Of a DNA stretch of 45,955 nucleotides, positions 1-45,955 are shown one piece after another. Within the stretch, counting starts at the first letter, position 1. Each line of letters starts with the position of its first letter. The position numbers were made by a program, and so were the translations under genes. Under the pieces are notes generated by a model. It worked only from the letters and a program-made list of their open reading frames with translations. It did no database searches and was not told where the DNA came from. The stretch comes from a virus: IMG/VR virus record IMGVR_UViG_3300037189_016108, positions 1-45,955 of that record. One strand, 5' to 3'.

Positions 1-480
1 GTTGCCAAAGCCCGTCGTGATGACATGGCCATTAAGCAGGCTCAAAAACTTGAAGACCGCCTAGCCAAGCAGGCCGCTCGAGAGCGGATAGCCGAATCTA
101 AGAAGAAAATCGGCACTGCTAAGACTATGGACCGAAGTACCTATATGGGTATGGATGCCAAGTCTAAGGCCAAAAAGGTCGAAGAAGCGGCAATTGCCAA
201 AGAGGCTAGTTTTGCTGAACATGTTTTTGAGTCAGATGCAAAGGTCCGTTTTGCTAAGCACATGGGCCGCGTCGACGCAAAGATAACGACCAAAGAACAC
301 TTGGCTAAAGTTCAACATTTTAATACCCACGATACCAAGTATCGTAAAGCGGCGATTGAAACCCACCCGGCTGAATACGTACCACCAGGTACTAGGATGC
401 CACTTGGTGAATATAAAAAATACCGAGGTCTGGCTAAAAACTGGGCACGTCGCGAAACGTTTGACCGTGGTCGTGGGTAA
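1..480 (+). CDS. Hypothetical basic protein, probably 5'-truncated by the window edge
   Basis: The frame is open from base 1, and the first ATG (base 25) has no Shine-Dalgarno sequence, so the gene probably begins outside the window. From base 25 it encodes 151 residues. The protein is rich in Lys, Ala and Arg. Its N-terminal two thirds look helical and charged (repeated A-K-x-A type segments), followed by a short Pro-containing stretch and a basic tail. No catalytic motif or membrane segment is visible. It lies 19 bp before a tail-completion-like gene and three genes before the sheath, so a role at the head-tail junction or in the neck is possible from position only. I do not recognise the family. 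Confidence 0.6.
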   Translation, partial: VAKARRDDMAIKQAQKLEDRLAKQAARERIAESKKKIGTAKTMDRSTYMGMDAKSKAKKVEEAAIAKEASFAEHVFESDAKVRFAKHMGRVDAKITTKEHLAKVQHFNTHDTKYRKAAIETHPAEYVPPGTRMPLGEYKKYRGLAKNWARRETFDRGRG

Positions 481-499
481 TTGAACAACGAGGATTCTT

Positions 500-1165
500 A
501 TGGCTAGAGCATGGTGGACAGACTGGAACTTATCGTATCTCGATGATGCTTTTGGCCCCCTTTATGGTGGACATTCAGTCCAAGAGGCTTTTTACAAGAC
601 ACTCGAAAAGAACCTTCCGGCTTACGTCGAACAATTTAATCGCAACCTCGGTTCCGAAGTCTTGATGCTCCCATATGAGTATCGGCATCGACCCGAGTAC
701 CGCACTCTTCCTAAGGTTGCCGCCGCGGCAGTCTTGGTAGAAGTGCCATCTACTACAGGCCACCCAGAAACCTACCAGTCCGGTATTCGTACCAACTGGA
801 TGGTTGAAGTCATAGTTTACGTTTACGGAACTCAGGACTGGCAAGAGACTCAGGCTTTGACGCAAGCGTACGCTGCATGTGTACGCGCTTGCATTATCCA
901 AAACCGAGGCCTCGGTGGTCTTGCAGAAACTACCATCTGGGATGGTGAGCAGTACCTCGAAGGCGAACACAGTGGTACACGTACCACTGGAATAGCCCAC
1001 ATTAGTTTTACCGTCACGGTTGGAAACGCCATGAACATGAACGGCGGACTGCCATTGCCTCAATTTGCACCAACAGGTGCGGTTGTGGCTCCTTCTACGC
1101 AGCCAGCAACTCAAGTTCCACGCGTGACCAACCCCAACGTAACAATCATTAAGGAACAATTGTGA
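500..1165 (+). CDS. Putative tail completion / tail terminator protein
   Basis: 221-residue mixed alpha/beta protein. The first 60 residues are acidic and aromatic, the middle (roughly 70-175) looks like a beta-sandwich with alternating hydrophobic strands (VEVIVYVYG, ISFTVTVG), and the last 40 residues are a low-complexity Pro/Thr/Val tail. An 'AGxxxxAR-like' helix with two Cys lies near residue 127. Size and position directly upstream of the sheath and tube are what is seen for gp15-type tail terminator or neck proteins of contractile phages. The function is inferred from gene order, not from a diagnostic motif. ATG start with an upstream AACGAGGAT Shine-Dalgarno-like stretch. The 3' end overlaps the next gene by 4 bp (GTGA). 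Confidence 0.5.
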   Translation: MARAWWTDWNLSYLDDAFGPLYGGHSVQEAFYKTLEKNLPAYVEQFNRNLGSEVLMLPYEYRHRPEYRTLPKVAAAAVLVEVPSTTGHPETYQSGIRTNWMVEVIVYVYGTQDWQETQALTQAYAACVRACIIQNRGLGGLAETTIWDGEQYLEGEHSGTRTTGIAHISFTVTVGNAMNMNGGLPLPQFAPTGAVVAPSTQPATQVPRVTNPNVTIIKEQL

Positions 1166-1425
1166 GTAAGAAAGTCACAGTTGTCGTGCAGTGCGCCCAT
1201 GTGCTGCAAGACATCGATGGCAATTTAATGAACCAGTGGGAATACCACGTGGTAGAGTTAAACGAGCACATCGAACAATATATTTCTGATGGTCATTTGA
1301 TTGTCTTAGATTCCGAGGAAGAGGTTGAAGAAACCCCGGCCGAGGATGAAGTCAAGAAGACGACCCCCGTAACCAATAAATCCAACAAGCAGGCAACTGC
1401 TTCTGTTCAACAGGAGAACGTATAA
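1162..1425 (+). CDS. Hypothetical small acidic protein before the tail sheath
   Basis: 87 residues from a GTG start that overlaps the previous stop (GTGA), which suggests translational coupling. The first 50 residues look like a small beta/alpha domain with one Cys; the rest is a charged low-complexity tail (Glu run, then Lys/Thr/Gln). It ends in TAATG overlap with the sheath gene. Small proteins in this slot are common in contractile-tail operons, but I cannot assign a family. A role in tail completion or sheath initiation would be guesswork. Confidence 0.6.
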   Translation: MSKKVTVVVQCAHVLQDIDGNLMNQWEYHVVELNEHIEQYISDGHLIVLDSEEEVEETPAEDEVKKTTPVTNKSNKQATASVQQENV

Positions 1426-3065
1426 TGGCTAGTTCAGCCCCCGGCGTTAACATCACCGTCAGCGCCTCCGCCGCAAGCCCCCGTAGCGTAAGCCCTACCG
1501 GTGTCTGGTTCGTAGCCGGCACCGCCAATGGTCCCTCTGGTATTGCCGTTCCGATTACTTCGATGAGCGACTTTACCACGTACTTTGGAGCCGTTGTCAA
1601 CTCTCAGTTGACTGGCCGCTACTCAATTGCTGCGTCAATCGCTTCCGGTGGTACTGCATTCAATATCACCAGCAACACCCTGTACGATTCACTGGACCTT
1701 TTCTTCCGCGAAGGCGGAGTTCAGGCCTACGTAAGCCGTATGGTTTCTTCAACCGCTACCAACGTCCAGAACGCCAAGGCGACCATTACTAGCGGTAAGA
1801 TTACTCTTACGGCTATCAGCGGTGGTTCGTGGGCTAACGTTCCTGGTACGCTTCCCTCGAGTGGACCGGTTCCCGGCCTTCGTCTTACCGTTTCCGCGCC
1901 AGTTAACAGCGTCTACTACGCAAGCATTGCATTAAACGGCACCACCATTGCCAACTCACCCGGATTGGGTAACGAGCAGGACATTGTTAACTGGGTTAAC
2001 TCACTGCCTGCCTACCAGTCCCTCTGCGTTGCAACTTTTGTCTCTGGCGGTACCTCAAACATCTCAAGTGGTGTAACAATTTCGCTGGCTGCTGGTACGG
2101 ACTTTGCACCAGTTGACGCCGACCTCAACCTCACCCTCTCCGTGTTTACAGCGGACCTTGGCGTTGGCCAGATGTCGTACCCCGGTGGTACCTCAACTGC
2201 CAACTATTCAATGTTGACTGCCTATTCTCAGTTGACAAACCGAATCGCCGTTCTTGACGCTGTCGACACGGCAACTGCTTCAACGATGACCACTGCGGTC
2301 AACGCTCTGGCCACCACTTTGGGCTCTGTTACAACGCTCCTTGGTGCTGTAAATCAGATTGACGCATCGTACGCTGGTATGTACGCTCCCTGGATGAAGG
2401 TTCCTGGAATCACCCAGACCAACCCCAACCAGGTTACCGGACTTGTTTTTCAGCGCACTGTTCCTCCCTCCGCCTTGGCCGCTGCCAAGATGGCTCAGAA
2501 CGACCAGGCCAATGACTGCAACGTCCCTGCCGCCGGTGTCGGTCCAGGTGCTTCGTTCTACGCTACGGGTGTTACCCAGACGTACAACGATACGGACCGT
2601 GCAAGCCTGAATAATGGTGGTGTCAACGTCGTCCGTCTTATCCCGAACGTCAACCAGATTGTTATCTACGGCTCACGCTCTTGCTCAAGCGACGCCAACT
2701 GGGTCTACCTGAACAACTGCCGTTTCCGTATGCAGGTTATCCGTGAACTCGACCTTATTGCCGAAAACTTCACGTTTGACCAAATTGACGGTCGCGGACA
2801 AATCTTTGCTCGACTGAATGGCGCCCTTGCCGGACAGTTGCAGACCTACTGGATTCGCCGTAGCATCTACGGCGCCAACCCAAGCGACGCGTTCCAGGTT
2901 AACACTGGCACCACTGTCAACACCCCAGCAACTATTGCTGCAGGTCAGATGAACGCTCAGGTCGGTCTCCGTATGTCCCCATTTGGTGAATTCGTCAACG
3001 TCAGCGTCACTAAGTACGCTACGAACGCGTCTCTGCCTAACTACACCAACAACTTCGTACTCTAG
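1425..3065 (+). CDS. Tail sheath protein
   Basis: 546-residue protein forming the contractile outer sheath around the tail tube. The N-terminus (APGVNITVSASAASPRSVSP) followed by a 'GVWFVAGTANGPSG...PI.S..DF..YFG' pattern is typical of phage sheath proteins, where this first domain carries the start of the handshake strand. The C-terminal 150 residues include a conserved-looking block with 'RNVNQIVIYGSRS', 'NNCRFRMQVIRELDLIAENF' and 'FVNVSVTKYA', matching the sheath subtilisin-like core end and C-terminal strand region. The middle (about 100-300) is a Ser/Thr/Gly-rich variable insertion. Start overlaps the upstream stop (TAATG). The tube gene follows after 19 bp, the usual sheath-tube order. 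Length is in the normal range for the family. Confidence 0.88.
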   Translation: MASSAPGVNITVSASAASPRSVSPTGVWFVAGTANGPSGIAVPITSMSDFTTYFGAVVNSQLTGRYSIAASIASGGTAFNITSNTLYDSLDLFFREGGVQAYVSRMVSSTATNVQNAKATITSGKITLTAISGGSWANVPGTLPSSGPVPGLRLTVSAPVNSVYYASIALNGTTIANSPGLGNEQDIVNWVNSLPAYQSLCVATFVSGGTSNISSGVTISLAAGTDFAPVDADLNLTLSVFTADLGVGQMSYPGGTSTANYSMLTAYSQLTNRIAVLDAVDTATASTMTTAVNALATTLGSVTTLLGAVNQIDASYAGMYAPWMKVPGITQTNPNQVTGLVFQRTVPPSALAAAKMAQNDQANDCNVPAAGVGPGASFYATGVTQTYNDTDRASLNNGGVNVVRLIPNVNQIVIYGSRSCSSDANWVYLNNCRFRMQVIRELDLIAENFTFDQIDGRGQIFARLNGALAGQLQTYWIRRSIYGANPSDAFQVNTGTTVNTPATIAAGQMNAQVGLRMSPFGEFVNVSVTKYATNASLPNYTNNFVL

Positions 3066-3084
3066 TACCCGACAAGGAAAATAA

Positions 3085-3522
3085 ATGCCTACTCAAGTTT
3101 CTAACCATTTTTACGGCTCAGAGCAGCAGTGGCTTGCTACCCTGACTGTGAACGGCGTCGATTACGGCGTGTTTGACCGCTTTAGCGGTGGTGACGTATC
3201 TGCCGCCGTCAACAAGCACCGTCCTGGTGGCATGGGCCCAGAAATCAGTTACCTCTCGCTGCCGACCTATTCGGATGTTTCGTTGACCAAGGTCTACGAA
3301 ACCCAGCGTGACCACGACCGCGTCGCTACCCTGCACACTCTCGTTGGCAAGGCCCTCGCCTCTGTCACACTTCAGCCTTTGGACGACAATGGCTCACCTT
3401 GGGGTACTCCTCGTACCTACCAGGGTCGCCTCGTCGCTGTAAAGGACGGCGGCACTGACTCGCAGTCAAATGCTGCTAGAATGTTCGAAGTAGACCTTTC
3501 GGTCGAGACCGTAACAAACTAA
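3085..3522 (+). CDS. Tail tube protein
   Basis: 145 residues, the usual size for a contractile-tail inner tube subunit. It is mostly beta: 'WLATLTVNGVDYGVFDRFSGGD' resembles the N-terminal hairpin and loop, and 'SDVSLTKVYETQRDH' resembles the central strand-helix turn of tube proteins in T4 gp19-like families. Preceded by an AAGGAAAATAA Shine-Dalgarno region. It sits directly between the sheath and the tail assembly chaperone, which is the diagnostic order. The protein is expected to stack as hexamers forming the DNA channel, with length set by the tape measure encoded downstream. Confidence 0.82.
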   Translation: MPTQVSNHFYGSEQQWLATLTVNGVDYGVFDRFSGGDVSAAVNKHRPGGMGPEISYLSLPTYSDVSLTKVYETQRDHDRVATLHTLVGKALASVTLQPLDDNGSPWGTPRTYQGRLVAVKDGGTDSQSNAARMFEVDLSVETVTN

Positions 3523-3551
3523 CAACTCACTACAAACCATAGGAGGAACCA

Positions 3552-4091
3552 ATGGTTGAATTTAATATCACCAATGAAGAGGGAAGCGGTTTTCCACAGG
3601 ACGAGACGGTGGCGGTGTTTTCTAACACGGAAATCACCCCACTCGTCTCCCTGCGAAACCGTCGTGAAGAGATTGTCAGCAATCTTTTTATTGACATCAA
3701 AGTCCCACGCTGGGAAGACCCGGAAATTTTTGTCCGGTTCAAGCCAGTGTCGGCAACCCGACTTAACTCTGCTATCGAAAAGCGCCGTAAGCAAAAGAGT
3801 GACGACTGGTCGCTCCTTGCTAACGCCGACATGCTTGTCGATTCATGCGTTGGTATTTATGGCGTTATTGATGGGGACAAGGACAACAAGTTGTCCCTCC
3901 GCATCGGTGACCCAAATGGCTCACTTACAAAGTTCGACCCCGAACTTGGTGCCGCTCTTGGCGTAGACGCTCAACGTGCCGTTGACGTTTGCACCTCACT
4001 CTACTTGACCGAAGGCGACCTCCTTGAAGTTGCCAACCGTCTTTTCCAGTGGAGTGGCGTAGCATCAGATGAGGCTGACGAAACTTTTTAA
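3552..4091 (+). CDS. Tail assembly chaperone, zero-frame product
   Basis: 179 residues, acidic, with 'WEDPEIFVRFKPVSATRLNSAIEKRRK' near residues 55-80, a helix-rich middle and an acidic end. It lies between the tail tube and tape measure genes, the position of lambda G / T4-like tail chaperones that bind the tape measure protein during assembly. Strong Shine-Dalgarno AGGAGG 6 nt before ATG 3552. The reading frame ends at TAA 4089-4091, inside a run of five T's, and a second open frame in -1 continues to 4315. This pattern is the classic short/long chaperone pair. The pairing is seen in the sequence; the chaperone role is from gene order. Confidence 0.72.
   Translation: MVEFNITNEEGSGFPQDETVAVFSNTEITPLVSLRNRREEIVSNLFIDIKVPRWEDPEIFVRFKPVSATRLNSAIEKRRKQKSDDWSLLANADMLVDSCVGIYGVIDGDKDNKLSLRIGDPNGSLTKFDPELGAALGVDAQRAVDVCTSLYLTEGDLLEVANRLFQWSGVASDEADETF
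4085..4091 (+). promoter_or_regulatory. Candidate programmed -1 ribosomal frameshift site
   Basis: The zero frame reads ACT TTT TAA. A Phe-tRNA on TTT can slip back one base on the five-T run and still pair with TTT, after which the -1 frame reads TTA ACA. The stop codon in the A site would provide the pause. This is not a canonical X XXY YYZ heptamer, and no obvious pseudoknot is seen downstream, so the site is supported mainly by the two overlapping frames and the gene order. Confidence 0.5.
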
Positions 4092-4315
4092 CAAGCCTGG
4101 GGACAGATGATTTCGTAGAGAGCGCTTCATACGCACTCACAATGGGTATGAACCCCTACGATTTTCTGTCCCAAGGCAAAGAAGATTACCTTATTAGCAT
4201 TGCAATAATACAAAAAGCCCTTCAAATCAGCAACGAACGAAAGTCAGAGGAAATTAAAGTTCTTGCAGAATTGACTGGGCTCGAAGTAGCGAAGGTAATC
4301 GCTAACATCTTCTAG
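4088..4315 (+). CDS. Tail assembly chaperone, -1 frame extension (frameshift product)
   Basis: About 75 codons in the -1 frame relative to the upstream gene, running from the UUUUU slip region to TAG at 4313. The peptide has an early acidic stretch, then 'YALTMGMNPYDFLSQGKEDY' and a helical C-terminus. Segments of the type 'hhhGh.p..h' are usual in lambda T-like or mycobacteriophage chaperone extensions. Fused to the zero-frame product it would give roughly 254 residues. No Shine-Dalgarno precedes the only internal ATG candidates (4142, 4151), which favours frameshifting over separate initiation. The tape measure gene follows. Confidence 0.62.
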   Translation, partial: LTSLGTDDFVESASYALTMGMNPYDFLSQGKEDYLISIAIIQKALQISNERKSEEIKVLAELTGLEVAKVIANIF

Positions 4316-4330
4316 TCCGTCTTATATTAG

Positions 4331-4347
4331 GCGGCGACTTAAGCCGC
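4331..4347 (+). promoter_or_regulatory. Small hairpin that overlaps the terminator stem
   Basis: GCGGC (4331-4335) and GCCGC (4343-4347) form a perfect 5-bp stem with a 7-nt loop. The 3' arm shares bases 4344-4347 with the 5' arm of the terminator hairpin next to it, so both cannot form at once. The arrangement resembles an attenuator (anti-terminator versus terminator), but it is shorter than known attenuators and may be chance. Confidence 0.35.
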
Positions 4348-4380
4348 TATCTCCTGCCCGGAGGTAGCGGTTTTTCTCTT
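4344..4380 (+). terminator. Intrinsic terminator between chaperone and tape measure genes
   Basis: An 11-bp stem (4344-4354 with 4360-4370, one G-U pair) and a 5-nt loop are followed directly by TTTTTCTCTT. This has every hallmark of a Rho-independent terminator. It lies 12 bp before the tape measure start, inside what is otherwise a continuous tail operon, so it probably lowers rather than abolishes downstream transcription. The stem also contains GGAGG, but this is about 30 nt from the tape measure ATG and unlikely to be its ribosome binding site. Confidence 0.72.
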
Positions 4381-4392
4381 GAGGCAAACTAT

Positions 4393-7300
4393 ATGGCAGA
4401 TGTAGAAAGATTAGGACTAGAACTAGTCACCAATGCGGGTGGTTCGTATCCTCGTGATGTAATGCGAGGCAAGGAAGCCACCGACGCACTCAGCGGTTCA
4501 GTCGAGCGCGTTGCAGTTTCTGCCGATGCTATGTCCGCGTCTGTTGCTGGTGCTGCCGATTCTACCGCGGCACTAGCCGCCGAGGCCGGAGCCGCGACTA
4601 AAGCGTGGCAGATGTACCTCAGCGGTAATCCGCAAAATGTGGCAGCGCTCAATGCAACCGCTGGTGCCGCCACCCACGCTGCTGATTCAACAGCCGCTGC
4701 AGCCGGTGCTACTGTTGAGTATGCCGAGGCTTTGCGCCTTGCCAGTGCCTCCTCATCAGAGTTTGTTGCCGCCTCGGAGAGAGTTGCGGCAGCCGAAGCG
4801 CAGCGTTCAATGCAAATGGCTTCGTCGTCTGTCAGCATTGCTGCGGCCGAAGCCAATCTGGGCAGATACTACAAAACCTTCTCCAAATTGGAGAAGATGG
4901 GAACCCCCGCCATTATGAAGGCGGGGACTTGGACTGCCCTGGGTTCGGCCGGATTGATTTACTCATCCGTTCATCAATTTACCGAACTTAACGCTAAGAT
5001 GATTCAGATTACCACCCAGGCGGGTATTGCAAAAGCCTGGCTTCCCGACCTGCAAAAAGAAGTTATTAGAATCGGCAAAGAAACCGGTCAAAACTTCAAT
5101 GACATTGCCGACTCTATGTACCGAGTTGCTTCTGGTACCGCTTCCTGGACTCACACTCTGAAGGACGGAACCAAGGCCGCTGGTGCTAGTAAAAAGCAAA
5201 TCATGGAACTTACCGATGCTGTTTCCAAGTTGAACTTGCTTGGAAACGTCCCCGGTGGAGTGCAAACTGAACAGACCAGTCGTATTATGACGGTTATGCT
5301 CAACGCCGGTCTTAGAGACATCGGCACGGACCCCAAGAAAGCGCTGCGACTTCTAAACGCTGGTGCTGGTGCGGGTGACGTTCGACTTGGTGGTTTGATT
5401 TCTGGTTTGGGTCGAGGCGTGCTTGCGTCCGCCAGTGCAACTGGCCTTACAGCCACAGACGCACTTTCCTGGATGGACTTGATGACCTCGATGGGTACTA
5501 CGGAATCTGTCGCCGGTACCTACGTCCGTAGTGCTATTATTAACCTTGCCGCCTCGGGTGGTAAGGGTCAAAAGAGCCTTGCCATGTTGGGCATTAAGCC
5601 TGGAGAACTCCAGGGCTTGATGGCTGGCAAGGGTGGGCTTATCTCTGCTGCCCAGCGTCTTAAGACGGGACTCCAAAAGTGGGACCCCCTTCCAACCTTC
5701 CCTAAGTTCAAGGGCAAGACCGGCGTTGCGGCTGCTAGGGAGCAGTTGCAAGCCTGGGGTGCAAACAGTCTTGACCCCGAGTTGTTGTCAAACTGGTCTA
5801 AGGGCAAGTTAACCGACAAGCAAAAAGAATACATCAAGGTATTTATGCTCGCCAATGCTTTTGGTGGAGCAAAGCAATTGACCCCTATTCTCACCCTTAT
5901 TCAAAGTACATCCGTTAAGGGCGACCATGCCCAGCGTGAAGACACCATTGAGGGTATTCACAAGGCAATTACAGACCACGCAACTGATGCAAACGTTAAG
6001 CGTAGCCTTAAATTAGCCACAGACCAGCCACAGACTCAGTTCCGCATTCTTAAACAAACACTTAGGGCTGACCTTGTTCAAATTGGTCAGACTATTACTC
6101 CTGCTGTTTTGAGCATTTCTAAAGCACTTGTTCACTTCATTGACAAGATTGCCAAGATGAAGTCGGTCATTATTCCGCTGACTCTGGCGGTAAGCGGTTT
6201 TATTGCTGTTGCCGGTCTGGCAAAACTTGGCTCACTAGCCAAGGGTATGTATGCTCCGCTAGGCAAGGCCTACGGAATTACCGATAAACTGTGGGGCGGA
6301 CTGTCCCACATCCCGGGACTTGGCTGGACTAAGAATTTTGTAGGCAAGGGTGGAGGTCGCTTCCGCGATGCTGCCTTGACCAGCGACCGCACAGCACTTA
6401 AAGAGGCTGGAGACACGCTTACTAAGGCCGGCATGGGGCTTATGGGCGCCGCTGAAGCCATTGAACGAGCCGCCTATATGGGTGGTGGTGCTGGCGGCCG
6501 TGGCGGCCGTGGCGGCCGTGGTGGCGGTGGCGTGCACCCAGGCGCTTCTGGCATGGGCGGTGGCGGCCGTGGCGGCCGTGGCGTGCACCCAGGCGTTTCT
6601 GGCATGGGCAAGGGTATTACCGGCTCCCACGCAGGCATTGGCAAGGGCAGTGAAGGTTATTACAACCTCATGGGTAACATGAAGAAGGACCCTCGTTACG
6701 CCTACTACGCTATGCATGATAACATCGGCTCGGCTATGAAGGTTGAAGAAAAGGTAGCCAAACGCGGCCTCTTTAGCCGCATGTTTGGACGCACCACCCC
6801 TACCGGCTTTAGCGGTAAATCACGGATGTCTGGCCCCATGATGGGTGGCGCTCGTGGGTTAATAGCAAGCATGGCCCTGAACTTTGCCGCCTTGCGTGGA
6901 CCTCGAGGCAAAACTGCCTACGAACGCCGCGGCGCAGCCGAACCCACCTCTATGTACATTGGTGACATTATTGGGGGTCCCGGCAAAGTCAAGAAGGTAA
7001 ACCCTCGCAAGATGAAGGGTGTTTCCAGGTACGGAAGCCGTGGCTTGACTAAGATGTTAAGCAAGGCGGACATTGCCGAAGAAGCAGCCGCTAAATTACG
7101 TATGCCTCACGGTTTGCCTCGCAGCAAATACGCCGGCTCTGCCGTTAAGAGCGTCGAGAGCAAGGCACTTGGACTTGCAGGACGCATGGCCGGTAAGGCC
7201 GGCATTGTTGGCAAACTTGGCAGTATAGCCGCAAAGGTTGGCGGCGGCAGTATTATGAAAACGGCCGCGGGCGGTCTTGCCAGGTTTGGCGGCACCGCTG

Positions 7301-8505
7301 CCCTTGGTGGTATAGCATCGGCTGCCGGAGGAACCGCTCTTGGTTCTATCGCCGGAGGAGCCCTTGGTATGCTTGGTGGCCCACTTGGTATGATAGCCAT
7401 GTCGGCCCTCATGCCCATAGCAATGCCTTACATTATGAAGGGCATGGGCGGTATTGGCAACTTTGTTGGTGGACTTTTTGGCAACAAACCCACCCCCAAG
7501 GTTACCGGCCCAACTGCCGTCACCACTCAGGGCAAAAAAATTGCAGCCAAACTCACCCAGCAAGAAAAGCAACTTGCCAAGGACGAAAAAGAACTTGCTA
7601 AGCGCATTAAAAATGGTGGTAACACTGACGAAGTTCTTCGTTGGATTAATCGCGATAAACGTAACATTGCCGGCCTTAACAAAAACATGGGCAACGTCGA
7701 CAACGCTAAGTCTTTCAAAAAGATTTACGACAAGACAAACGCTATGGAGAGCGTCCGCAACGCCATCGCACATCACAAGAAAATTAATCTTGCGGATGTA
7801 AAAAAGTTGCCAAAAGAAGTGCGAATGCAGATTTTTGGCAAAGATAACGTTAAAGAGTACGATGTAGGCAAGTACGTCAAGGGCTCAAAATGGTACACCG
7901 GTGCAAACGAACGCTACCTGAAGAGGCAAGTTGGTGCTTACGAAAAGTATATGGGCGGCAAAGAGGGCTCCCAGTATCTTAATAAGATTGACAAGAACTA
8001 CTTTGCTCGTCGTGAGGCTTCCAATGCTATTGGCGGGGACGCATTGAATCGTCTCAACAAGGACCAGAAGGCAACGTTGCGAGAAGGCGAAGGCCACTTC
8101 CGCAACAACCTGACTAAGACTGAAGCCCAGGGCAAGTACATGAAGATTGAGCAGATGGCCGGTACGCTGGTTGCTCAAGCCGCAGATTTCCGTAAAAAGG
8201 CTGCCGCCACCACCTCAACTTTTGCCAAAACGCAATACAAAGCAGAGGCAGTTCGTCTTGAGACTAAGGCCAAGCAGATGGAAGGCAACGCTAAGAAATT
8301 GGCAGCCAAATTCCACCTTGAAAAAGCAACAATTACCGATTTGGCATCTGCGATAGCAACCGCCAACAAAACCATGTATACTTCAATGGGACTTACCAAG
8401 CAGGGTTACATCGACGCATTTACTGCCGCCATGAACGGCAGCGGTGGACAGGGGCTTGCAGCAGCCGTTGCCAAGGCAATGGGCAACTCACAAGCCTTCT
8501 CATAG
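4393..8505 (+). CDS. Tail tape measure protein
   Basis: 1370 residues, the longest gene here, placed directly after the chaperone pair. The N-terminal 160 residues are Ala-rich and helical, as in tape measure proteins. Residues about 170-600 contain a TP901-type core with 'ITTQAGIAKAWLPDLQKEVIRIGKETGQNFNDIADSMY...' (shown in part). Hydrophobic segments lie near 590-613 and 966-1030, the latter a long Gly/Ala/Met stretch that could insert in the membrane during DNA entry. Residues about 697-740 carry a Gly-Arg-rich duplicated motif ending VHPG(A/V)SGMG. The C-terminal third is Lys-rich and helical. Using the usual rule of about 1.5 angstrom per residue, the tail would be around 200 nm. The start has a weak TTGAGG Shine-Dalgarno. 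Confidence 0.85.
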   Translation: MADVERLGLELVTNAGGSYPRDVMRGKEATDALSGSVERVAVSADAMSASVAGAADSTAALAAEAGAATKAWQMYLSGNPQNVAALNATAGAATHAADSTAAAAGATVEYAEALRLASASSSEFVAASERVAAAEAQRSMQMASSSVSIAAAEANLGRYYKTFSKLEKMGTPAIMKAGTWTALGSAGLIYSSVHQFTELNAKMIQITTQAGIAKAWLPDLQKEVIRIGKETGQNFNDIADSMYRVASGTASWTHTLKDGTKAAGASKKQIMELTDAVSKLNLLGNVPGGVQTEQTSRIMTVMLNAGLRDIGTDPKKALRLLNAGAGAGDVRLGGLISGLGRGVLASASATGLTATDALSWMDLMTSMGTTESVAGTYVRSAIINLAASGGKGQKSLAMLGIKPGELQGLMAGKGGLISAAQRLKTGLQKWDPLPTFPKFKGKTGVAAAREQLQAWGANSLDPELLSNWSKGKLTDKQKEYIKVFMLANAFGGAKQLTPILTLIQSTSVKGDHAQREDTIEGIHKAITDHATDANVKRSLKLATDQPQTQFRILKQTLRADLVQIGQTITPAVLSISKALVHFIDKIAKMKSVIIPLTLAVSGFIAVAGLAKLGSLAKGMYAPLGKAYGITDKLWGGLSHIPGLGWTKNFVGKGGGRFRDAALTSDRTALKEAGDTLTKAGMGLMGAAEAIERAAYMGGGAGGRGGRGGRGGGGVHPGASGMGGGGRGGRGVHPGVSGMGKGITGSHAGIGKGSEGYYNLMGNMKKDPRYAYYAMHDNIGSAMKVEEKVAKRGLFSRMFGRTTPTGFSGKSRMSGPMMGGARGLIASMALNFAALRGPRGKTAYERRGAAEPTSMYIGDIIGGPGKVKKVNPRKMKGVSRYGSRGLTKMLSKADIAEEAAAKLRMPHGLPRSKYAGSAVKSVESKALGLAGRMAGKAGIVGKLGSIAAKVGGGSIMKTAAGGLARFGGTAALGGIASAAGGTALGSIAGGALGMLGGPLGMIAMSALMPIAMPYIMKGMGGIGNFVGGLFGNKPTPKVTGPTAVTTQGKKIAAKLTQQEKQLAKDEKELAKRIKNGGNTDEVLRWINRDKRNIAGLNKNMGNVDNAKSFKKIYDKTNAMESVRNAIAHHKKINLADVKKLPKEVRMQIFGKDNVKEYDVGKYVKGSKWYTGANERYLKRQVGAYEKYMGGKEGSQYLNKIDKNYFARREASNAIGGDALNRLNKDQKATLREGEGHFRNNLTKTEAQGKYMKIEQMAGTLVAQAADFRKKAAATTSTFAKTQYKAEAVRLETKAKQMEGNAKKLAAKFHLEKATITDLASAIATANKTMYTSMGLTKQGYIDAFTAAMNGSGGQGLAAAVAKAMGNSQAFS
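6490..6609 (+). repeat. Gly/Arg-coding tandem repeat inside the tape measure gene
   Basis: Runs of GGCGGCCGT are followed by two copies of a unit that codes for GGRGG...VHPG(A/V)SGMG. The units are close to 60 bp, the second copy having fewer GGCGGCCGT triplets. Copy-number change by slippage would alter tape length by a few residues only. It is a coding repeat rather than a regulatory one. Confidence 0.7.
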
Positions 8506-8522
8506 GATATAGGATATAACAC

Positions 8523-9299
8523 ATGCCCGCTAGTTTTGCACATTCAGCACCAACTATCGTTACCATTTCGCCGGTTGCCATACCTGCCACTAATGCAAAG
8601 TACAGTCCGATTTCTCTTGGTCTTCTTGGGAGCGCGGAGTACGGCATTATTGGTCAGGGTGGTTGGCAAATTATTGACCGGCCCAAAATGGTTGCGGCTA
8701 CTCAGTGGTTTGACCGCTCTCCATATTCCCTGAAGTTTTCAGCAATAATTGACCACTCCATCACGGCACCCGTTACTCCGGGCGCCCCAATTTTGTCAAC
8801 GTCGACTTCGGTGGAAAACGACTGTGAACAACTTGAACTTTGGCTGGAAAAAGTAGACGCTACTTACTCGCCTCCCGTTCTTTCGATTACAGGGCCAGTT
8901 CCAGGCATTAAACGGCTGTACGTTCTTTACGGCCTCTCTTTCCGCGATGCACTTCGCGACCAGGAGGCCGGGTATAGAATTCAACAAACTGTTGACATCA
9001 CGCTTTATGAGTATAGCCCACCACTAGGCAATACTCTAAATCAATATTCATATGCACCATCGCAAACATTTGCAGAGCAACAGAACAGTTCGGACATAAC
9101 GGGTACACAACAGTTTATCATTTACACCGTTAAAGACGGCGATACACTGACAAGCATCTCTAATAATTTTTACGGCAACCCAAGTATGACCCAACAGATT
9201 AAAACCTTTAACGGCATACGAGATGATTCGGTTCTTTCCATCATGTCCGGTCAGGTTTTGAAAATGCCTAGACTGACTGCAACGGGAGCGTTCCAATGA
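8523..9299 (+). CDS. LysM-domain baseplate protein (XkdP-like)
   Basis: 258 residues. The first 190 residues form a mixed domain with 'SLGLLGSAEYGIIGQGGWQI' near the start and 'RLYVLYGLSFRDALRDQEAG' in the middle, resembling XkdP-like baseplate proteins of contractile phages. The last 55 residues are a LysM domain: 'YTVKDGDTLTSISNNFYGNP', then 'IKTFNGIRDDSVLSIMSGQVLKMP'. In this setting LysM is used for baseplate hub assembly (as with T4 gp53) or for contact with peptidoglycan. It lies immediately after the tape measure and overlaps the hub gene by 4 bp (ATGA), consistent with hub assembly. Confidence 0.78.
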   Translation: MPASFAHSAPTIVTISPVAIPATNAKYSPISLGLLGSAEYGIIGQGGWQIIDRPKMVAATQWFDRSPYSLKFSAIIDHSITAPVTPGAPILSTSTSVENDCEQLELWLEKVDATYSPPVLSITGPVPGIKRLYVLYGLSFRDALRDQEAGYRIQQTVDITLYEYSPPLGNTLNQYSYAPSQTFAEQQNSSDITGTQQFIIYTVKDGDTLTSISNNFYGNPSMTQQIKTFNGIRDDSVLSIMSGQVLKMPRLTATGAFQ

Positions 9300-10264
9300 C
9301 AACTGCAGGATTTGGTCCTTTTGACCTAAACCAGATTACCATCAACGGTGCGGCTCTTGACCCCGACTACAAACGCGCTGTAACTAACATTTTGATTCAA
9401 CGTAGCAACATGGGTTCTTCACTGTTGACCATGCAGTTGACCGACCCTGAGCGTCAAATTATTCAAAAAGTGGCAAAGCAAGGTGCCACATTAAAAATTG
9501 ACGGTCTCTCATACACGTTAAGTCAATTTGTAAAAGCATCGGACCAGGTTCAGTTGATTTTTGAGTCTAGCGGTGTATATGCTCTTCGCGGGCAACGTAA
9601 GCCTACCAAGGCCCAAACCGGAAACCAATATGTAACGCCTTTTATGAAGTCGCTAGTTTGGGCAATTAGAGGCATGACGTATGTGGGCCCAGATTACGCT
9701 GCCACTTACCCTCAACTAATTGCTCTGAAGGCAAACAAGGGGATTACTTTAAAAACTGTCCCGCCTTTTGCCGTGGGTCGAGGCAGCGGTGCTACTACTG
9801 ACACCAACGAAGATTCTTGGACATGTCTGTCTCGTATTGCGTCCACTATTGGATGGCGATTGTGGGAAAGCGGCAACGTAGTTTACTGCGGACCAGACGA
9901 ATATTGGTTAGGTAAATTGCCCGGTCAAAAGGGAATTCCTCCAGTTAACAAAGCAGTTTCTAATAGCAAAATTCCTGACTTAAAAGAATTTACACGAACC
10001 ACTCAGTTGATTGACTTTGACTGGAACGTCAACAAACCTCTTGGTCAAGCAAGCGTTACCTGCATGCTGGATGGTTTTTCTTACAACATTGGTCAGATAG
10101 TCAACCTTCAAGGCGTTGGTATTGCAAACGGTCATTGGATGGTCTCCTCTATTCAAAGAAACATGTTTATGCCCACTGCGGCGATGGTGCTCAATGTTCC
10201 AATGCCGCTTGCAACTTACGTCAATCCAACCTCGCTTCCGCTCAGCGCCTTCCCCCTTAAGTAA
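9296..10264 (+). CDS. Baseplate hub protein (gpD / XkdQ / gp27-like)
   Basis: 322 residues. The opening 'FGPFDLNQITINGAAL' with a following beta-rich region, 'LTDPERQIIQK..KQGATLKIDG', and a C-terminal domain with 'VTCMLDGFSYNIGQIVNLQGVGIANGHWMVSSIQR' are the pattern of hub proteins that bear an OB-like or late-control-D fold. These proteins form the trimeric centre of the baseplate that links tube and spike. Gene order (LysM protein, hub, spike) matches XkdP-XkdQ and related clusters. ATG overlaps the upstream stop. No peptidase motif is seen. Confidence 0.68.
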   Translation: MTTAGFGPFDLNQITINGAALDPDYKRAVTNILIQRSNMGSSLLTMQLTDPERQIIQKVAKQGATLKIDGLSYTLSQFVKASDQVQLIFESSGVYALRGQRKPTKAQTGNQYVTPFMKSLVWAIRGMTYVGPDYAATYPQLIALKANKGITLKTVPPFAVGRGSGATTDTNEDSWTCLSRIASTIGWRLWESGNVVYCGPDEYWLGKLPGQKGIPPVNKAVSNSKIPDLKEFTRTTQLIDFDWNVNKPLGQASVTCMLDGFSYNIGQIVNLQGVGIANGHWMVSSIQRNMFMPTAAMVLNVPMPLATYVNPTSLPLSAFPLK

Positions 10265-10273
10265 AGACACTTT

Positions 10274-12280
10274 ATGAGAACTACAGACCCCAACGTACTT
10301 CTCCAGTCATTTTTCCGTTATTCACACGGTCAAATTTTAGCAACTAGCCCTATGGGTCAGGGTGTCTATTACGGTACAGTTATCGAGACTAACGCAACTA
10401 ACACTAGCCTTGCCGCTGGTTACATGCGCGTCAGCATTCCGTATCTCATTGCAGACGAAGTGTACGCAGAAATTCCATTTGCGGGAACAACTGCTCCCCC
10501 CAATGGGACTACCGCTGTTGTTGGGTTTTCCCCCGACGGCAATCTTATTTCGCTTGGTTTCATTGGATGGGAATCATCCGGCGGCGGCGGCGCGGGAACA
10601 CAGGGTCCACAGGGTTTTCAGGGCAACGCCGGGGCTAACGGCTCTCGGGGTTACCAGGGTTACCAGGGCACCGCTGGTGGACAGGGTGCCGGTGGAGCAC
10701 TCGGCTACTGGGGTTCTTTTTACGATACCACCACACAATCTTGCGCCACAACCAACACGGCGTACGGGGTGCTTTGTAACACTACTGCTGGCTCTAACGG
10801 AGTCAACGTTGACCCGGTTATAAAAAGTCGCCTTATTTTTGACCACTCTGGTGTTTATAACTTGCAATTTTCGTCGCAGTTTGAAAATCAGGGCGGTGGC
10901 GGTAGCGGAACAACAGTTCGGATTTGGCTTCGCGTAAATGGGACTAACATAGTAGAGTCCGCGGGTAGTGTTGACGTTAACAACAATAGCCCACTCGTAG
11001 TGAGTTCTTGGAACTATGTTCTGCAATTATACGCCAACGACTATGTAGAATTAATGTGGGCAACCACAAACACCCACATTGTCATGTTGCACAACACAAC
11101 TGCAACACCGGCACCAGGCACTCCATCGGTTATTTTTACCGCTACCCAGGTAATGTACACCCAAGAAGGTCCCCAGGGGTTTAGTGGTGCACAAGGCTAC
11201 CAGGGAAATCAGGGCTCGACCGGAATCTTTGAAGGTGCTACGCCCCCAGGCGATGTTACTCTTGTCTGGGCAGACACCTCGAGCCCCTACCAGGTTGGCC
11301 CGCAGGGTTATCAAGGTTATCAAGGCGCTGGCTACCAGGGTTCGCAAGGCTCGCAGGGTTACCAGGGTGTAACTGGCGTTTACGTCAATGCCACCGCTCC
11401 GTCTAACACGTCTCTTGTTTGGGCCGATACCTCAACTGCCTTTTCCGTGGGCCCGCAAGGTTACCAGGGCGCCACTGGTTCGCAGGGAAATCAAGGTTCC
11501 ACCGGTCCCCAGGGTTCGCAAGGAACGCAAGGTACAAATGGCTCGCAAGGCTCAACTGGAACCCAAGGTTTGCAGGGATATCAAGGCTATCAGGGTTATC
11601 AAGGCAAAACTGGCGTTTACGTTAACGCCACGGCGCCCACCGATACCTCTCTTGTGTGGGCTGACACTTCAACTGCTTTTTCCGTTGGTCCACAGGGTTA
11701 TCAAGGAAATCAGGGAAATCAAGGCGCTGGCTATCAGGGGGTTCAGGGTGCAACTGGCTCACAGGGTTATCAGGGAAACCAAGGTTTAACAGGTGCAGGT
11801 ACGCAGGGTAGCCAGGGCGCATCAGGCTCTCAGGGAAACCAGGGTGCTCAAGGTGCTGCTGGTTCCGCGCCAAATGCTTGGACCACTGGTCAATACACTA
11901 CTAACGTTACAATTTCCAGTACAAATGTTAACGCCGTTAACCCCGGCTCCCAAAACGTAACTGTTAGTGGGTTTACCACTTATTTTGTTATTTATAACTG
12001 TAACGAATCTGCTAACGCATCAACCACTGGTCGCGCTATTAACTTGTACTTTATTGCAACTGGAGGCTCAATTACTGGAGTTGGTAGCACTAGTAGTAAC
12101 GTCCTTATTTTGGGCAACACCAACAACGTTACGGGTGTTCGTGCAAACCACGCCGGTTCGACTATCATAACTACGTCAACAACTGGTTCTGTAACGTTTA
12201 CACCTTGGATGTACCTTGGTGGTACAACTGACACAGTTTCAATGGCTCTCTTTTCAATGCAAGTAATAGGAATCCGATAA
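10274..12280 (+). CDS. Baseplate spike OB-fold protein with collagen-like repeats
   Basis: 668 residues. Residues 1-100 look like a gp5/gpV OB-fold: 'YGTVIETN', 'GYMRVSIPYLI', 'EIPFAGTTAPPNGTTAVVGFSPDG', 'ISLGFIGW'. From about 108 to 140 a Gly-X-Y stretch starts (GPQGFQGNAG). Residues 145-295 form a globular C1q/TNF-like beta domain (FDHSGVYNLQFSSQFEN..., 'YVLQLYANDYVELMW'). From 297 to about 535 are collagen-like blocks, mostly G-Y-Q, G-S-Q and G-N-Q, broken by three copies of a roughly 30-residue cap module (about residues 317, 368 and 447). The last 130 residues are a second beta-rich domain. A spike OB-fold fused to collagen-like fibre is unusual. Weak Shine-Dalgarno at 10262. Confidence 0.7.
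   Translation: MRTTDPNVLLQSFFRYSHGQILATSPMGQGVYYGTVIETNATNTSLAAGYMRVSIPYLIADEVYAEIPFAGTTAPPNGTTAVVGFSPDGNLISLGFIGWESSGGGGAGTQGPQGFQGNAGANGSRGYQGYQGTAGGQGAGGALGYWGSFYDTTTQSCATTNTAYGVLCNTTAGSNGVNVDPVIKSRLIFDHSGVYNLQFSSQFENQGGGGSGTTVRIWLRVNGTNIVESAGSVDVNNNSPLVVSSWNYVLQLYANDYVELMWATTNTHIVMLHNTTATPAPGTPSVIFTATQVMYTQEGPQGFSGAQGYQGNQGSTGIFEGATPPGDVTLVWADTSSPYQVGPQGYQGYQGAGYQGSQGSQGYQGVTGVYVNATAPSNTSLVWADTSTAFSVGPQGYQGATGSQGNQGSTGPQGSQGTQGTNGSQGSTGTQGLQGYQGYQGYQGKTGVYVNATAPTDTSLVWADTSTAFSVGPQGYQGNQGNQGAGYQGVQGATGSQGYQGNQGLTGAGTQGSQGASGSQGNQGAQGAAGSAPNAWTTGQYTTNVTISSTNVNAVNPGSQNVTVSGFTTYFVIYNCNESANASTTGRAINLYFIATGGSITGVGSTSSNVLILGNTNNVTGVRANHAGSTIITTSTTGSVTFTPWMYLGGTTDTVSMALFSMQVIGIR
11222..11697 (+). 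repeat. Three-copy module inside the collagen-like fibre gene
   Basis: Starting at 11222, 11375 and 11612, a segment codes for G(I/V)(F/Y)..(A)T(A/P)P...(S/T)LVWADTS..(F/Y).VGPQG. The second and third copies are nearly identical in protein. They are separated by Gly-X-Gln collagen-like blocks of different length. The pattern fits duplication by recombination and would permit fibre length variation. Confidence 0.75.
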
Positions 12281-12813
12281 TGACCGTATTAAGACAATAC
12301 AATTCAGGAACAGGAACATGGGACGCAGTAATTTCGGGGGTTCAGGGGGCACAGGGCAGTCCAATGTCGACCAACGCCTCTTTTACGGCACCATTTGAAA
12401 CATTTTCGGTTGTCTCAAGCGCCTATAGTGGTTCCAGCGCCGCAACGGTTGCTTTGGCGACCTCAAGTATTTATGTAAATACAGCCGGCTCTACCGCCAA
12501 TTATGCTCTTAACATCACAGGTGCTCCGACTACGGTTGGTCAATCGGTTACGGCAGTTGTTGCGGTTAACGAAGGCGCATCAGCCTTCCTTCCAAACACA
12601 ATCACAATTAACACGTATGCCACGGCGGCATCTGGCCTGCCAGCCAATGCTTCTACCTACACGCCTAGTGGCGGACCAACTTTTAAGAATTTTTGGCAGG
12701 GCGCGGCCGCACCTTCATCGGCCTATGTGAGTACTCTTGCTACATACAGCATTACAATTATGTGCGTTGCCACTAACAGTTACTACGTTTTGTATTCTCT
12801 TGTAGGTTTCTAA
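12280..12813 (+). CDS. Putative tail fibre protein, short collagen-like start
   Basis: 177 residues. It begins with a short Gly-X-Gln remnant ('GVQGAQGSP'), then a beta-rich Ser/Thr/Ala domain (residues 30-177) with strands such as 'YALNITGAPTTVGQSVTAVVAVNE' and 'TYSITIMCVATNSYYVLYSLVGF'. The C-terminal part resembles the tip domain type seen at the end of the previous and the 319-residue fibre proteins. The start overlaps the upstream stop (TAATG), so it is translated with the spike-fibre gene. Likely a distal fibre or receptor-contact component; the receptor is unknown. Confidence 0.55.
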   Translation: MTVLRQYNSGTGTWDAVISGVQGAQGSPMSTNASFTAPFETFSVVSSAYSGSSAATVALATSSIYVNTAGSTANYALNITGAPTTVGQSVTAVVAVNEGASAFLPNTITINTYATAASGLPANASTYTPSGGPTFKNFWQGAAAPSSAYVSTLATYSITIMCVATNSYYVLYSLVGF

Positions 12814-12814
12814 A

Positions 12815-13810
12815 ATGCCTTTAACTGGAACAATCGGAAGTTCGTCTTCGCGTGCGTATGGTGAATTTCTAAAAAATAGATTTGCTGTAGTTAACGGCTA
12901 TACTTTTACTGGTAATGATGGGTATGCGTACGCCGTTTTTAATACCCCTACCTCTGCGGGTTCTCTTTCTGTTGCTGGAAGCGGCCTAGCCCTTGAATAC
13001 ATAGTTATTGGTGGCGGCGGTGGTGGGGCCTACGGTCCCTACCTACGCACTGGTACTAACCTTTCCAACTATGCCTACTATTCCGGTGGTGGTGGTGGTG
13101 GTGGAGCGGGACAGTTGCTATACGGCACTCTCAGTTCCGTTTCTGGCACAATTTCCGGAATTACCGTTGGAACTGCTGGCTCTGGAAATGACACGCAGGG
13201 CAGCAACGGCGGCAACAGCGTTTTAAGTTCAATCACTTCTATTGGTGGCGGCGGTGGTGGTGGGTACACCGGAACCTCCCCAACGGAAAGTTCTGCAAAT
13301 GGTCTTACCGGCGGTTCTGGCGGTGGTGGTTCAGGTGAGGCTACAACCGGTGGTGGGGCCTACGGCGGTTCTGCGGGAACTGGGGCAAATGTTTATGCCG
13401 GTGGTCAGGGTGCATTTGGTGGCGGTGGTGGCGGTGGTGCTACTACGGCTGGTACTCCAGGTTTCTCCTTTACGGGTACTTCCTCTGCCGGTGGTAACGG
13501 AATATCGACTTACTCCACTTGGTACGTTTCGCCTTCAACAACGCTTGGTGCCGTCTGCGGCGGTGGCGGTGGGTCTGCCGCTCAGTGGGTAGACAGTGGA
13601 GGGTGGTCTGCCTACACCGGGGGTCCCGGCGGTTCTGGCGGTGGCGGCAGAGGGGCCTATACGAGTAGCGGTCTTACTGCCGGTAATGGTACCGCATACG
13701 GTGCGGCCGGTGGTGGAGGTTGTCAAAGTGTCCCGGGCCACGGCAGCCTTCTCTATGGCAACGGTTATAGCGGTCTTGTAATTGTTCGCGTACCAGTGTC
13801 GTCTTTGTAA
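12815..13810 (+). CDS. Glycine-rich tail adhesin-like protein
   Basis: 331 residues. After a 60-residue start with 'GYTFTGNDGYAYAVFNTPTSAGSL', the protein has repeated poly-Gly blocks ('VIGGGGGGAYG', 'YSGGGGGGGAGQLL', 'GGGGGGYTG', 'GAFGGGGGGGA', 'CGGGGGSAAQ', 'GGPGGSGGGGRGAY') and ends with 'YGNGYSGLVIVRVPV'. This is the pattern of glycine-rich domains found in phage tail proteins, where Gly runs can pack as polyglycine-II sandwiches, as in T4-like gp38 adhesins. The final 'SGLVIVRV' strand is the usual end of such domains. It lies among fibre genes and one base after the preceding stop. Probably a host-binding tip protein. Confidence 0.62.
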   Translation: MPLTGTIGSSSSRAYGEFLKNRFAVVNGYTFTGNDGYAYAVFNTPTSAGSLSVAGSGLALEYIVIGGGGGGAYGPYLRTGTNLSNYAYYSGGGGGGGAGQLLYGTLSSVSGTISGITVGTAGSGNDTQGSNGGNSVLSSITSIGGGGGGGYTGTSPTESSANGLTGGSGGGGSGEATTGGGAYGGSAGTGANVYAGGQGAFGGGGGGGATTAGTPGFSFTGTSSAGGNGISTYSTWYVSPSTTLGAVCGGGGGSAAQWVDSGGWSAYTGGPGGSGGGGRGAYTSSGLTAGNGTAYGAAGGGGCQSVPGHGSLLYGNGYSGLVIVRVPVSSL

Positions 13811-13833
13811 TTACTTGCTATACTTGCTATAAT
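13805..13833 (+). promoter_or_regulatory. Sigma-70-type promoter for the GT2-methyltransferase gene
   Basis: -35 TTGTAA (13805-13810), 17-bp spacer, and extended -10 TGC TATAAT (-10 at 13828-13833). The -35 overlaps the stop codon of the upstream gene. The spacer holds a tandem 9-bp repeat ACTTGCTAT (13813-13821, 13822-13830), and the -10 sits inside a perfect 12-bp palindrome CTATAATTATAG (13827-13838). Shine-Dalgarno GAGGAG follows at 13840. Confidence 0.6.
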
Positions 13834-13849
13834 TATAGCGAGGAGTGCC

Positions 13850-15082
13850 TTGATTACTGTCTTCACGCCCAGCCATAATCCCAGATACCTAGATGAGTGT
13901 TACGCATCTCTTGCCGCTCAAACTTACGCAGACTGGGAATGGGTCGTTTTGTTGAACGGCAGAGTAGAATGGTCTTGCGACGACAAACGCGTTATTGTTA
14001 GTTACGCCAAACCTAACGTTAAAGGTGTGGGGGCTCTCAAAAAGGAAGCCGTTAATCGTGCAAGCGGAGAAATTCTAGTCGAACTAGACCACGACGATTT
14101 ACTTCTGCCTAATGCGCTCAATGAAATTTACGCTGCTTTTGGCCGCTGGGGCGATGTTGGCTTTGTATACTCAGACACCATTCAGATTAATGAAGATGGC
14201 TCGCCTAACACCTCTCGTTATGATGAGCGATTTGGCTGGGAATATTACAACTACAACGAATACATTGTTCCGCGTACGTTTGAACCACATCCTCAAAATG
14301 TTTCCCATATTTGGTTTGCCCCCAATCACGTAAGAGCCTTTAGGCGCTCTGTTTATGACCTGGTTGGTGGTTACGACCAAGCCTTAGACGTTCTTGACGA
14401 CCAAGATTTAATGTGCAAAATGTATCAAGTCACGGAATTCCGTAAAATTGGTACACCTCTTTACAAACAGCGTATTCATCAAAAAAATACTCAGCATGTT
14501 CCCGAAATCAATGCACGCATTCAAACGGAAACAGTTGAAATTGCCGATAAATATATAATGGGCAACATTCTTGCTTGGGCATCAAGGAACAAACTCTTAG
14601 CCCTAGACCTTGGCGCGGCACATGATAAGCCAGCAGGGTTCTTGGGGGTTGATTTACGCGAGCGCCCAGGGGTGGACATCGTTGGCGATTTTCTTGCGCT
14701 TGACTTGCCGGAAAGTTCTGTTGGCGTTATTCGTGCCTCCGACTTTCTTGAACACATTGCAGACAAAACGGCTGTAATGGAAAAGATTTACTATTTGCTC
14801 GCAGATGGTGGAATGCTTTTATCCATGACTCCAAGCACGGACGGCCGCGGTGCCTTTCAAGACCCAACTCACGTTTCGTACTGGAATGAAAATTCGTTTT
14901 GGTATTACACCCGCGCGCAAACTGCCGCTTACATTGATTCACAACTTCGTTTTCAAGTTTCGCGTCTCCGAACGTTTTTTCCATCGGAGTGGCACGAGCA
15001 CAACAACATTTCGTACGTTCAGGCCAACTTGATTGCCATCAAGGAACCGGGCAGAAAGTACGGCGGAATTTTAGAGATATAG
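13850..15082 (+). CDS. Glycosyltransferase family 2 fused to a class I methyltransferase
   Basis: 410 residues. Residues 1-215 are a GT2 (GT-A fold) domain: 'MITVFTPSHNPRYLDECYASL', 'GEILVELDHDDLL' with the metal/nucleotide-sugar acidic motif DHDD at 80-83, and 'VGGYDQALDVLDDQDLMCKM' as the ED-type catalytic region at 173-191. Residues about 240-400 are a methyltransferase type-11 domain: 'ALDLGAA' (251-257), 'DFLEHI' (298-303), 'LLADGGMLLSMTPST' and 'DPTHVSYWNENSF'. TTG start at 13850 is chosen because the GT2 strand begins there and GAGGAG lies 4 nt upstream. It sits between fibre and baseplate genes with its own promoter. It may build a methylated glycan on the virion or on the host surface. 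Confidence 0.82.
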   Translation: MITVFTPSHNPRYLDECYASLAAQTYADWEWVVLLNGRVEWSCDDKRVIVSYAKPNVKGVGALKKEAVNRASGEILVELDHDDLLLPNALNEIYAAFGRWGDVGFVYSDTIQINEDGSPNTSRYDERFGWEYYNYNEYIVPRTFEPHPQNVSHIWFAPNHVRAFRRSVYDLVGGYDQALDVLDDQDLMCKMYQVTEFRKIGTPLYKQRIHQKNTQHVPEINARIQTETVEIADKYIMGNILAWASRNKLLALDLGAAHDKPAGFLGVDLRERPGVDIVGDFLALDLPESSVGVIRASDFLEHIADKTAVMEKIYYLLADGGMLLSMTPSTDGRGAFQDPTHVSYWNENSFWYYTRAQTAAYIDSQLRFQVSRLRTFFPSEWHEHNNISYVQANLIAIKEPGRKYGGILEI

Positions 15083-15088
15083 GTCAAC

Positions 15089-15766
15089 ATGGCTGAGCCA
15101 GTTACAAATTTTAATCTTACGTGGGGCCAAAACGTTGGCATTACCGCGTCTTGGACTGCCGCGGAGGATGTGACAACTAATTCGTACTATTTGCTTTACA
15201 TTTTTGACCAAAATTTGACTTATCCAAACTATATGTTTTGGAAAAAAATAGTTCCTTTTGCACAAAAGGTGTCAGGTCAAGCCGGATACGTGCTGCAACC
15301 GCCGTCAACTGTTTACCTTTTGCCCTGGTCCGATGTTCTTAATTTTGGCAAAAATAATCGAGCACCCGCTGCTATTTCTATGAAAATAATTCATGTAGAC
15401 AGCACAGAAGCATTTAGCGACCCCGTGAGCGATACCGCCTACCCAAGGGCAGTTTCAAATTTTATTGGGGCCCCTCATCTCAACAATTACTTTGATTTTG
15501 ACAGTTTTGGCCAGGCAAGAGTCACCCCACAAGATTCGTACGAAGAAATTTCAGACAACGTCAAAATGCTTCTTGACACCCCACTTGGTTCGCGTACTGC
15601 TGTTCCCGGTTATGGAACTGAAGATACGCCACTTACCACGATTAACACCCAAATGATAGAAACCTCTATTCGCCAATGGGAAACTCGCGCCAATCCAATT
15701 GTAACCGTCACTTATGACGATGACAATAATGCATCACTTAACGTCTTTATAAAAACTAATAATTAA
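15089..15766 (+). CDS. Baseplate wedge protein, gp25-like, with N-terminal FN3-like domain
   Basis: 225 residues. The C-terminal 95 residues match the GPW/gp25 family: 'EEISDNVKMLLDTPLGSRTAVPGYG', 'INTQMIETSIRQWETRANPIVTV' and a last strand 'SLNVFIK'. This family gives the wedge core that starts sheath assembly. The N-terminal 110 residues are an extra domain with an FN3-like start ('VTNFNLTWGQNVGITASWTAA' broken here after ASWTAA) and alternating strands. Such an addition roughly doubles the usual gp25 length. The J-type wedge gene follows after 9 bp, as in most contractile-tail clusters. Confidence 0.74.
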   Translation: MAEPVTNFNLTWGQNVGITASWTAAEDVTTNSYYLLYIFDQNLTYPNYMFWKKIVPFAQKVSGQAGYVLQPPSTVYLLPWSDVLNFGKNNRAPAAISMKIIHVDSTEAFSDPVSDTAYPRAVSNFIGAPHLNNYFDFDSFGQARVTPQDSYEEISDNVKMLLDTPLGSRTAVPGYGTEDTPLTTINTQMIETSIRQWETRANPIVTVTYDDDNNASLNVFIKTNN

Positions 15767-15775
15767 GGAAAGTAA

Positions 15776-18427
15776 ATGGCTACCAGTACCGGATACATTC
15801 AGTTACCAATCACAACTGACGTCGATGCACTCATCCAGACTTCACTTCAGAACATTTCAAAAAACCTTACCGGCTGGGTACCAAGAGAAGGTAACCTTGA
15901 AGTTTTGCTAATAGAGCAATTTGCCTACATGGTTGCTGAGGCGGCCAACGTTGCGTCCGACGTGCCAAAATCTATTTTTCGTTACTTTGGCAATCTAGTC
16001 GGCATTACGCCCAAAGACGGAACCAAGTCTCAGTTGAAGGCTGCCTGGACCCTTGTCAACCCAGCCCCTACCGGTGGACAGTTTATTGCCGCGGGTTCGG
16101 TTGCGGGATTTTACTACCAAGGAAACGCTTACCAATTTCTTACAATTTCAGATGTTACAATTGCAGCGGGAGAACGCTCGGCAGAAATTGTTATGGAGGC
16201 CTCAGAAGCGGGAATTGGTTACAATATTGACAGTTTAACTGGCTTTACAGCAGTTGGAACATACCTAACGCCTACGCCCAACAACCCACTTTTAAGCCAA
16301 GTTGCTATTACGGGTACTCCTGCTAGTAATAGCAGTTTGCTTTCTGGTGTTGACCCTGAAACTGACGCAGCATATCTTGACCGCTTGTCCGCCGAACTAC
16401 AGTACTTGACTCCTCGTCCTATTACCGCAAATGACTACGCTCAGATTTCTACGAATGTTGATGGAGTATACCGCTCGGCTGTTTTGGACGGATTTAACCC
16501 TTTTGCTAATCGTTTTCACGTTCAAGATGCCTACACGGGCCCAACTACGACTACACCAGTTGCATCATGGGGCGTTGTAGGTAACGGTACCAACTTCCCC
16601 TCCATTGCCGCCCCCACTTCAAGTGTGCCACTGACCATCACTACGTCATCGGTTGCCCTGGGTTCCACTTACATTACAACAGCAACCACCGCTGGTGCCA
16701 CCACCCTTAATGTTAAGGGTCAGATTGTGCTGTCCGCCACAACCTCGACGCCTGTTTTTATCCTTATTGAAGAAGCGGGCGCCCAAGAAATTGCTATGGT
16801 TACCGCAGTGGCATCAGTTGGTTCCGGTGGCAGCACTACCTACAACCTTACTATTGGCGGTAGCGGGCTGGTGTATCCTCACGCAGCCGCATCTTCAGGA
16901 ACTTACGTTACCGCCCTACAAGGAGTTAAGACCCCCACTGTCACTGGTTTGGCTGCCAATACCGATTGGTACCAATTAGGCGCACAGGTTAAGTGTGGAA
17001 CTGGAACAACCAACACGGCAAGCGTTTACGTTGCTGGACTGGCTACTTACAACGACAATACCAAGCGTGTTTTTAGTTCTGCACCAATAAGCGGTCCTGC
17101 TCTGTTTGACCACACTAATCAAGTTAAAACTATTTTTTGCCCCGTAGACTCGCATGGAAGTTCCTCTCTAGCAAATGCTGCTTCAAGCGCTTTTACTGGA
17201 ATTAAACAAAACATTTCTTCGCTACAGGCATATGTGCTCATTAAAACTACGGAACTTTCCAGAACTCACTTCATTTATACTGCTGGTTTAATGCAAACGC
17301 CGTTTAACTTTTCCGCTGGTGGCAACGAAGACTTAAACAATTCTAACTCTAAATACAACTTTTTGCCCGACGCCACATTCAGTAGTTATAACGCAACTTC
17401 ATTTTCTTCTTGGTATGTGCCCCCGTCTTCTAACCTTGTTGTTCTTCCTGGGATTGGATTGCAATTAGTTGGCACGGGCAGTGCGTCAGTTGCTGACGTT
17501 ACTGTGCCTTCACAATTTTTTACATTAAGTAATATTGCAACATCAGGCACAGCAACCACTTCGCGTCAATATACTGTTTTTGCCAACATCGACACAACTT
17601 ACTGTGGTGCAACGTATGACAAAATTGCTTTAGAAATTATTGATGCAGGCTCTAACTCAATATTGGCTACCGTTAGTCCTACTAATAACAGTATTCAGAC
17701 TGTAGTAGCAACTTTTACACTTGCAAGTGCGCCAGCAACCGTTTTTGTTCGTTTAAATTTTCAAACAGGTTTAAATGTTATTAACGGTTCAAGCATTATT
17801 ATTTCTCAAATTGGCCTTCTTTCCGGTTCCCTTTCTACCGCTCAATTGCCAAGTAAGTATCAGGCTGGGTATACGTGGTCTCCTGGTGACCAATACGTTA
17901 CAAACGCATATGTTGCCCCAAGGAGCGTTGCATTAGTTCCGGTCGACCAAAGCGGTCTGGCTGTTAACACTGCCGTGAACAAAACGCTTGTGGACTACCT
18001 AGAAACTTACCGAGAAATTAATTTTAACGTTTACTCGTTGAGCCCAAATTACGTTCCTATCGATGTTGTGTGGACCGGGACGGTTAATCCTGGTTACGCT
18101 GTAGGAGACGTGCAAACTGCAGGCAACGCAGCAATTCGTAAATTCCTGTCTCCCGCCAACTGGGGTGGGGGGGACCAAAGCCCTCCCAAATGGGATATAA
18201 CACAAACCAATTTAACTATTCTGGACATTGCCGGTGTTTTGAGTATTGTTCCTGGTATTGCAAACATAACGTCAATTAAAATTGCAGTAACCAGCACAAC
18301 GCTTTTCCCAACAACCGTTGGAACCGGGAATGTAGGAATGACTGGTGTTGCACCATTGCCAATTGCCAACAACGTTGTTGGAACCGTTTACTCCAATAGT
18401 TCTGACGTAGCACTGGGAAGTGTATAA
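15776..18427 (+). CDS. Baseplate J-like wedge protein with a large central insertion
   Basis: 883 residues, about twice the usual gpJ length. Residues 1-250 have the J family pattern: N-terminal helices 'GNLEVLLIEQFAYMVAEAANV', 'YFGNLVGITPKDGTKSQL', 'GVDPETDAAYLDRLSAEL' and 'RPITANDYAQISTNVDGVYR'. Residues about 255-700 are an insertion rich in Thr, Ser and Ala with beta patterning, perhaps carbohydrate-binding or exposed on the baseplate rim. The C-terminal part (about 715-883) returns to J-like sequence: 'VALVPVDQSGLAVN', 'TLVDYLETYREINF', 'AAIRKFLSPANWGGGD'. Shine-Dalgarno AAGGAAAG. The next gene overlaps (TAATG). Confidence 0.78.
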   Translation: MATSTGYIQLPITTDVDALIQTSLQNISKNLTGWVPREGNLEVLLIEQFAYMVAEAANVASDVPKSIFRYFGNLVGITPKDGTKSQLKAAWTLVNPAPTGGQFIAAGSVAGFYYQGNAYQFLTISDVTIAAGERSAEIVMEASEAGIGYNIDSLTGFTAVGTYLTPTPNNPLLSQVAITGTPASNSSLLSGVDPETDAAYLDRLSAELQYLTPRPITANDYAQISTNVDGVYRSAVLDGFNPFANRFHVQDAYTGPTTTTPVASWGVVGNGTNFPSIAAPTSSVPLTITTSSVALGSTYITTATTAGATTLNVKGQIVLSATTSTPVFILIEEAGAQEIAMVTAVASVGSGGSTTYNLTIGGSGLVYPHAAASSGTYVTALQGVKTPTVTGLAANTDWYQLGAQVKCGTGTTNTASVYVAGLATYNDNTKRVFSSAPISGPALFDHTNQVKTIFCPVDSHGSSSLANAASSAFTGIKQNISSLQAYVLIKTTELSRTHFIYTAGLMQTPFNFSAGGNEDLNNSNSKYNFLPDATFSSYNATSFSSWYVPPSSNLVVLPGIGLQLVGTGSASVADVTVPSQFFTLSNIATSGTATTSRQYTVFANIDTTYCGATYDKIALEIIDAGSNSILATVSPTNNSIQTVVATFTLASAPATVFVRLNFQTGLNVINGSSIIISQIGLLSGSLSTAQLPSKYQAGYTWSPGDQYVTNAYVAPRSVALVPVDQSGLAVNTAVNKTLVDYLETYREINFNVYSLSPNYVPIDVVWTGTVNPGYAVGDVQTAGNAAIRKFLSPANWGGGDQSPPKWDITQTNLTILDIAGVLSIVPGIANITSIKIAVTSTTLFPTTVGTGNVGMTGVAPLPIANNVVGTVYSNSSDVALGSV

Positions 18428-19260
18428 TGACTGTCGTTTTAACTTCGGACATGGACCCTTTAACATCCTTTCCTAGTTATAGTACCAATCAAGTTTATGG
18501 TGCCGTCCCTGGATTTATTCGTAAATGGGACTCGAGCAATTACTTCATGTTGTACTACTTCCTTTTTGGAGCCGCCCAAATTATTGACATTATTGACTCA
18601 TATAGTCGAGACAATATTGGCGTAGATGGTGTTAGGGACGTTGTTAATTACCCTAATGCTCAAGGGTGGTCGCAAATTCTGGACACAGGATTGACGGTAA
18701 ACGGTGTAGTCGAAAAACCAAACCGTGTGCCGGAAGCGGCGTTGCCTTGGCTCGGGCAATTTGTTGGGGTTCGTCTTGACCCTGCCTCCACCGCGCCTAA
18801 GTCGGATAAAATTAACAAAATTCAAACGCACTCGTCTTTTCAACGTGGGACAGTATCGGCACTTATTTCATCTTTAATTGCGGCTTTAAATGCCCAATTA
18901 AAAAGTAGAGGTTTATCCGTAGCAATGAAACAAGTTATTGTTATGGAGCAAACGCAATACGTCGACAGCGGTTACAACCATGCCGATTATGCATTTACTA
19001 TTTTGTTGCCTAGATATTGTTTTAATCTTTTTTCGTATCAACAATTAGAAACCATAGCAGATACTCAAGATATTAACGGAAATATCACCTACAACACTCG
19101 ATATAGCGACGTTGAAACTTACGTTCAAAGTATTGGTGGCGCCTCTGGTTCCTATTCAGGGTTGAACCCCAGCACCACCCCAACGACAAACTCAAAAGTA
19201 ACATCGTACATTTACCGTTACCGGCCAGCCGGTTTGATTATTTATATCGGAGGATATTAA
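18427..19260 (+). CDS. Tail protein I-like baseplate protein
   Basis: 277 residues. The segment 'ALPWLGQFVGVRLDP' followed by 'QTHSSFQRGTVSALISSLIAAL' fits the gpI-like family, whose members cap the J-type wedge in P2-like and related baseplates. The N-terminal half has an aromatic-rich helix ('YFMLYYFLFGAAQIIDIID'). The C-terminal 60 residues are Ser/Thr/Tyr-rich and end in 'YRPAGLIIYIGGY'. The start overlaps the J gene stop. Order gp25, J, I is the standard wedge order, which supports the call more than any single motif. Confidence 0.65.
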   Translation: MTVVLTSDMDPLTSFPSYSTNQVYGAVPGFIRKWDSSNYFMLYYFLFGAAQIIDIIDSYSRDNIGVDGVRDVVNYPNAQGWSQILDTGLTVNGVVEKPNRVPEAALPWLGQFVGVRLDPASTAPKSDKINKIQTHSSFQRGTVSALISSLIAALNAQLKSRGLSVAMKQVIVMEQTQYVDSGYNHADYAFTILLPRYCFNLFSYQQLETIADTQDINGNITYNTRYSDVETYVQSIGGASGSYSGLNPSTTPTTNSKVTSYIYRYRPAGLIIYIGGY

Positions 19261-20220
19261 ATGAACCACACTTCACGACTTAACATTCCATACCCCGCCA
19301 CTACGGACCAGGCAAACATCTCTAGCGACATGGGCAACATTGCCTTGGCTATTGACGGCGCGACCATTTATCATCAAACCGCCAGCGGGGCAACCACCCC
19401 CTCTGGGGCCATTGGCGACATTTGGTGGTGCAGCGACCTTACAAACACCAACGGTTACTACGGTTTGAACTATTACGACGGGACCTCGTGGCGTAACCTT
19501 GGGCCCGATGTTGTCTCATCGTCAACAACTCCAAGTGCACCTTTCCCGGGTTTGGTTTGGATTAACCCTAATGGCACCATCCAGGTATATCAGTCTGGTG
19601 CGTGGACCAACCTTATTGCTTATAAAATTCCGCTTGCAACAACAGATGGTCAGTTTCTTCAGTACAGTTCGGGACTTGGTGCGCTTCAGTGGGCTACTAT
19701 CAGTACTGTTCCTACTGGTGCAACCGCCGGGCAAATACTTCAATATAATGGTTCTGCAAATGCTTGGCGCAACCCACCCGCCATTGTTGCGGGGTATGTT
19801 GCTACCGCAGGCGTTAACATTTCTACAAGTGGTGCCACGCTTGTGCCATCATCCTCTATGAGCGGGACGCTTACTGGATTTACTCAATATCTATTGTCTG
19901 TCAATTTTGACACCAATGGCGGCACCTACACCACACAAATCCAGGCAGGTCAACCCTCAGTGCAGGCCGGCACCAAACCCACGGTAAACGGTGCGGTGAT
20001 TGTTGACTTTGCCGCCACGCCAACGGGTGGCGGGGCAGTTATTCAAGAACGTGCTTTTGCTGGTACTTTTATTGCAAATATTGATAGCGGTGGCACTGCA
20101 ACAGCAGTTATTAACACGGCCATCTCTACAACGGTTTATGCATTTAGCGTCCTCGCTGCTACCACCGTCGGCAGTATGATAGTTAAAAACGGTCAATTCA
20201 GCGTTACCGGAATCAAGTAA
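19261..20220 (+). CDS. Putative tail fibre / minor tail protein
   Basis: 319 residues. The first 60 residues, 'LNIPYPATTDQANISSDMGNIALAID', are typical of phage fibre N-termini that bind the baseplate. The middle has short repeated modules 'GDIWWCSDL...YYDGTSWRNLGP' and 'GLVWINPNGTIQVYQSGAWTNL', each with a Gly-x-x-W...W pattern common in fibre shafts, then 'TAGQILQYNGSANAWRNPP'. The C-terminal 140 residues are a beta-rich domain. Strong Shine-Dalgarno GGAGG overlapping the end of the previous gene. Likely a fibre attached to the I-type protein. Confidence 0.6.
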   Translation: MNHTSRLNIPYPATTDQANISSDMGNIALAIDGATIYHQTASGATTPSGAIGDIWWCSDLTNTNGYYGLNYYDGTSWRNLGPDVVSSSTTPSAPFPGLVWINPNGTIQVYQSGAWTNLIAYKIPLATTDGQFLQYSSGLGALQWATISTVPTGATAGQILQYNGSANAWRNPPAIVAGYVATAGVNISTSGATLVPSSSMSGTLTGFTQYLLSVNFDTNGGTYTTQIQAGQPSVQAGTKPTVNGAVIVDFAATPTGGGAVIQERAFAGTFIANIDSGGTATAVINTAISTTVYAFSVLAATTVGSMIVKNGQFSVTGIK

Positions 20221-20230
20221 GGAATAATTT

Positions 20231-20782
20231 ATGCCTATTTTAAAACCCGACATGCGCGCCAATATTGTGCAAACTGCTCGTATTATGGCCGCCAACAAAG
20301 GCGGCGGTCACATGCATTACACCCAGGACCTGTCTAAGCGCATGGCTTTTGAGCATTTAAATCAATTGGTTTGGCCCATTGAAACCGACTGTTCAGGCTG
20401 GTACACAATGCTTTATTACGTCAATGGCTGCCTTGACCCCAATAAGGCCGGCTACCGTGGATGGGGTAACACCGCTACGTTAATCACCGGCGGTAAGCAA
20501 ATCCCGATGGCCAAGGTTCGCCCCGGTGATGCTGTTATTTACGGTCCCGGTGGCGGAGACCACGTTGCTATTGTTGTTGAAGTACATGGCACCAATATCA
20601 TGACGCTCTCCCACGGTAAAGAAGGCGACCCCAGTTATGTTTGGGTTAACAAGCCAACCGGACTTATTCTTCCTCAAAATCAGGGCGTTAAGGCCGTTGA
20701 CGGGCGTACCCCGCAGCGTTTCTTTACATACGACACTATCCAGCGCCGACCCAAAGTTGGTTTGCCTCCCATGAAGGCATAG
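20231..20782 (+). CDS. NlpC/P60-type peptidoglycan hydrolase (candidate endolysin)
   Basis: 183 residues. 'ETDCSGWYTMLYY' gives the nucleophile Cys54 in the usual D-C-S-G motif; 'VRPGDAVIYGPGGGDHVAIVVE' gives His111, and 'LSHG' (His128) can be the third triad residue. These residues are the NlpC/P60 signature for cell-wall endopeptidases that cut peptide stems. No signal peptide is seen, as expected for a lysin released by a holin. It is the first gene after the tail operon and precedes a small membrane protein, which is the lysis-cassette order. It could instead be virion-associated. Confidence 0.72.
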   Translation: MPILKPDMRANIVQTARIMAANKGGGHMHYTQDLSKRMAFEHLNQLVWPIETDCSGWYTMLYYVNGCLDPNKAGYRGWGNTATLITGGKQIPMAKVRPGDAVIYGPGGGDHVAIVVEVHGTNIMTLSHGKEGDPSYVWVNKPTGLILPQNQGVKAVDGRTPQRFFTYDTIQRRPKVGLPPMKA

Positions 20783-20788
20783 TGCGTT

Positions 20789-21178
20789 ATGTTAGCAAAT
20801 TTGCTTAACTCAGCAAACTTTTGGTTTACATTTATTTCGTCAATTTTTCTGGTATGCGGTGGTGTGTGGGGTCTTGTTAAGGGCTACCACCAATTTGTTG
20901 CTCACATTGTTGAACAACGCAGGCATGAACAAGAATTGACCAGTAATATTCATCAACTTCAAACGGAACAAACTCAACTCAGGACAGAACTGCATACCAT
21001 TAGCAAGGACATTACTCCCAACGGTAAAAATACTCAACGACTTGGCGACATTGTTGCTCGGTCTGAGGAAAAAATTGACAATTTGACGGACTTTATAACC
21101 CGCTATGCGGAAAAAGTTGACAGTCTTGAACAAAAATTAGCCAAGCATATTGGTTATCACGAAGGCGCAGACCTTTAA
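20789..21178 (+). CDS. Putative holin: one membrane segment plus coiled coil
   Basis: 129 residues. Residues about 8-32 form one hydrophobic segment ('FWFTFISSIFLVCGGVWGLV'), followed by a basic turn and a long charged coiled coil (residues 45-125). Small one-segment proteins with a coiled coil next to lysin genes are common in actinophages and are usually called holins. Here the call rests on position and topology. The start is 6 bp after the lysin stop with only a weak ribosome binding site, so translation may be coupled. Alternative: a membrane-bound lysis regulator or spanin-like helper. Confidence 0.52.
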   Translation: MLANLLNSANFWFTFISSIFLVCGGVWGLVKGYHQFVAHIVEQRRHEQELTSNIHQLQTEQTQLRTELHTISKDITPNGKNTQRLGDIVARSEEKIDNLTDFITRYAEKVDSLEQKLAKHIGYHEGADL

Positions 21179-21212
21179 CAATGGCATTAAATAAAAGGCT
21201 GGAGGCCAAATA

Positions 21213-21935
21213 ATGCAACGTACTGCAGGGATGAAGGGAATGGAAGTAGGGGACCCAATTGCCATTGGCACCCTGCAGGAATACGTAAGAGGCTCATTAA
21301 TTGTGCCGCCGCAATCGTTTGATTACGCCAAGAAAGTAAAAAACTTTCCTTTAGCGTTAAACGATGTCTTAAACAACTGCACTATTGCCAGTGCCATACA
21401 CCTACTACAATTGGCTTACGCTGAAGTTAGCGAAATTTTTGAATACCCCGGCGACGATGTTGTTGCAGAAACTTATCGCAATCTTGCCGTTGACGGTAAC
21501 GGGCTTGTTGAGCGAATTGTTCTTGACCATTGGATGCGTCAGGGACTTTTTAACACAAAAATTATTGCATATGCCCCGGTTGATATTAAAAACCGAAAAG
21601 AAATGACCGCCGCAATTTATGCTTTTGGCGGTTTGCTATTGGGCGTTCACATGACCGAGGAAACCGAACGTCAATTTACGACTGGGAATGCTATTAGTTT
21701 AACCGGCAAGGAACAAGGAATTATTGGCGGTCACGCTATGGTTGCCACTGGCGCCAGCCCCTCCGGAATGGGCGTTGTCACCTGGGGGCACAAAGAACAT
21801 ATGACCTGGGACTGGTGGGACAAATATGCCCACGAAGCCTGGGCAATTATACCTGAAGTTTTTGTCGAGGCTGACCACGGTCCAATATGGAACGTTGACA
21901 TTCTTGGACTGCGACATGATTTGGAGAACTTATGA
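21213..21935 (+). CDS. Papain-like (C39-type) cysteine peptidase
   Basis: 240 residues. 'NDVLNNCTIASAIHLLQLAY' gives the catalytic Cys56 at a helix start, 'GGHAMVATG' gives His174, and 'VVTWGHK...WWDKYAHEAWAII' provides the Trp-rich strand usual after the His in C39-type domains. No signal peptide is present. It belongs to a run of three papain-superfamily enzymes and overlaps the next gene by 4 bp (ATGA). It could cut peptide bridges in the host wall or process a phage protein. Good Shine-Dalgarno GGAGG 9 nt before ATG. Confidence 0.62.
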   Translation: MQRTAGMKGMEVGDPIAIGTLQEYVRGSLIVPPQSFDYAKKVKNFPLALNDVLNNCTIASAIHLLQLAYAEVSEIFEYPGDDVVAETYRNLAVDGNGLVERIVLDHWMRQGLFNTKIIAYAPVDIKNRKEMTAAIYAFGGLLLGVHMTEETERQFTTGNAISLTGKEQGIIGGHAMVATGASPSGMGVVTWGHKEHMTWDWWDKYAHEAWAIIPEVFVEADHGPIWNVDILGLRHDLENL

Positions 21936-22450
21936 TTAAAAACTCTAGCATTCGTCCTGGTGATGCCGTTTTTGCACACACCCGCAATGTTTACGGTGTT
22001 GTTATTCGCTTTGGCCAAGCACTTCGTTGGTGGAAATACCGTTCTTGGAACCACATGGCCATTGTCAGCAAAATTGACTCCAACGGTCAAATTTGGGTAA
22101 TTCAAATGGCTCGTCGTTGCGAAGAAGTAAAACTTGAAGACGTAGCACCCAAGGGCAAACTAAAATTTGTAGAAATACCCGAAGAAGTTAGCCGTATTAA
22201 CTCTGTAGAATATGCTTACAAAAAACTGGGCACAAAGTATGGCATACTTACTATTGTTAGCATTGCCATTAATCTTGCTTTACCCAAGCAAATTGTGTTT
22301 GATGTTCGCAGCAAAGGAACTCTTATTTGCTCAGCCCTTGTAGCAAAAGCCTGGGAACATGGAAACTGGGATTGCCCGGTGGACTCTGGACAAATTACTC
22401 CAGCCGAATTTGACGGAATCATGGGCGGCGTAGGTAACGAACTCCGATGA
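21932..22450 (+). CDS. Permuted papain-fold hydrolase (YiiX / NlpC-P60 superfamily-like)
   Basis: 172 residues. The order of catalytic residues is reversed compared with the two genes before: 'SWNHMAIVSKID' gives His41 first, and 'TLICSALVAKAWE' gives Cys133 later. 'IRPGDAVFAHTRN' near the N-terminus is the typical opening of this group. This is the pattern of circularly permuted NlpC/P60-like enzymes (YiiX-type). A hydrophobic stretch lies at about 105-120, so membrane contact is possible. The substrate could be peptidoglycan peptide, lipid or an acyl group. ATGA overlap at both ends. Confidence 0.6.
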   Translation: MIKNSSIRPGDAVFAHTRNVYGVVIRFGQALRWWKYRSWNHMAIVSKIDSNGQIWVIQMARRCEEVKLEDVAPKGKLKFVEIPEEVSRINSVEYAYKKLGTKYGILTIVSIAINLALPKQIVFDVRSKGTLICSALVAKAWEHGNWDCPVDSGQITPAEFDGIMGGVGNELR

Positions 22451-23103
22451 GCCAACCAGTTGATTTTACAATCGTACAAACACCTGCAATGGGTGTAAAA
22501 ATTGCAACATTTCCCCTTGAAAGTCACTCTATGTATATGCGTCCGCCTTATCAGTTCCCTCAAGGTACCAAATTCCGCATCAAAGTATCTCCTCCGTTTA
22601 CTGATGCTAACGGCATGCCTGTAACTCCAGACAAGGTAAAATTAGGGTTTCAAGTTAATGACGACCCGGCTACTCTTACCACGTTTACCTATACACAGGG
22701 AACCGGTGACCCAACCAACACCATCATTAAGCCAACCTTTACCGGCACTTTGACTAAGAATTCTAATCTTATTACCAATGTTTCCGATATTTCTGGCGGT
22801 GTAACGGGTGCCATTATTACTTGTGGTCAAAGTGGTTTTGTTAGCGGTTCCGTAGTGACAAGTTGCAACTATAACCCTAACACTATTGAACTATCTCAAG
22901 TTTACTTAGGAACAACCATTAACAGCGTTTCCTTTGGCACAGTAGGAGTTTACTACGCCGATATTGACACATCTTTGTATACTGCTGGTTCGTGGAATGT
23001 TTCAGTTGCTTGCACCAATGTAACCGGTGGCGCTGATGCCAGCAAGACAAAAACTCGTCAAAATTTTAGCCTAACAGTCCTAAACAATCCATTTGTGCTA
23101 TAA
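22447..23103 (+). CDS. Putative Ig-like structural or accessory protein
   Basis: 218 residues, beta-rich throughout. 'GMPVTPDKVKLGFQVNDDPATL' and 'GVYYADIDTSLYTAGSWNVSVAC' resemble Ig-like or bacterial macroglobulin-type strands found in phage head or tail decoration proteins. No Cys pair or enzyme motif is evident. It is the last gene of the tail/lysis run and overlaps its upstream neighbour by 4 bp. The -10 of a promoter for the next gene lies over its stop codon. Confidence 0.5.
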   Translation: MSQPVDFTIVQTPAMGVKIATFPLESHSMYMRPPYQFPQGTKFRIKVSPPFTDANGMPVTPDKVKLGFQVNDDPATLTTFTYTQGTGDPTNTIIKPTFTGTLTKNSNLITNVSDISGGVTGAIITCGQSGFVSGSVVTSCNYNPNTIELSQVYLGTTINSVSFGTVGVYYADIDTSLYTAGSWNVSVACTNVTGGADASKTKTRQNFSLTVLNNPFVL

Positions 23104-23104
23104 T
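23096..23104 (+). promoter_or_regulatory. Extended -10 promoter before the small HTH gene
   Basis: TGC TATAAT at 23096-23104, overlapping the end of the upstream gene. No good -35 is seen at 16-18 bp, so recognition would depend on the extended -10. The element matches the extended -10 at 13825-13833 over TGCTATAATT. A start near 23111 would put ATG 23112 at the very 5' end of the mRNA and favours ATG 23127 as start. Confidence 0.45.
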
Positions 23105-23126
23105 TCTTAGCATGAAGGGAACGGTG

Positions 23127-23348
23127 ATGGTCAAGGTTGATTTGTCTGAATTTATTCGAGTAAAAAAATGTTTGGTTGGTTCGTTAGAACTATCCGAAGA
23201 ACAATGGAAAAAACTGAACGCCGCATTGGCGTATGCAGTTGAGGAAATTCCTACAACTGAAATTATGAGAGTTCTTGGGACGTGGGGCTTTAAAGTAAAG
23301 CGGACCACGCTATCCGAGCACCGGAGGCAGGTTTGTTGTTGTGAGTGA
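23127..23348 (+). CDS. Small protein with C-terminal helix-turn-helix-like segment
   Basis: 73 residues from ATG 23127, preferred over ATG 23112 because AAGGGA lies 6 nt upstream and a promoter ends just before. The C-terminal half, 'EIPTTEIMRVLGTWGFKVKRTTLSEHRRQVCCCE', split here as TEIMRVLGTWGFKVK and RTTLSEHRRQ, resembles a compact DNA-binding helix-turn-helix. It ends with Cys-Cys-Cys-Glu. Comparable small proteins precede metallophosphoesterase genes in some actinophages. Possible roles are a regulator or DNA-packaging accessory. It overlaps the next gene by 8 bp. Confidence 0.55.
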   Translation: MVKVDLSEFIRVKKCLVGSLELSEEQWKKLNAALAYAVEEIPTTEIMRVLGTWGFKVKRTTLSEHRRQVCCCE

Positions 23349-24498
23349 TGTAAGCGAATTTGTAAGCGGTGCTAAAAAGAAAAAGGCTACTCTCGAGCAG
23401 ATTGCCGGTATTCTTGAGCGCAATGGTATTGACATTGAGGACATTGGCTCCGTAAGCCGCATTAATATTACGGAAAAGTTGACTAAGGGTCAAGACGGTG
23501 AGGTTGTTCAGTCTGCCTCTCATTCCATTACTCTTAGCCCCAAGTGGGAAGAGGGTCCGGCATGGCCAACCATTCAGCAGGCTAAACCAACCGTAATTAA
23601 ATTCTCATCAGCAAAGTCCACGAAAACCACAGGCGCCAAGACAACCGTAATACTTCCAGATACTCAGATTGGTTACCTTCGCACCACCGACGGTGAATTG
23701 ATTCCGATGCACGACGAAGATGCAATGGCTGTAGGTATCGAGATAGTCAAGGCAATGAAGCCTGACGTGATTATCAACCTTGGCGACTACCTTGACATGA
23801 GCGAGTGGTCTTCTAAGTTCACCGTTTACCCAGAGTTTGTATTGACGACACAGGCCGCCTTAGACCGCGGCCACGAATACCTTGCCGAACAGCGTGCCGC
23901 CGTTGGCCCCGATGCCGAAATTTATCTTCTTGGTGGCAACCACGACAATCGGCTTGAACTGGCAGTCGCAAGAAACACAATGTCTGCATTGCGTCTTCGA
24001 CAGGCCAAGGCCCCTGAATCATGGCCGGTTCTCTCCATACCTTTTCTGCTTCGCCTGCAGGACTTAAGCGTTACCTATGTTGGTTCATACCCAGCAGGCC
24101 GCATCAAGTTGGCTGAGGCGCACGGCGAACAGACTCCCCTGTACGCTTTGCACGGTGAGAAGTTGGACATGAAGAAGCAAGCAAATTCAGAACGTCAAAG
24201 CACCATCCAGGGCCACACACACCACGTTTCCATGCATTGTGAAACTTACGAAATCGATGGGCAGGCTCAACAAGTTCAATCTTGGACCCTTGGCTGTCTT
24301 TGCCGCATTGACGGTGCCGTACCCTCTACTAGAGGCGGTATGGATGAATTTGGACGCCCTTATAAGCGTCAAGAATCATGGCAACATGCAGTAGGCGTTC
24401 TCACGGAAACCGAAGATGGTTGGTGGATTGAACCCATCATGGTCCACGATGGTGTAGCATTGTTCCGTGGAAAAAAATACAGCGCTCATGGGGCGTAG
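23341..24498 (+). CDS. Metallophosphoesterase (calcineurin-like)
   Basis: 385 residues from GTG. The N-terminal 100 residues are variable and Lys/Ser-rich. The catalytic domain (about 102-330) shows the metal-binding order 'VILPDTQIGY' (Asp107, with Gln109 where His is usual), 'NLGDYLD' (148-152), 'GGNHDNR' (Asn200-His201), 'ALHGEKLD' (His271) and 'QGHTHH' (His292, His294). The DxQ variant in place of DxH is notable but is found in phage members of the family as I recall. Likely substrates are nucleic acid or nucleotide phosphodiesters. Start overlaps the upstream gene, so the two are co-translated. Confidence 0.8.
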   Translation: MSDVSEFVSGAKKKKATLEQIAGILERNGIDIEDIGSVSRINITEKLTKGQDGEVVQSASHSITLSPKWEEGPAWPTIQQAKPTVIKFSSAKSTKTTGAKTTVILPDTQIGYLRTTDGELIPMHDEDAMAVGIEIVKAMKPDVIINLGDYLDMSEWSSKFTVYPEFVLTTQAALDRGHEYLAEQRAAVGPDAEIYLLGGNHDNRLELAVARNTMSALRLRQAKAPESWPVLSIPFLLRLQDLSVTYVGSYPAGRIKLAEAHGEQTPLYALHGEKLDMKKQANSERQSTIQGHTHHVSMHCETYEIDGQAQQVQSWTLGCLCRIDGAVPSTRGGMDEFGRPYKRQESWQHAVGVLTETEDGWWIEPIMVHDGVALFRGKKYSAHGA

Positions 24499-24745
24499 AA
24501 AAAAAGAACTACCGCCTACAGACAACACGTCAGTAATGGCGACAATGCAAAGACGTGAACCTGACAATCAGTTTGCCGTTTGCCCCGTATGCAACCAATG
24601 GGCGTTGCTCTGGGACCTAGACGGTAAGGTAAACTTCTACTCAGATATGCACCCAATGGGGTGCTGGGACTCTGTGGCGGGAAGAAAAGTTTTATCAGAC
24701 AACAAGCGCACCGGAGCGGCAAAGACTAACGTCAGTCTTTTTTAA
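24488..24745 (+). CDS. Hypothetical zinc-ribbon-like small protein
   Basis: 85 residues from ATG 24488, which overlaps the phosphoesterase end by 11 bp; a GTG 21 bp upstream is possible but lacks a ribosome site. It has a basic N-terminus, 'CPVCNQWALLWDLDGKV' with a Cys-x-x-Cys knuckle, and one more Cys and two His near 'DMHPMGCWDS' that could complete a metal site. Its last 25 bp form the hairpin of the terminator shared with the opposing operon. Function unknown. Confidence 0.5.
   Translation: MGRRKKELPPTDNTSVMATMQRREPDNQFAVCPVCNQWALLWDLDGKVNFYSDMHPMGCWDSVAGRKVLSDNKRTGAAKTNVSLF
24721..24743 (+). terminator. Terminator at the junction of two convergent operons
   Basis: AAAGACT (24721-24727) pairs with AGTCTTT (24734-24740) around a 6-nt loop, followed by TTT to 24743. 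The stop codons of both convergent genes (24743-24745 on + and 24732-24734 on -) fall inside the element. For rightward transcripts it is a normal terminator; for leftward transcripts the T tract is only three bases. Confidence 0.55.
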
Positions 24746-25055
24746 ATTCCTGCCAAGCATCGTCCTCTGAAGTACCTGATGAAAGCCATTTTTTACGGTC
24801 TTCCTGCGAGGCTCCGCCCCAGATACCATATTCGACTTTGTTCTCCAGAGCGTATTTAAAACATACGTCCTGTACGGGGCAAGTATTGCAGAGTGCTACC
24901 GCCTTCTTAGCGAGGTGAGATTTCCCCTGACCGGGGAAGAAGTTTTCCAGACCGCTATCAAGACAAAGTCCATCAAAATAAAACGAGGGCCTCATGCTGT
25001 CGACAAGGCGCATGAACATCAGCATCTCGTATTCTTCAAATGAACTAGCGCGCAT
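24732..25055 (-). CDS. WhiB-family transcription factor (first copy)
   Basis: 107 residues. Four Cys for an iron-sulfur cluster at 31, 56, 59 and 65 (C...CNTCPVQDVC) and the 'EYGIWGGAS' turn at 75-82, followed by the basic 'RKKW' region, define the Wbl family of actinobacteria and their phages. These proteins bind the principal sigma factor and can repress or redirect host genes. It is the last gene of the leftward recombination operon and starts 1 bp after the stop of the small gene before it. The N-terminus has extra acidic residues. Confidence 0.9.
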   Translation of the reverse strand: MRASSFEEYEMLMFMRLVDSMRPSFYFDGLCLDSGLENFFPGQGKSHLAKKAVALCNTCPVQDVCFKYALENKVEYGIWGGASQEDRKKWLSSGTSEDDAWQEFKKD

Positions 25056-25056
25056 G

Positions 25057-25215
25057 TTAAGCAGCGTAGCGTTCTACAATATGAAGGTGTGCCTGCACTC
25101 TTGCTTCATTCTGGGATTCTATTTTCTTCGACCAGTAGCAAGAGCATGCTACTTCGAACCCACCCTTCATTAAGGGTGTTATTTGAACGTAATGAACTTT
25201 CATTCCCATGACCAT
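25057..25215 (-). CDS. Small Cys/His protein between HNH and WhiB genes
   Basis: 52 residues from ATG 25215 with GAGG 9 nt upstream; in-frame ATGs at 25209 and 25203 are alternatives, the last forming an ATGA overlap with the HNH stop. The peptide has 'VACSCYWSKKI' and 'VQAHLHIVER', giving a Cys-x-Cys ... His-x-His set that could hold zinc. The stop is 1 bp from the WhiB start. It is tightly packed in the operon, which supports that it is real. Function unknown. Confidence 0.6.
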   Translation of the reverse strand: MVMGMKVHYVQITPLMKGGFEVACSCYWSKKIESQNEARVQAHLHIVERYAA

Positions 25216-25586
25216 TTTCTAAATCCTCGTCTATGCGCTTCTTGCGGGTAATTGTCTATCTGCATGTGACAATAACGGCATACCGCTAGGTATTCGCTTT
25301 CGTCACCACCAACTATCTTGCCGCCAGCGCTTCGCGGTTTAATCTCGTGGACATCGACAGACCTTTCAAAACAATTGTTATTCCAATAAACTTGGCATAA
25401 CGGGTGTTCCGATAAAAACTTTTCTACAAAGGGCCGACGCTCTTTATAAATTTGCTCCATTTTTTTGGAGCGGGGCTTGAGCGCACTACGCGTCTTGAGC
25501 CCTTTTTTGCTTTTCAGCGACGTTCGCGACTGAAGCGGGGTCTTGGTCTTTAGGGCCTTGCCCCGCTTCAGCGGTGAACGCTTCAC
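25200..25586 (-). CDS. HNH nuclease-like protein with basic repeated N-terminus
   Basis: 128 residues from GTG. The first 42 residues are a basic repeat of short units such as 'LKTKTPLQSR', 'LKSKKGLKTR' and 'ALKPRSKK', a DNA-binding style tail seen in some phage HNH proteins. The rest contains 'SVDVHEIKPRSAGG' and 'YLAVCRYCHMQID', matching the beta-hairpin and helix of an HNH (beta-beta-alpha metal) fold with the central His and CxxC/H metal ligands. It could act in recombination, packaging or defence against other phages. Start overlaps the preceding stop by one base (TAGTG). Confidence 0.7.
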   Translation of the reverse strand: MKRSPLKRGKALKTKTPLQSRTSLKSKKGLKTRSALKPRSKKMEQIYKERRPFVEKFLSEHPLCQVYWNNNCFERSVDVHEIKPRSAGGKIVGGDESEYLAVCRYCHMQIDNYPQEAHRRGFRKWSWE

Positions 25587-25762
25587 TAGAGATAATAGTG
25601 AATGAGTTGTTCTTGAAGAACTGAAATCTGCCGATGAGCATCCGACAGTTGGGAACGAAGACTTATCACTTCATCTTTCAAGTTGTCAACCCACAAATAA
25701 AGTTCGTGAAGTTCAACCTCTAGTTCATGTGCGTAATCGCCCATTGCATCATCATAGGACAT
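25586..25762 (-). CDS. Small coiled-coil protein
   Basis: 58 residues with a clear AGGAGG Shine-Dalgarno 5 nt upstream of ATG 25762. The sequence from residue 10 to 56 has a regular heptad pattern ('ELEVELHELYLWVDNLKDEV', 'SLRSQLSDAHRQISVLQEQL'), so it is a coiled coil for most of its length. It overlaps the HNH start by one base. Possibly a partner of the coiled-coil protein encoded just upstream. Function unknown. Confidence 0.62.
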   Translation of the reverse strand: MSYDDAMGDYAHELEVELHELYLWVDNLKDEVISLRSQLSDAHRQISVLQEQLIHYYL

Positions 25763-25763
25763 T

Positions 25764-26147
25764 TCAGCCTCCTGATTCTCGGTACGAAGCCATAAGGCTA
25801 CGTAGTGACTCTTGGTTACTGCGTGCAGTCAAAATAGCCTGCTTAGTAGCATCGTGCTCTGCCCGCAAACCCTCGGCTTTACGCCGAAATTCTACAGTTG
25901 CCATTACAGCGATGTCTTCTGCCATGTCTGCTGTTACCTTCATGCCGTGTTCACCACTAACGCGAGCCTCATAGCGTGCTATGTGAAAGTTGGCTTTGTG
26001 GTCGGCTTCGGCGGCTGACATGTCTCTCGCAAGTTCAGCAAGGCGCTCAGTCATTGACTCCTGATGGTTCATAAGACGAATCATTTCGTTTTCGATGTCA
26101 ACGTAACTAAGCGTCTTGCCAGACTTTGCTTGGCTTTGTAGGCCCAT
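25764..26147 (-). CDS. Hypothetical helical protein downstream of SSB
   Basis: 127 residues, entirely helical in pattern, with Met, Glu and Ala-rich heptads ('ENEMIRLMNHQESMTERLAELARDMSAAEADHK'; here cut after 33 in a row is avoided: key parts are MIRLMNHQ and LAELARDMSAAEAD). The middle has 'FHIARYEARVSG' and 'MAEDIAVMATVEFRRK'. It starts exactly at the SSB stop and ends a few bases before the next gene. Such proteins beside SSB and annealing proteins in phages are often recombination accessories, but no family was recognised. Confidence 0.6.
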   Translation of the reverse strand: MGLQSQAKSGKTLSYVDIENEMIRLMNHQESMTERLAELARDMSAAEADHKANFHIARYEARVSGEHGMKVTADMAEDIAVMATVEFRRKAEGLRAEHDATKQAILTARSNQESLRSLMASYRESGG

Positions 26148-26551
26148 TAGAAGGGTTCGTACGAACTTCCACCGGAGTTACCACCACGGGCGCCAGCGCC
26201 AGCGGTAGCACGTTCGGTCTTAATGACACTAGCGCGGTCAAAGCGGAGCGATACGCCCACTTCATCTGCAATAACTTCTACTGAAGTTCCGGGCGTGCCA
26301 TCCTTCTTTTCGTAACTGCGGACCTCAAGGCGACCAGAGACGGTAGCGCGGTTGCCACGGGTGAGCGTGTTTGCCACGTTCTCAGCCATACCGCCGAAAG
26401 TAACAACGTCATAGAAAGACGTGCGTTCTTCACCGCTCTTATCCTTGTGATTTACGGCTACGGCAAATCGTGCAACCTGCATACCGCTGTCCGTAAAACG
26501 GATTTCTGGGTCGCGGGTCAAATTGCCTGCAATTGTGATGTGTGAATTCAT
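26147..26551 (-). CDS. ssb: Single-stranded DNA-binding protein
   Basis: 134 residues. The OB-fold starts with 'ITIAGNLTRDPEIRFT', then 'VARFAVAVNH', 'TSFYDVVTFGGMAENVANTL' and 'GRLEVRSYEKKDGTPG'. This is bacterial SSB architecture. The tail is Gly/Ser-rich and ends SSYEPF, a variant of the acidic DDDIPF tip that binds partner proteins. It protects ssDNA in replication and in the annealing reaction of the ERF protein encoded just upstream. Shine-Dalgarno AAGGAG before ATG 26551. Length is shorter than the host type. Confidence 0.9.
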   Translation of the reverse strand: MNSHITIAGNLTRDPEIRFTDSGMQVARFAVAVNHKDKSGEERTSFYDVVTFGGMAENVANTLTRGNRATVSGRLEVRSYEKKDGTPGTSVEVIADEVGVSLRFDRASVIKTERATAGAGARGGNSGGSSYEPF

Positions 26552-26560
26552 TATAACTCC

Positions 26561-27415
26561 TTACTGAAGTGACTTAAAGTGTTCGATGAGAATCTTGGCT
26601 TCATCCATCGACAGGTCGGTCAACTTGTCCGAGCGACGGTGGATAACTGCGTCAATCGCATCCCACATCTGGGGGTCGTCCATGCTGAGACCCTTGTGTG
26701 TGATTGCCCAAATAGCGCGGGTTTGCGCTTCTGATGCCATCTTGCCACCACCACCGACCGATACGGCCTGTGTTGGCTTGCCGGCAGCCGCACGCACGGT
26801 GTCACTAAGACTCTGTGGCGCCTGCTTGCGTACCGGCTCTTGGTAAGAACTGTAGGACTGCTCCTCGTGAGAAGCATCTGGGTCTTCGTCTCCCGTAGGA
26901 ATCCAGAAGAACTGCTTAAAGAAATACTTAGCCGCGGTAGCAAGAGCCTTGTTCATCGCCTTGTCTGCGGTGTCTGAAGCCTCTCCGACCATCGTAGAGA
27001 CAATAGTGTCACCGGCGGGACCGACAATGGTGTATTCCACCACTACGGTTGCAAAGTGAGCAATGGTTGCCTTGCCGGAAGAGTTCACACCCTCACGGTC
27101 GTAAGCACTCTGGCTAATGATGTTCGGGTAGATGGTAAGACCGTTCTTGATAAGAGCGGGCTGTACCTCTGCAGTAATGGCTTCGATGCCGAGAAACTTG
27201 TAACGCTGATTCTCGTTGTAGCCATTCTTGGCGATAAAACCAACGTCTTCCATAGCCCCACGCACCGCTTCGTAAACGGTAGGCAGTCCACTGTTGGATG
27301 CTGTCATGTTGTTTGTTCCTTCCTCATATTCGGTCATATCGACCTCTTCAAATGAAATGTTAGCCGCTTCCAAGAGTTGTGTCAAGTCTGGCGGGGTAAT
27401 TTTTGCGGCGGTCAT
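26561..27415 (-). CDS. erf: ERF-family single-strand annealing protein
   Basis: 284 residues. The core (about 45-180) has 'VYEAVRGAMEDVGFIAKN', 'YKFLGIEAITAEVQPALIKNG', 'STMVGEASDTADKAMNKALATAAKYFFKQFF' (parts) and 'IPTGDEDPD', matching the ERF annealing family. A Ser/Gln linker leads to a C-terminal helical region. It would anneal ssDNA produced by the YqaJ exonuclease encoded just upstream (TAATG overlap). With SSB downstream, the three genes form a Red-like module. The N-terminal 45 residues are an acidic extension. Confidence 0.82.
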   Translation of the reverse strand: MTAAKITPPDLTQLLEAANISFEEVDMTEYEEGTNNMTASNSGLPTVYEAVRGAMEDVGFIAKNGYNENQRYKFLGIEAITAEVQPALIKNGLTIYPNIISQSAYDREGVNSSGKATIAHFATVVVEYTIVGPAGDTIVSTMVGEASDTADKAMNKALATAAKYFFKQFFWIPTGDEDPDASHEEQSYSSYQEPVRKQAPQSLSDTVRAAAGKPTQAVSVGGGGKMASEAQTRAIWAITHKGLSMDDPQMWDAIDAVIHRRSDKLTDLSMDEAKILIEHFKSLQ

Positions 27416-28434
27416 TACTTCACTCCTCTAAGTGTGCGAGAACTGGGGCGGAACTTCTTGAACTGCTCAAAGATTTCGGGGGCCTCACGCCTCAAACGGT
27501 CGGTGTCCAAAGATTCTACCTCTTTACCAGCCTTGTAAGTCAGAATAACGTTCCCGTCCACAGTAGCGTACTCGGCGTTACCGACTACTTCAATAATCTT
27601 GGCACGAAGACCCTTGCGGACTTTATCGGCCTCTTCTGCGGCCACCTTGGCGGCACTGAATTCCTCCCAGAGCGACTTCAGTTCCATGCCACCCTCAAGG
27701 CCCTTGCCGGCTTCGTGGCGAGGGTAACGGGCTGCTTGCGCTGCTTCTGTGGCATCAGAACCGTCGACTTCGGGTGCAGTGTTGGTCTGAACAAGGTCCC
27801 AAAACTGTTGCTCAATGATAACTAGGTTTTCCGCGAGTTCTTCGTCCCAAGCAAGGTGACGAACCTGCAAACCCGTTGGCGGCAAAAGCGCCGCAAAGAT
27901 AATCTCGTGAACGCCTGTGACAATTCCGTAGTGAACGGTTTGCAAAACGTAACTTTGAGGGATGGAATTGTTCGACCACTGGTGCACGGTGCCGGGGCTG
28001 GCAATGCCCGAGGTCTTGACTTCAAGGATTGCCTTGACCCCCGCTGGCTCAATGTTGTTCTTCCAGTCGGTTACAACGCCGACAGGGAAATCCGGGGTGG
28101 GCTCGACAATCCAAAAGTCGATATTGGCGAACATAAAGTCATTCTTTTCTGATACAAGAATGACCGGCCATGCCACGACGGCCTGCTTGTGGTCGTGGGC
28201 GTACTTCTCTGCAATAACGCGCTCTAGTCGGTGGCCCCAATCGGTAGCCTCATTGCCTACGTTTTCACGTTCAATAAGGTTGGTACGTTCAGCCCACAAA
28301 GCGTAGGCAGACTTGTACTTGTTGACACCACAAACGGTACCGGCGTCAGAACCGCCGAGACCATTGGCGCGGTAGGCCAACCACTCTTCTTCGGGCATGT
28401 CCCACGTTGGGATGATTGCTTTGAACTTATTCAT
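27415..28434 (-). CDS. YqaJ-type exonuclease (lambda Exo fold)
   Basis: 339 residues. 'LAYRANGLGGSDAGTVCGVN' (19-38) is the typical N-terminal motif of the YqaJ family. The nuclease core has 'DWGHRLERVIAEKY' (Glu71), 'MFANIDFWIV' (Asp106) and 'AILEVKTSG' (Glu138, Lys140), the D...ExK metal site, and 'PQSYVLQTVHYGIVTG' (Gln165). It degrades one strand of dsDNA ends and feeds the ERF protein. The C-terminal 100 residues are helical. Start overlaps the winged-helix gene by 8 bp; Shine-Dalgarno AAGGAAAG. Confidence 0.86.
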   Translation of the reverse strand: MNKFKAIIPTWDMPEEEWLAYRANGLGGSDAGTVCGVNKYKSAYALWAERTNLIERENVGNEATDWGHRLERVIAEKYAHDHKQAVVAWPVILVSEKNDFMFANIDFWIVEPTPDFPVGVVTDWKNNIEPAGVKAILEVKTSGIASPGTVHQWSNNSIPQSYVLQTVHYGIVTGVHEIIFAALLPPTGLQVRHLAWDEELAENLVIIEQQFWDLVQTNTAPEVDGSDATEAAQAARYPRHEAGKGLEGGMELKSLWEEFSAAKVAAEEADKVRKGLRAKIIEVVGNAEYATVDGNVILTYKAGKEVESLDTDRLRREAPEIFEQFKKFRPSSRTLRGVK

Positions 28435-28657
28435 TGTTACTTTCCTTTATCTTAATAGTGCGAGCGACATTGTCCTCAAACTCGAGGGTCCCACTCTCTC
28501 GCAACTCCTGACACACATTATACACAGTTCCGAGCGATAGTCCAGTCAATTTTGCAAGGTCTCTAAAACTAGGACCATACTTGTGACTGGAGTACCAAGA
28601 AACAACCGCCTCCCTGACGGCAACCGTGTTAGAAACTCTAGTATTAAATGTCGTCAT
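28427..28657 (-). CDS. Winged helix-turn-helix protein, LexA-N-terminus-like
   Basis: 76 residues from ATG 28657, chosen because GAGG lies upstream and the fold begins after it; a further 9 codons are open upstream. '[20 protein letters not shown]' and '[19 protein letters not shown]' match the LexA DNA-binding domain pattern (helix, turn 'GPSFRDLA', recognition helix 'SLGTVYN'). There is no peptidase domain, so it cannot self-cleave. It lies between recA and the exonuclease and overlaps recA by 14 bp, so it may regulate this operon. Confidence 0.6.
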
Positions 28658-29678
28658 CTTCAACAACCTCTTCGACCTCAACAACTCCGATGGTTTCCAT
28701 CACGCGGTTATAAATTTCTTGATACAACGCTGGGTCTTCCTTTAGACGCTTTTTGGTTTTTTCTTTACCCTGACCAATGTTTTCGCCTTCATAGTTGAAG
28801 TACGCACCGGCACGGCGCAAAATCCCCAAGTCAGTAGCGCAATCAATAAGCACACCATACCTAGAAACGCCAACACCGTACTCAAGGTCAAACTCTGCCT
28901 GACGGAAAGGTGGTGCTACCTTGTTTTTGGCAACCTTGACGCGGGTGCGGTTAGCAGTTGATTCCTCGCCGGTTTTAATGGTCTGAATACGACGAATGTC
29001 AAGACGGACTGACGAGTAGTAAGGCAGGGCTTTGCCACCGGGGGTGTACTCGCTAGGCCCATACATCACACCAATCTTTTCACGCAATTGATTGATGAAA
29101 ATAACCAACGTGTTGTTAATGGACGCGGCGTGGGTCATCTTGCGAAGTGCCTGACCCATAATTCGAGGCATGAGCCCGACGTGATGGTCGCCCATCTCGC
29201 CTTCAATTTCGGCACGGGGGACCAATGCGGCTACGGAGTCAATGACAACAAGGGCCACCTCGCCGGACTCGATAACCCGAATGGCGGTCTCTAAACCCTG
29301 CTCCGCGTTGGCGGGCTGGGAGAGAATAAGAGACTGAACATCAATGCCAATAGCCTGTGCGTACACAGGGTCAAAAGTGTGTTCAGCGTCAATGTAGACA
29401 CAGGTCAAACCGAGCGATTGTGCAGATGCAATAGCGTGCTGAGCAACGGTTGACTTGCCCGACGAAGTGGGGCCGAAGAACTCGACAATACGGCCTCGGG
29501 GCAAGCCACCAACGCCCAAAGCCATGTCCAACGGCAAAATGCCGGTAGAAATAGTTTCTACGGGGACAATATCTGAGTTGTCAAGGCGCATGATTGCACC
29601 TGCACCAAACTGCTGATTGATGGAGTCAATGACGGATGCGAGGCTTCCACCGCGCGGGGCTGAGGTTTTCTTAGCCAT
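28644..29678 (-). CDS. recA: RecA recombinase
   Basis: 344 residues, full length for RecA. Walker A is 'GPTSSGKST' (69-77; bacterial consensus GPESSGKTT). '[14 protein letters not shown]', '[22 protein letters not shown]' (Walker B and L1), '[25 protein letters not shown]' (L2 region) and '[14 protein letters not shown]' are all in order. The C-terminal domain has an acidic tail. It is complete, so likely active in strand exchange, and it is encoded alongside a separate ERF/YqaJ annealing system. It has its own promoter and a good AAGAAAGGA ribosome site. Confidence 0.93.
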
Positions 29679-29704
29679 ACCAATCCTTTCTTAGATTGAA
29701 CATC

Positions 29705-29713
29705 AGTATAGCA
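29705..29713 (-). promoter_or_regulatory. Extended -10 promoter for the leftward recA operon
   Basis: On the minus strand, TGC TATACT with -10 at 29710-29705. The preceding T makes TTGCTATACT, the same as the sequence at 13816-13825 in the promoter of the GT2-methyltransferase gene. No strong -35. An inverted repeat AGCAA-CT-TTGCT (29710-29721) overlaps the -10 and may be an operator. Confidence 0.5.
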
Positions 29714-29766
29714 ACTTTGCTGTACATCCGTTCATTTACATGTTAAGATTACCAGTAAGGAGGATT

Positions 29767-31818
29767 ATGCAACTTTCGTATAACTACGCGTGGCTTGTCG
29801 AAGATGAAATTTTTGTGCGTGCCCGTTTTCAACCAGGGTTTGTAGAGGACTGCCGAGACATTGAGGGTAGGCGCTGGGAGCCAAAAGACAAACTGAATGT
29901 CTTCCCTACCTCGCAGGCAGTTTCCGTTAAGGCGCTCGCAGACAAATGGAAGGTTATGCTTTCACCGGAAGTGTACGCGCTTCTATCCGTTTCGGAAGAC
30001 GAACTGTCAATGCCAGCCGGGGAATTCAACCTGGATGTAGAAGAAGGTGAAGTAGTAGTTCGCTTTCCCTACAATCCACGACTCATTAATACCATTAAAT
30101 CTATGGTCCCCGGTTGTAAATGGAATAACGAAAAAAAATTTTGGCAAATTCCACAGTCAAATTACGTTAATCTCCTAGAGTTTGCTACCGCAAACACCTT
30201 TACGTCATCTGAAGAATTTTTGATTCTTATGAATGACACAGTGAAACTCATTGATGAACAACGTACAGCGTCATCTGCGTTAGATGCAGACATAGTTATT
30301 CCGAACATGGTAGGCGAGTTGATGCCGTATCAGCGTGCTGGGGTTGCGTACTTAAAAAAGGCTAGGAAGGCAATCCTCGGCGACCAGCCCGGACTTGGAA
30401 AAACCGTCCAAGCACTCGCGACTATTGCGTCGGAGGACGCGTGGCCGGTGGTTATCGTGTGCCCGAACACCCTGAAGTATAACTGGATGCGGGAGACCGC
30501 CCGTTTCTTTCCCCATCTCAATGTGGTCATGTTGGACGGCACGAAGCCTACCGAGGGTGGCTGGAGTAAGAAGATGGATGTGATGATTGTCAATTACGAC
30601 ATCTTGCAGGAGCGTACCCCGGAATTTTATGCCAATGGGTTTAACTCGTTGATTGTCGATGAATCGCACGCCATCAAGAACGGTAAGCGTAGTCATATAT
30701 GCCCCGATTGCAAGTCGGTAGTCCGTTCTAACACTAAGAATTGCAAGATTTGCGGCACGGTTGGCATTACGCCCGTTGAAAAATGGAGCGTCAAGCGGAC
30801 TGGTGCGGTAATGAAGTTGGCGAAGAGCCTCCCCAAAAATAATTTTGTTCTTTTGCTCACGGGAACGCCTATCACCAATAGGCCAATGGAACTGGTGCCG
30901 CAGTTAGAAGCCATTGGAATGCTAGAGCATTTTGGCGGAGCGTGGCGGTTTCAGAACCGTTATGCACCCCAACGGAACGTGGCTACCAATACCAAAGAAC
31001 TCAACGAACGGATGCGGTCGCTGTGCTTTGTACGCCGGTTGAAGAAAGACATCTACGAGGAACTACCTGAACTGCGTAACGCCGTACAGTATCTCGAGGT
31101 GCCCAATGACCAAATGGAATGGTACAAGCAGGTTGAGCGGGATGTTGTCGAATACTTTGCTGAGAAGGCTATGTTGCTGGCGGCTGAAGCCGGTGAGGAT
31201 GAGGTAGAGGCCTACTGGCACAAAAAGATTACGCTGATGAACGCTGAGCACCTTGTACGCCTTACCGGGCTGCGGGACGCTGCGGCAAGGATTAAGCACA
31301 GCACTATCACCGATTGGATTGATAATTTTCTTGAATCTAGCGATGGTGAGAAGGTCATCGTCTACGCCGAACACATTGAGTTGGTAGAGAAGATTTACGC
31401 TCGCTACCGTGATGTGGCGGTCAAGATTCGTGGTGGTGTATCTACTGCTGACCGTGATGCCGCTGTCACCCGCTTTCAGACCGACCCCGAATGTCGTGTA
31501 TTCGTAGCCAACATGACCGCGGCCAGCGAAGGTCTTACCCTTACTGCCGCTAGTGACGTTGTCTTTTGTGAACTTGGATGGACCCCCGCACTGCACGAAC
31601 AGTGCGTATCCCGTGCCTACGGTCGAGTGAATGACATGCACGGCGCTACGGCGTGGTATCTTCTTGCCCCCGATACGATTGACGAGGACATATACTTGCT
31701 CTTACAGAAGAAGCAACTAATTGTAGAATCCGTCACCGACGGAGTTGACAATGTCAAAACTGCGAGTATAGTTAACGACCTAATCATCCGATTAGCGGAA
31801 AGAGGAATGAAGAAATAA
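29767..31818 (+). CDS. SNF2-family helicase with HARP-like N-terminal region
   Basis: 683 residues from ATG 29767, which follows AAGGAGG; an ATG 27 bp upstream lacks a ribosome site. Residues 98-130 ('VVVRFPYNPRLINTIKSMV', 'CKWNNEKKFWQIP') resemble the HARP element of SMARCAL1-like annealing helicases. SF2 motifs: 'LGDQPGLGKTVQ' (204-215), 'LIVDESH' (295-301), 'LLLTGTPITNRP', and C-terminal 'VIVYAEHIELVEKIY', 'VANMTAASEGLTLTAAS', 'QCVSRAYGRVND'. A zinc knuckle (Cys 312, 315, 326, 329) is inserted after DESH. Likely role: fork remodelling or replication restart. First gene of the replication operon. Confidence 0.84.
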   Translation: MQLSYNYAWLVEDEIFVRARFQPGFVEDCRDIEGRRWEPKDKLNVFPTSQAVSVKALADKWKVMLSPEVYALLSVSEDELSMPAGEFNLDVEEGEVVVRFPYNPRLINTIKSMVPGCKWNNEKKFWQIPQSNYVNLLEFATANTFTSSEEFLILMNDTVKLIDEQRTASSALDADIVIPNMVGELMPYQRAGVAYLKKARKAILGDQPGLGKTVQALATIASEDAWPVVIVCPNTLKYNWMRETARFFPHLNVVMLDGTKPTEGGWSKKMDVMIVNYDILQERTPEFYANGFNSLIVDESHAIKNGKRSHICPDCKSVVRSNTKNCKICGTVGITPVEKWSVKRTGAVMKLAKSLPKNNFVLLLTGTPITNRPMELVPQLEAIGMLEHFGGAWRFQNRYAPQRNVATNTKELNERMRSLCFVRRLKKDIYEELPELRNAVQYLEVPNDQMEWYKQVERDVVEYFAEKAMLLAAEAGEDEVEAYWHKKITLMNAEHLVRLTGLRDAAARIKHSTITDWIDNFLESSDGEKVIVYAEHIELVEKIYARYRDVAVKIRGGVSTADRDAAVTRFQTDPECRVFVANMTAASEGLTLTAASDVVFCELGWTPALHEQCVSRAYGRVNDMHGATAWYLLAPDTIDEDIYLLLQKKQLIVESVTDGVDNVKTASIVNDLIIRLAERGMKK

Positions 31819-32792
31819 TGACAGAGGTAACAACTTCAACGACCGATGGAAAGGAAGTCGTTGGACAAATCACAGTGGGGAACGATGTAATTATTGGCTC
31901 GCTTACGGCAGAACGCTCTGTTGTAATTCCGGGCTGGATTGTCACTCACCCAGATTTGTCTGACCGCGCCGTGAGGCTGTGGGGTTACATGAAGGGTGCG
32001 CTGAACGGTTCGTTCACTATCCCCGGAACCACACACAAGTCTTTGGCGCTCCTTCTTGACGTATCCGAGCGGACGGCTCGAGAGGCTATTTACGAACTCC
32101 GCGATGCTGGCGCACTTATCGCTGAACACGTTGTTGTGAACGGCCGCCAGATGGGAAATCGCTACTACTTGTGGCCCGCTAAGTCGGAGCACGTTGGGGT
32201 GGCAGCCAGTAGCCAGGGTGGCAGCCAGTTGCCAGCCGTATATAGTATTAATAATAATACTATTAATACTACTAATAATACTGCAGAAATTTCTGCTTCA
32301 TCGGAAACTTCATCTCGCAAGAACGCCAAGAACGATTACAGCGAAGACTTTGAATCACTCTGGCAGATTTATCCTCGACGCATTAACAAATCAAACTCGT
32401 ACAAGGCATTTTGCTCAACGCTTCGTCGTGGTGTATCGTTAGAAGAACTTACTCTTGCCACCCGCAACTACGCATCAGAGCGTATTGGGCAAGAAGAGCG
32501 TTATACTCTTCACGGCGCAACGTTCTTTGGTAAGGGCGAACGCTGGCGGGACTGGTTGCCCAAGGTCGAGGTACCATTCATCTTGGATGCCGAGACAGAG
32601 AAGGTCGCCCTCATCTGGGACCTCTACGACCTCACGGGTGTATGGCACCCAGGAGAGCGTGGACTTGACAATCCCGCAAAGCACGGCTACAGTCGTGTAC
32701 GGAATACAAAAGGCCAGTTGGTCGACGTGAGTGGAATTCCCTACGAGTTAGATGCTCAAGGGGCGCGTCGCCAAATTGGTTACTGGAACTAG
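31818..32792 (+). CDS. Replication initiator / primosomal protein, lambda O-like layout
   Basis: 324 residues. N-terminal domain (about 30-120) is a helix-turn-helix: 'LSDRAVRLWGYMKGALNGSF', 'KSLALLLDVSERTAREAIYELRDAG'. A low-complexity Asn/Thr/Ser linker (about 127-175) follows, then a C-terminal domain 'YSEDFESLWQIYPRRINKSNSYKAF' and 'TLATRNYASERIG...HGATFFGKGERWRDWL', a type common in phage replication proteins. The linker DNA holds repeats and an AT-rich palindromic tract (32198-32296), as in the lambda O gene, and a DnaB-like gene follows. Start overlaps upstream stop (TAATG). The protein is likely to bind the origin and recruit the helicase. Confidence 0.68.
   Translation: MTEVTTSTTDGKEVVGQITVGNDVIIGSLTAERSVVIPGWIVTHPDLSDRAVRLWGYMKGALNGSFTIPGTTHKSLALLLDVSERTAREAIYELRDAGALIAEHVVVNGRQMGNRYYLWPAKSEHVGVAASSQGGSQLPAVYSINNNTINTTNNTAEISASSETSSRKNAKNDYSEDFESLWQIYPRRINKSNSYKAFCSTLRRGVSLEELTLATRNYASERIGQEERYTLHGATFFGKGERWRDWLPKVEVPFILDAETEKVALIWDLYDLTGVWHPGERGLDNPAKHGYSRVRNTKGQLVDVSGIPYELDAQGARRQIGYWN
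32198..32296 (+). other. Candidate replication origin inside the replication gene
   Basis: Two directly adjacent 19-bp repeats, GGTGGCAGCCAGTAGCCAG (32198-32216) and the same with one A-to-T change (32217-32235), are followed by a 44-bp nearly pure A/T tract (32239-32282) and a perfect 14-bp palindrome GCAGAAATTTCTGC (32283-32296). The repeat length is not a multiple of 3, so the two copies code for different peptides; conservation is at DNA level. The A/T tract contains a further inverted repeat AGTATTAAT / ATTAATACT (32244-32252, 32262-32270). The layout of iterons plus AT-rich DNA inside the initiator gene is that of lambda ori. Confidence 0.6.
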
Positions 32793-32807
32793 AAGAGGAA
32801 CAACGTA

Positions 32808-34019
32808 ATGACAACTAACAAAATTCCCCATGACCAAGTCGCTGAGGATTCCCTCATTGGGGCGATGCTCCTCTCATACGAGACCGCAAGTCGTGTTATG
32901 GACATGTGTGAGGCTGATGCCTTTTACAATCCTCGCCACCGCCGGACGTTTGAAGCAATTGGCAATCTGGTTCAAGACGGAGTAATCCCAGACCCAATCG
33001 TGGTGTGCGCCGAGATGCATACGCCCGATTTGGTCAACATCCTTACTGATTTGATGGTAAACACCCCCGGAACCGCCAATGTCGAGGGTTGGGCAAAGAT
33101 TATTACTACCCACCACGCTTCTCGCAGGCTGATTGAGAGCCTTATACGCTCCGCAAACGTGGTTACCGACGGCGTGGACCCCTACGAGGAGGCGGGACGA
33201 GTAGAGAAGTTCATTTCTGGGCTTGGTACCGCCCAAACGTCAGAGCCAGAGGCTATGACCATCGATGAGTTGTCGATGAACGCTGAGAGTCTCGCCCCGA
33301 CCGTAATCCCGGGAATGATGAACCAAGACTACCGAACCATTGTTGTCGCCGAGGAAGGGGCCGGTAAGTCGCTTTTGCTTCGTACAATTGCTATGTCTGC
33401 CTCGCAGGGCATTCACCCCTTCTCACACCGGGCTATTAAGCCAATCCGCGCTTTGGTAATCGACCTTGAAAACCCAGCACAGGCTATTTTGCAAACGGCT
33501 GTTCCTTTTGCCAACTTTCTTGAGTCTCGGGCTGAAGACTACGACTCAGAGCGATTGAAGATTTTTCGTCGGCCCGGTGGTATTGAAATTCGCAAACTGG
33601 CTGACCGCTCTGAGATTCAACGCGAGATTGCCCACCACAAACCAGACCTTGTCTGCATTGGCCCCATCTACAAGATGTATCGACGCGGCTCTAGTGAATC
33701 CTACGAAGATTCTGCCGATGAAGCGATGGCTGTCCTTGATGACCTTCGCATCAAGTACGGTTTTGCCCTAATTATGGAGCATCACGCCGCAAAGGGTAAG
33801 TCTGGGGAGAAGCGAGACCTTACCCCTATGGGTTCACAGCGATGGATGGCATGGCCAGAAATTGGTATCTCGCTCTACAAAGACCAAGATGACCCCACAA
33901 TGATGCACGTTAAGCGTTACCGTGGAGACCGCTTGACTGGCGTTGACTGGCCTGATAGGATTCTCCGTGACAGGAATTGGCTTGTTGATGGGGCATGGGA
34001 CGGACCGGTGGGTGAATAA
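32808..34019 (+). CDS. DnaB-like / RepA-type replicative ATPase
   Basis: 403 residues. The N-terminal 120 residues ('VAEDSLIGAMLLSYETASRV', 'DAFYNPRHRRTFEAI') match the DnaB helical N-terminal domain. From about 165 the ATPase domain has Walker A 'VVAEEGAGKSLLLR' (181-188 core), 'RALVIDLENP' (213-222), 'PDLVCIGPIYKMYRR' and 'GFALIMEHHAAKG', more like the AAA_25/RepA branch than classic DnaB. The fused form suggests a phage replicative helicase. It follows the O-like gene by 15 bp, the O-P order. Start overlaps the next gene at its end (TAATG). Confidence 0.75.
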   Translation: MTTNKIPHDQVAEDSLIGAMLLSYETASRVMDMCEADAFYNPRHRRTFEAIGNLVQDGVIPDPIVVCAEMHTPDLVNILTDLMVNTPGTANVEGWAKIITTHHASRRLIESLIRSANVVTDGVDPYEEAGRVEKFISGLGTAQTSEPEAMTIDELSMNAESLAPTVIPGMMNQDYRTIVVAEEGAGKSLLLRTIAMSASQGIHPFSHRAIKPIRALVIDLENPAQAILQTAVPFANFLESRAEDYDSERLKIFRRPGGIEIRKLADRSEIQREIAHHKPDLVCIGPIYKMYRRGSSESYEDSADEAMAVLDDLRIKYGFALIMEHHAAKGKSGEKRDLTPMGSQRWMAWPEIGISLYKDQDDPTMMHVKRYRGDRLTGVDWPDRILRDRNWLVDGAWDGPVGE

Positions 34020-34528
34020 TGAGCGTAGTGGTTGCTTACAGAACTAAAAACGAGGCGTGGATGGCTTTTGACTCCGCGCTTTCTGGTGACGGTGTTATTT
34101 ACGAAACTACCACCCCCAAGGCTATCAAGCACGCTGGTGAGGGTTTAATTGGAGCGGCGGGAGATTGGAGCGTTATTAACGCCATTGAATCCCTCAAGGC
34201 TACAAAATGCACGCCCTACAACGTCCTTGGGGCCCTTAGAGAATTAAAGAAGGACAATGACGAACTGGATACCGAAATCCTTTTTGCCTACCCAAATAAG
34301 CCTCTTTCGCTTATTCAGGTTGATTTTTCGGTCATTGACCTAAAGTCACCGTTTATGGCCATCGGCGCCGGTGCGCCTTATGCCTTGGGGTACCTAGAAG
34401 CCTGCGAAGAAATTGGCAAGGCTGAACTAATCACCGCGGTGGAAGTAGCCGCTAAATACTCACAAAGTGTTATGAAGCCCGTAAAGGTTTTGCGGGTCAC
34501 CTTAAAGGAGGACAACAATGAATTGTGA
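34019..34528 (+). CDS. HslV / proteasome-beta-like Ntn peptidase with N-terminal Ser
   Basis: 169 residues. The fold pattern 'VVVAYRTKNEAWMAFDSALSG', 'KAIKHAGEGLIGAAGDW' and 'FMAIGAGAPYALGYLEA' fits the HslV/proteasome beta family. After Met removal the first residue is Ser (Thr in HslV), Asp is at 17 and Lys at 33, the same numbering as the T1/D17/K33 catalytic set of HslV. Ser can replace Thr as Ntn nucleophile, though usually with lower activity. No unfoldase (HslU) is in the window, so it may use a host ATPase, degrade unfolded peptides alone or be non-catalytic. Start overlaps the upstream stop by TAATG. Confidence 0.68.
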   Translation: MSVVVAYRTKNEAWMAFDSALSGDGVIYETTTPKAIKHAGEGLIGAAGDWSVINAIESLKATKCTPYNVLGALRELKKDNDELDTEILFAYPNKPLSLIQVDFSVIDLKSPFMAIGAGAPYALGYLEACEEIGKAELITAVEVAAKYSQSVMKPVKVLRVTLKEDNNEL

Positions 34529-34784
34529 TGGAAATTGCAAATGCAAGCAAGAAAGCGCTATAATGACCAGTCCCCTTTTTACTTACAATGAATGGATTGA
34601 ATATGGCATTTCTAACGGGTTCTGCTCTCGAGTTGTATGCGAAATACACGACGGCGCGCCGATTACGGAGACAGAAGGCGAACTATTTGACGCCGGACTG
34701 GACCCGTGTGCGTTCATCGTACGACTTGGAACGGAAACTTCTTGGGAAGAAGACGCCGTAGCAATGAAAAGTCTTATTCTTTAA
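34518..34784 (+). CDS. Conserved actinophage-type hypothetical protein
   Basis: 88 residues from ATG 34518, with AAAGGAGG 7 nt upstream; an internal ATG (34563) preceded by TATAAT is an alternative. It begins with a Cys-rich segment (NCDGNCKCK). The main part, 'YNEWIEYGISNGFCSRVVCEIHDGAP' (cut at 20 each: YNEWIEYGISNGFCSR, VVCEIHDGAP) and 'LFDAGLDPCAFIVRL', is a type I recall as widespread in actinophages, without known function. Cys and His placement (C, C, H, C) could bind metal. It lies between the peptidase and the second WhiB. Confidence 0.65.
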   Translation: MNCDGNCKCKQESAIMTSPLFTYNEWIEYGISNGFCSRVVCEIHDGAPITETEGELFDAGLDPCAFIVRLGTETSWEEDAVAMKSLIL

Positions 34785-34802
34785 CTGTCCGGAGGGACAA
34801 CA

Positions 34803-35228
34803 ATGATTTCACAACAGTGGGCCGACAATTCAATTTGCCGCGGAAGCGGTGAGGATTTTTACGGCACAGAAATTACAGAGAAAATGACAGCACTTTGCGG
34901 GGCTTGTCCCGTGCGTAAAGAGTGCCTAAGTCACGCTTTAACCTATGAAGCACACGGCTATTGGGCGGGTACAACTGAACAATGGCGTGCTAAAGAGCGA
35001 CAACGACTGGGCATGAAGCAGCCCTTCATCGACTCTGGCGTTGCCCGCGTTGTCTCTAAGTCGGCTTACGAATTAAAACCTATTGAACATAACACCGAGC
35101 GGGGCTACCAAGCCCATCAACGGCGAAAGATTCCGTTTTTCTATGACGGAGCCAGAACGGAATGCGGTTGCCAAGAGGCACATCGAGCCTACATCAAAAA
35201 TTATCGAGCAAAGAAAGTGTCAAAATGA
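34803..35228 (+). CDS. WhiB-family protein (second copy) with Cys-rich C-terminal extension
   Basis: 141 residues. Cluster Cys at 12, 32, 35 and 41 ('CGACPVRKEC') and 'HGYWAGTT' (51-58) in place of the usual G-[IV]-W-G-G turn identify a divergent Wbl protein. The C-terminal 60 residues are an extension with 'CGCQEAHRAYIKNYRAKK', basic and with two more Cys, perhaps a DNA-binding tail. With the first copy at 24732 this gives two distinct Wbl proteins in one phage, in oppositely oriented operons. Shine-Dalgarno GGAGGGACAACA. It overlaps the next gene by 4 bp. Confidence 0.85.
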   Translation: MISQQWADNSICRGSGEDFYGTEITEKMTALCGACPVRKECLSHALTYEAHGYWAGTTEQWRAKERQRLGMKQPFIDSGVARVVSKSAYELKPIEHNTERGYQAHQRRKIPFFYDGARTECGCQEAHRAYIKNYRAKKVSK

Positions 35229-35437
35229 CAAACACAGTAGCAGTAATTATGATTTTGTTGGGCCTGAGTATGATAATCAGCGCAACAATTATCCAAATCA
35301 AAACTCGCAAACAAGTTCGTCGAAGGTTGAAGAGTATGTCCAACCATCCGGCGTTTACTTATTACGCCACCGGGGGAAACGTTTTCTCCGAAGTGACCAT
35401 TGAGGGCGTATCAGTCAAAAGGAACTTAAATGACTAA
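35225..35437 (+). CDS. Small single-membrane-segment protein
   Basis: 70 residues from ATG 35225 (ATGA overlap with the WhiB stop). Residues about 4-24 ('VAVIMILLGLSMIISATIIQ' ) are one hydrophobic helix, followed by a basic stretch 'KTRKQVRRRLK' that would stay in the cytoplasm, and a 30-residue soluble tail. Overlaps the next gene by 8 bp. Function unknown; membrane anchoring of a replication component is one possibility but there is no evidence for it. Confidence 0.6.
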   Translation: MTNTVAVIMILLGLSMIISATIIQIKTRKQVRRRLKSMSNHPAFTYYATGGNVFSEVTIEGVSVKRNLND

Positions 35438-36140
35438 CGAAGAAGTCTGGGCCGCAATGTACCCTGACAACAAAATGCCGGGCAACGCTGAACCGGTAGA
35501 AGGCAAGTGCAACGCTAAGGTCAGAGACAAGCGACTCAAGGAACTTGGTTTTGTTCGTCATTGCAACAAAACGGCTGGCATGGGAACAAACCATCTGGGC
35601 GAGGGAACCTGTAAGTTCCACCTTGGGGCAACCCTTAATCACGTCAAAAGTGCAGTAAGGGTACAAATGGGAAGGGAGTTATCAACTCTTTCGGAACGGT
35701 TGGGAGAAGCCGCACCTATTGGGCCCCCAGAAGTCGAGGCATGGATGCTTGCTTCTAAGATGAAGCAATGGTCTTTAATGATGGAGAGTAAACTTGACGA
35801 ACTTAACGGTGCGATTGAAACCACTGACAAGGCTGGCGTGGAGCACGCCCGAGCACTTATTGAGATTCTAGAACGAGCGTGGGAACGGTTCCAATCTTCT
35901 CTTGAGTTTATGATGAAGTACGACCTTCGTAAGCGCGTAATTGAACTTGAGGAACATCAGGCATCCTTAGTCGGCGCTGCATTTATGGCTATCATTCTGA
36001 GCCAGGACCTTAAGTTGTCCGAATCGCAGATTGACCTTGCACGCAATTTGTTTGCAACCAAGATGCGTGAAATGGGTCCGGACATCGAACCCACTTGGGC
36101 TGCCAACATTGTTGACATCACCGTAGTTCGCAAAGCCTAA
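35430..36140 (+). CDS. Zinc-finger phage protein, possibly terminase small subunit-like
   Basis: 236 residues. The N-terminal 70 residues have a Cys/His set: 'EGKCNAKVRDKRLKELG', 'RHCNKTAGMGTNHLGEG', 'TCKFHLGATLNHVKSAV'. I recall this 'CR..AG.GT.H.G.G.CKFHGG' type from actinophage proteins often labelled terminase small subunit. The rest (80-236) is helical with acidic heptads and 'QDLKLSESQIDLARNLFATKM'. No ATPase motif, as expected for a small terminase, but a DNA-binding regulator is equally possible. It ends the rightward operon just before a strong terminator. Confidence 0.52.
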   Translation: MTNEEVWAAMYPDNKMPGNAEPVEGKCNAKVRDKRLKELGFVRHCNKTAGMGTNHLGEGTCKFHLGATLNHVKSAVRVQMGRELSTLSERLGEAAPIGPPEVEAWMLASKMKQWSLMMESKLDELNGAIETTDKAGVEHARALIEILERAWERFQSSLEFMMKYDLRKRVIELEEHQASLVGAAFMAIILSQDLKLSESQIDLARNLFATKMREMGPDIEPTWAANIVDITVVRKA

Positions 36141-36155
36141 CAAGACAAGAAAAAA

Positions 36156-36183
36156 GGGGCCGGGTTAATCCCGGCCCCTTTTT
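36156..36183 (+). terminator. Bidirectional intrinsic terminator
   Basis: GGGGCCGGG (36156-36164), loop TTAAT, CCCGGCCCC (36170-36178), then TTTTT on the plus strand; on the minus strand A's at 36150-36155 give the T tract. A perfect 9-bp GC-rich stem between convergent genes that end at 36140 and 36194. Confidence 0.9.
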
Positions 36184-36193
36184 CTGTTCCCAC

Positions 36194-36520
36194 CTACGCG
36201 TTAGCGTATTCGCGGTCTTCGCCCACATAGCGGACGTAAACGCACCACGTCTTGTCCTCGTTCACACGAGACGTGGATTCAAATGGGAGAGCCTTGCGGT
36301 CTAGACCCTTAATAGAGGTCAGACCAAGAAGGGTACGAAGAGCCTGACCAGTGTCACCAGCAGTTTTAGCGTTTTCCTTCCACACAAACCATTGGCCTGG
36401 GTTGTTCGTCAATTGTGCTCGACGTGCCAACGTGCGGCTGTTACTACCACGGTAGCCCTTCTTGCGGGGTCGTGGGTCTTCCTGCTTCATCGGCTTTGCC
36501 GAATCTGTAATTTCACTCAT
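36194..36520 (-). CDS. Hypothetical basic protein
   Basis: 108 residues. The N-terminal half is basic and disordered in style ('RPRKKGYRGSNSRTLARRAQ'), the C-terminal half is compact with 'QWFVWKENAKTAGDTGQALR' and 'KTWCVYVRYVGED'. The second half resembles a small alpha-beta domain often seen in phage proteins with no known function. It has its own candidate promoter (36550-36578) and lies first before the bidirectional terminator. Shine-Dalgarno AGGAGAAATT. Confidence 0.55.
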   Translation of the reverse strand: MSEITDSAKPMKQEDPRPRKKGYRGSNSRTLARRAQLTNNPGQWFVWKENAKTAGDTGQALRTLLGLTSIKGLDRKALPFESTSRVNEDKTWCVYVRYVGEDREYANA

Positions 36521-36549
36521 AATTTCTCCTGTCCTAGAGTGTTGTTGTT

Positions 36550-36578
36550 AGTTTAGCGGAGTTGCACCGCAGACGCAA
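36550..36578 (-). promoter_or_regulatory. Weak leftward promoter candidate
   Basis: Minus strand: -35 TTGCGT (36578-36573), 17-bp spacer, -10 TAAACT (36555-36550). Three and four matches to consensus respectively; spacing is ideal. It would serve the 108-residue gene. Confidence 0.35.
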
Positions 36579-36587
36579 ATCGGCAGG

Positions 36588-36986
36588 TTATTTACCTGTC
36601 GATTTAGCAGCCTTTCTTTCTGCCTTGCCATCTCTGACAAGATAGAGACCTCGTTTAATGGGGCTAAAGTAATCGATGTTGTCCCTGATGACCTTATAGG
36701 CGGTCGACTCCGACACGCTCAGACCATCTGCAACATCAATCTTCTTTACTTCGCGGCCAATGTTCTCAACCGCCCAAGCGTGCAGTTTGGCTCCTGAGTT
36801 GTTTCTACTTCGCTTTGAGGAACGGTCGGGCTCCTCGCCGGTCAGTTCGAGAATCAAAGACAACGGAACCATGTGCATAACAAGGGAATCGACCACGTTG
36901 GTCTCTTCTCTCTGCGCTTTTTCAATAACAGCCAAAGCACGCATTCGCTCTAAGCGGGCGTATATCTCAGGGCTAGTTAATTTCAT
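36588..36986 (-). CDS. Helix-turn-helix regulator-like protein
   Basis: 132 residues from ATG 36986, preferred over a start 63 bp upstream because it avoids a long overlap with the preceding gene. The N-terminal half is helical. The C-terminal half has 'REVKKIDVADGLSVSESTAY' and 'KVIRDNIDYFSPIKRGLYLV', matching a winged helix-turn-helix ('DVADGLSVSESTAYKVI' as turn and recognition helix). Likely a DNA-binding regulator in this small leftward operon. Bases near its stop can form a weak hairpin (36588-36602). Confidence 0.58.
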   Translation of the reverse strand: MKLTSPEIYARLERMRALAVIEKAQREETNVVDSLVMHMVPLSLILELTGEEPDRSSKRSRNNSGAKLHAWAVENIGREVKKIDVADGLSVSESTAYKVIRDNIDYFSPIKRGLYLVRDGKAERKAAKSTGK

Positions 36987-37335
36987 CTTCGTGTCCGCAG
37001 TCGTATTGTGACGATGGTTCGTAACCTTCAAGAATGTCACGAGCCACATCGGTCATCATCTGACCAACAAAGGAACCAAGAGCGTACGCCCCCATCATTT
37101 TGCTGGGCGACGATTCTAAGATGTGGTTAACAAAATCAACTGAAATAGCAATTATAACGTCTCTGCTACCCTCGATGTTGATAACCTCGTATGGGTCATC
37201 TTCCTTGCTAATGGCAGATTGGTCAACCATCAAGGCAGAAATTTCTGCTCCGTTGCTGACAATGGCCTTACTGATGCAACGTTCTCCGCCGTCATCAAAA
37301 CCTGCCACAAATTCAAACTCTTCAAATTCTTCCAC
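36973..37335 (-). CDS. Hypothetical protein of the leftward cluster
   Basis: 120 residues from GTG 37335, which follows GAGGAG and the preceding stop by 2 bp; the longer reading with ATG at 37413 would overlap the upstream gene by 75 bp. Acidic N-terminus ('EEFEEFEFVAGFDDGGERC'), a beta/alpha middle ('VIIAISVDFVNHILESS') and a Cys/His end ('YDCGHEDEIN'). No motif recognised. It overlaps the HTH gene by 14 bp. Confidence 0.55.
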   Translation of the reverse strand: MEEFEEFEFVAGFDDGGERCISKAIVSNGAEISALMVDQSAISKEDDPYEVINIEGSRDVIIAISVDFVNHILESSPSKMMGAYALGSFVGQMMTDVARDILEGYEPSSQYDCGHEDEIN

Positions 37336-37337
37336 TG

Positions 37338-37781
37338 TTACTCCTCTTCGTTGTTCGACGCATTGTCGACAAGTCTTAGCATACCAAACTCTAACAACTC
37401 TTGCAAGTCCCATTCATCAGGGGTCGCCGCAAGTGAGGCGTCAATGTCTATTTCCATTTCGATTCGCATGGTAACAATCGGGTTTTCCATCATGTCTTTG
37501 ATGAGAGACTTCATAACGGCATTGTTCCAACCAATGTGTGCACCCTGATAGCCGGTGCGGACCTCGATAAGACGTATCTCGTAAAAAGCGTAATCCGGAT
37601 TTTCGCTGGCGTGTATAACAAGGTTGCGAGGAGGAACGGGCCCAACTAGGTCTAGAAAAGTTTCGTATGCCTCATCGAAGGAAACTTCTTCCTCCCAATA
37701 GGTGCAGACCGGCTGATAAATGCGGTTGCACTTTCCGTAGGCTTCAATTTTCCAATTTTGCTTTTGCTCTAAATCGCTCAT
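37338..37781 (-). CDS. Hypothetical protein of the leftward cluster
   Basis: 147 residues, mixed alpha/beta, with 'YEIRLIEVRTGYQGAHIG' and a C-terminal acidic helical tail ending EEE. No known domain recognised. It begins 9 bp after the Rpf-like gene and ends 2 bp before the next gene's start, so all are one operon. ATG 37781 has no clear ribosome site, so coupling to the upstream gene is likely. Confidence 0.55.
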   Translation of the reverse strand: MSDLEQKQNWKIEAYGKCNRIYQPVCTYWEEEVSFDEAYETFLDLVGPVPPRNLVIHASENPDYAFYEIRLIEVRTGYQGAHIGWNNAVMKSLIKDMMENPIVTMRIEMEIDIDASLAATPDEWDLQELLEFGMLRLVDNASNNEEE

Positions 37782-37790
37782 GTGGTAAGT

Positions 37791-38198
37791 CTACCATCCC
37801 GAGCAGGTGCCGTCTTGGTCGGGAACATAATTGGGCACGCCCCCGGAGGCCTGTATGCGTCGGGCCACAACAACCTGTTGTTCGGGTGTGGCCAAATGCG
37901 CTTCGGGGGCAAACTGACGCCCCCCGAAGGCGTACCAGTTGGCCCGCATAATTCCAAGGCCGCCGTCATAACGAGAACCGTTAAAATGCCAGTTGCCGTG
38001 TTGCTCACACCAAGCCACCTTTTCCCACTGTGCCATGACGGACATCGGGACCAACGTGGTCGTGGTTGAAGTGGTGGCAAGTACGTCTGCTACTTGAGTA
38101 GTAGCACCGTCCGCCATTATTCTGGGGAAACCTATTAAAGAGAAAATTATGATTATGCCCACTACGGGCAATCGATAGTGTTTGCTTTTGCTTCGCAT
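37791..38198 (-). CDS. Rpf-like transglycosylase-fold protein with membrane anchor
   Basis: 135 residues. Residues 10-27 are a hydrophobic segment that may be a signal or anchor ('LPVVGIIIIFSLIGFPRIM'), then a Thr-rich linker (41-50). Residues 55-135 match the resuscitation-promoting factor (lysozyme-like) domain: 'VMAQWEKVAWCEQHGNW' with Glu65 at the catalytic position, 'YDGGLGIMRANWYAFGG', 'HLATPEQQVVVARRIQ', and Cys64/Cys132 for the usual disulfide. Rpf enzymes cut peptidoglycan of actinobacteria. No lysis genes surround it, so it may aid wall remodelling, superinfection control or revival of dormant hosts. First gene of the leftward operon with its own promoter. Confidence 0.8.
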   Translation of the reverse strand: MRSKSKHYRLPVVGIIIIFSLIGFPRIMADGATTQVADVLATTSTTTTLVPMSVMAQWEKVAWCEQHGNWHFNGSRYDGGLGIMRANWYAFGGRQFAPEAHLATPEQQVVVARRIQASGGVPNYVPDQDGTCSGW

Positions 38199-38308
38199 TG
38201 GTCGGAGAGTCCTTTCGAGTTTCTTTTGACTACTGCTACTGCTTACCGTACCTTAGCACGGAATTCTGTTTTGTGCCACCCAGACGGGTCGACATCCATG
38301 TTCATAAT

Positions 38309-38334
38309 AACTAGTGATTTACTTAGTTACTAAC
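38309..38334. promoter_or_regulatory. Inverted repeats at the start of the leftward transcript
   Basis: AACTA (38309-38313) with TAGTT (38324-38328), and GTTA-C-TAAC (38326-38334), a perfect 9-bp dyad. They lie immediately downstream of the leftward -10 and could bind a repressor. Confidence 0.38.
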
Positions 38335-38362
38335 ATTATACCACACATTATTTAAGAAGCAA
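38335..38362 (-). promoter_or_regulatory. Leftward promoter for the Rpf-like operon
   Basis: Minus strand: -35 TTGCTT (38362-38357), 16-bp spacer, extended -10 TGG TATAAT (-10 at 38340-38335). The transcript would start near 38328 and leave a 5' leader of about 130 nt before ATG 38198, with a GAAAGGAC ribosome site. Confidence 0.55.
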
Positions 38363-38375
38363 CCCTTTGGAACAG

Positions 38376-38405
38376 AGAAGACCCCCTCTTTCGAGGGGGT
38401 CTTCT
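38376..38405 (+). other. Perfect 13-bp hairpin without a T tract
   Basis: Stem 38376-38388 with 38393-38405, 4-nt loop TTTC. There is no T run after it on either strand, so simple intrinsic termination is not supported. It is followed at once by AAAGGAGGT and a short open frame. It may be a 5' stabiliser, an RNase site or a stop for transcripts with other factors. Confidence 0.6.
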
Positions 38406-38430
38406 CCGGAAAGGAGGTAACAACAACAAG

Positions 38431-38517
38431 ATGACACCGGAGTGGGCGGTGAGGCCTTGTAGAAATAGTGTACAGCACGATTTTGCAGAGTCAAACATTT
38501 ACACGGAAAATTGTTAA
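38431..38517 (+). CDS. Possible 28-residue leader peptide
   Basis: ATG 38431 follows AAAGGAGGT by 12 nt, and the frame runs 28 codons to TAA 38515. The peptide (starts MTPEWAVRPC) has no recognised domain. Ribosome-site quality is good but spacing is long. It ends just before the promoter at 38526, so it would need a promoter upstream of the hairpin, which is not evident. Confidence 0.25.
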   Translation: MTPEWAVRPCRNSVQHDFAESNIYTENC

Positions 38518-38530
38518 ACATTTGTTTGAC
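38490..38530. promoter_or_regulatory. Inverted and direct repeats over the -35 of the rightward promoter
   Basis: GTCAAACA (38490-38497) and its exact complement TGTTTGAC (38523-38530) form a dyad. The right arm covers five bases of the -35 TTGACA. AAACATTT occurs twice in the same orientation (38493-38500 and 38516-38523). Arms are about three helical turns apart. Likely operator. Confidence 0.5.
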
Positions 38531-38554
38531 AAGACCTCGTCTGGACTGTATACT
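38526..38554 (+). promoter_or_regulatory. Near-consensus sigma-70 promoter
   Basis: TTGACA (38526-38531), exactly 17 bp, TATACT (38549-38554). The best promoter in the window, followed by AGAAAGGAG and ATG 38579. Probably an early promoter for the block of small genes to 44853. Confidence 0.85.
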
Positions 38555-38578
38555 GAACTCACTCTAGAAAGGAGTGGC

Positions 38579-39001
38579 ATGCAAACGTTCCTGCCGTATC
38601 AAAACTTTTCAGAATCAGCCAAGTGTCTAGACCGTCAACGTCTAGGTAAACAGCGAGTAGAAAACCTGCAGATTCTTAAGGCTCTTAATGACCCCGACTA
38701 CGGATGGCAAAACCACCCAGCGGTCAAAATGTGGCGAGGCCGACGGGGTGCCCTGTTGATGTACCAAGAGGCTATTTGCTTTGAGTGGACCAGCCGCGGG
38801 TACAAGGACACTTGCCTCGAAAAGTCCAAAAATCTTGTTGTGGACATCCCGCCGTCAGAGTGGTTTGCTCCGTTTTGGCTGGGCAATTACGACCTGCACA
38901 AAAGCCACCGTAGCAACTTGTTACGCAAAGACCCCGACCACTATGTAACTATCTTTGAGAGCGGACTGTCTGATACACTTGAATACGTATGGCCGGCATA
39001 G
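38579..39001 (+). CDS. Pyrimidine dimer DNA glycosylase-like protein (MSMEG_6728-type)
   Basis: 140 residues from ATG 38579, chosen because the promoter and AGAAAGGAG lie directly upstream; the open frame continues 111 bp further without a site. 'MQTFLPYQNFSESAKCLDRQ' then 'RLGKQRVENLQILKAL', 'GWQNHPAVKMWRGRRGAL' and 'EWTSRGYKDTC' are the pattern of an actinobacterial family that I recall as MSMEG_6728-like, placed with pyrimidine dimer DNA glycosylases (Pyr_excise). It would remove UV lesions from DNA. It is the first gene behind the strongest promoter, so it is probably expressed early. Confidence 0.75.
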   Translation: MQTFLPYQNFSESAKCLDRQRLGKQRVENLQILKALNDPDYGWQNHPAVKMWRGRRGALLMYQEAICFEWTSRGYKDTCLEKSKNLVVDIPPSEWFAPFWLGNYDLHKSHRSNLLRKDPDHYVTIFESGLSDTLEYVWPA

Positions 39002-39008
39002 GAGCGTA

Positions 39009-39245
39009 ATGAACAGTCCAATCAACCTTTTGTTGTCAAAAGAAGAGACAGAAGTCCTTGTCAACATCTTTTACGATTTTAAGTTTTATCGCATGCACCT
39101 AGAAGAGTTTGGCTGGGCCGACGAAAACGTTATGGAATCGCTTCTTACAAAACTAAACCTTGTTTTTGACCAGGTTCCCGATACCTTTATACCACCATCA
39201 TTCCCCTTCTGGAAAGGACACCCCAACTATGTCGAGCACAAGTGA
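39009..39245 (+). CDS. Hypothetical small acidic protein
   Basis: 78 residues from ATG 39009 with GGAG 7 nt upstream. Helical N-terminal half ('LLLSKEETEVLVNIFYDF'), then 'FGWADENVMESLLTKLNLVF' and a Pro-rich end. Similar small proteins occur in actinophage early regions. It overlaps the next start by 17 bp. Function unknown. Confidence 0.6.
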   Translation: MNSPINLLLSKEETEVLVNIFYDFKFYRMHLEEFGWADENVMESLLTKLNLVFDQVPDTFIPPSFPFWKGHPNYVEHK

Positions 39246-39432
39246 GGCGCGGAAACGGCGTGAAGAGCGTGAGGCGGAAACCGTCCCCGTGCCCGTCAGC
39301 CTAACCTTTGCGGAAATAGACCTCATAATGGAGGCGCTGGATGCCCCTAGATGGTGGCGTGAAGTCAACGGACAACCCATTGACGACATCAACGAAGTAT
39401 CATTTAAACTATGGCGAGCAACCGCTCAATAA
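39229..39432 (+). CDS. Hypothetical small charged protein
   Basis: 67 residues from ATG 39229. Basic/acidic start 'SEARKRREEREAETVPVPVS' followed by a compact helical end 'AEIDLIMEALDAPRWWREV'. The aromatic WW pair and helix suggest a small alpha-helical domain. Overlaps the previous gene by 17 bp, with AAAGGACA about 8-14 nt upstream. No family recognised. Confidence 0.55.
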   Translation: MSSTSEARKRREEREAETVPVPVSLTFAEIDLIMEALDAPRWWREVNGQPIDDINEVSFKLWRATAQ

Positions 39433-39450
39433 CGGAATAGGAGTTCCACA

Positions 39451-39903
39451 ATGACCACGCAAGAAGATTTTCTTTACAACGATTGGACCGACCACATTTC
39501 TGGCGGCCACGTTCGATTCACACATGCCCCATCATCTCTAGACGAGGCCGATGCTTCTTCGATTCGTTTGATTGAGCGTGAAGGCATTTCATTCGTACTT
39601 ATCAACGACACCGAAGTTGCTTCGTTCGACACCTCCCTTGAGGCTGTTGTTTATGCCAACCGCATCGCAGAGGGCATCAACGGTTCGCTGGACGCAGTAA
39701 TGATGAACCTTGCCGGAGACAGTTTCAAGTGGCGCACAGCCTCTATGATTGCCGCTTCTTTTTTGGTAGAGAACGTTAAAGCCGGCGAATACTGGGAAGA
39801 GGGAACGGAACCTCAGCAGATTTTTGAGTGGCTAGAACAGTCTGCGATTATCGCAATGACGCCACAGCCTGCCGAAGAGGATGTCCCCGCTACGGAGGAG
39901 TAG
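39451..39903 (+). CDS. Hypothetical acidic protein
   Basis: 150 residues. Mixed fold: 'SIRLIEREGISFVLINDTEV' strands, then helices 'AVVYANRIAEGINGSLDAVM' and a Pro/Glu-rich tail ending EE. Shine-Dalgarno AGGAG 9 nt before ATG. No motif. It is separated by only 3 bp from the next gene. Confidence 0.6.
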   Translation: MTTQEDFLYNDWTDHISGGHVRFTHAPSSLDEADASSIRLIEREGISFVLINDTEVASFDTSLEAVVYANRIAEGINGSLDAVMMNLAGDSFKWRTASMIAASFLVENVKAGEYWEEGTEPQQIFEWLEQSAIIAMTPQPAEEDVPATEE

Positions 39904-39906
39904 CAA

Positions 39907-40251
39907 GTGGCAGGCCGTAACCACAAATTTAAGCGAACCGCATATTTTGACATCAACGAAGGTTGGGTTGAACTTGTGGCCGACCTTGACCGACGTATTA
40001 AGACAATTTGTCCCAATTACGTTGTTGAGCAAGTAAAGGAAAAATTTGGTGGCTTGCGTTACTACGTCACCATTCCTGACGGTTTGCCCGAAGCGGCGCA
40101 CACGGCAATCCGCAGTTTGATTCGTCAGGCCGAAGAAATGTCTTATATTATTTGCGAACAATGCGGTGCAGATGGTTCTCTCCGCAAGCACGGCTGGTGG
40201 CGAACTTTTTGCGACAAGTGCCTCAAGGAAGAGTTAAACCCCAATGGATAG
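39907..40251 (+). CDS. Hypothetical zinc-ribbon protein ('VKEKFGGLRYY' type)
   Basis: 114 residues from GTG 39907. 'VVEQVKEKFGGLRYYVTIPD' and a C-terminal zinc ribbon 'CEQCGADGSLRKHGWWRTFC' plus 'CDKCLKE' (two Cys-x-x-Cys pairs) are the features. I recall this type as a recurring phage protein of unknown role. It overlaps the next gene by 8 bp. Confidence 0.68.
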   Translation: MAGRNHKFKRTAYFDINEGWVELVADLDRRIKTICPNYVVEQVKEKFGGLRYYVTIPDGLPEAAHTAIRSLIRQAEEMSYIICEQCGADGSLRKHGWWRTFCDKCLKEELNPNG

Positions 40252-40846
40252 TAGCGTTGCAAAACTGCAAGAACACGCCATTTGGACTCCCTTGTACCCG
40301 TGGGAAGAAGAACTTGCCTATCGAGTGGGCGCCGGACGTGACCGCGAAAATCAAGGCAAGGGCGACAGGGCGTCGTACGATGCTTCTAAACTCATGCCAG
40401 ACAACATATTGGCCAACGTTCATGCCTCGTCTGCTGAAATTGGCGCGTGTCGGCTTATTGGCGCTTATTGTTATGCCGGCATTTGGGATGTTGCGGACCA
40501 CAAGACTTACAGCGCATTACCCGACGGTCTTTGGGGCATCAACGAATTAGAGATTAAGTGGCGCCGCAGTAGTGGCTCTATGCCCGTAGACAAGAAAGAT
40601 GCTGACGCCGGTAGATTAGTTCTATGGGTCGAAAGTAAACTTGCCGAACAATACAATTGTGTTTGCGACTTTTGTGCTTCTAAAACAAAAAATCAGTTGA
40701 CAACCGTTCGTATTTTAGGCGGCGGTTTTGCCGATAGACTATGGAGTTTGGGAGACTTCTATAACGGAGATACACAACGTGTGGCAGTAAAGGCCCAACA
40801 CTTAACTCCCATCAAGGAAATACTTGCTTCAAAGGAAAACTGGTAG
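40244..40846 (+). CDS. Putative PD-(D/E)XK nuclease-like protein
   Basis: 200 residues. 'NVHASSAEIGACRLIGAYCY' is followed by 'LPDGLWGINELEIKWRRSSG', which reads as PD-x(9)-ExK, the nuclease metal motif, then 'KDADAGRLVLWVESKLAE' and 'VRILGGGFADRLWSLGD'. The order helix, PD strand, ExK strand, helix fits PD-(D/E)XK folds. It may be a recombination or restriction nuclease. It lies about 1.2 kb before an orphan DNA methyltransferase. The family is not recognised with certainty. Start overlaps upstream by 8 bp. Confidence 0.5.
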   Translation: MDSSVAKLQEHAIWTPLYPWEEELAYRVGAGRDRENQGKGDRASYDASKLMPDNILANVHASSAEIGACRLIGAYCYAGIWDVADHKTYSALPDGLWGINELEIKWRRSSGSMPVDKKDADAGRLVLWVESKLAEQYNCVCDFCASKTKNQLTTVRILGGGFADRLWSLGDFYNGDTQRVAVKAQHLTPIKEILASKENW

Positions 40847-40848
40847 TT

Positions 40849-41073
40849 ATGTGGTCATGGATTCTCGAGTTTGTCGGCCTCACCGGAGCGTATTTTATTG
40901 GTAGAAAATATTACTGGGGCTGGGCTATACTTATTGTAAACACAATTTTGTGGGGAGTTTACTCCGTTGCCTCCCATCAGTACGGTTTTCTTGTGGCAAG
41001 TTTTTTCTACGCACCCGTCTATTCAAGGAACTTATTAAGATGGTACAAACAAAAAAACGATGGTGGAGCATAA
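40849..41073 (+). CDS. Small three-segment membrane protein (PnuC/SemiSWEET-like)
   Basis: 74 residues, almost all membrane: three hydrophobic segments at about 3-18, 23-42 and 45-60 ('GLTGAYFIGRKYYWGWAILI', 'VNTILWGVYSVASHQYGFLV', 'ASFFYAPVYSRNLLRW'). The three-helix layout with 'GxxxxxRKYYWGW' resembles half transporters such as SemiSWEET or part of PnuC. Such proteins occur in actinophages; transport of nicotinamide riboside or sugar is possible but unproven. It ends in TAATG overlap with the next microgene. Confidence 0.62.
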   Translation: MWSWILEFVGLTGAYFIGRKYYWGWAILIVNTILWGVYSVASHQYGFLVASFFYAPVYSRNLLRWYKQKNDGGA

Positions 41074-41141
41074 TGACGGCGGGAATAATACTGTTGCTTG
41101 TTTTGATACTAGTATGGATGTGGGAGGTGGAAGAATGGTAG
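41073..41141 (+). CDS. 22-residue membrane microprotein
   Basis: ATG 41073 overlaps the upstream stop (TAATG) and the frame ends at TAG 41139-41141, overlapping the next gene start by 7 bp. The peptide has one hydrophobic core 'GIILLLVLILVWMW' and an acidic end. Translational coupling at both ends and the presence of other Trp-rich membrane microgenes nearby support it, though size makes proof impossible by eye. Confidence 0.42.
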   Translation: MTAGIILLLVLILVWMWEVEEW

Positions 41142-41395
41142 AACCGTGGGAGTCATGCAAAAAGTGCGATGAGCCGGAGTATCGCTGTGTCTGCCGGGAA
41201 AAAACGTCTAGCATTGATTTTGACCTAACTGGCGAAGAGTTGATTGCAATAGGTCAGGCTTGCGTTATTACGGGGGAAACTCTTTCGGAGTTTATTGTAC
41301 GAGCGGTTATGACCGCCGCGGAAAAACATTTTACTTGCAAAGTTGACGAAACTCAACTACAATTACCATTAGCCCAGAAGGAGGCACAACAATGA
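41135..41395 (+). CDS. Small zinc-knuckle protein with helix-rich C-terminus
   Basis: 86 residues from ATG 41135 with GGAGGTGGAAG directly upstream. 'CKKCDEPEYRCVC' gives a Cys-x2-Cys...Cys-x-Cys knuckle at 9-21. The C-terminal half, 'LTGEELIAIGQACVITGETL' and 'FIVRAVMTAAEKHF', is a helical ribbon-helix-helix-like segment ('GETLSEFIVRAV'). It could be a small regulator. It overlaps the next microgene by 4 bp (ATGA). Confidence 0.6.
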   Translation: MVEPWESCKKCDEPEYRCVCREKTSSIDFDLTGEELIAIGQACVITGETLSEFIVRAVMTAAEKHFTCKVDETQLQLPLAQKEAQQ

Positions 41396-41532
41396 GTAAA
41401 AATGATTGGTACGATGACCCATCTATTGTGAACGAACCGTGGTGTTTGAACTGCGGGGCGGGAGGACCAAGTTCTTGCCGATGCATTGAGGTAGACGGCG
41501 AAATCATTGTCCCCGAGGATGATGAAGAATGA
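41392..41532 (+). CDS. 46-residue Cys-rich microprotein
   Basis: ATG 41392 overlaps the upstream stop (ATGA) with AAGGAGG 8 nt before it. 'WCLNCGAGGPSSCRC' provides four Cys in a zinc-knuckle pattern, then an acidic end 'PEDDEE'. It ends in ATGA overlap with the next gene. The run of ATGA overlaps and the good ribosome site support a real gene. Confidence 0.62.
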   Translation: MSKNDWYDDPSIVNEPWCLNCGAGGPSSCRCIEVDGEIIVPEDDEE

Positions 41533-42002
41533 GTTTCCCCAAACCAATATTTAAAGTGGGTGACGAGGTAACGCGTACCGGCGGCGGCGATGTAATGAAG
41601 ATTGTCAATGTTGATTACGCCATTTTTTATCAGACTTTAGTCCCAAACAAATGGGGTACGGATAATGTGTGCGACTGGACCGAAGAAGAACTACGTTTAG
41701 TTCAAGCGAGCAGCCACGTTCTCGACCTGCGGGACCTACGAGATAAACATCGGCCCTGCGTCTGCGGTTACTGTTCGAACAACGAGTGTGAGGCTGGGTG
41801 CGTTGGCGAATACCCCTGTGACGTAATCAAAGTGCTCGATGTCATTGAGCCAGCAGTCACAGATATACGTGCAAGTGCTACTTCTGACACAATGCCCACA
41901 AACGAGTGCAACCACTCAGAGGGTGGACTTATTCCGAATGGCGAAGGCGAGTTGGGTGTGATTGAGTTCACCTACTGCCCTAAGTGTGGAGAGAAACTGT
42001 GA
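41529..42002 (+). CDS. Hypothetical protein with two Cys clusters
   Basis: 157 residues. N-terminal 'IFKVGDEVTRTGGGDVMKIV' is an SH3/KOW-like beta start. Cys-rich segments are 'CVCGYCSNNECEAGC' (about 77-91) and 'CPKCGEKL' at the C-terminus, with His in between, so it probably binds zinc twice. Overlaps the 26-residue microgene downstream by 4 bp (GTGA). Function unknown. Confidence 0.65.
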   Translation: MSFPKPIFKVGDEVTRTGGGDVMKIVNVDYAIFYQTLVPNKWGTDNVCDWTEEELRLVQASSHVLDLRDLRDKHRPCVCGYCSNNECEAGCVGEYPCDVIKVLDVIEPAVTDIRASATSDTMPTNECNHSEGGLIPNGEGELGVIEFTYCPKCGEKL

Positions 42003-42079
42003 GTGAGACTATTGGCTTCTGGGCCGTCTGGTCTGCGTTGATGGCGTTTGCTATCTGGTGCATGTGGATAAGCCGATGA
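41999..42079 (+). CDS. 26-residue Trp-rich membrane microprotein, copy 1
   Basis: GTG 41999 with GGAGAG 6 nt upstream, ending at TGA 42077 in ATGA overlap with the methyltransferase. The peptide is one amphipathic/hydrophobic segment, 'GFWAVWSALMAFAIWCMW', ending ISR. It is 20 of 26 residues identical to copy 2 at 43186, with differences mostly conservative, which is strong evidence for coding. Likely a membrane-inserted single helix. Confidence 0.75.
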   Translation: MSETIGFWAVWSALMAFAIWCMWISR

Positions 42080-43095
42080 CGTTACTTAAGGGCAATTGCC
42101 TAGAAACGCTAAAAACTTTAGAGACTGCCTCCGTGGATTCTATTGTCACCGACCCGCCCTACGAGTTAGGGTTTATGGGCAAGGCATGGGACAACTCCGG
42201 TATTGCTTACAACCAAAACCTATGGGCTGAGTGCTTGCGGGTGCTAAAGCCAGGTGGACACCTTCTAGCCTTCTCCGGCTCTCGCACCTATCACCGCATG
42301 GTCGTAGCCATTGAGGACTCCGGCTTCGAAATACGTGACCAGATTATGTGGCTCTATGGCTCTGGTTTTCCCAAATCGCACAACTTGAAAGACGAATGGC
42401 AAGGCTGGGGAACGGCACTTAAACCAGCGCACGAACCAATCGTGGTCGCTCGCAAGCCCCTTATCGGGACTGTCGCTAACAATGTTCTGACTTACGGAAC
42501 GGGTGCCCTGAACATTGACGGGTCAAGGGTTGGAACTGAAACCGTAGTCACCACAAACGGTAAGGGCTTTAACGGCTCATTTGAGGGTGGCACAAACAAT
42601 AATGGTGGCGCTGAACGAGAAGGTCGCTGGCCTGCCAACGTAATCCACGATGGGTCAGATGAAGTGCTGGCAGGGTTCCCTGAAAGTAAAAGTGGAAAGG
42701 CTGGGATACGGACTTCTGACGGGTTTAACAATGGTGTCTATGGCAACGGTATGGGCATCAAGGCTGGACAACCTAATGGGGAATACGGTGATTCCGGTTC
42801 CGCAGCACGTTTCTTTTACTGCGCTAAGGCATCTAAGTCAGAACGAAACGCTGGAACAGACGGCGCAAACAACCACCCCACAGTCAAGCCCCTAGCCCTA
42901 ATGCGTTACCTTGTCAAGTTAGTTACTCCCCCAGGTGGGATAGTCCTAGACCCGTTCCTTGGTTCAGGCACAACCGCTATGGCTGCTGTTATGGAAGGTT
43001 TTGATTGGGTCGGTTGTGAGATGACTGAGGACTACTGGCCGATTATTGAGGCTAGGGTTGAGTGGGCTAAGAACCAACAACAGCCAATGCTATGA
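42076..43095 (+). CDS. Orphan DNA methyltransferase (beta-class N4/N6)
   Basis: 339 residues from ATG 42076 (ATGA overlap with microgene copy 1; an upstream GTG 42058 would start inside that gene). Motif IV 'VTDPPYELGFMGKAWDN' comes near the N-terminus, and motif I 'VLDPFLGSGTTAMAAVMEG' near the C-terminus, which is the beta-class order. The middle has a variable target-recognition segment rich in Gly and Asn (about 140-250). No cognate restriction enzyme is evident, so it may protect phage DNA from host restriction. It overlaps the next small gene by 4 bp. Confidence 0.86.
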   Translation: MTLLKGNCLETLKTLETASVDSIVTDPPYELGFMGKAWDNSGIAYNQNLWAECLRVLKPGGHLLAFSGSRTYHRMVVAIEDSGFEIRDQIMWLYGSGFPKSHNLKDEWQGWGTALKPAHEPIVVARKPLIGTVANNVLTYGTGALNIDGSRVGTETVVTTNGKGFNGSFEGGTNNNGGAEREGRWPANVIHDGSDEVLAGFPESKSGKAGIRTSDGFNNGVYGNGMGIKAGQPNGEYGDSGSAARFFYCAKASKSERNAGTDGANNHPTVKPLALMRYLVKLVTPPGGIVLDPFLGSGTTAMAAVMEGFDWVGCEMTEDYWPIIEARVEWAKNQQQPML

Positions 43096-43193
43096 GTCTC
43101 TGTAAGAACTGCGGAAAGCCAATCGACACCTATAACATCAAGCCTGTGTGGTACCACTGTGATACCGGCAGGGAGATGTGCGACTATGACTGA
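43092..43193 (+). CDS. 33-residue zinc-ribbon microprotein
   Basis: ATG 43092 overlaps the methyltransferase stop (ATGA). 'LCKNCGKPI' and 'WYHCDTGREMCDYD' give four Cys plus a His, a minimal zinc ribbon. It overlaps microgene copy 2 by 8 bp. No ribosome site beyond coupling. Confidence 0.58.
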   Translation: MSLCKNCGKPIDTYNIKPVWYHCDTGREMCDYD

Positions 43194-43266
43194 CCTGCAG
43201 GGTTTCTGGGCTGTCTGGTCTGCGCTCATGGTGTTTGCTATCTGGTGCTTTTGGATAAGCCGATGA
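43186..43266 (+). CDS. 26-residue Trp-rich membrane microprotein, copy 2
   Basis: ATG 43186, TGA 43264, with GGGAGATG upstream. Peptide core 'GFWAVWSALMVFAIWCFW' and the same ISR end as copy 1 at 41999. The DNA of both copies is nearly identical over the last 66 bp, including the ATGA junction to the next gene. The pair therefore arose by duplication and is kept under selection for sequence, as third-codon changes are among the differences. Confidence 0.75.
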   Translation: MTDLQGFWAVWSALMVFAIWCFWISR

Positions 43267-43481
43267 CCCCCGAAACACTTCAGGCCATCCAAAGTGCCCT
43301 TGCGTCACAGCCGGACTCAACCCATTACGAAGGTTGTTGGGAATACCACGGCTGGTGCGCCGTTGCATACCTATTGGCCGATATTGCGCCCTTAGAACCC
43401 TGCGACCACGTTGGTCGCTCAACTATTGCCCGGCTGGTTGACTTAGGTTTGCCCTGTCCGGAGTGTGGAGTAGAATTATGA
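43263..43481 (+). CDS. Hypothetical small Cys/His protein
   Basis: 72 residues from ATG 43263 (ATGA overlap with microgene copy 2). 'HYEGCWEYHGWCAVAYLLAD' and a C-terminal 'CDHVGRS...LPCPECGVEL' give Cys/His ligands for zinc. It overlaps the next gene by 4 bp. Unknown family. Confidence 0.62.
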   Translation: MTPETLQAIQSALASQPDSTHYEGCWEYHGWCAVAYLLADIAPLEPCDHVGRSTIARLVDLGLPCPECGVEL

Positions 43482-43663
43482 CATGGGGAACTGGACCCGA
43501 ATTTGAAACGACCAAGACCTTTACTTGTCGTCATTGCGGCAGACAAATAACAGCCACCGCCAACGAAGCGCATTCCGACCACGGCTGGGATGTTCCGCCG
43601 TATTTTACTATTACAAGTTGCTCGACGCGATGCCTCATGGCGTCGAGGGGAATCAAACTGTGA
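43478..43663 (+). CDS. Hypothetical zinc-ribbon protein
   Basis: 61 residues from ATG 43478 (ATGA overlap). 'FTCRHCGRQITATANEAHSD' begins the ribbon and 'TSCSTRCLMAS' ends it, with two Cys pairs and His residues. Ends with GTGA overlap to the next gene. Function unknown. Confidence 0.58.
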   Translation: MTWGTGPEFETTKTFTCRHCGRQITATANEAHSDHGWDVPPYFTITSCSTRCLMASRGIKL

Positions 43664-43836
43664 CATTTAGGTACTACAACACAAGCAAAGGAAGGTACCC
43701 AAGCCCGACTAAGCGTTTCGGTTGGGTTTTTGCGTCGTGCCCTAAAGTTGGAATCAACTTGGACGTATTTTTGGGGCGACACATCTGGGTTTTCTGGTTC
43801 TACCCTACAAAAAAATACGGGAGAGGCACACGATGA
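43660..43836 (+). CDS. Hypothetical basic aromatic microprotein
   Basis: 58 residues from GTG 43660 (GTGA overlap). 'FRYYNTSKGRYPSPTKRFGW', 'GINLDVFLGRHIWVFWFYPT' are basic and aromatic-rich; the latter may be a short membrane-contact or beta segment. It overlaps the next microgene by 4 bp. Unknown function. Confidence 0.5.
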   Translation: MTFRYYNTSKGRYPSPTKRFGWVFASCPKVGINLDVFLGRHIWVFWFYPTKKYGRGTR

Positions 43837-43898
43837 TTTGCAAAAAATGCGGCGAATGGGTCCCCGAAAGTATTTTTCACGATTGCTCTAACCGATAA
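43833..43898 (+). CDS. 21-residue zinc-ribbon microprotein
   Basis: ATG 43833 (ATGA overlap), TAA 43896. 'ICKKCGEWVPESIFHDC' is Cys-x2-Cys ... His-x-Cys, a complete minimal metal site in 21 residues. The downstream gene starts 10 bp later. The short length makes it uncertain. Confidence 0.45.
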   Translation: MICKKCGEWVPESIFHDCSNR

Positions 43899-43908
43899 GG
43901 ATTTTGTT

Positions 43909-44853
43909 ATGCAACCTTTAGTTTTTTTACACATTCTGGCAAAGGACAAAGAGCCTGTTTTGCCGTTGTATCTAGAGACCCTTGACAACTGGGACTACCC
44001 CAAAGACCGGATTATTATTTACCTCAGAACAAATAATAATTCAGACGCAACGGCAGACATACTTGCGGAGTGGGTTGAGGCTAAGGGTGGCGAATACAAA
44101 TCTTTACTCTTCGACTCAATGGATGTTGCCGAACCCATTACCGACACCGGCTCCCACGACTGGACTCAAGACCGCCTTGAGGTAATCAGAAGGCTAAGGG
44201 ATGAAGGGCTAAGTGTTGCACGCCGTTACAATGCTGACTTCTACTTCACCTCGGATGTTGATAACTTTATCGCTCCCGACACCCTTAGTTCCCTCGTTGG
44301 CCTAGACCTACCCGTTGTTGCTCCTTTACTGCGATACGCCTACGACCCAAACGAGAACGCAAAAAACCAATGGGCAAACCCGTGGTACTCCAACTTTGCT
44401 AACAAAGTGAACGACTACGGCGATGTTATGGACCACCCTGACTACTACCCGCTTCTAGAGCGCTCCTCCCCTGGCATCCACGAAGTCGAACTTGTCCACG
44501 CAACTTATTTGATTCGTCGAGATGTTCTTAGTGTTATTTCGTATCAAAATGGAACTATGGGCTGGGATTACATTATTTTTGCTAGTAATCTGCGTAGGGC
44601 TGGCATTCCGCAACTTCTTGACAATCGAAAAGTTTATGGCTGTATGACCCTCGCTGAAAACGAACCAGCCTGTCGTTTGATGATGCAAGAACTCGGATTT
44701 CTGAAAGAGAAACAAGAAAGTCCGTCGCAAACTTTTACAAAAACCAAGCGTCGCCTTTGTCTGCGTATGTGGGGATACTTCTCCTTGCTTATGGGTATGG
44801 TTATTTGGTCCCTTTTCTGGTGGGGACTATTTATCTGGGCCATTGCGCGCTGA
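43909..44853 (+). CDS. Glycosyltransferase resembling collagen galactosyltransferase (GT25/PLOD-like)
   Basis: 314 residues. Order of features matches the GT domain of animal collagen galactosyltransferases and the lysyl-hydroxylase GT domain as I recall them: 'LPLYLETLDNWDYPKDRIII' (18-37), 'DWTQDRLEVIRRLRDEGLSV' (84-103), 'ADFYFTSDVDNFIAPDTL' (109-126, DxD at 116-118), 'PVVAPLLRY', 'ELVHATYLIRRD' and 'WDYIIFASNLRRAG'. The C-terminus (about 283-314) has a basic stretch and then a membrane segment 'LLMGMVIWSLFWWGLFIWAI', which is unlike the animal enzymes. The phage also encodes collagen-like proteins, so they are possible substrates. Shine-Dalgarno AAGGA. Confidence 0.7.
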   Translation: MQPLVFLHILAKDKEPVLPLYLETLDNWDYPKDRIIIYLRTNNNSDATADILAEWVEAKGGEYKSLLFDSMDVAEPITDTGSHDWTQDRLEVIRRLRDEGLSVARRYNADFYFTSDVDNFIAPDTLSSLVGLDLPVVAPLLRYAYDPNENAKNQWANPWYSNFANKVNDYGDVMDHPDYYPLLERSSPGIHEVELVHATYLIRRDVLSVISYQNGTMGWDYIIFASNLRRAGIPQLLDNRKVYGCMTLAENEPACRLMMQELGFLKEKQESPSQTFTKTKRRLCLRMWGYFSLLMGMVIWSLFWWGLFIWAIAR

Positions 44854-44972
44854 TACATTTTCTCATCAGAAAAACTTCACGAATACCGCAGCAGGTTGAG
44901 TCAGGCGCACCCATGCACGATAGACCGACCGTCTGGGGTTAGAAAATAGTTCTAAAACAATCGGCTTGCGCG
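44854..44972. other. Short intergenic region between convergent genes
   Basis: A weak AT-rich hairpin TTAGAA/TTCTAA (44939-44955) without a T tract is the only structure seen. A frame that overlaps the glycosyltransferase runs to 44942 but has no ribosome site. No clear terminator for either gene. Confidence 0.4.
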
Positions 44973-45164
44973 CTAGTCACGCTCATTACGGATTTCTAGC
45001 ACCGCATTGTAGACGATACCGCGTACTTCTTCCTCTACGGCATCCCAATCTAACTCTCGGCAAGCCTTCTCGATTTCAGACTCGGTGATTTCTTCGATGT
45101 TGTCGTACTCGGCAAATACTTGTAGGTCTTTTGCCCCGACAATGAACTTAATGGCCATCGGCAC
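44973..45164 (-). CDS. Hypothetical small acidic protein
   Basis: 63 residues from GTG 45164; AAGGAG lies 7 nt upstream, within the stop of the previous gene. ATG at 45158 is an alternative but is less well spaced. Helical and acidic ('EITESEIEKACRELDWDAVE'), with a beta start 'IKFIVGAKDLQVFAEY'. Unknown family. Confidence 0.6.
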   Translation of the reverse strand: MPMAIKFIVGAKDLQVFAEYDNIEEITESEIEKACRELDWDAVEEEVRGIVYNAVLEIRNERD

Positions 45165-45168
45165 GATT

Positions 45169-45366
45169 TTACTCCTTGTTTAAGTTTTGTAGTGCTGTCA
45201 AAAGGGTGCTGTAAATCTCGGCATCTACTTCTGCGATTGACATCATCGCCTCATGTCCGTACTTTTCGTAAGTCTCGGCGTCATAGACCCCCTCAGATGG
45301 GTCGCTGTCGGCATACCAATGACCGGTCTCTGAGTTGTAAATAACCGCGAACTGATGGAGTGGCAT
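45169..45366 (-). CDS. Hypothetical small protein
   Basis: 65 residues from ATG 45366, which overlaps the previous stop by TAATG; the longer reading to 45513 would overlap the upstream gene by 145 bp. 'FAVIYNSETGHWYADSDPSE' is followed by acidic helices. No motif. Its stop codon region forms the ribosome site of the next gene. Confidence 0.58.
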   Translation of the reverse strand: MPLHQFAVIYNSETGHWYADSDPSEGVYDAETYEKYGHEAMMSIAEVDAEIYSTLLTALQNLNKE

Positions 45367-45710
45367 TAGAACGCCTCGTCGCATTTGTCGCAGATACCGG
45401 CTAGAAAGTCCTCGCCATCCATCCGCGTAATGGGGTGGTAGTTGTCCGGCACTACTTCGCCCATACAACCGGCGCAAAGCATTGTCGGTACTTTCCCACA
45501 ACCGTAGGTACAATAACCATCATCCTGACAATCATAACTAAAGTATCCTACCACCTCGCCGTTTAGCCACTCGTTTATTACATCGTAGGCCGTTTCGGGG
45601 TCATCCATCAGCAGATTAGAAAGTTCTTCAGGGAGTTTCGTGAAATCGAACATAAGCAGTCCGTTCGCGTCACCCCAACTACCATCGCTGGCTAGAAAAG
45701 TTTTCGACAT
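45366..45710 (-). CDS. Hypothetical zinc-binding-like protein
   Basis: 114 residues. The C-terminal half has Cys pairs 'CTYGCGK', 'CAGCMGE' and 'CDKCDEAF' and may bind one or two zinc ions. The N-terminal half is acidic and helical ('LPEELSNLLMDDPETAYDVI'). AAGGAG before ATG 45710. Unknown function. Confidence 0.6.
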   Translation of the reverse strand: MSKTFLASDGSWGDANGLLMFDFTKLPEELSNLLMDDPETAYDVINEWLNGEVVGYFSYDCQDDGYCTYGCGKVPTMLCAGCMGEVVPDNYHPITRMDGEDFLAGICDKCDEAF

Positions 45711-45712
45711 TG

Positions 45713-45919
45713 TTATTCTCCTTGTTCTTTCTTACCGGTCACATGGTAGCCCTTTTCGATGACAAACACATCGTCATACCAACCGTCAATCCAATCGGGG
45801 CTGTTTTCGTCAGGTTCGGGCATGGTCTCGTAAAGAAACGCCCAACCTTCCTCAAAACTGTCAAACTCCTTAGCATCGAACATAATGTTGTCTGCCCAAT
45901 CTCTAATCAGATACTTCAT
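45713..45919 (-). CDS. Hypothetical small acidic aromatic protein
   Basis: 68 residues, Asp/Trp/Tyr-rich ('FDSFEEGWAFLYETMPEPDE', 'WIDGWYDDVFVIEKGYHV'). A type seen as a small unknown in many phages. The ATG 45919 has only a weak upstream site; its promoter would lie beyond the window end. It ends 2 bp before the next gene. Confidence 0.55.
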   Translation of the reverse strand: MKYLIRDWADNIMFDAKEFDSFEEGWAFLYETMPEPDENSPDWIDGWYDDVFVIEKGYHVTGKKEQGE

Positions 45920-45955
45920 TATTCACTCGCTTTCGTTAAATCGGTGTTTAGGTTA

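Follow-up and report, generated by a model that had tools for sequence, protein, structure and literature searches.

The window, by which we mean the whole 45,955-nucleotide stretch of viral DNA analysed, includes a module of iterons, an A/T tract and a short distal motif that we consider, with high confidence, to be a putative theta-type replication origin embedded in the gene of its own initiator. This reading is supported because the module recurs in non-coding DNA with its elements in the same order, and because the repetition within the gene exceeds that of synonymous shuffles and the repeat offsets in homologous genes are mostly not multiples of three. From lambda (PMC7466680), SPP1 and the RepA_N plasmids we infer how binding, melting, helicase loading and the start of replication would proceed. 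The initiator (324 aa) would bind two 16-bp dyads (32200-32215 and 32219-32234) through its N-terminal winged-helix domain, probably as dimers; this binding would melt the adjacent A/T tract, and the DnaD-like C-terminal domain would then recruit the DnaB-type helicase that the phage encodes in the following gene. The features of the region are the following.

31818-32792, + strand: replication initiator gene, 324 aa (phrog_270, E 2.6e-23; homologues in IMG/VR)
31905-32183, + strand: N-terminal winged-helix domain (aa 30-122), presumed iteron binder (AlphaFold model; weak fold matches to RepA and DnaD N-domains; iteron covariation)
32193-32330, + strand: linker (aa 126-171), predicted to be disordered (AlphaFold pLDDT <50 at 126-171), containing the putative origin module
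32197-32215, + strand: iteron 1 (dyad 32200-32215 with one mismatch; from the sequence)
32216-32234, + strand: iteron 2 (dyad 32219-32234, TGGCA-N6-TGCCA; from the sequence)
32239-32282, no strand: A/T-rich tract, presumed unwinding element (88.6% A/T, the window maximum)
32283-32296, no strand: perfect 14-bp palindrome GCAGAAATTTCTGC (from the sequence)
32291-32297, + strand: TTCTGCT motif, conserved at 41-56 bp from the iteron in the in-gene and non-coding modules
32331-32585, + strand: start of the conserved C-terminal domain (aa 172-256), DnaD-like/primosomal, presumed helicase recruiter (phrog_9327, phrog_1701 and others; alignment A1)
32808-34019, + strand: DnaB-type helicase gene, with a DnaB N domain and a RecA-like ATPase (PF00772, E 7.4e-18; PF13481, E 2.4e-18)

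The initiator gene and the elements of the module

The initiator matches the PHROG profile of a replication initiation protein over residues 32-247. The first-pass annotation, made from the sequence alone, had read an N-terminal HTH and a low-complexity linker in it, and the AlphaFold model agrees, with a predicted winged helix at residues 30-122 and low confidence at 126-171. The matches of the N-terminal domain to the folds of RepA and DnaD N-domains are weak: the first-ranked Foldseek match, the Rep-DNA complex 5kbj, has an E value of 6.8e-3, and all Z scores are below 8 (VIA Z 6.1-6.8 for 4pql, 4pt7 and 5kbj). Since the 50 VIA matches include many unrelated winged helices, we do not claim a family from the fold. 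The DnaB-like gene that had been noticed after the initiator gene is indeed a DnaB-type helicase gene and follows it directly; its proposed equivalence to lambda P fails, as P is a loader and not a DnaB-type protein. The gene after the helicase (34019-34528) matches a PHROG named peptidase HslV family. Elsewhere in the window, profile matches identify tail sheath and tape-measure genes, and the minus strand at 26561-29678 carries the recombination genes ERF, YqaJ exonuclease and a full-length RecA that includes its C-terminal domain.

The two abutting 19-bp repeats, 18/19 identical, are present as first described except that they start at 32197 rather than 32198. They are read in different frames, their dyads beginning at codon phases 1 and 2 and encoding the peptides VAASSQ and GSQLPA. 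The claim that each repeat is itself a dyad stands in full for the second copy, which is the only perfect TGGCA-N6-TGCCA in the window, and with one mismatch for the first. The window gene therefore includes two iterons only, one of them imperfect, which counts against the origin reading. When the amino acids were kept fixed and synonymous codons were shuffled (n=5000), the self-repeat score of the gene, 17.5, was never reached (shuffled mean 7.3, maximum 11.5; p 0.0002). Lambda O, used as a positive control, scored 13.5 (p 0.003). Two of the 44 other ORFs of the window were found at p 0.003, namely the tape-measure gene, with an in-frame Gly repeat, and another one with a weak score of 10. 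An ORF met in this control scan (10274-12280) has an in-frame collagen-like CAAGGC repeat, rich in Gln-Gly.

The adjoining tract is the most A/T-rich 44-bp segment of the window, the next best place reaching 79.5%, and includes the inverted repeat (32243-32256/32258-32271) that had been reported inside it. A hairpin formed by this tract was considered as a conserved element and rejected, its z being -5.0 in the window versus -2.2 to +1 in relatives. The perfect palindrome that follows is present as claimed; alone it is unremarkable, because the window has five perfect palindromes of at least 14 bp, and it was also discarded as a conserved element since relatives keep it only as the one-sided TTCTGCT. 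The same palindrome is found again at 37235-37248, within a minus-strand ORF and with no adjoining iteron or A/T tract. The distance from iteron to TTCTGCT is 41 to 56 bp across ten modules. TTCTGCT, located beyond the tract, is thus a conserved third element, which one might guess to serve as a primase start or a strand-specific contact. A structured RNA was considered as well and rejected, with no Rfam match.

Repeats and N-terminal domains in homologous phages

Separate IMG/VR scans for the initiator and for the helicase yielded loci L001-L162, which include 57 non-redundant initiator genes. In most close homologues the linker that joins the winged helix to the C-terminal domain has tandem repeats, which differ in sequence (CTATCACCAGTGATAG, TCCTCACCAGTGAGGA and GGTGCAGTGGTTGCACC are examples). 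A repeat at an offset of 19-24 bp (p <= 0.015) was detected in 29 of the 57 genes; 22 of these 29 have an offset that three does not divide, so those 22 are not peptide repeats. Dyads of 16 bp, consisting of two 7-bp arms and a 2-bp centre, number 40 in 33 linkers (shuffled mean 10, maximum 20) and occur in all three reading frames. The TGGCA-N6-TGCCA type is common to the window, L002 and L021; the frames of the dyads are swapped between the window and L002, and L021 uses the third frame. The comparison of homologues that the first-pass annotation had proposed as a test thus came out in its favour: the dyad repeats persist as DNA, whereas their frame and peptide vary. By the shuffle test, a clear tandem repeat is missing from some homologues, distant and cultured ones among them. 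In the cultured relatives (Gordonia, Arthrobacter, Brevibacterium, Moorella and Bacillus phages), some linkers look dyad-like by eye and the tandem score is weak or absent. Five loci with another N-terminal type (L134, L122, L054, L129 and L126) have a second tandem repeat of 14-15 bp, of the GAAGGAACATTAATA type, located in the A/T part of the linker directly after the iterons.

Taken at the level of sequence comparison, these results show a module whose conservation is at the level of DNA and not of the encoded peptide. An explanation at the protein level, in which the repeats of a low-complexity linker are accidental or driven by the peptide and have no function as DNA, would agree with the predicted disorder of the segment, as disordered linkers tolerate repeats; nevertheless, the reading frame varies from copy to copy and from phage to phage, shuffles fail to reproduce the repeats, and the occurrence of the module in non-coding DNA contradicts it, so that we regard this explanation as extremely improbable.

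Covariation was analysed in 32 homologues (alignment A3). Iteron similarity correlates with the identity of the N-terminal domain when that of the C-terminal domain is controlled (partial r 0.40, Mantel p 0.0005); in the same homologues no correlation was found with C-terminal identity when N-terminal identity is controlled (r -0.01, p 0.59). Since the linker sits between both domains, closeness alone does not explain the N-terminal correlation. Co-inheritance of adjacent segments could add to it, although the C-terminal domain is equally close. The pattern fits a role of the N-terminal domain as the probable iteron binder.

A second module in non-coding DNA

An 18-base iteron pattern matched nine stretches in 2.9 million viral contigs. 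Beyond initiator genes, the matches include non-coding sites at which an A/T tract and then TTCTGCT come after the iterons, in the same order as in the gene. One of the contigs, G001 (78,430 bp), is nearly identical to the window (99.97% over 44,956 bp), and the end of the window (44834-45955) matches the start of this contig. The window joins the two ends of the contig, with 123 bp of overlap, so this genome, apparently complete, seems to be circular or circularly permuted at about 78.3 kb. No relatives were found in the bacterial genome contigs scanned.

In G001, the initiator gene and positions 21,039-21,115 are the sole sites of iterons that are exact or have one mismatch, and the A/T tracts of these two modules rank first and second among its 44-bp windows by A/T content. 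The second module lies 34-45 kb from the in-gene one, roughly opposite on the apparently circular 78-kb genome, upstream of a 67-aa gene that heads an operon with a terminase-like gene (terminase read from the sequence). A promoter-like TTGAC(A)-N17-TACACT, read by eye, adjoins this module (L168 1-400 / G001 20960-21130, outside the window). The homologous site also carries a module in G005, G006/G007 and G010, and that of G010 resembles the in-gene iterons of G010 itself and not those of G001. A second copy was not seen at this site in G013, G016 and G019, which have other N-terminal types. The cumulative GC skew of G001 reaches its minimum at 62.4 kb, about 3 kb from the in-gene module (near 65.7 kb of the contig), a position confounded by gene orientation.

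The intergenic location of the second copies beside a promoter-like sequence, together with dyads that would suit a repressor, could also be accounted for if the module were an operator and the initiator regulated its own operon and the divergent genes beside the second copy. An operator, however, needs neither the A/T tract nor the distal TTCTGCT, both of which are kept in both places, and the copy in the gene is found some 380 bp into the coding sequence; we consider this alternative improbable. A different proposal concerns the second copy and is compatible with an origin within the gene: the second copy could be a fork barrier or late origin that mainly stalls forks and triggers the change to the synthesis of concatemers, a role suggested for SPP1 oriR (PMC3485210, PMC6316719). 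The distance between the copies on an apparently circular 78-kb genome and the presence of ERF, YqaJ and RecA genes in the window agree with it, while the second copy retains an A/T tract and TTCTGCT that a pure barrier would not need. We hold this proposal to be plausible, at somewhat less than even chances. Returning to the origin reading, a joint interpretation that we put forward tentatively is that these phages may have two co-evolving origins, one in the gene and one at the roughly opposite, conserved non-coding site upstream of the terminase operon, that the N-domain and its cognate origin may be exchanged as a cassette, and that iteron sequences may change fast, with the geometry of the dyads, and a core near ACC(A/G)GT, preserved.

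Relation to known origins

The first-pass annotation had called the origin lambda-like. The architecture bears this out: as in lambda ori, imperfect inverted-repeat iterons of about 19 bp are found in the middle of the initiator gene and are followed by an A/T tract, and both genes pass the shuffle test. The likeness does not extend to the proteins, as the initiator has no detectable homology to lambda O (hhalign of the A3 alignment, probability 0.2%) and the next gene encodes a DnaB-type helicase rather than the P loader. In addition, there are two iterons here and four in lambda, and the present genome has a second copy elsewhere. In lambda, the minimal unit for unwinding consists of two iterons and the A/T region (PMC7466680).

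The SPP1 origins oriL and oriR and the origins of RepA_N plasmids are closer analogues than lambda ori. SPP1 oriL lies inside gene 38 and oriR is non-coding, in the late region, 12-13 kb apart; both consist of direct repeats and an A/T-rich unwinding element, and the DnaB-family helicase is phage-encoded (PMC6316719, PMC3485210). The window phage type shares with SPP1 the putative in-gene origin, the second non-coding module (in G001), the repeats with an A/T tract and a DnaB-family helicase of its own; it differs in the larger distance between the copies and in that no separate loader gene was identified. In RepA_N plasmids such as pSK41, the origin is central in rep, the linker is dispensable, the N-domain is a winged helix and the C-domain is structurally related to DnaD (PMC5703833); in the chimeric pPR9, the N-domain and origin were replaced together by those of a PF13730 type (PMC5703833). 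A central putative origin, a linker, a predicted winged-helix N-domain and a DnaD-like C-domain are found here as well, and 13 of the 32 homologues match PF13730. Unlike these plasmids, the phage has its own helicase gene, and its initiator showed no match to RepA_N in Pfam scans and none to PF13730. Phage P1 oriL, in repL, also has an A/T-rich region inside the initiator gene, and synonymous substitution demonstrated that this region is needed at the DNA level (PMC9948254).

In-gene origins with iterons and an A/T tract, paired origins (SPP1) and joint replacement of N-domain and origin (pPR9) were thus already known, and the added interest lies in the second copy and in the many pairs of domain and iteron. 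What began as a guess from the letters alone is now a well-defined, testable putative origin in uncultured phages. Since several of the contigs have a second module at the same homologous site, one may ask whether SPP1-style paired origins are common in phages, and the approximately 30 natural pairs of an initiator DNA-binding domain and its iteron, with a shared geometry, are a source for learning recognition rules.
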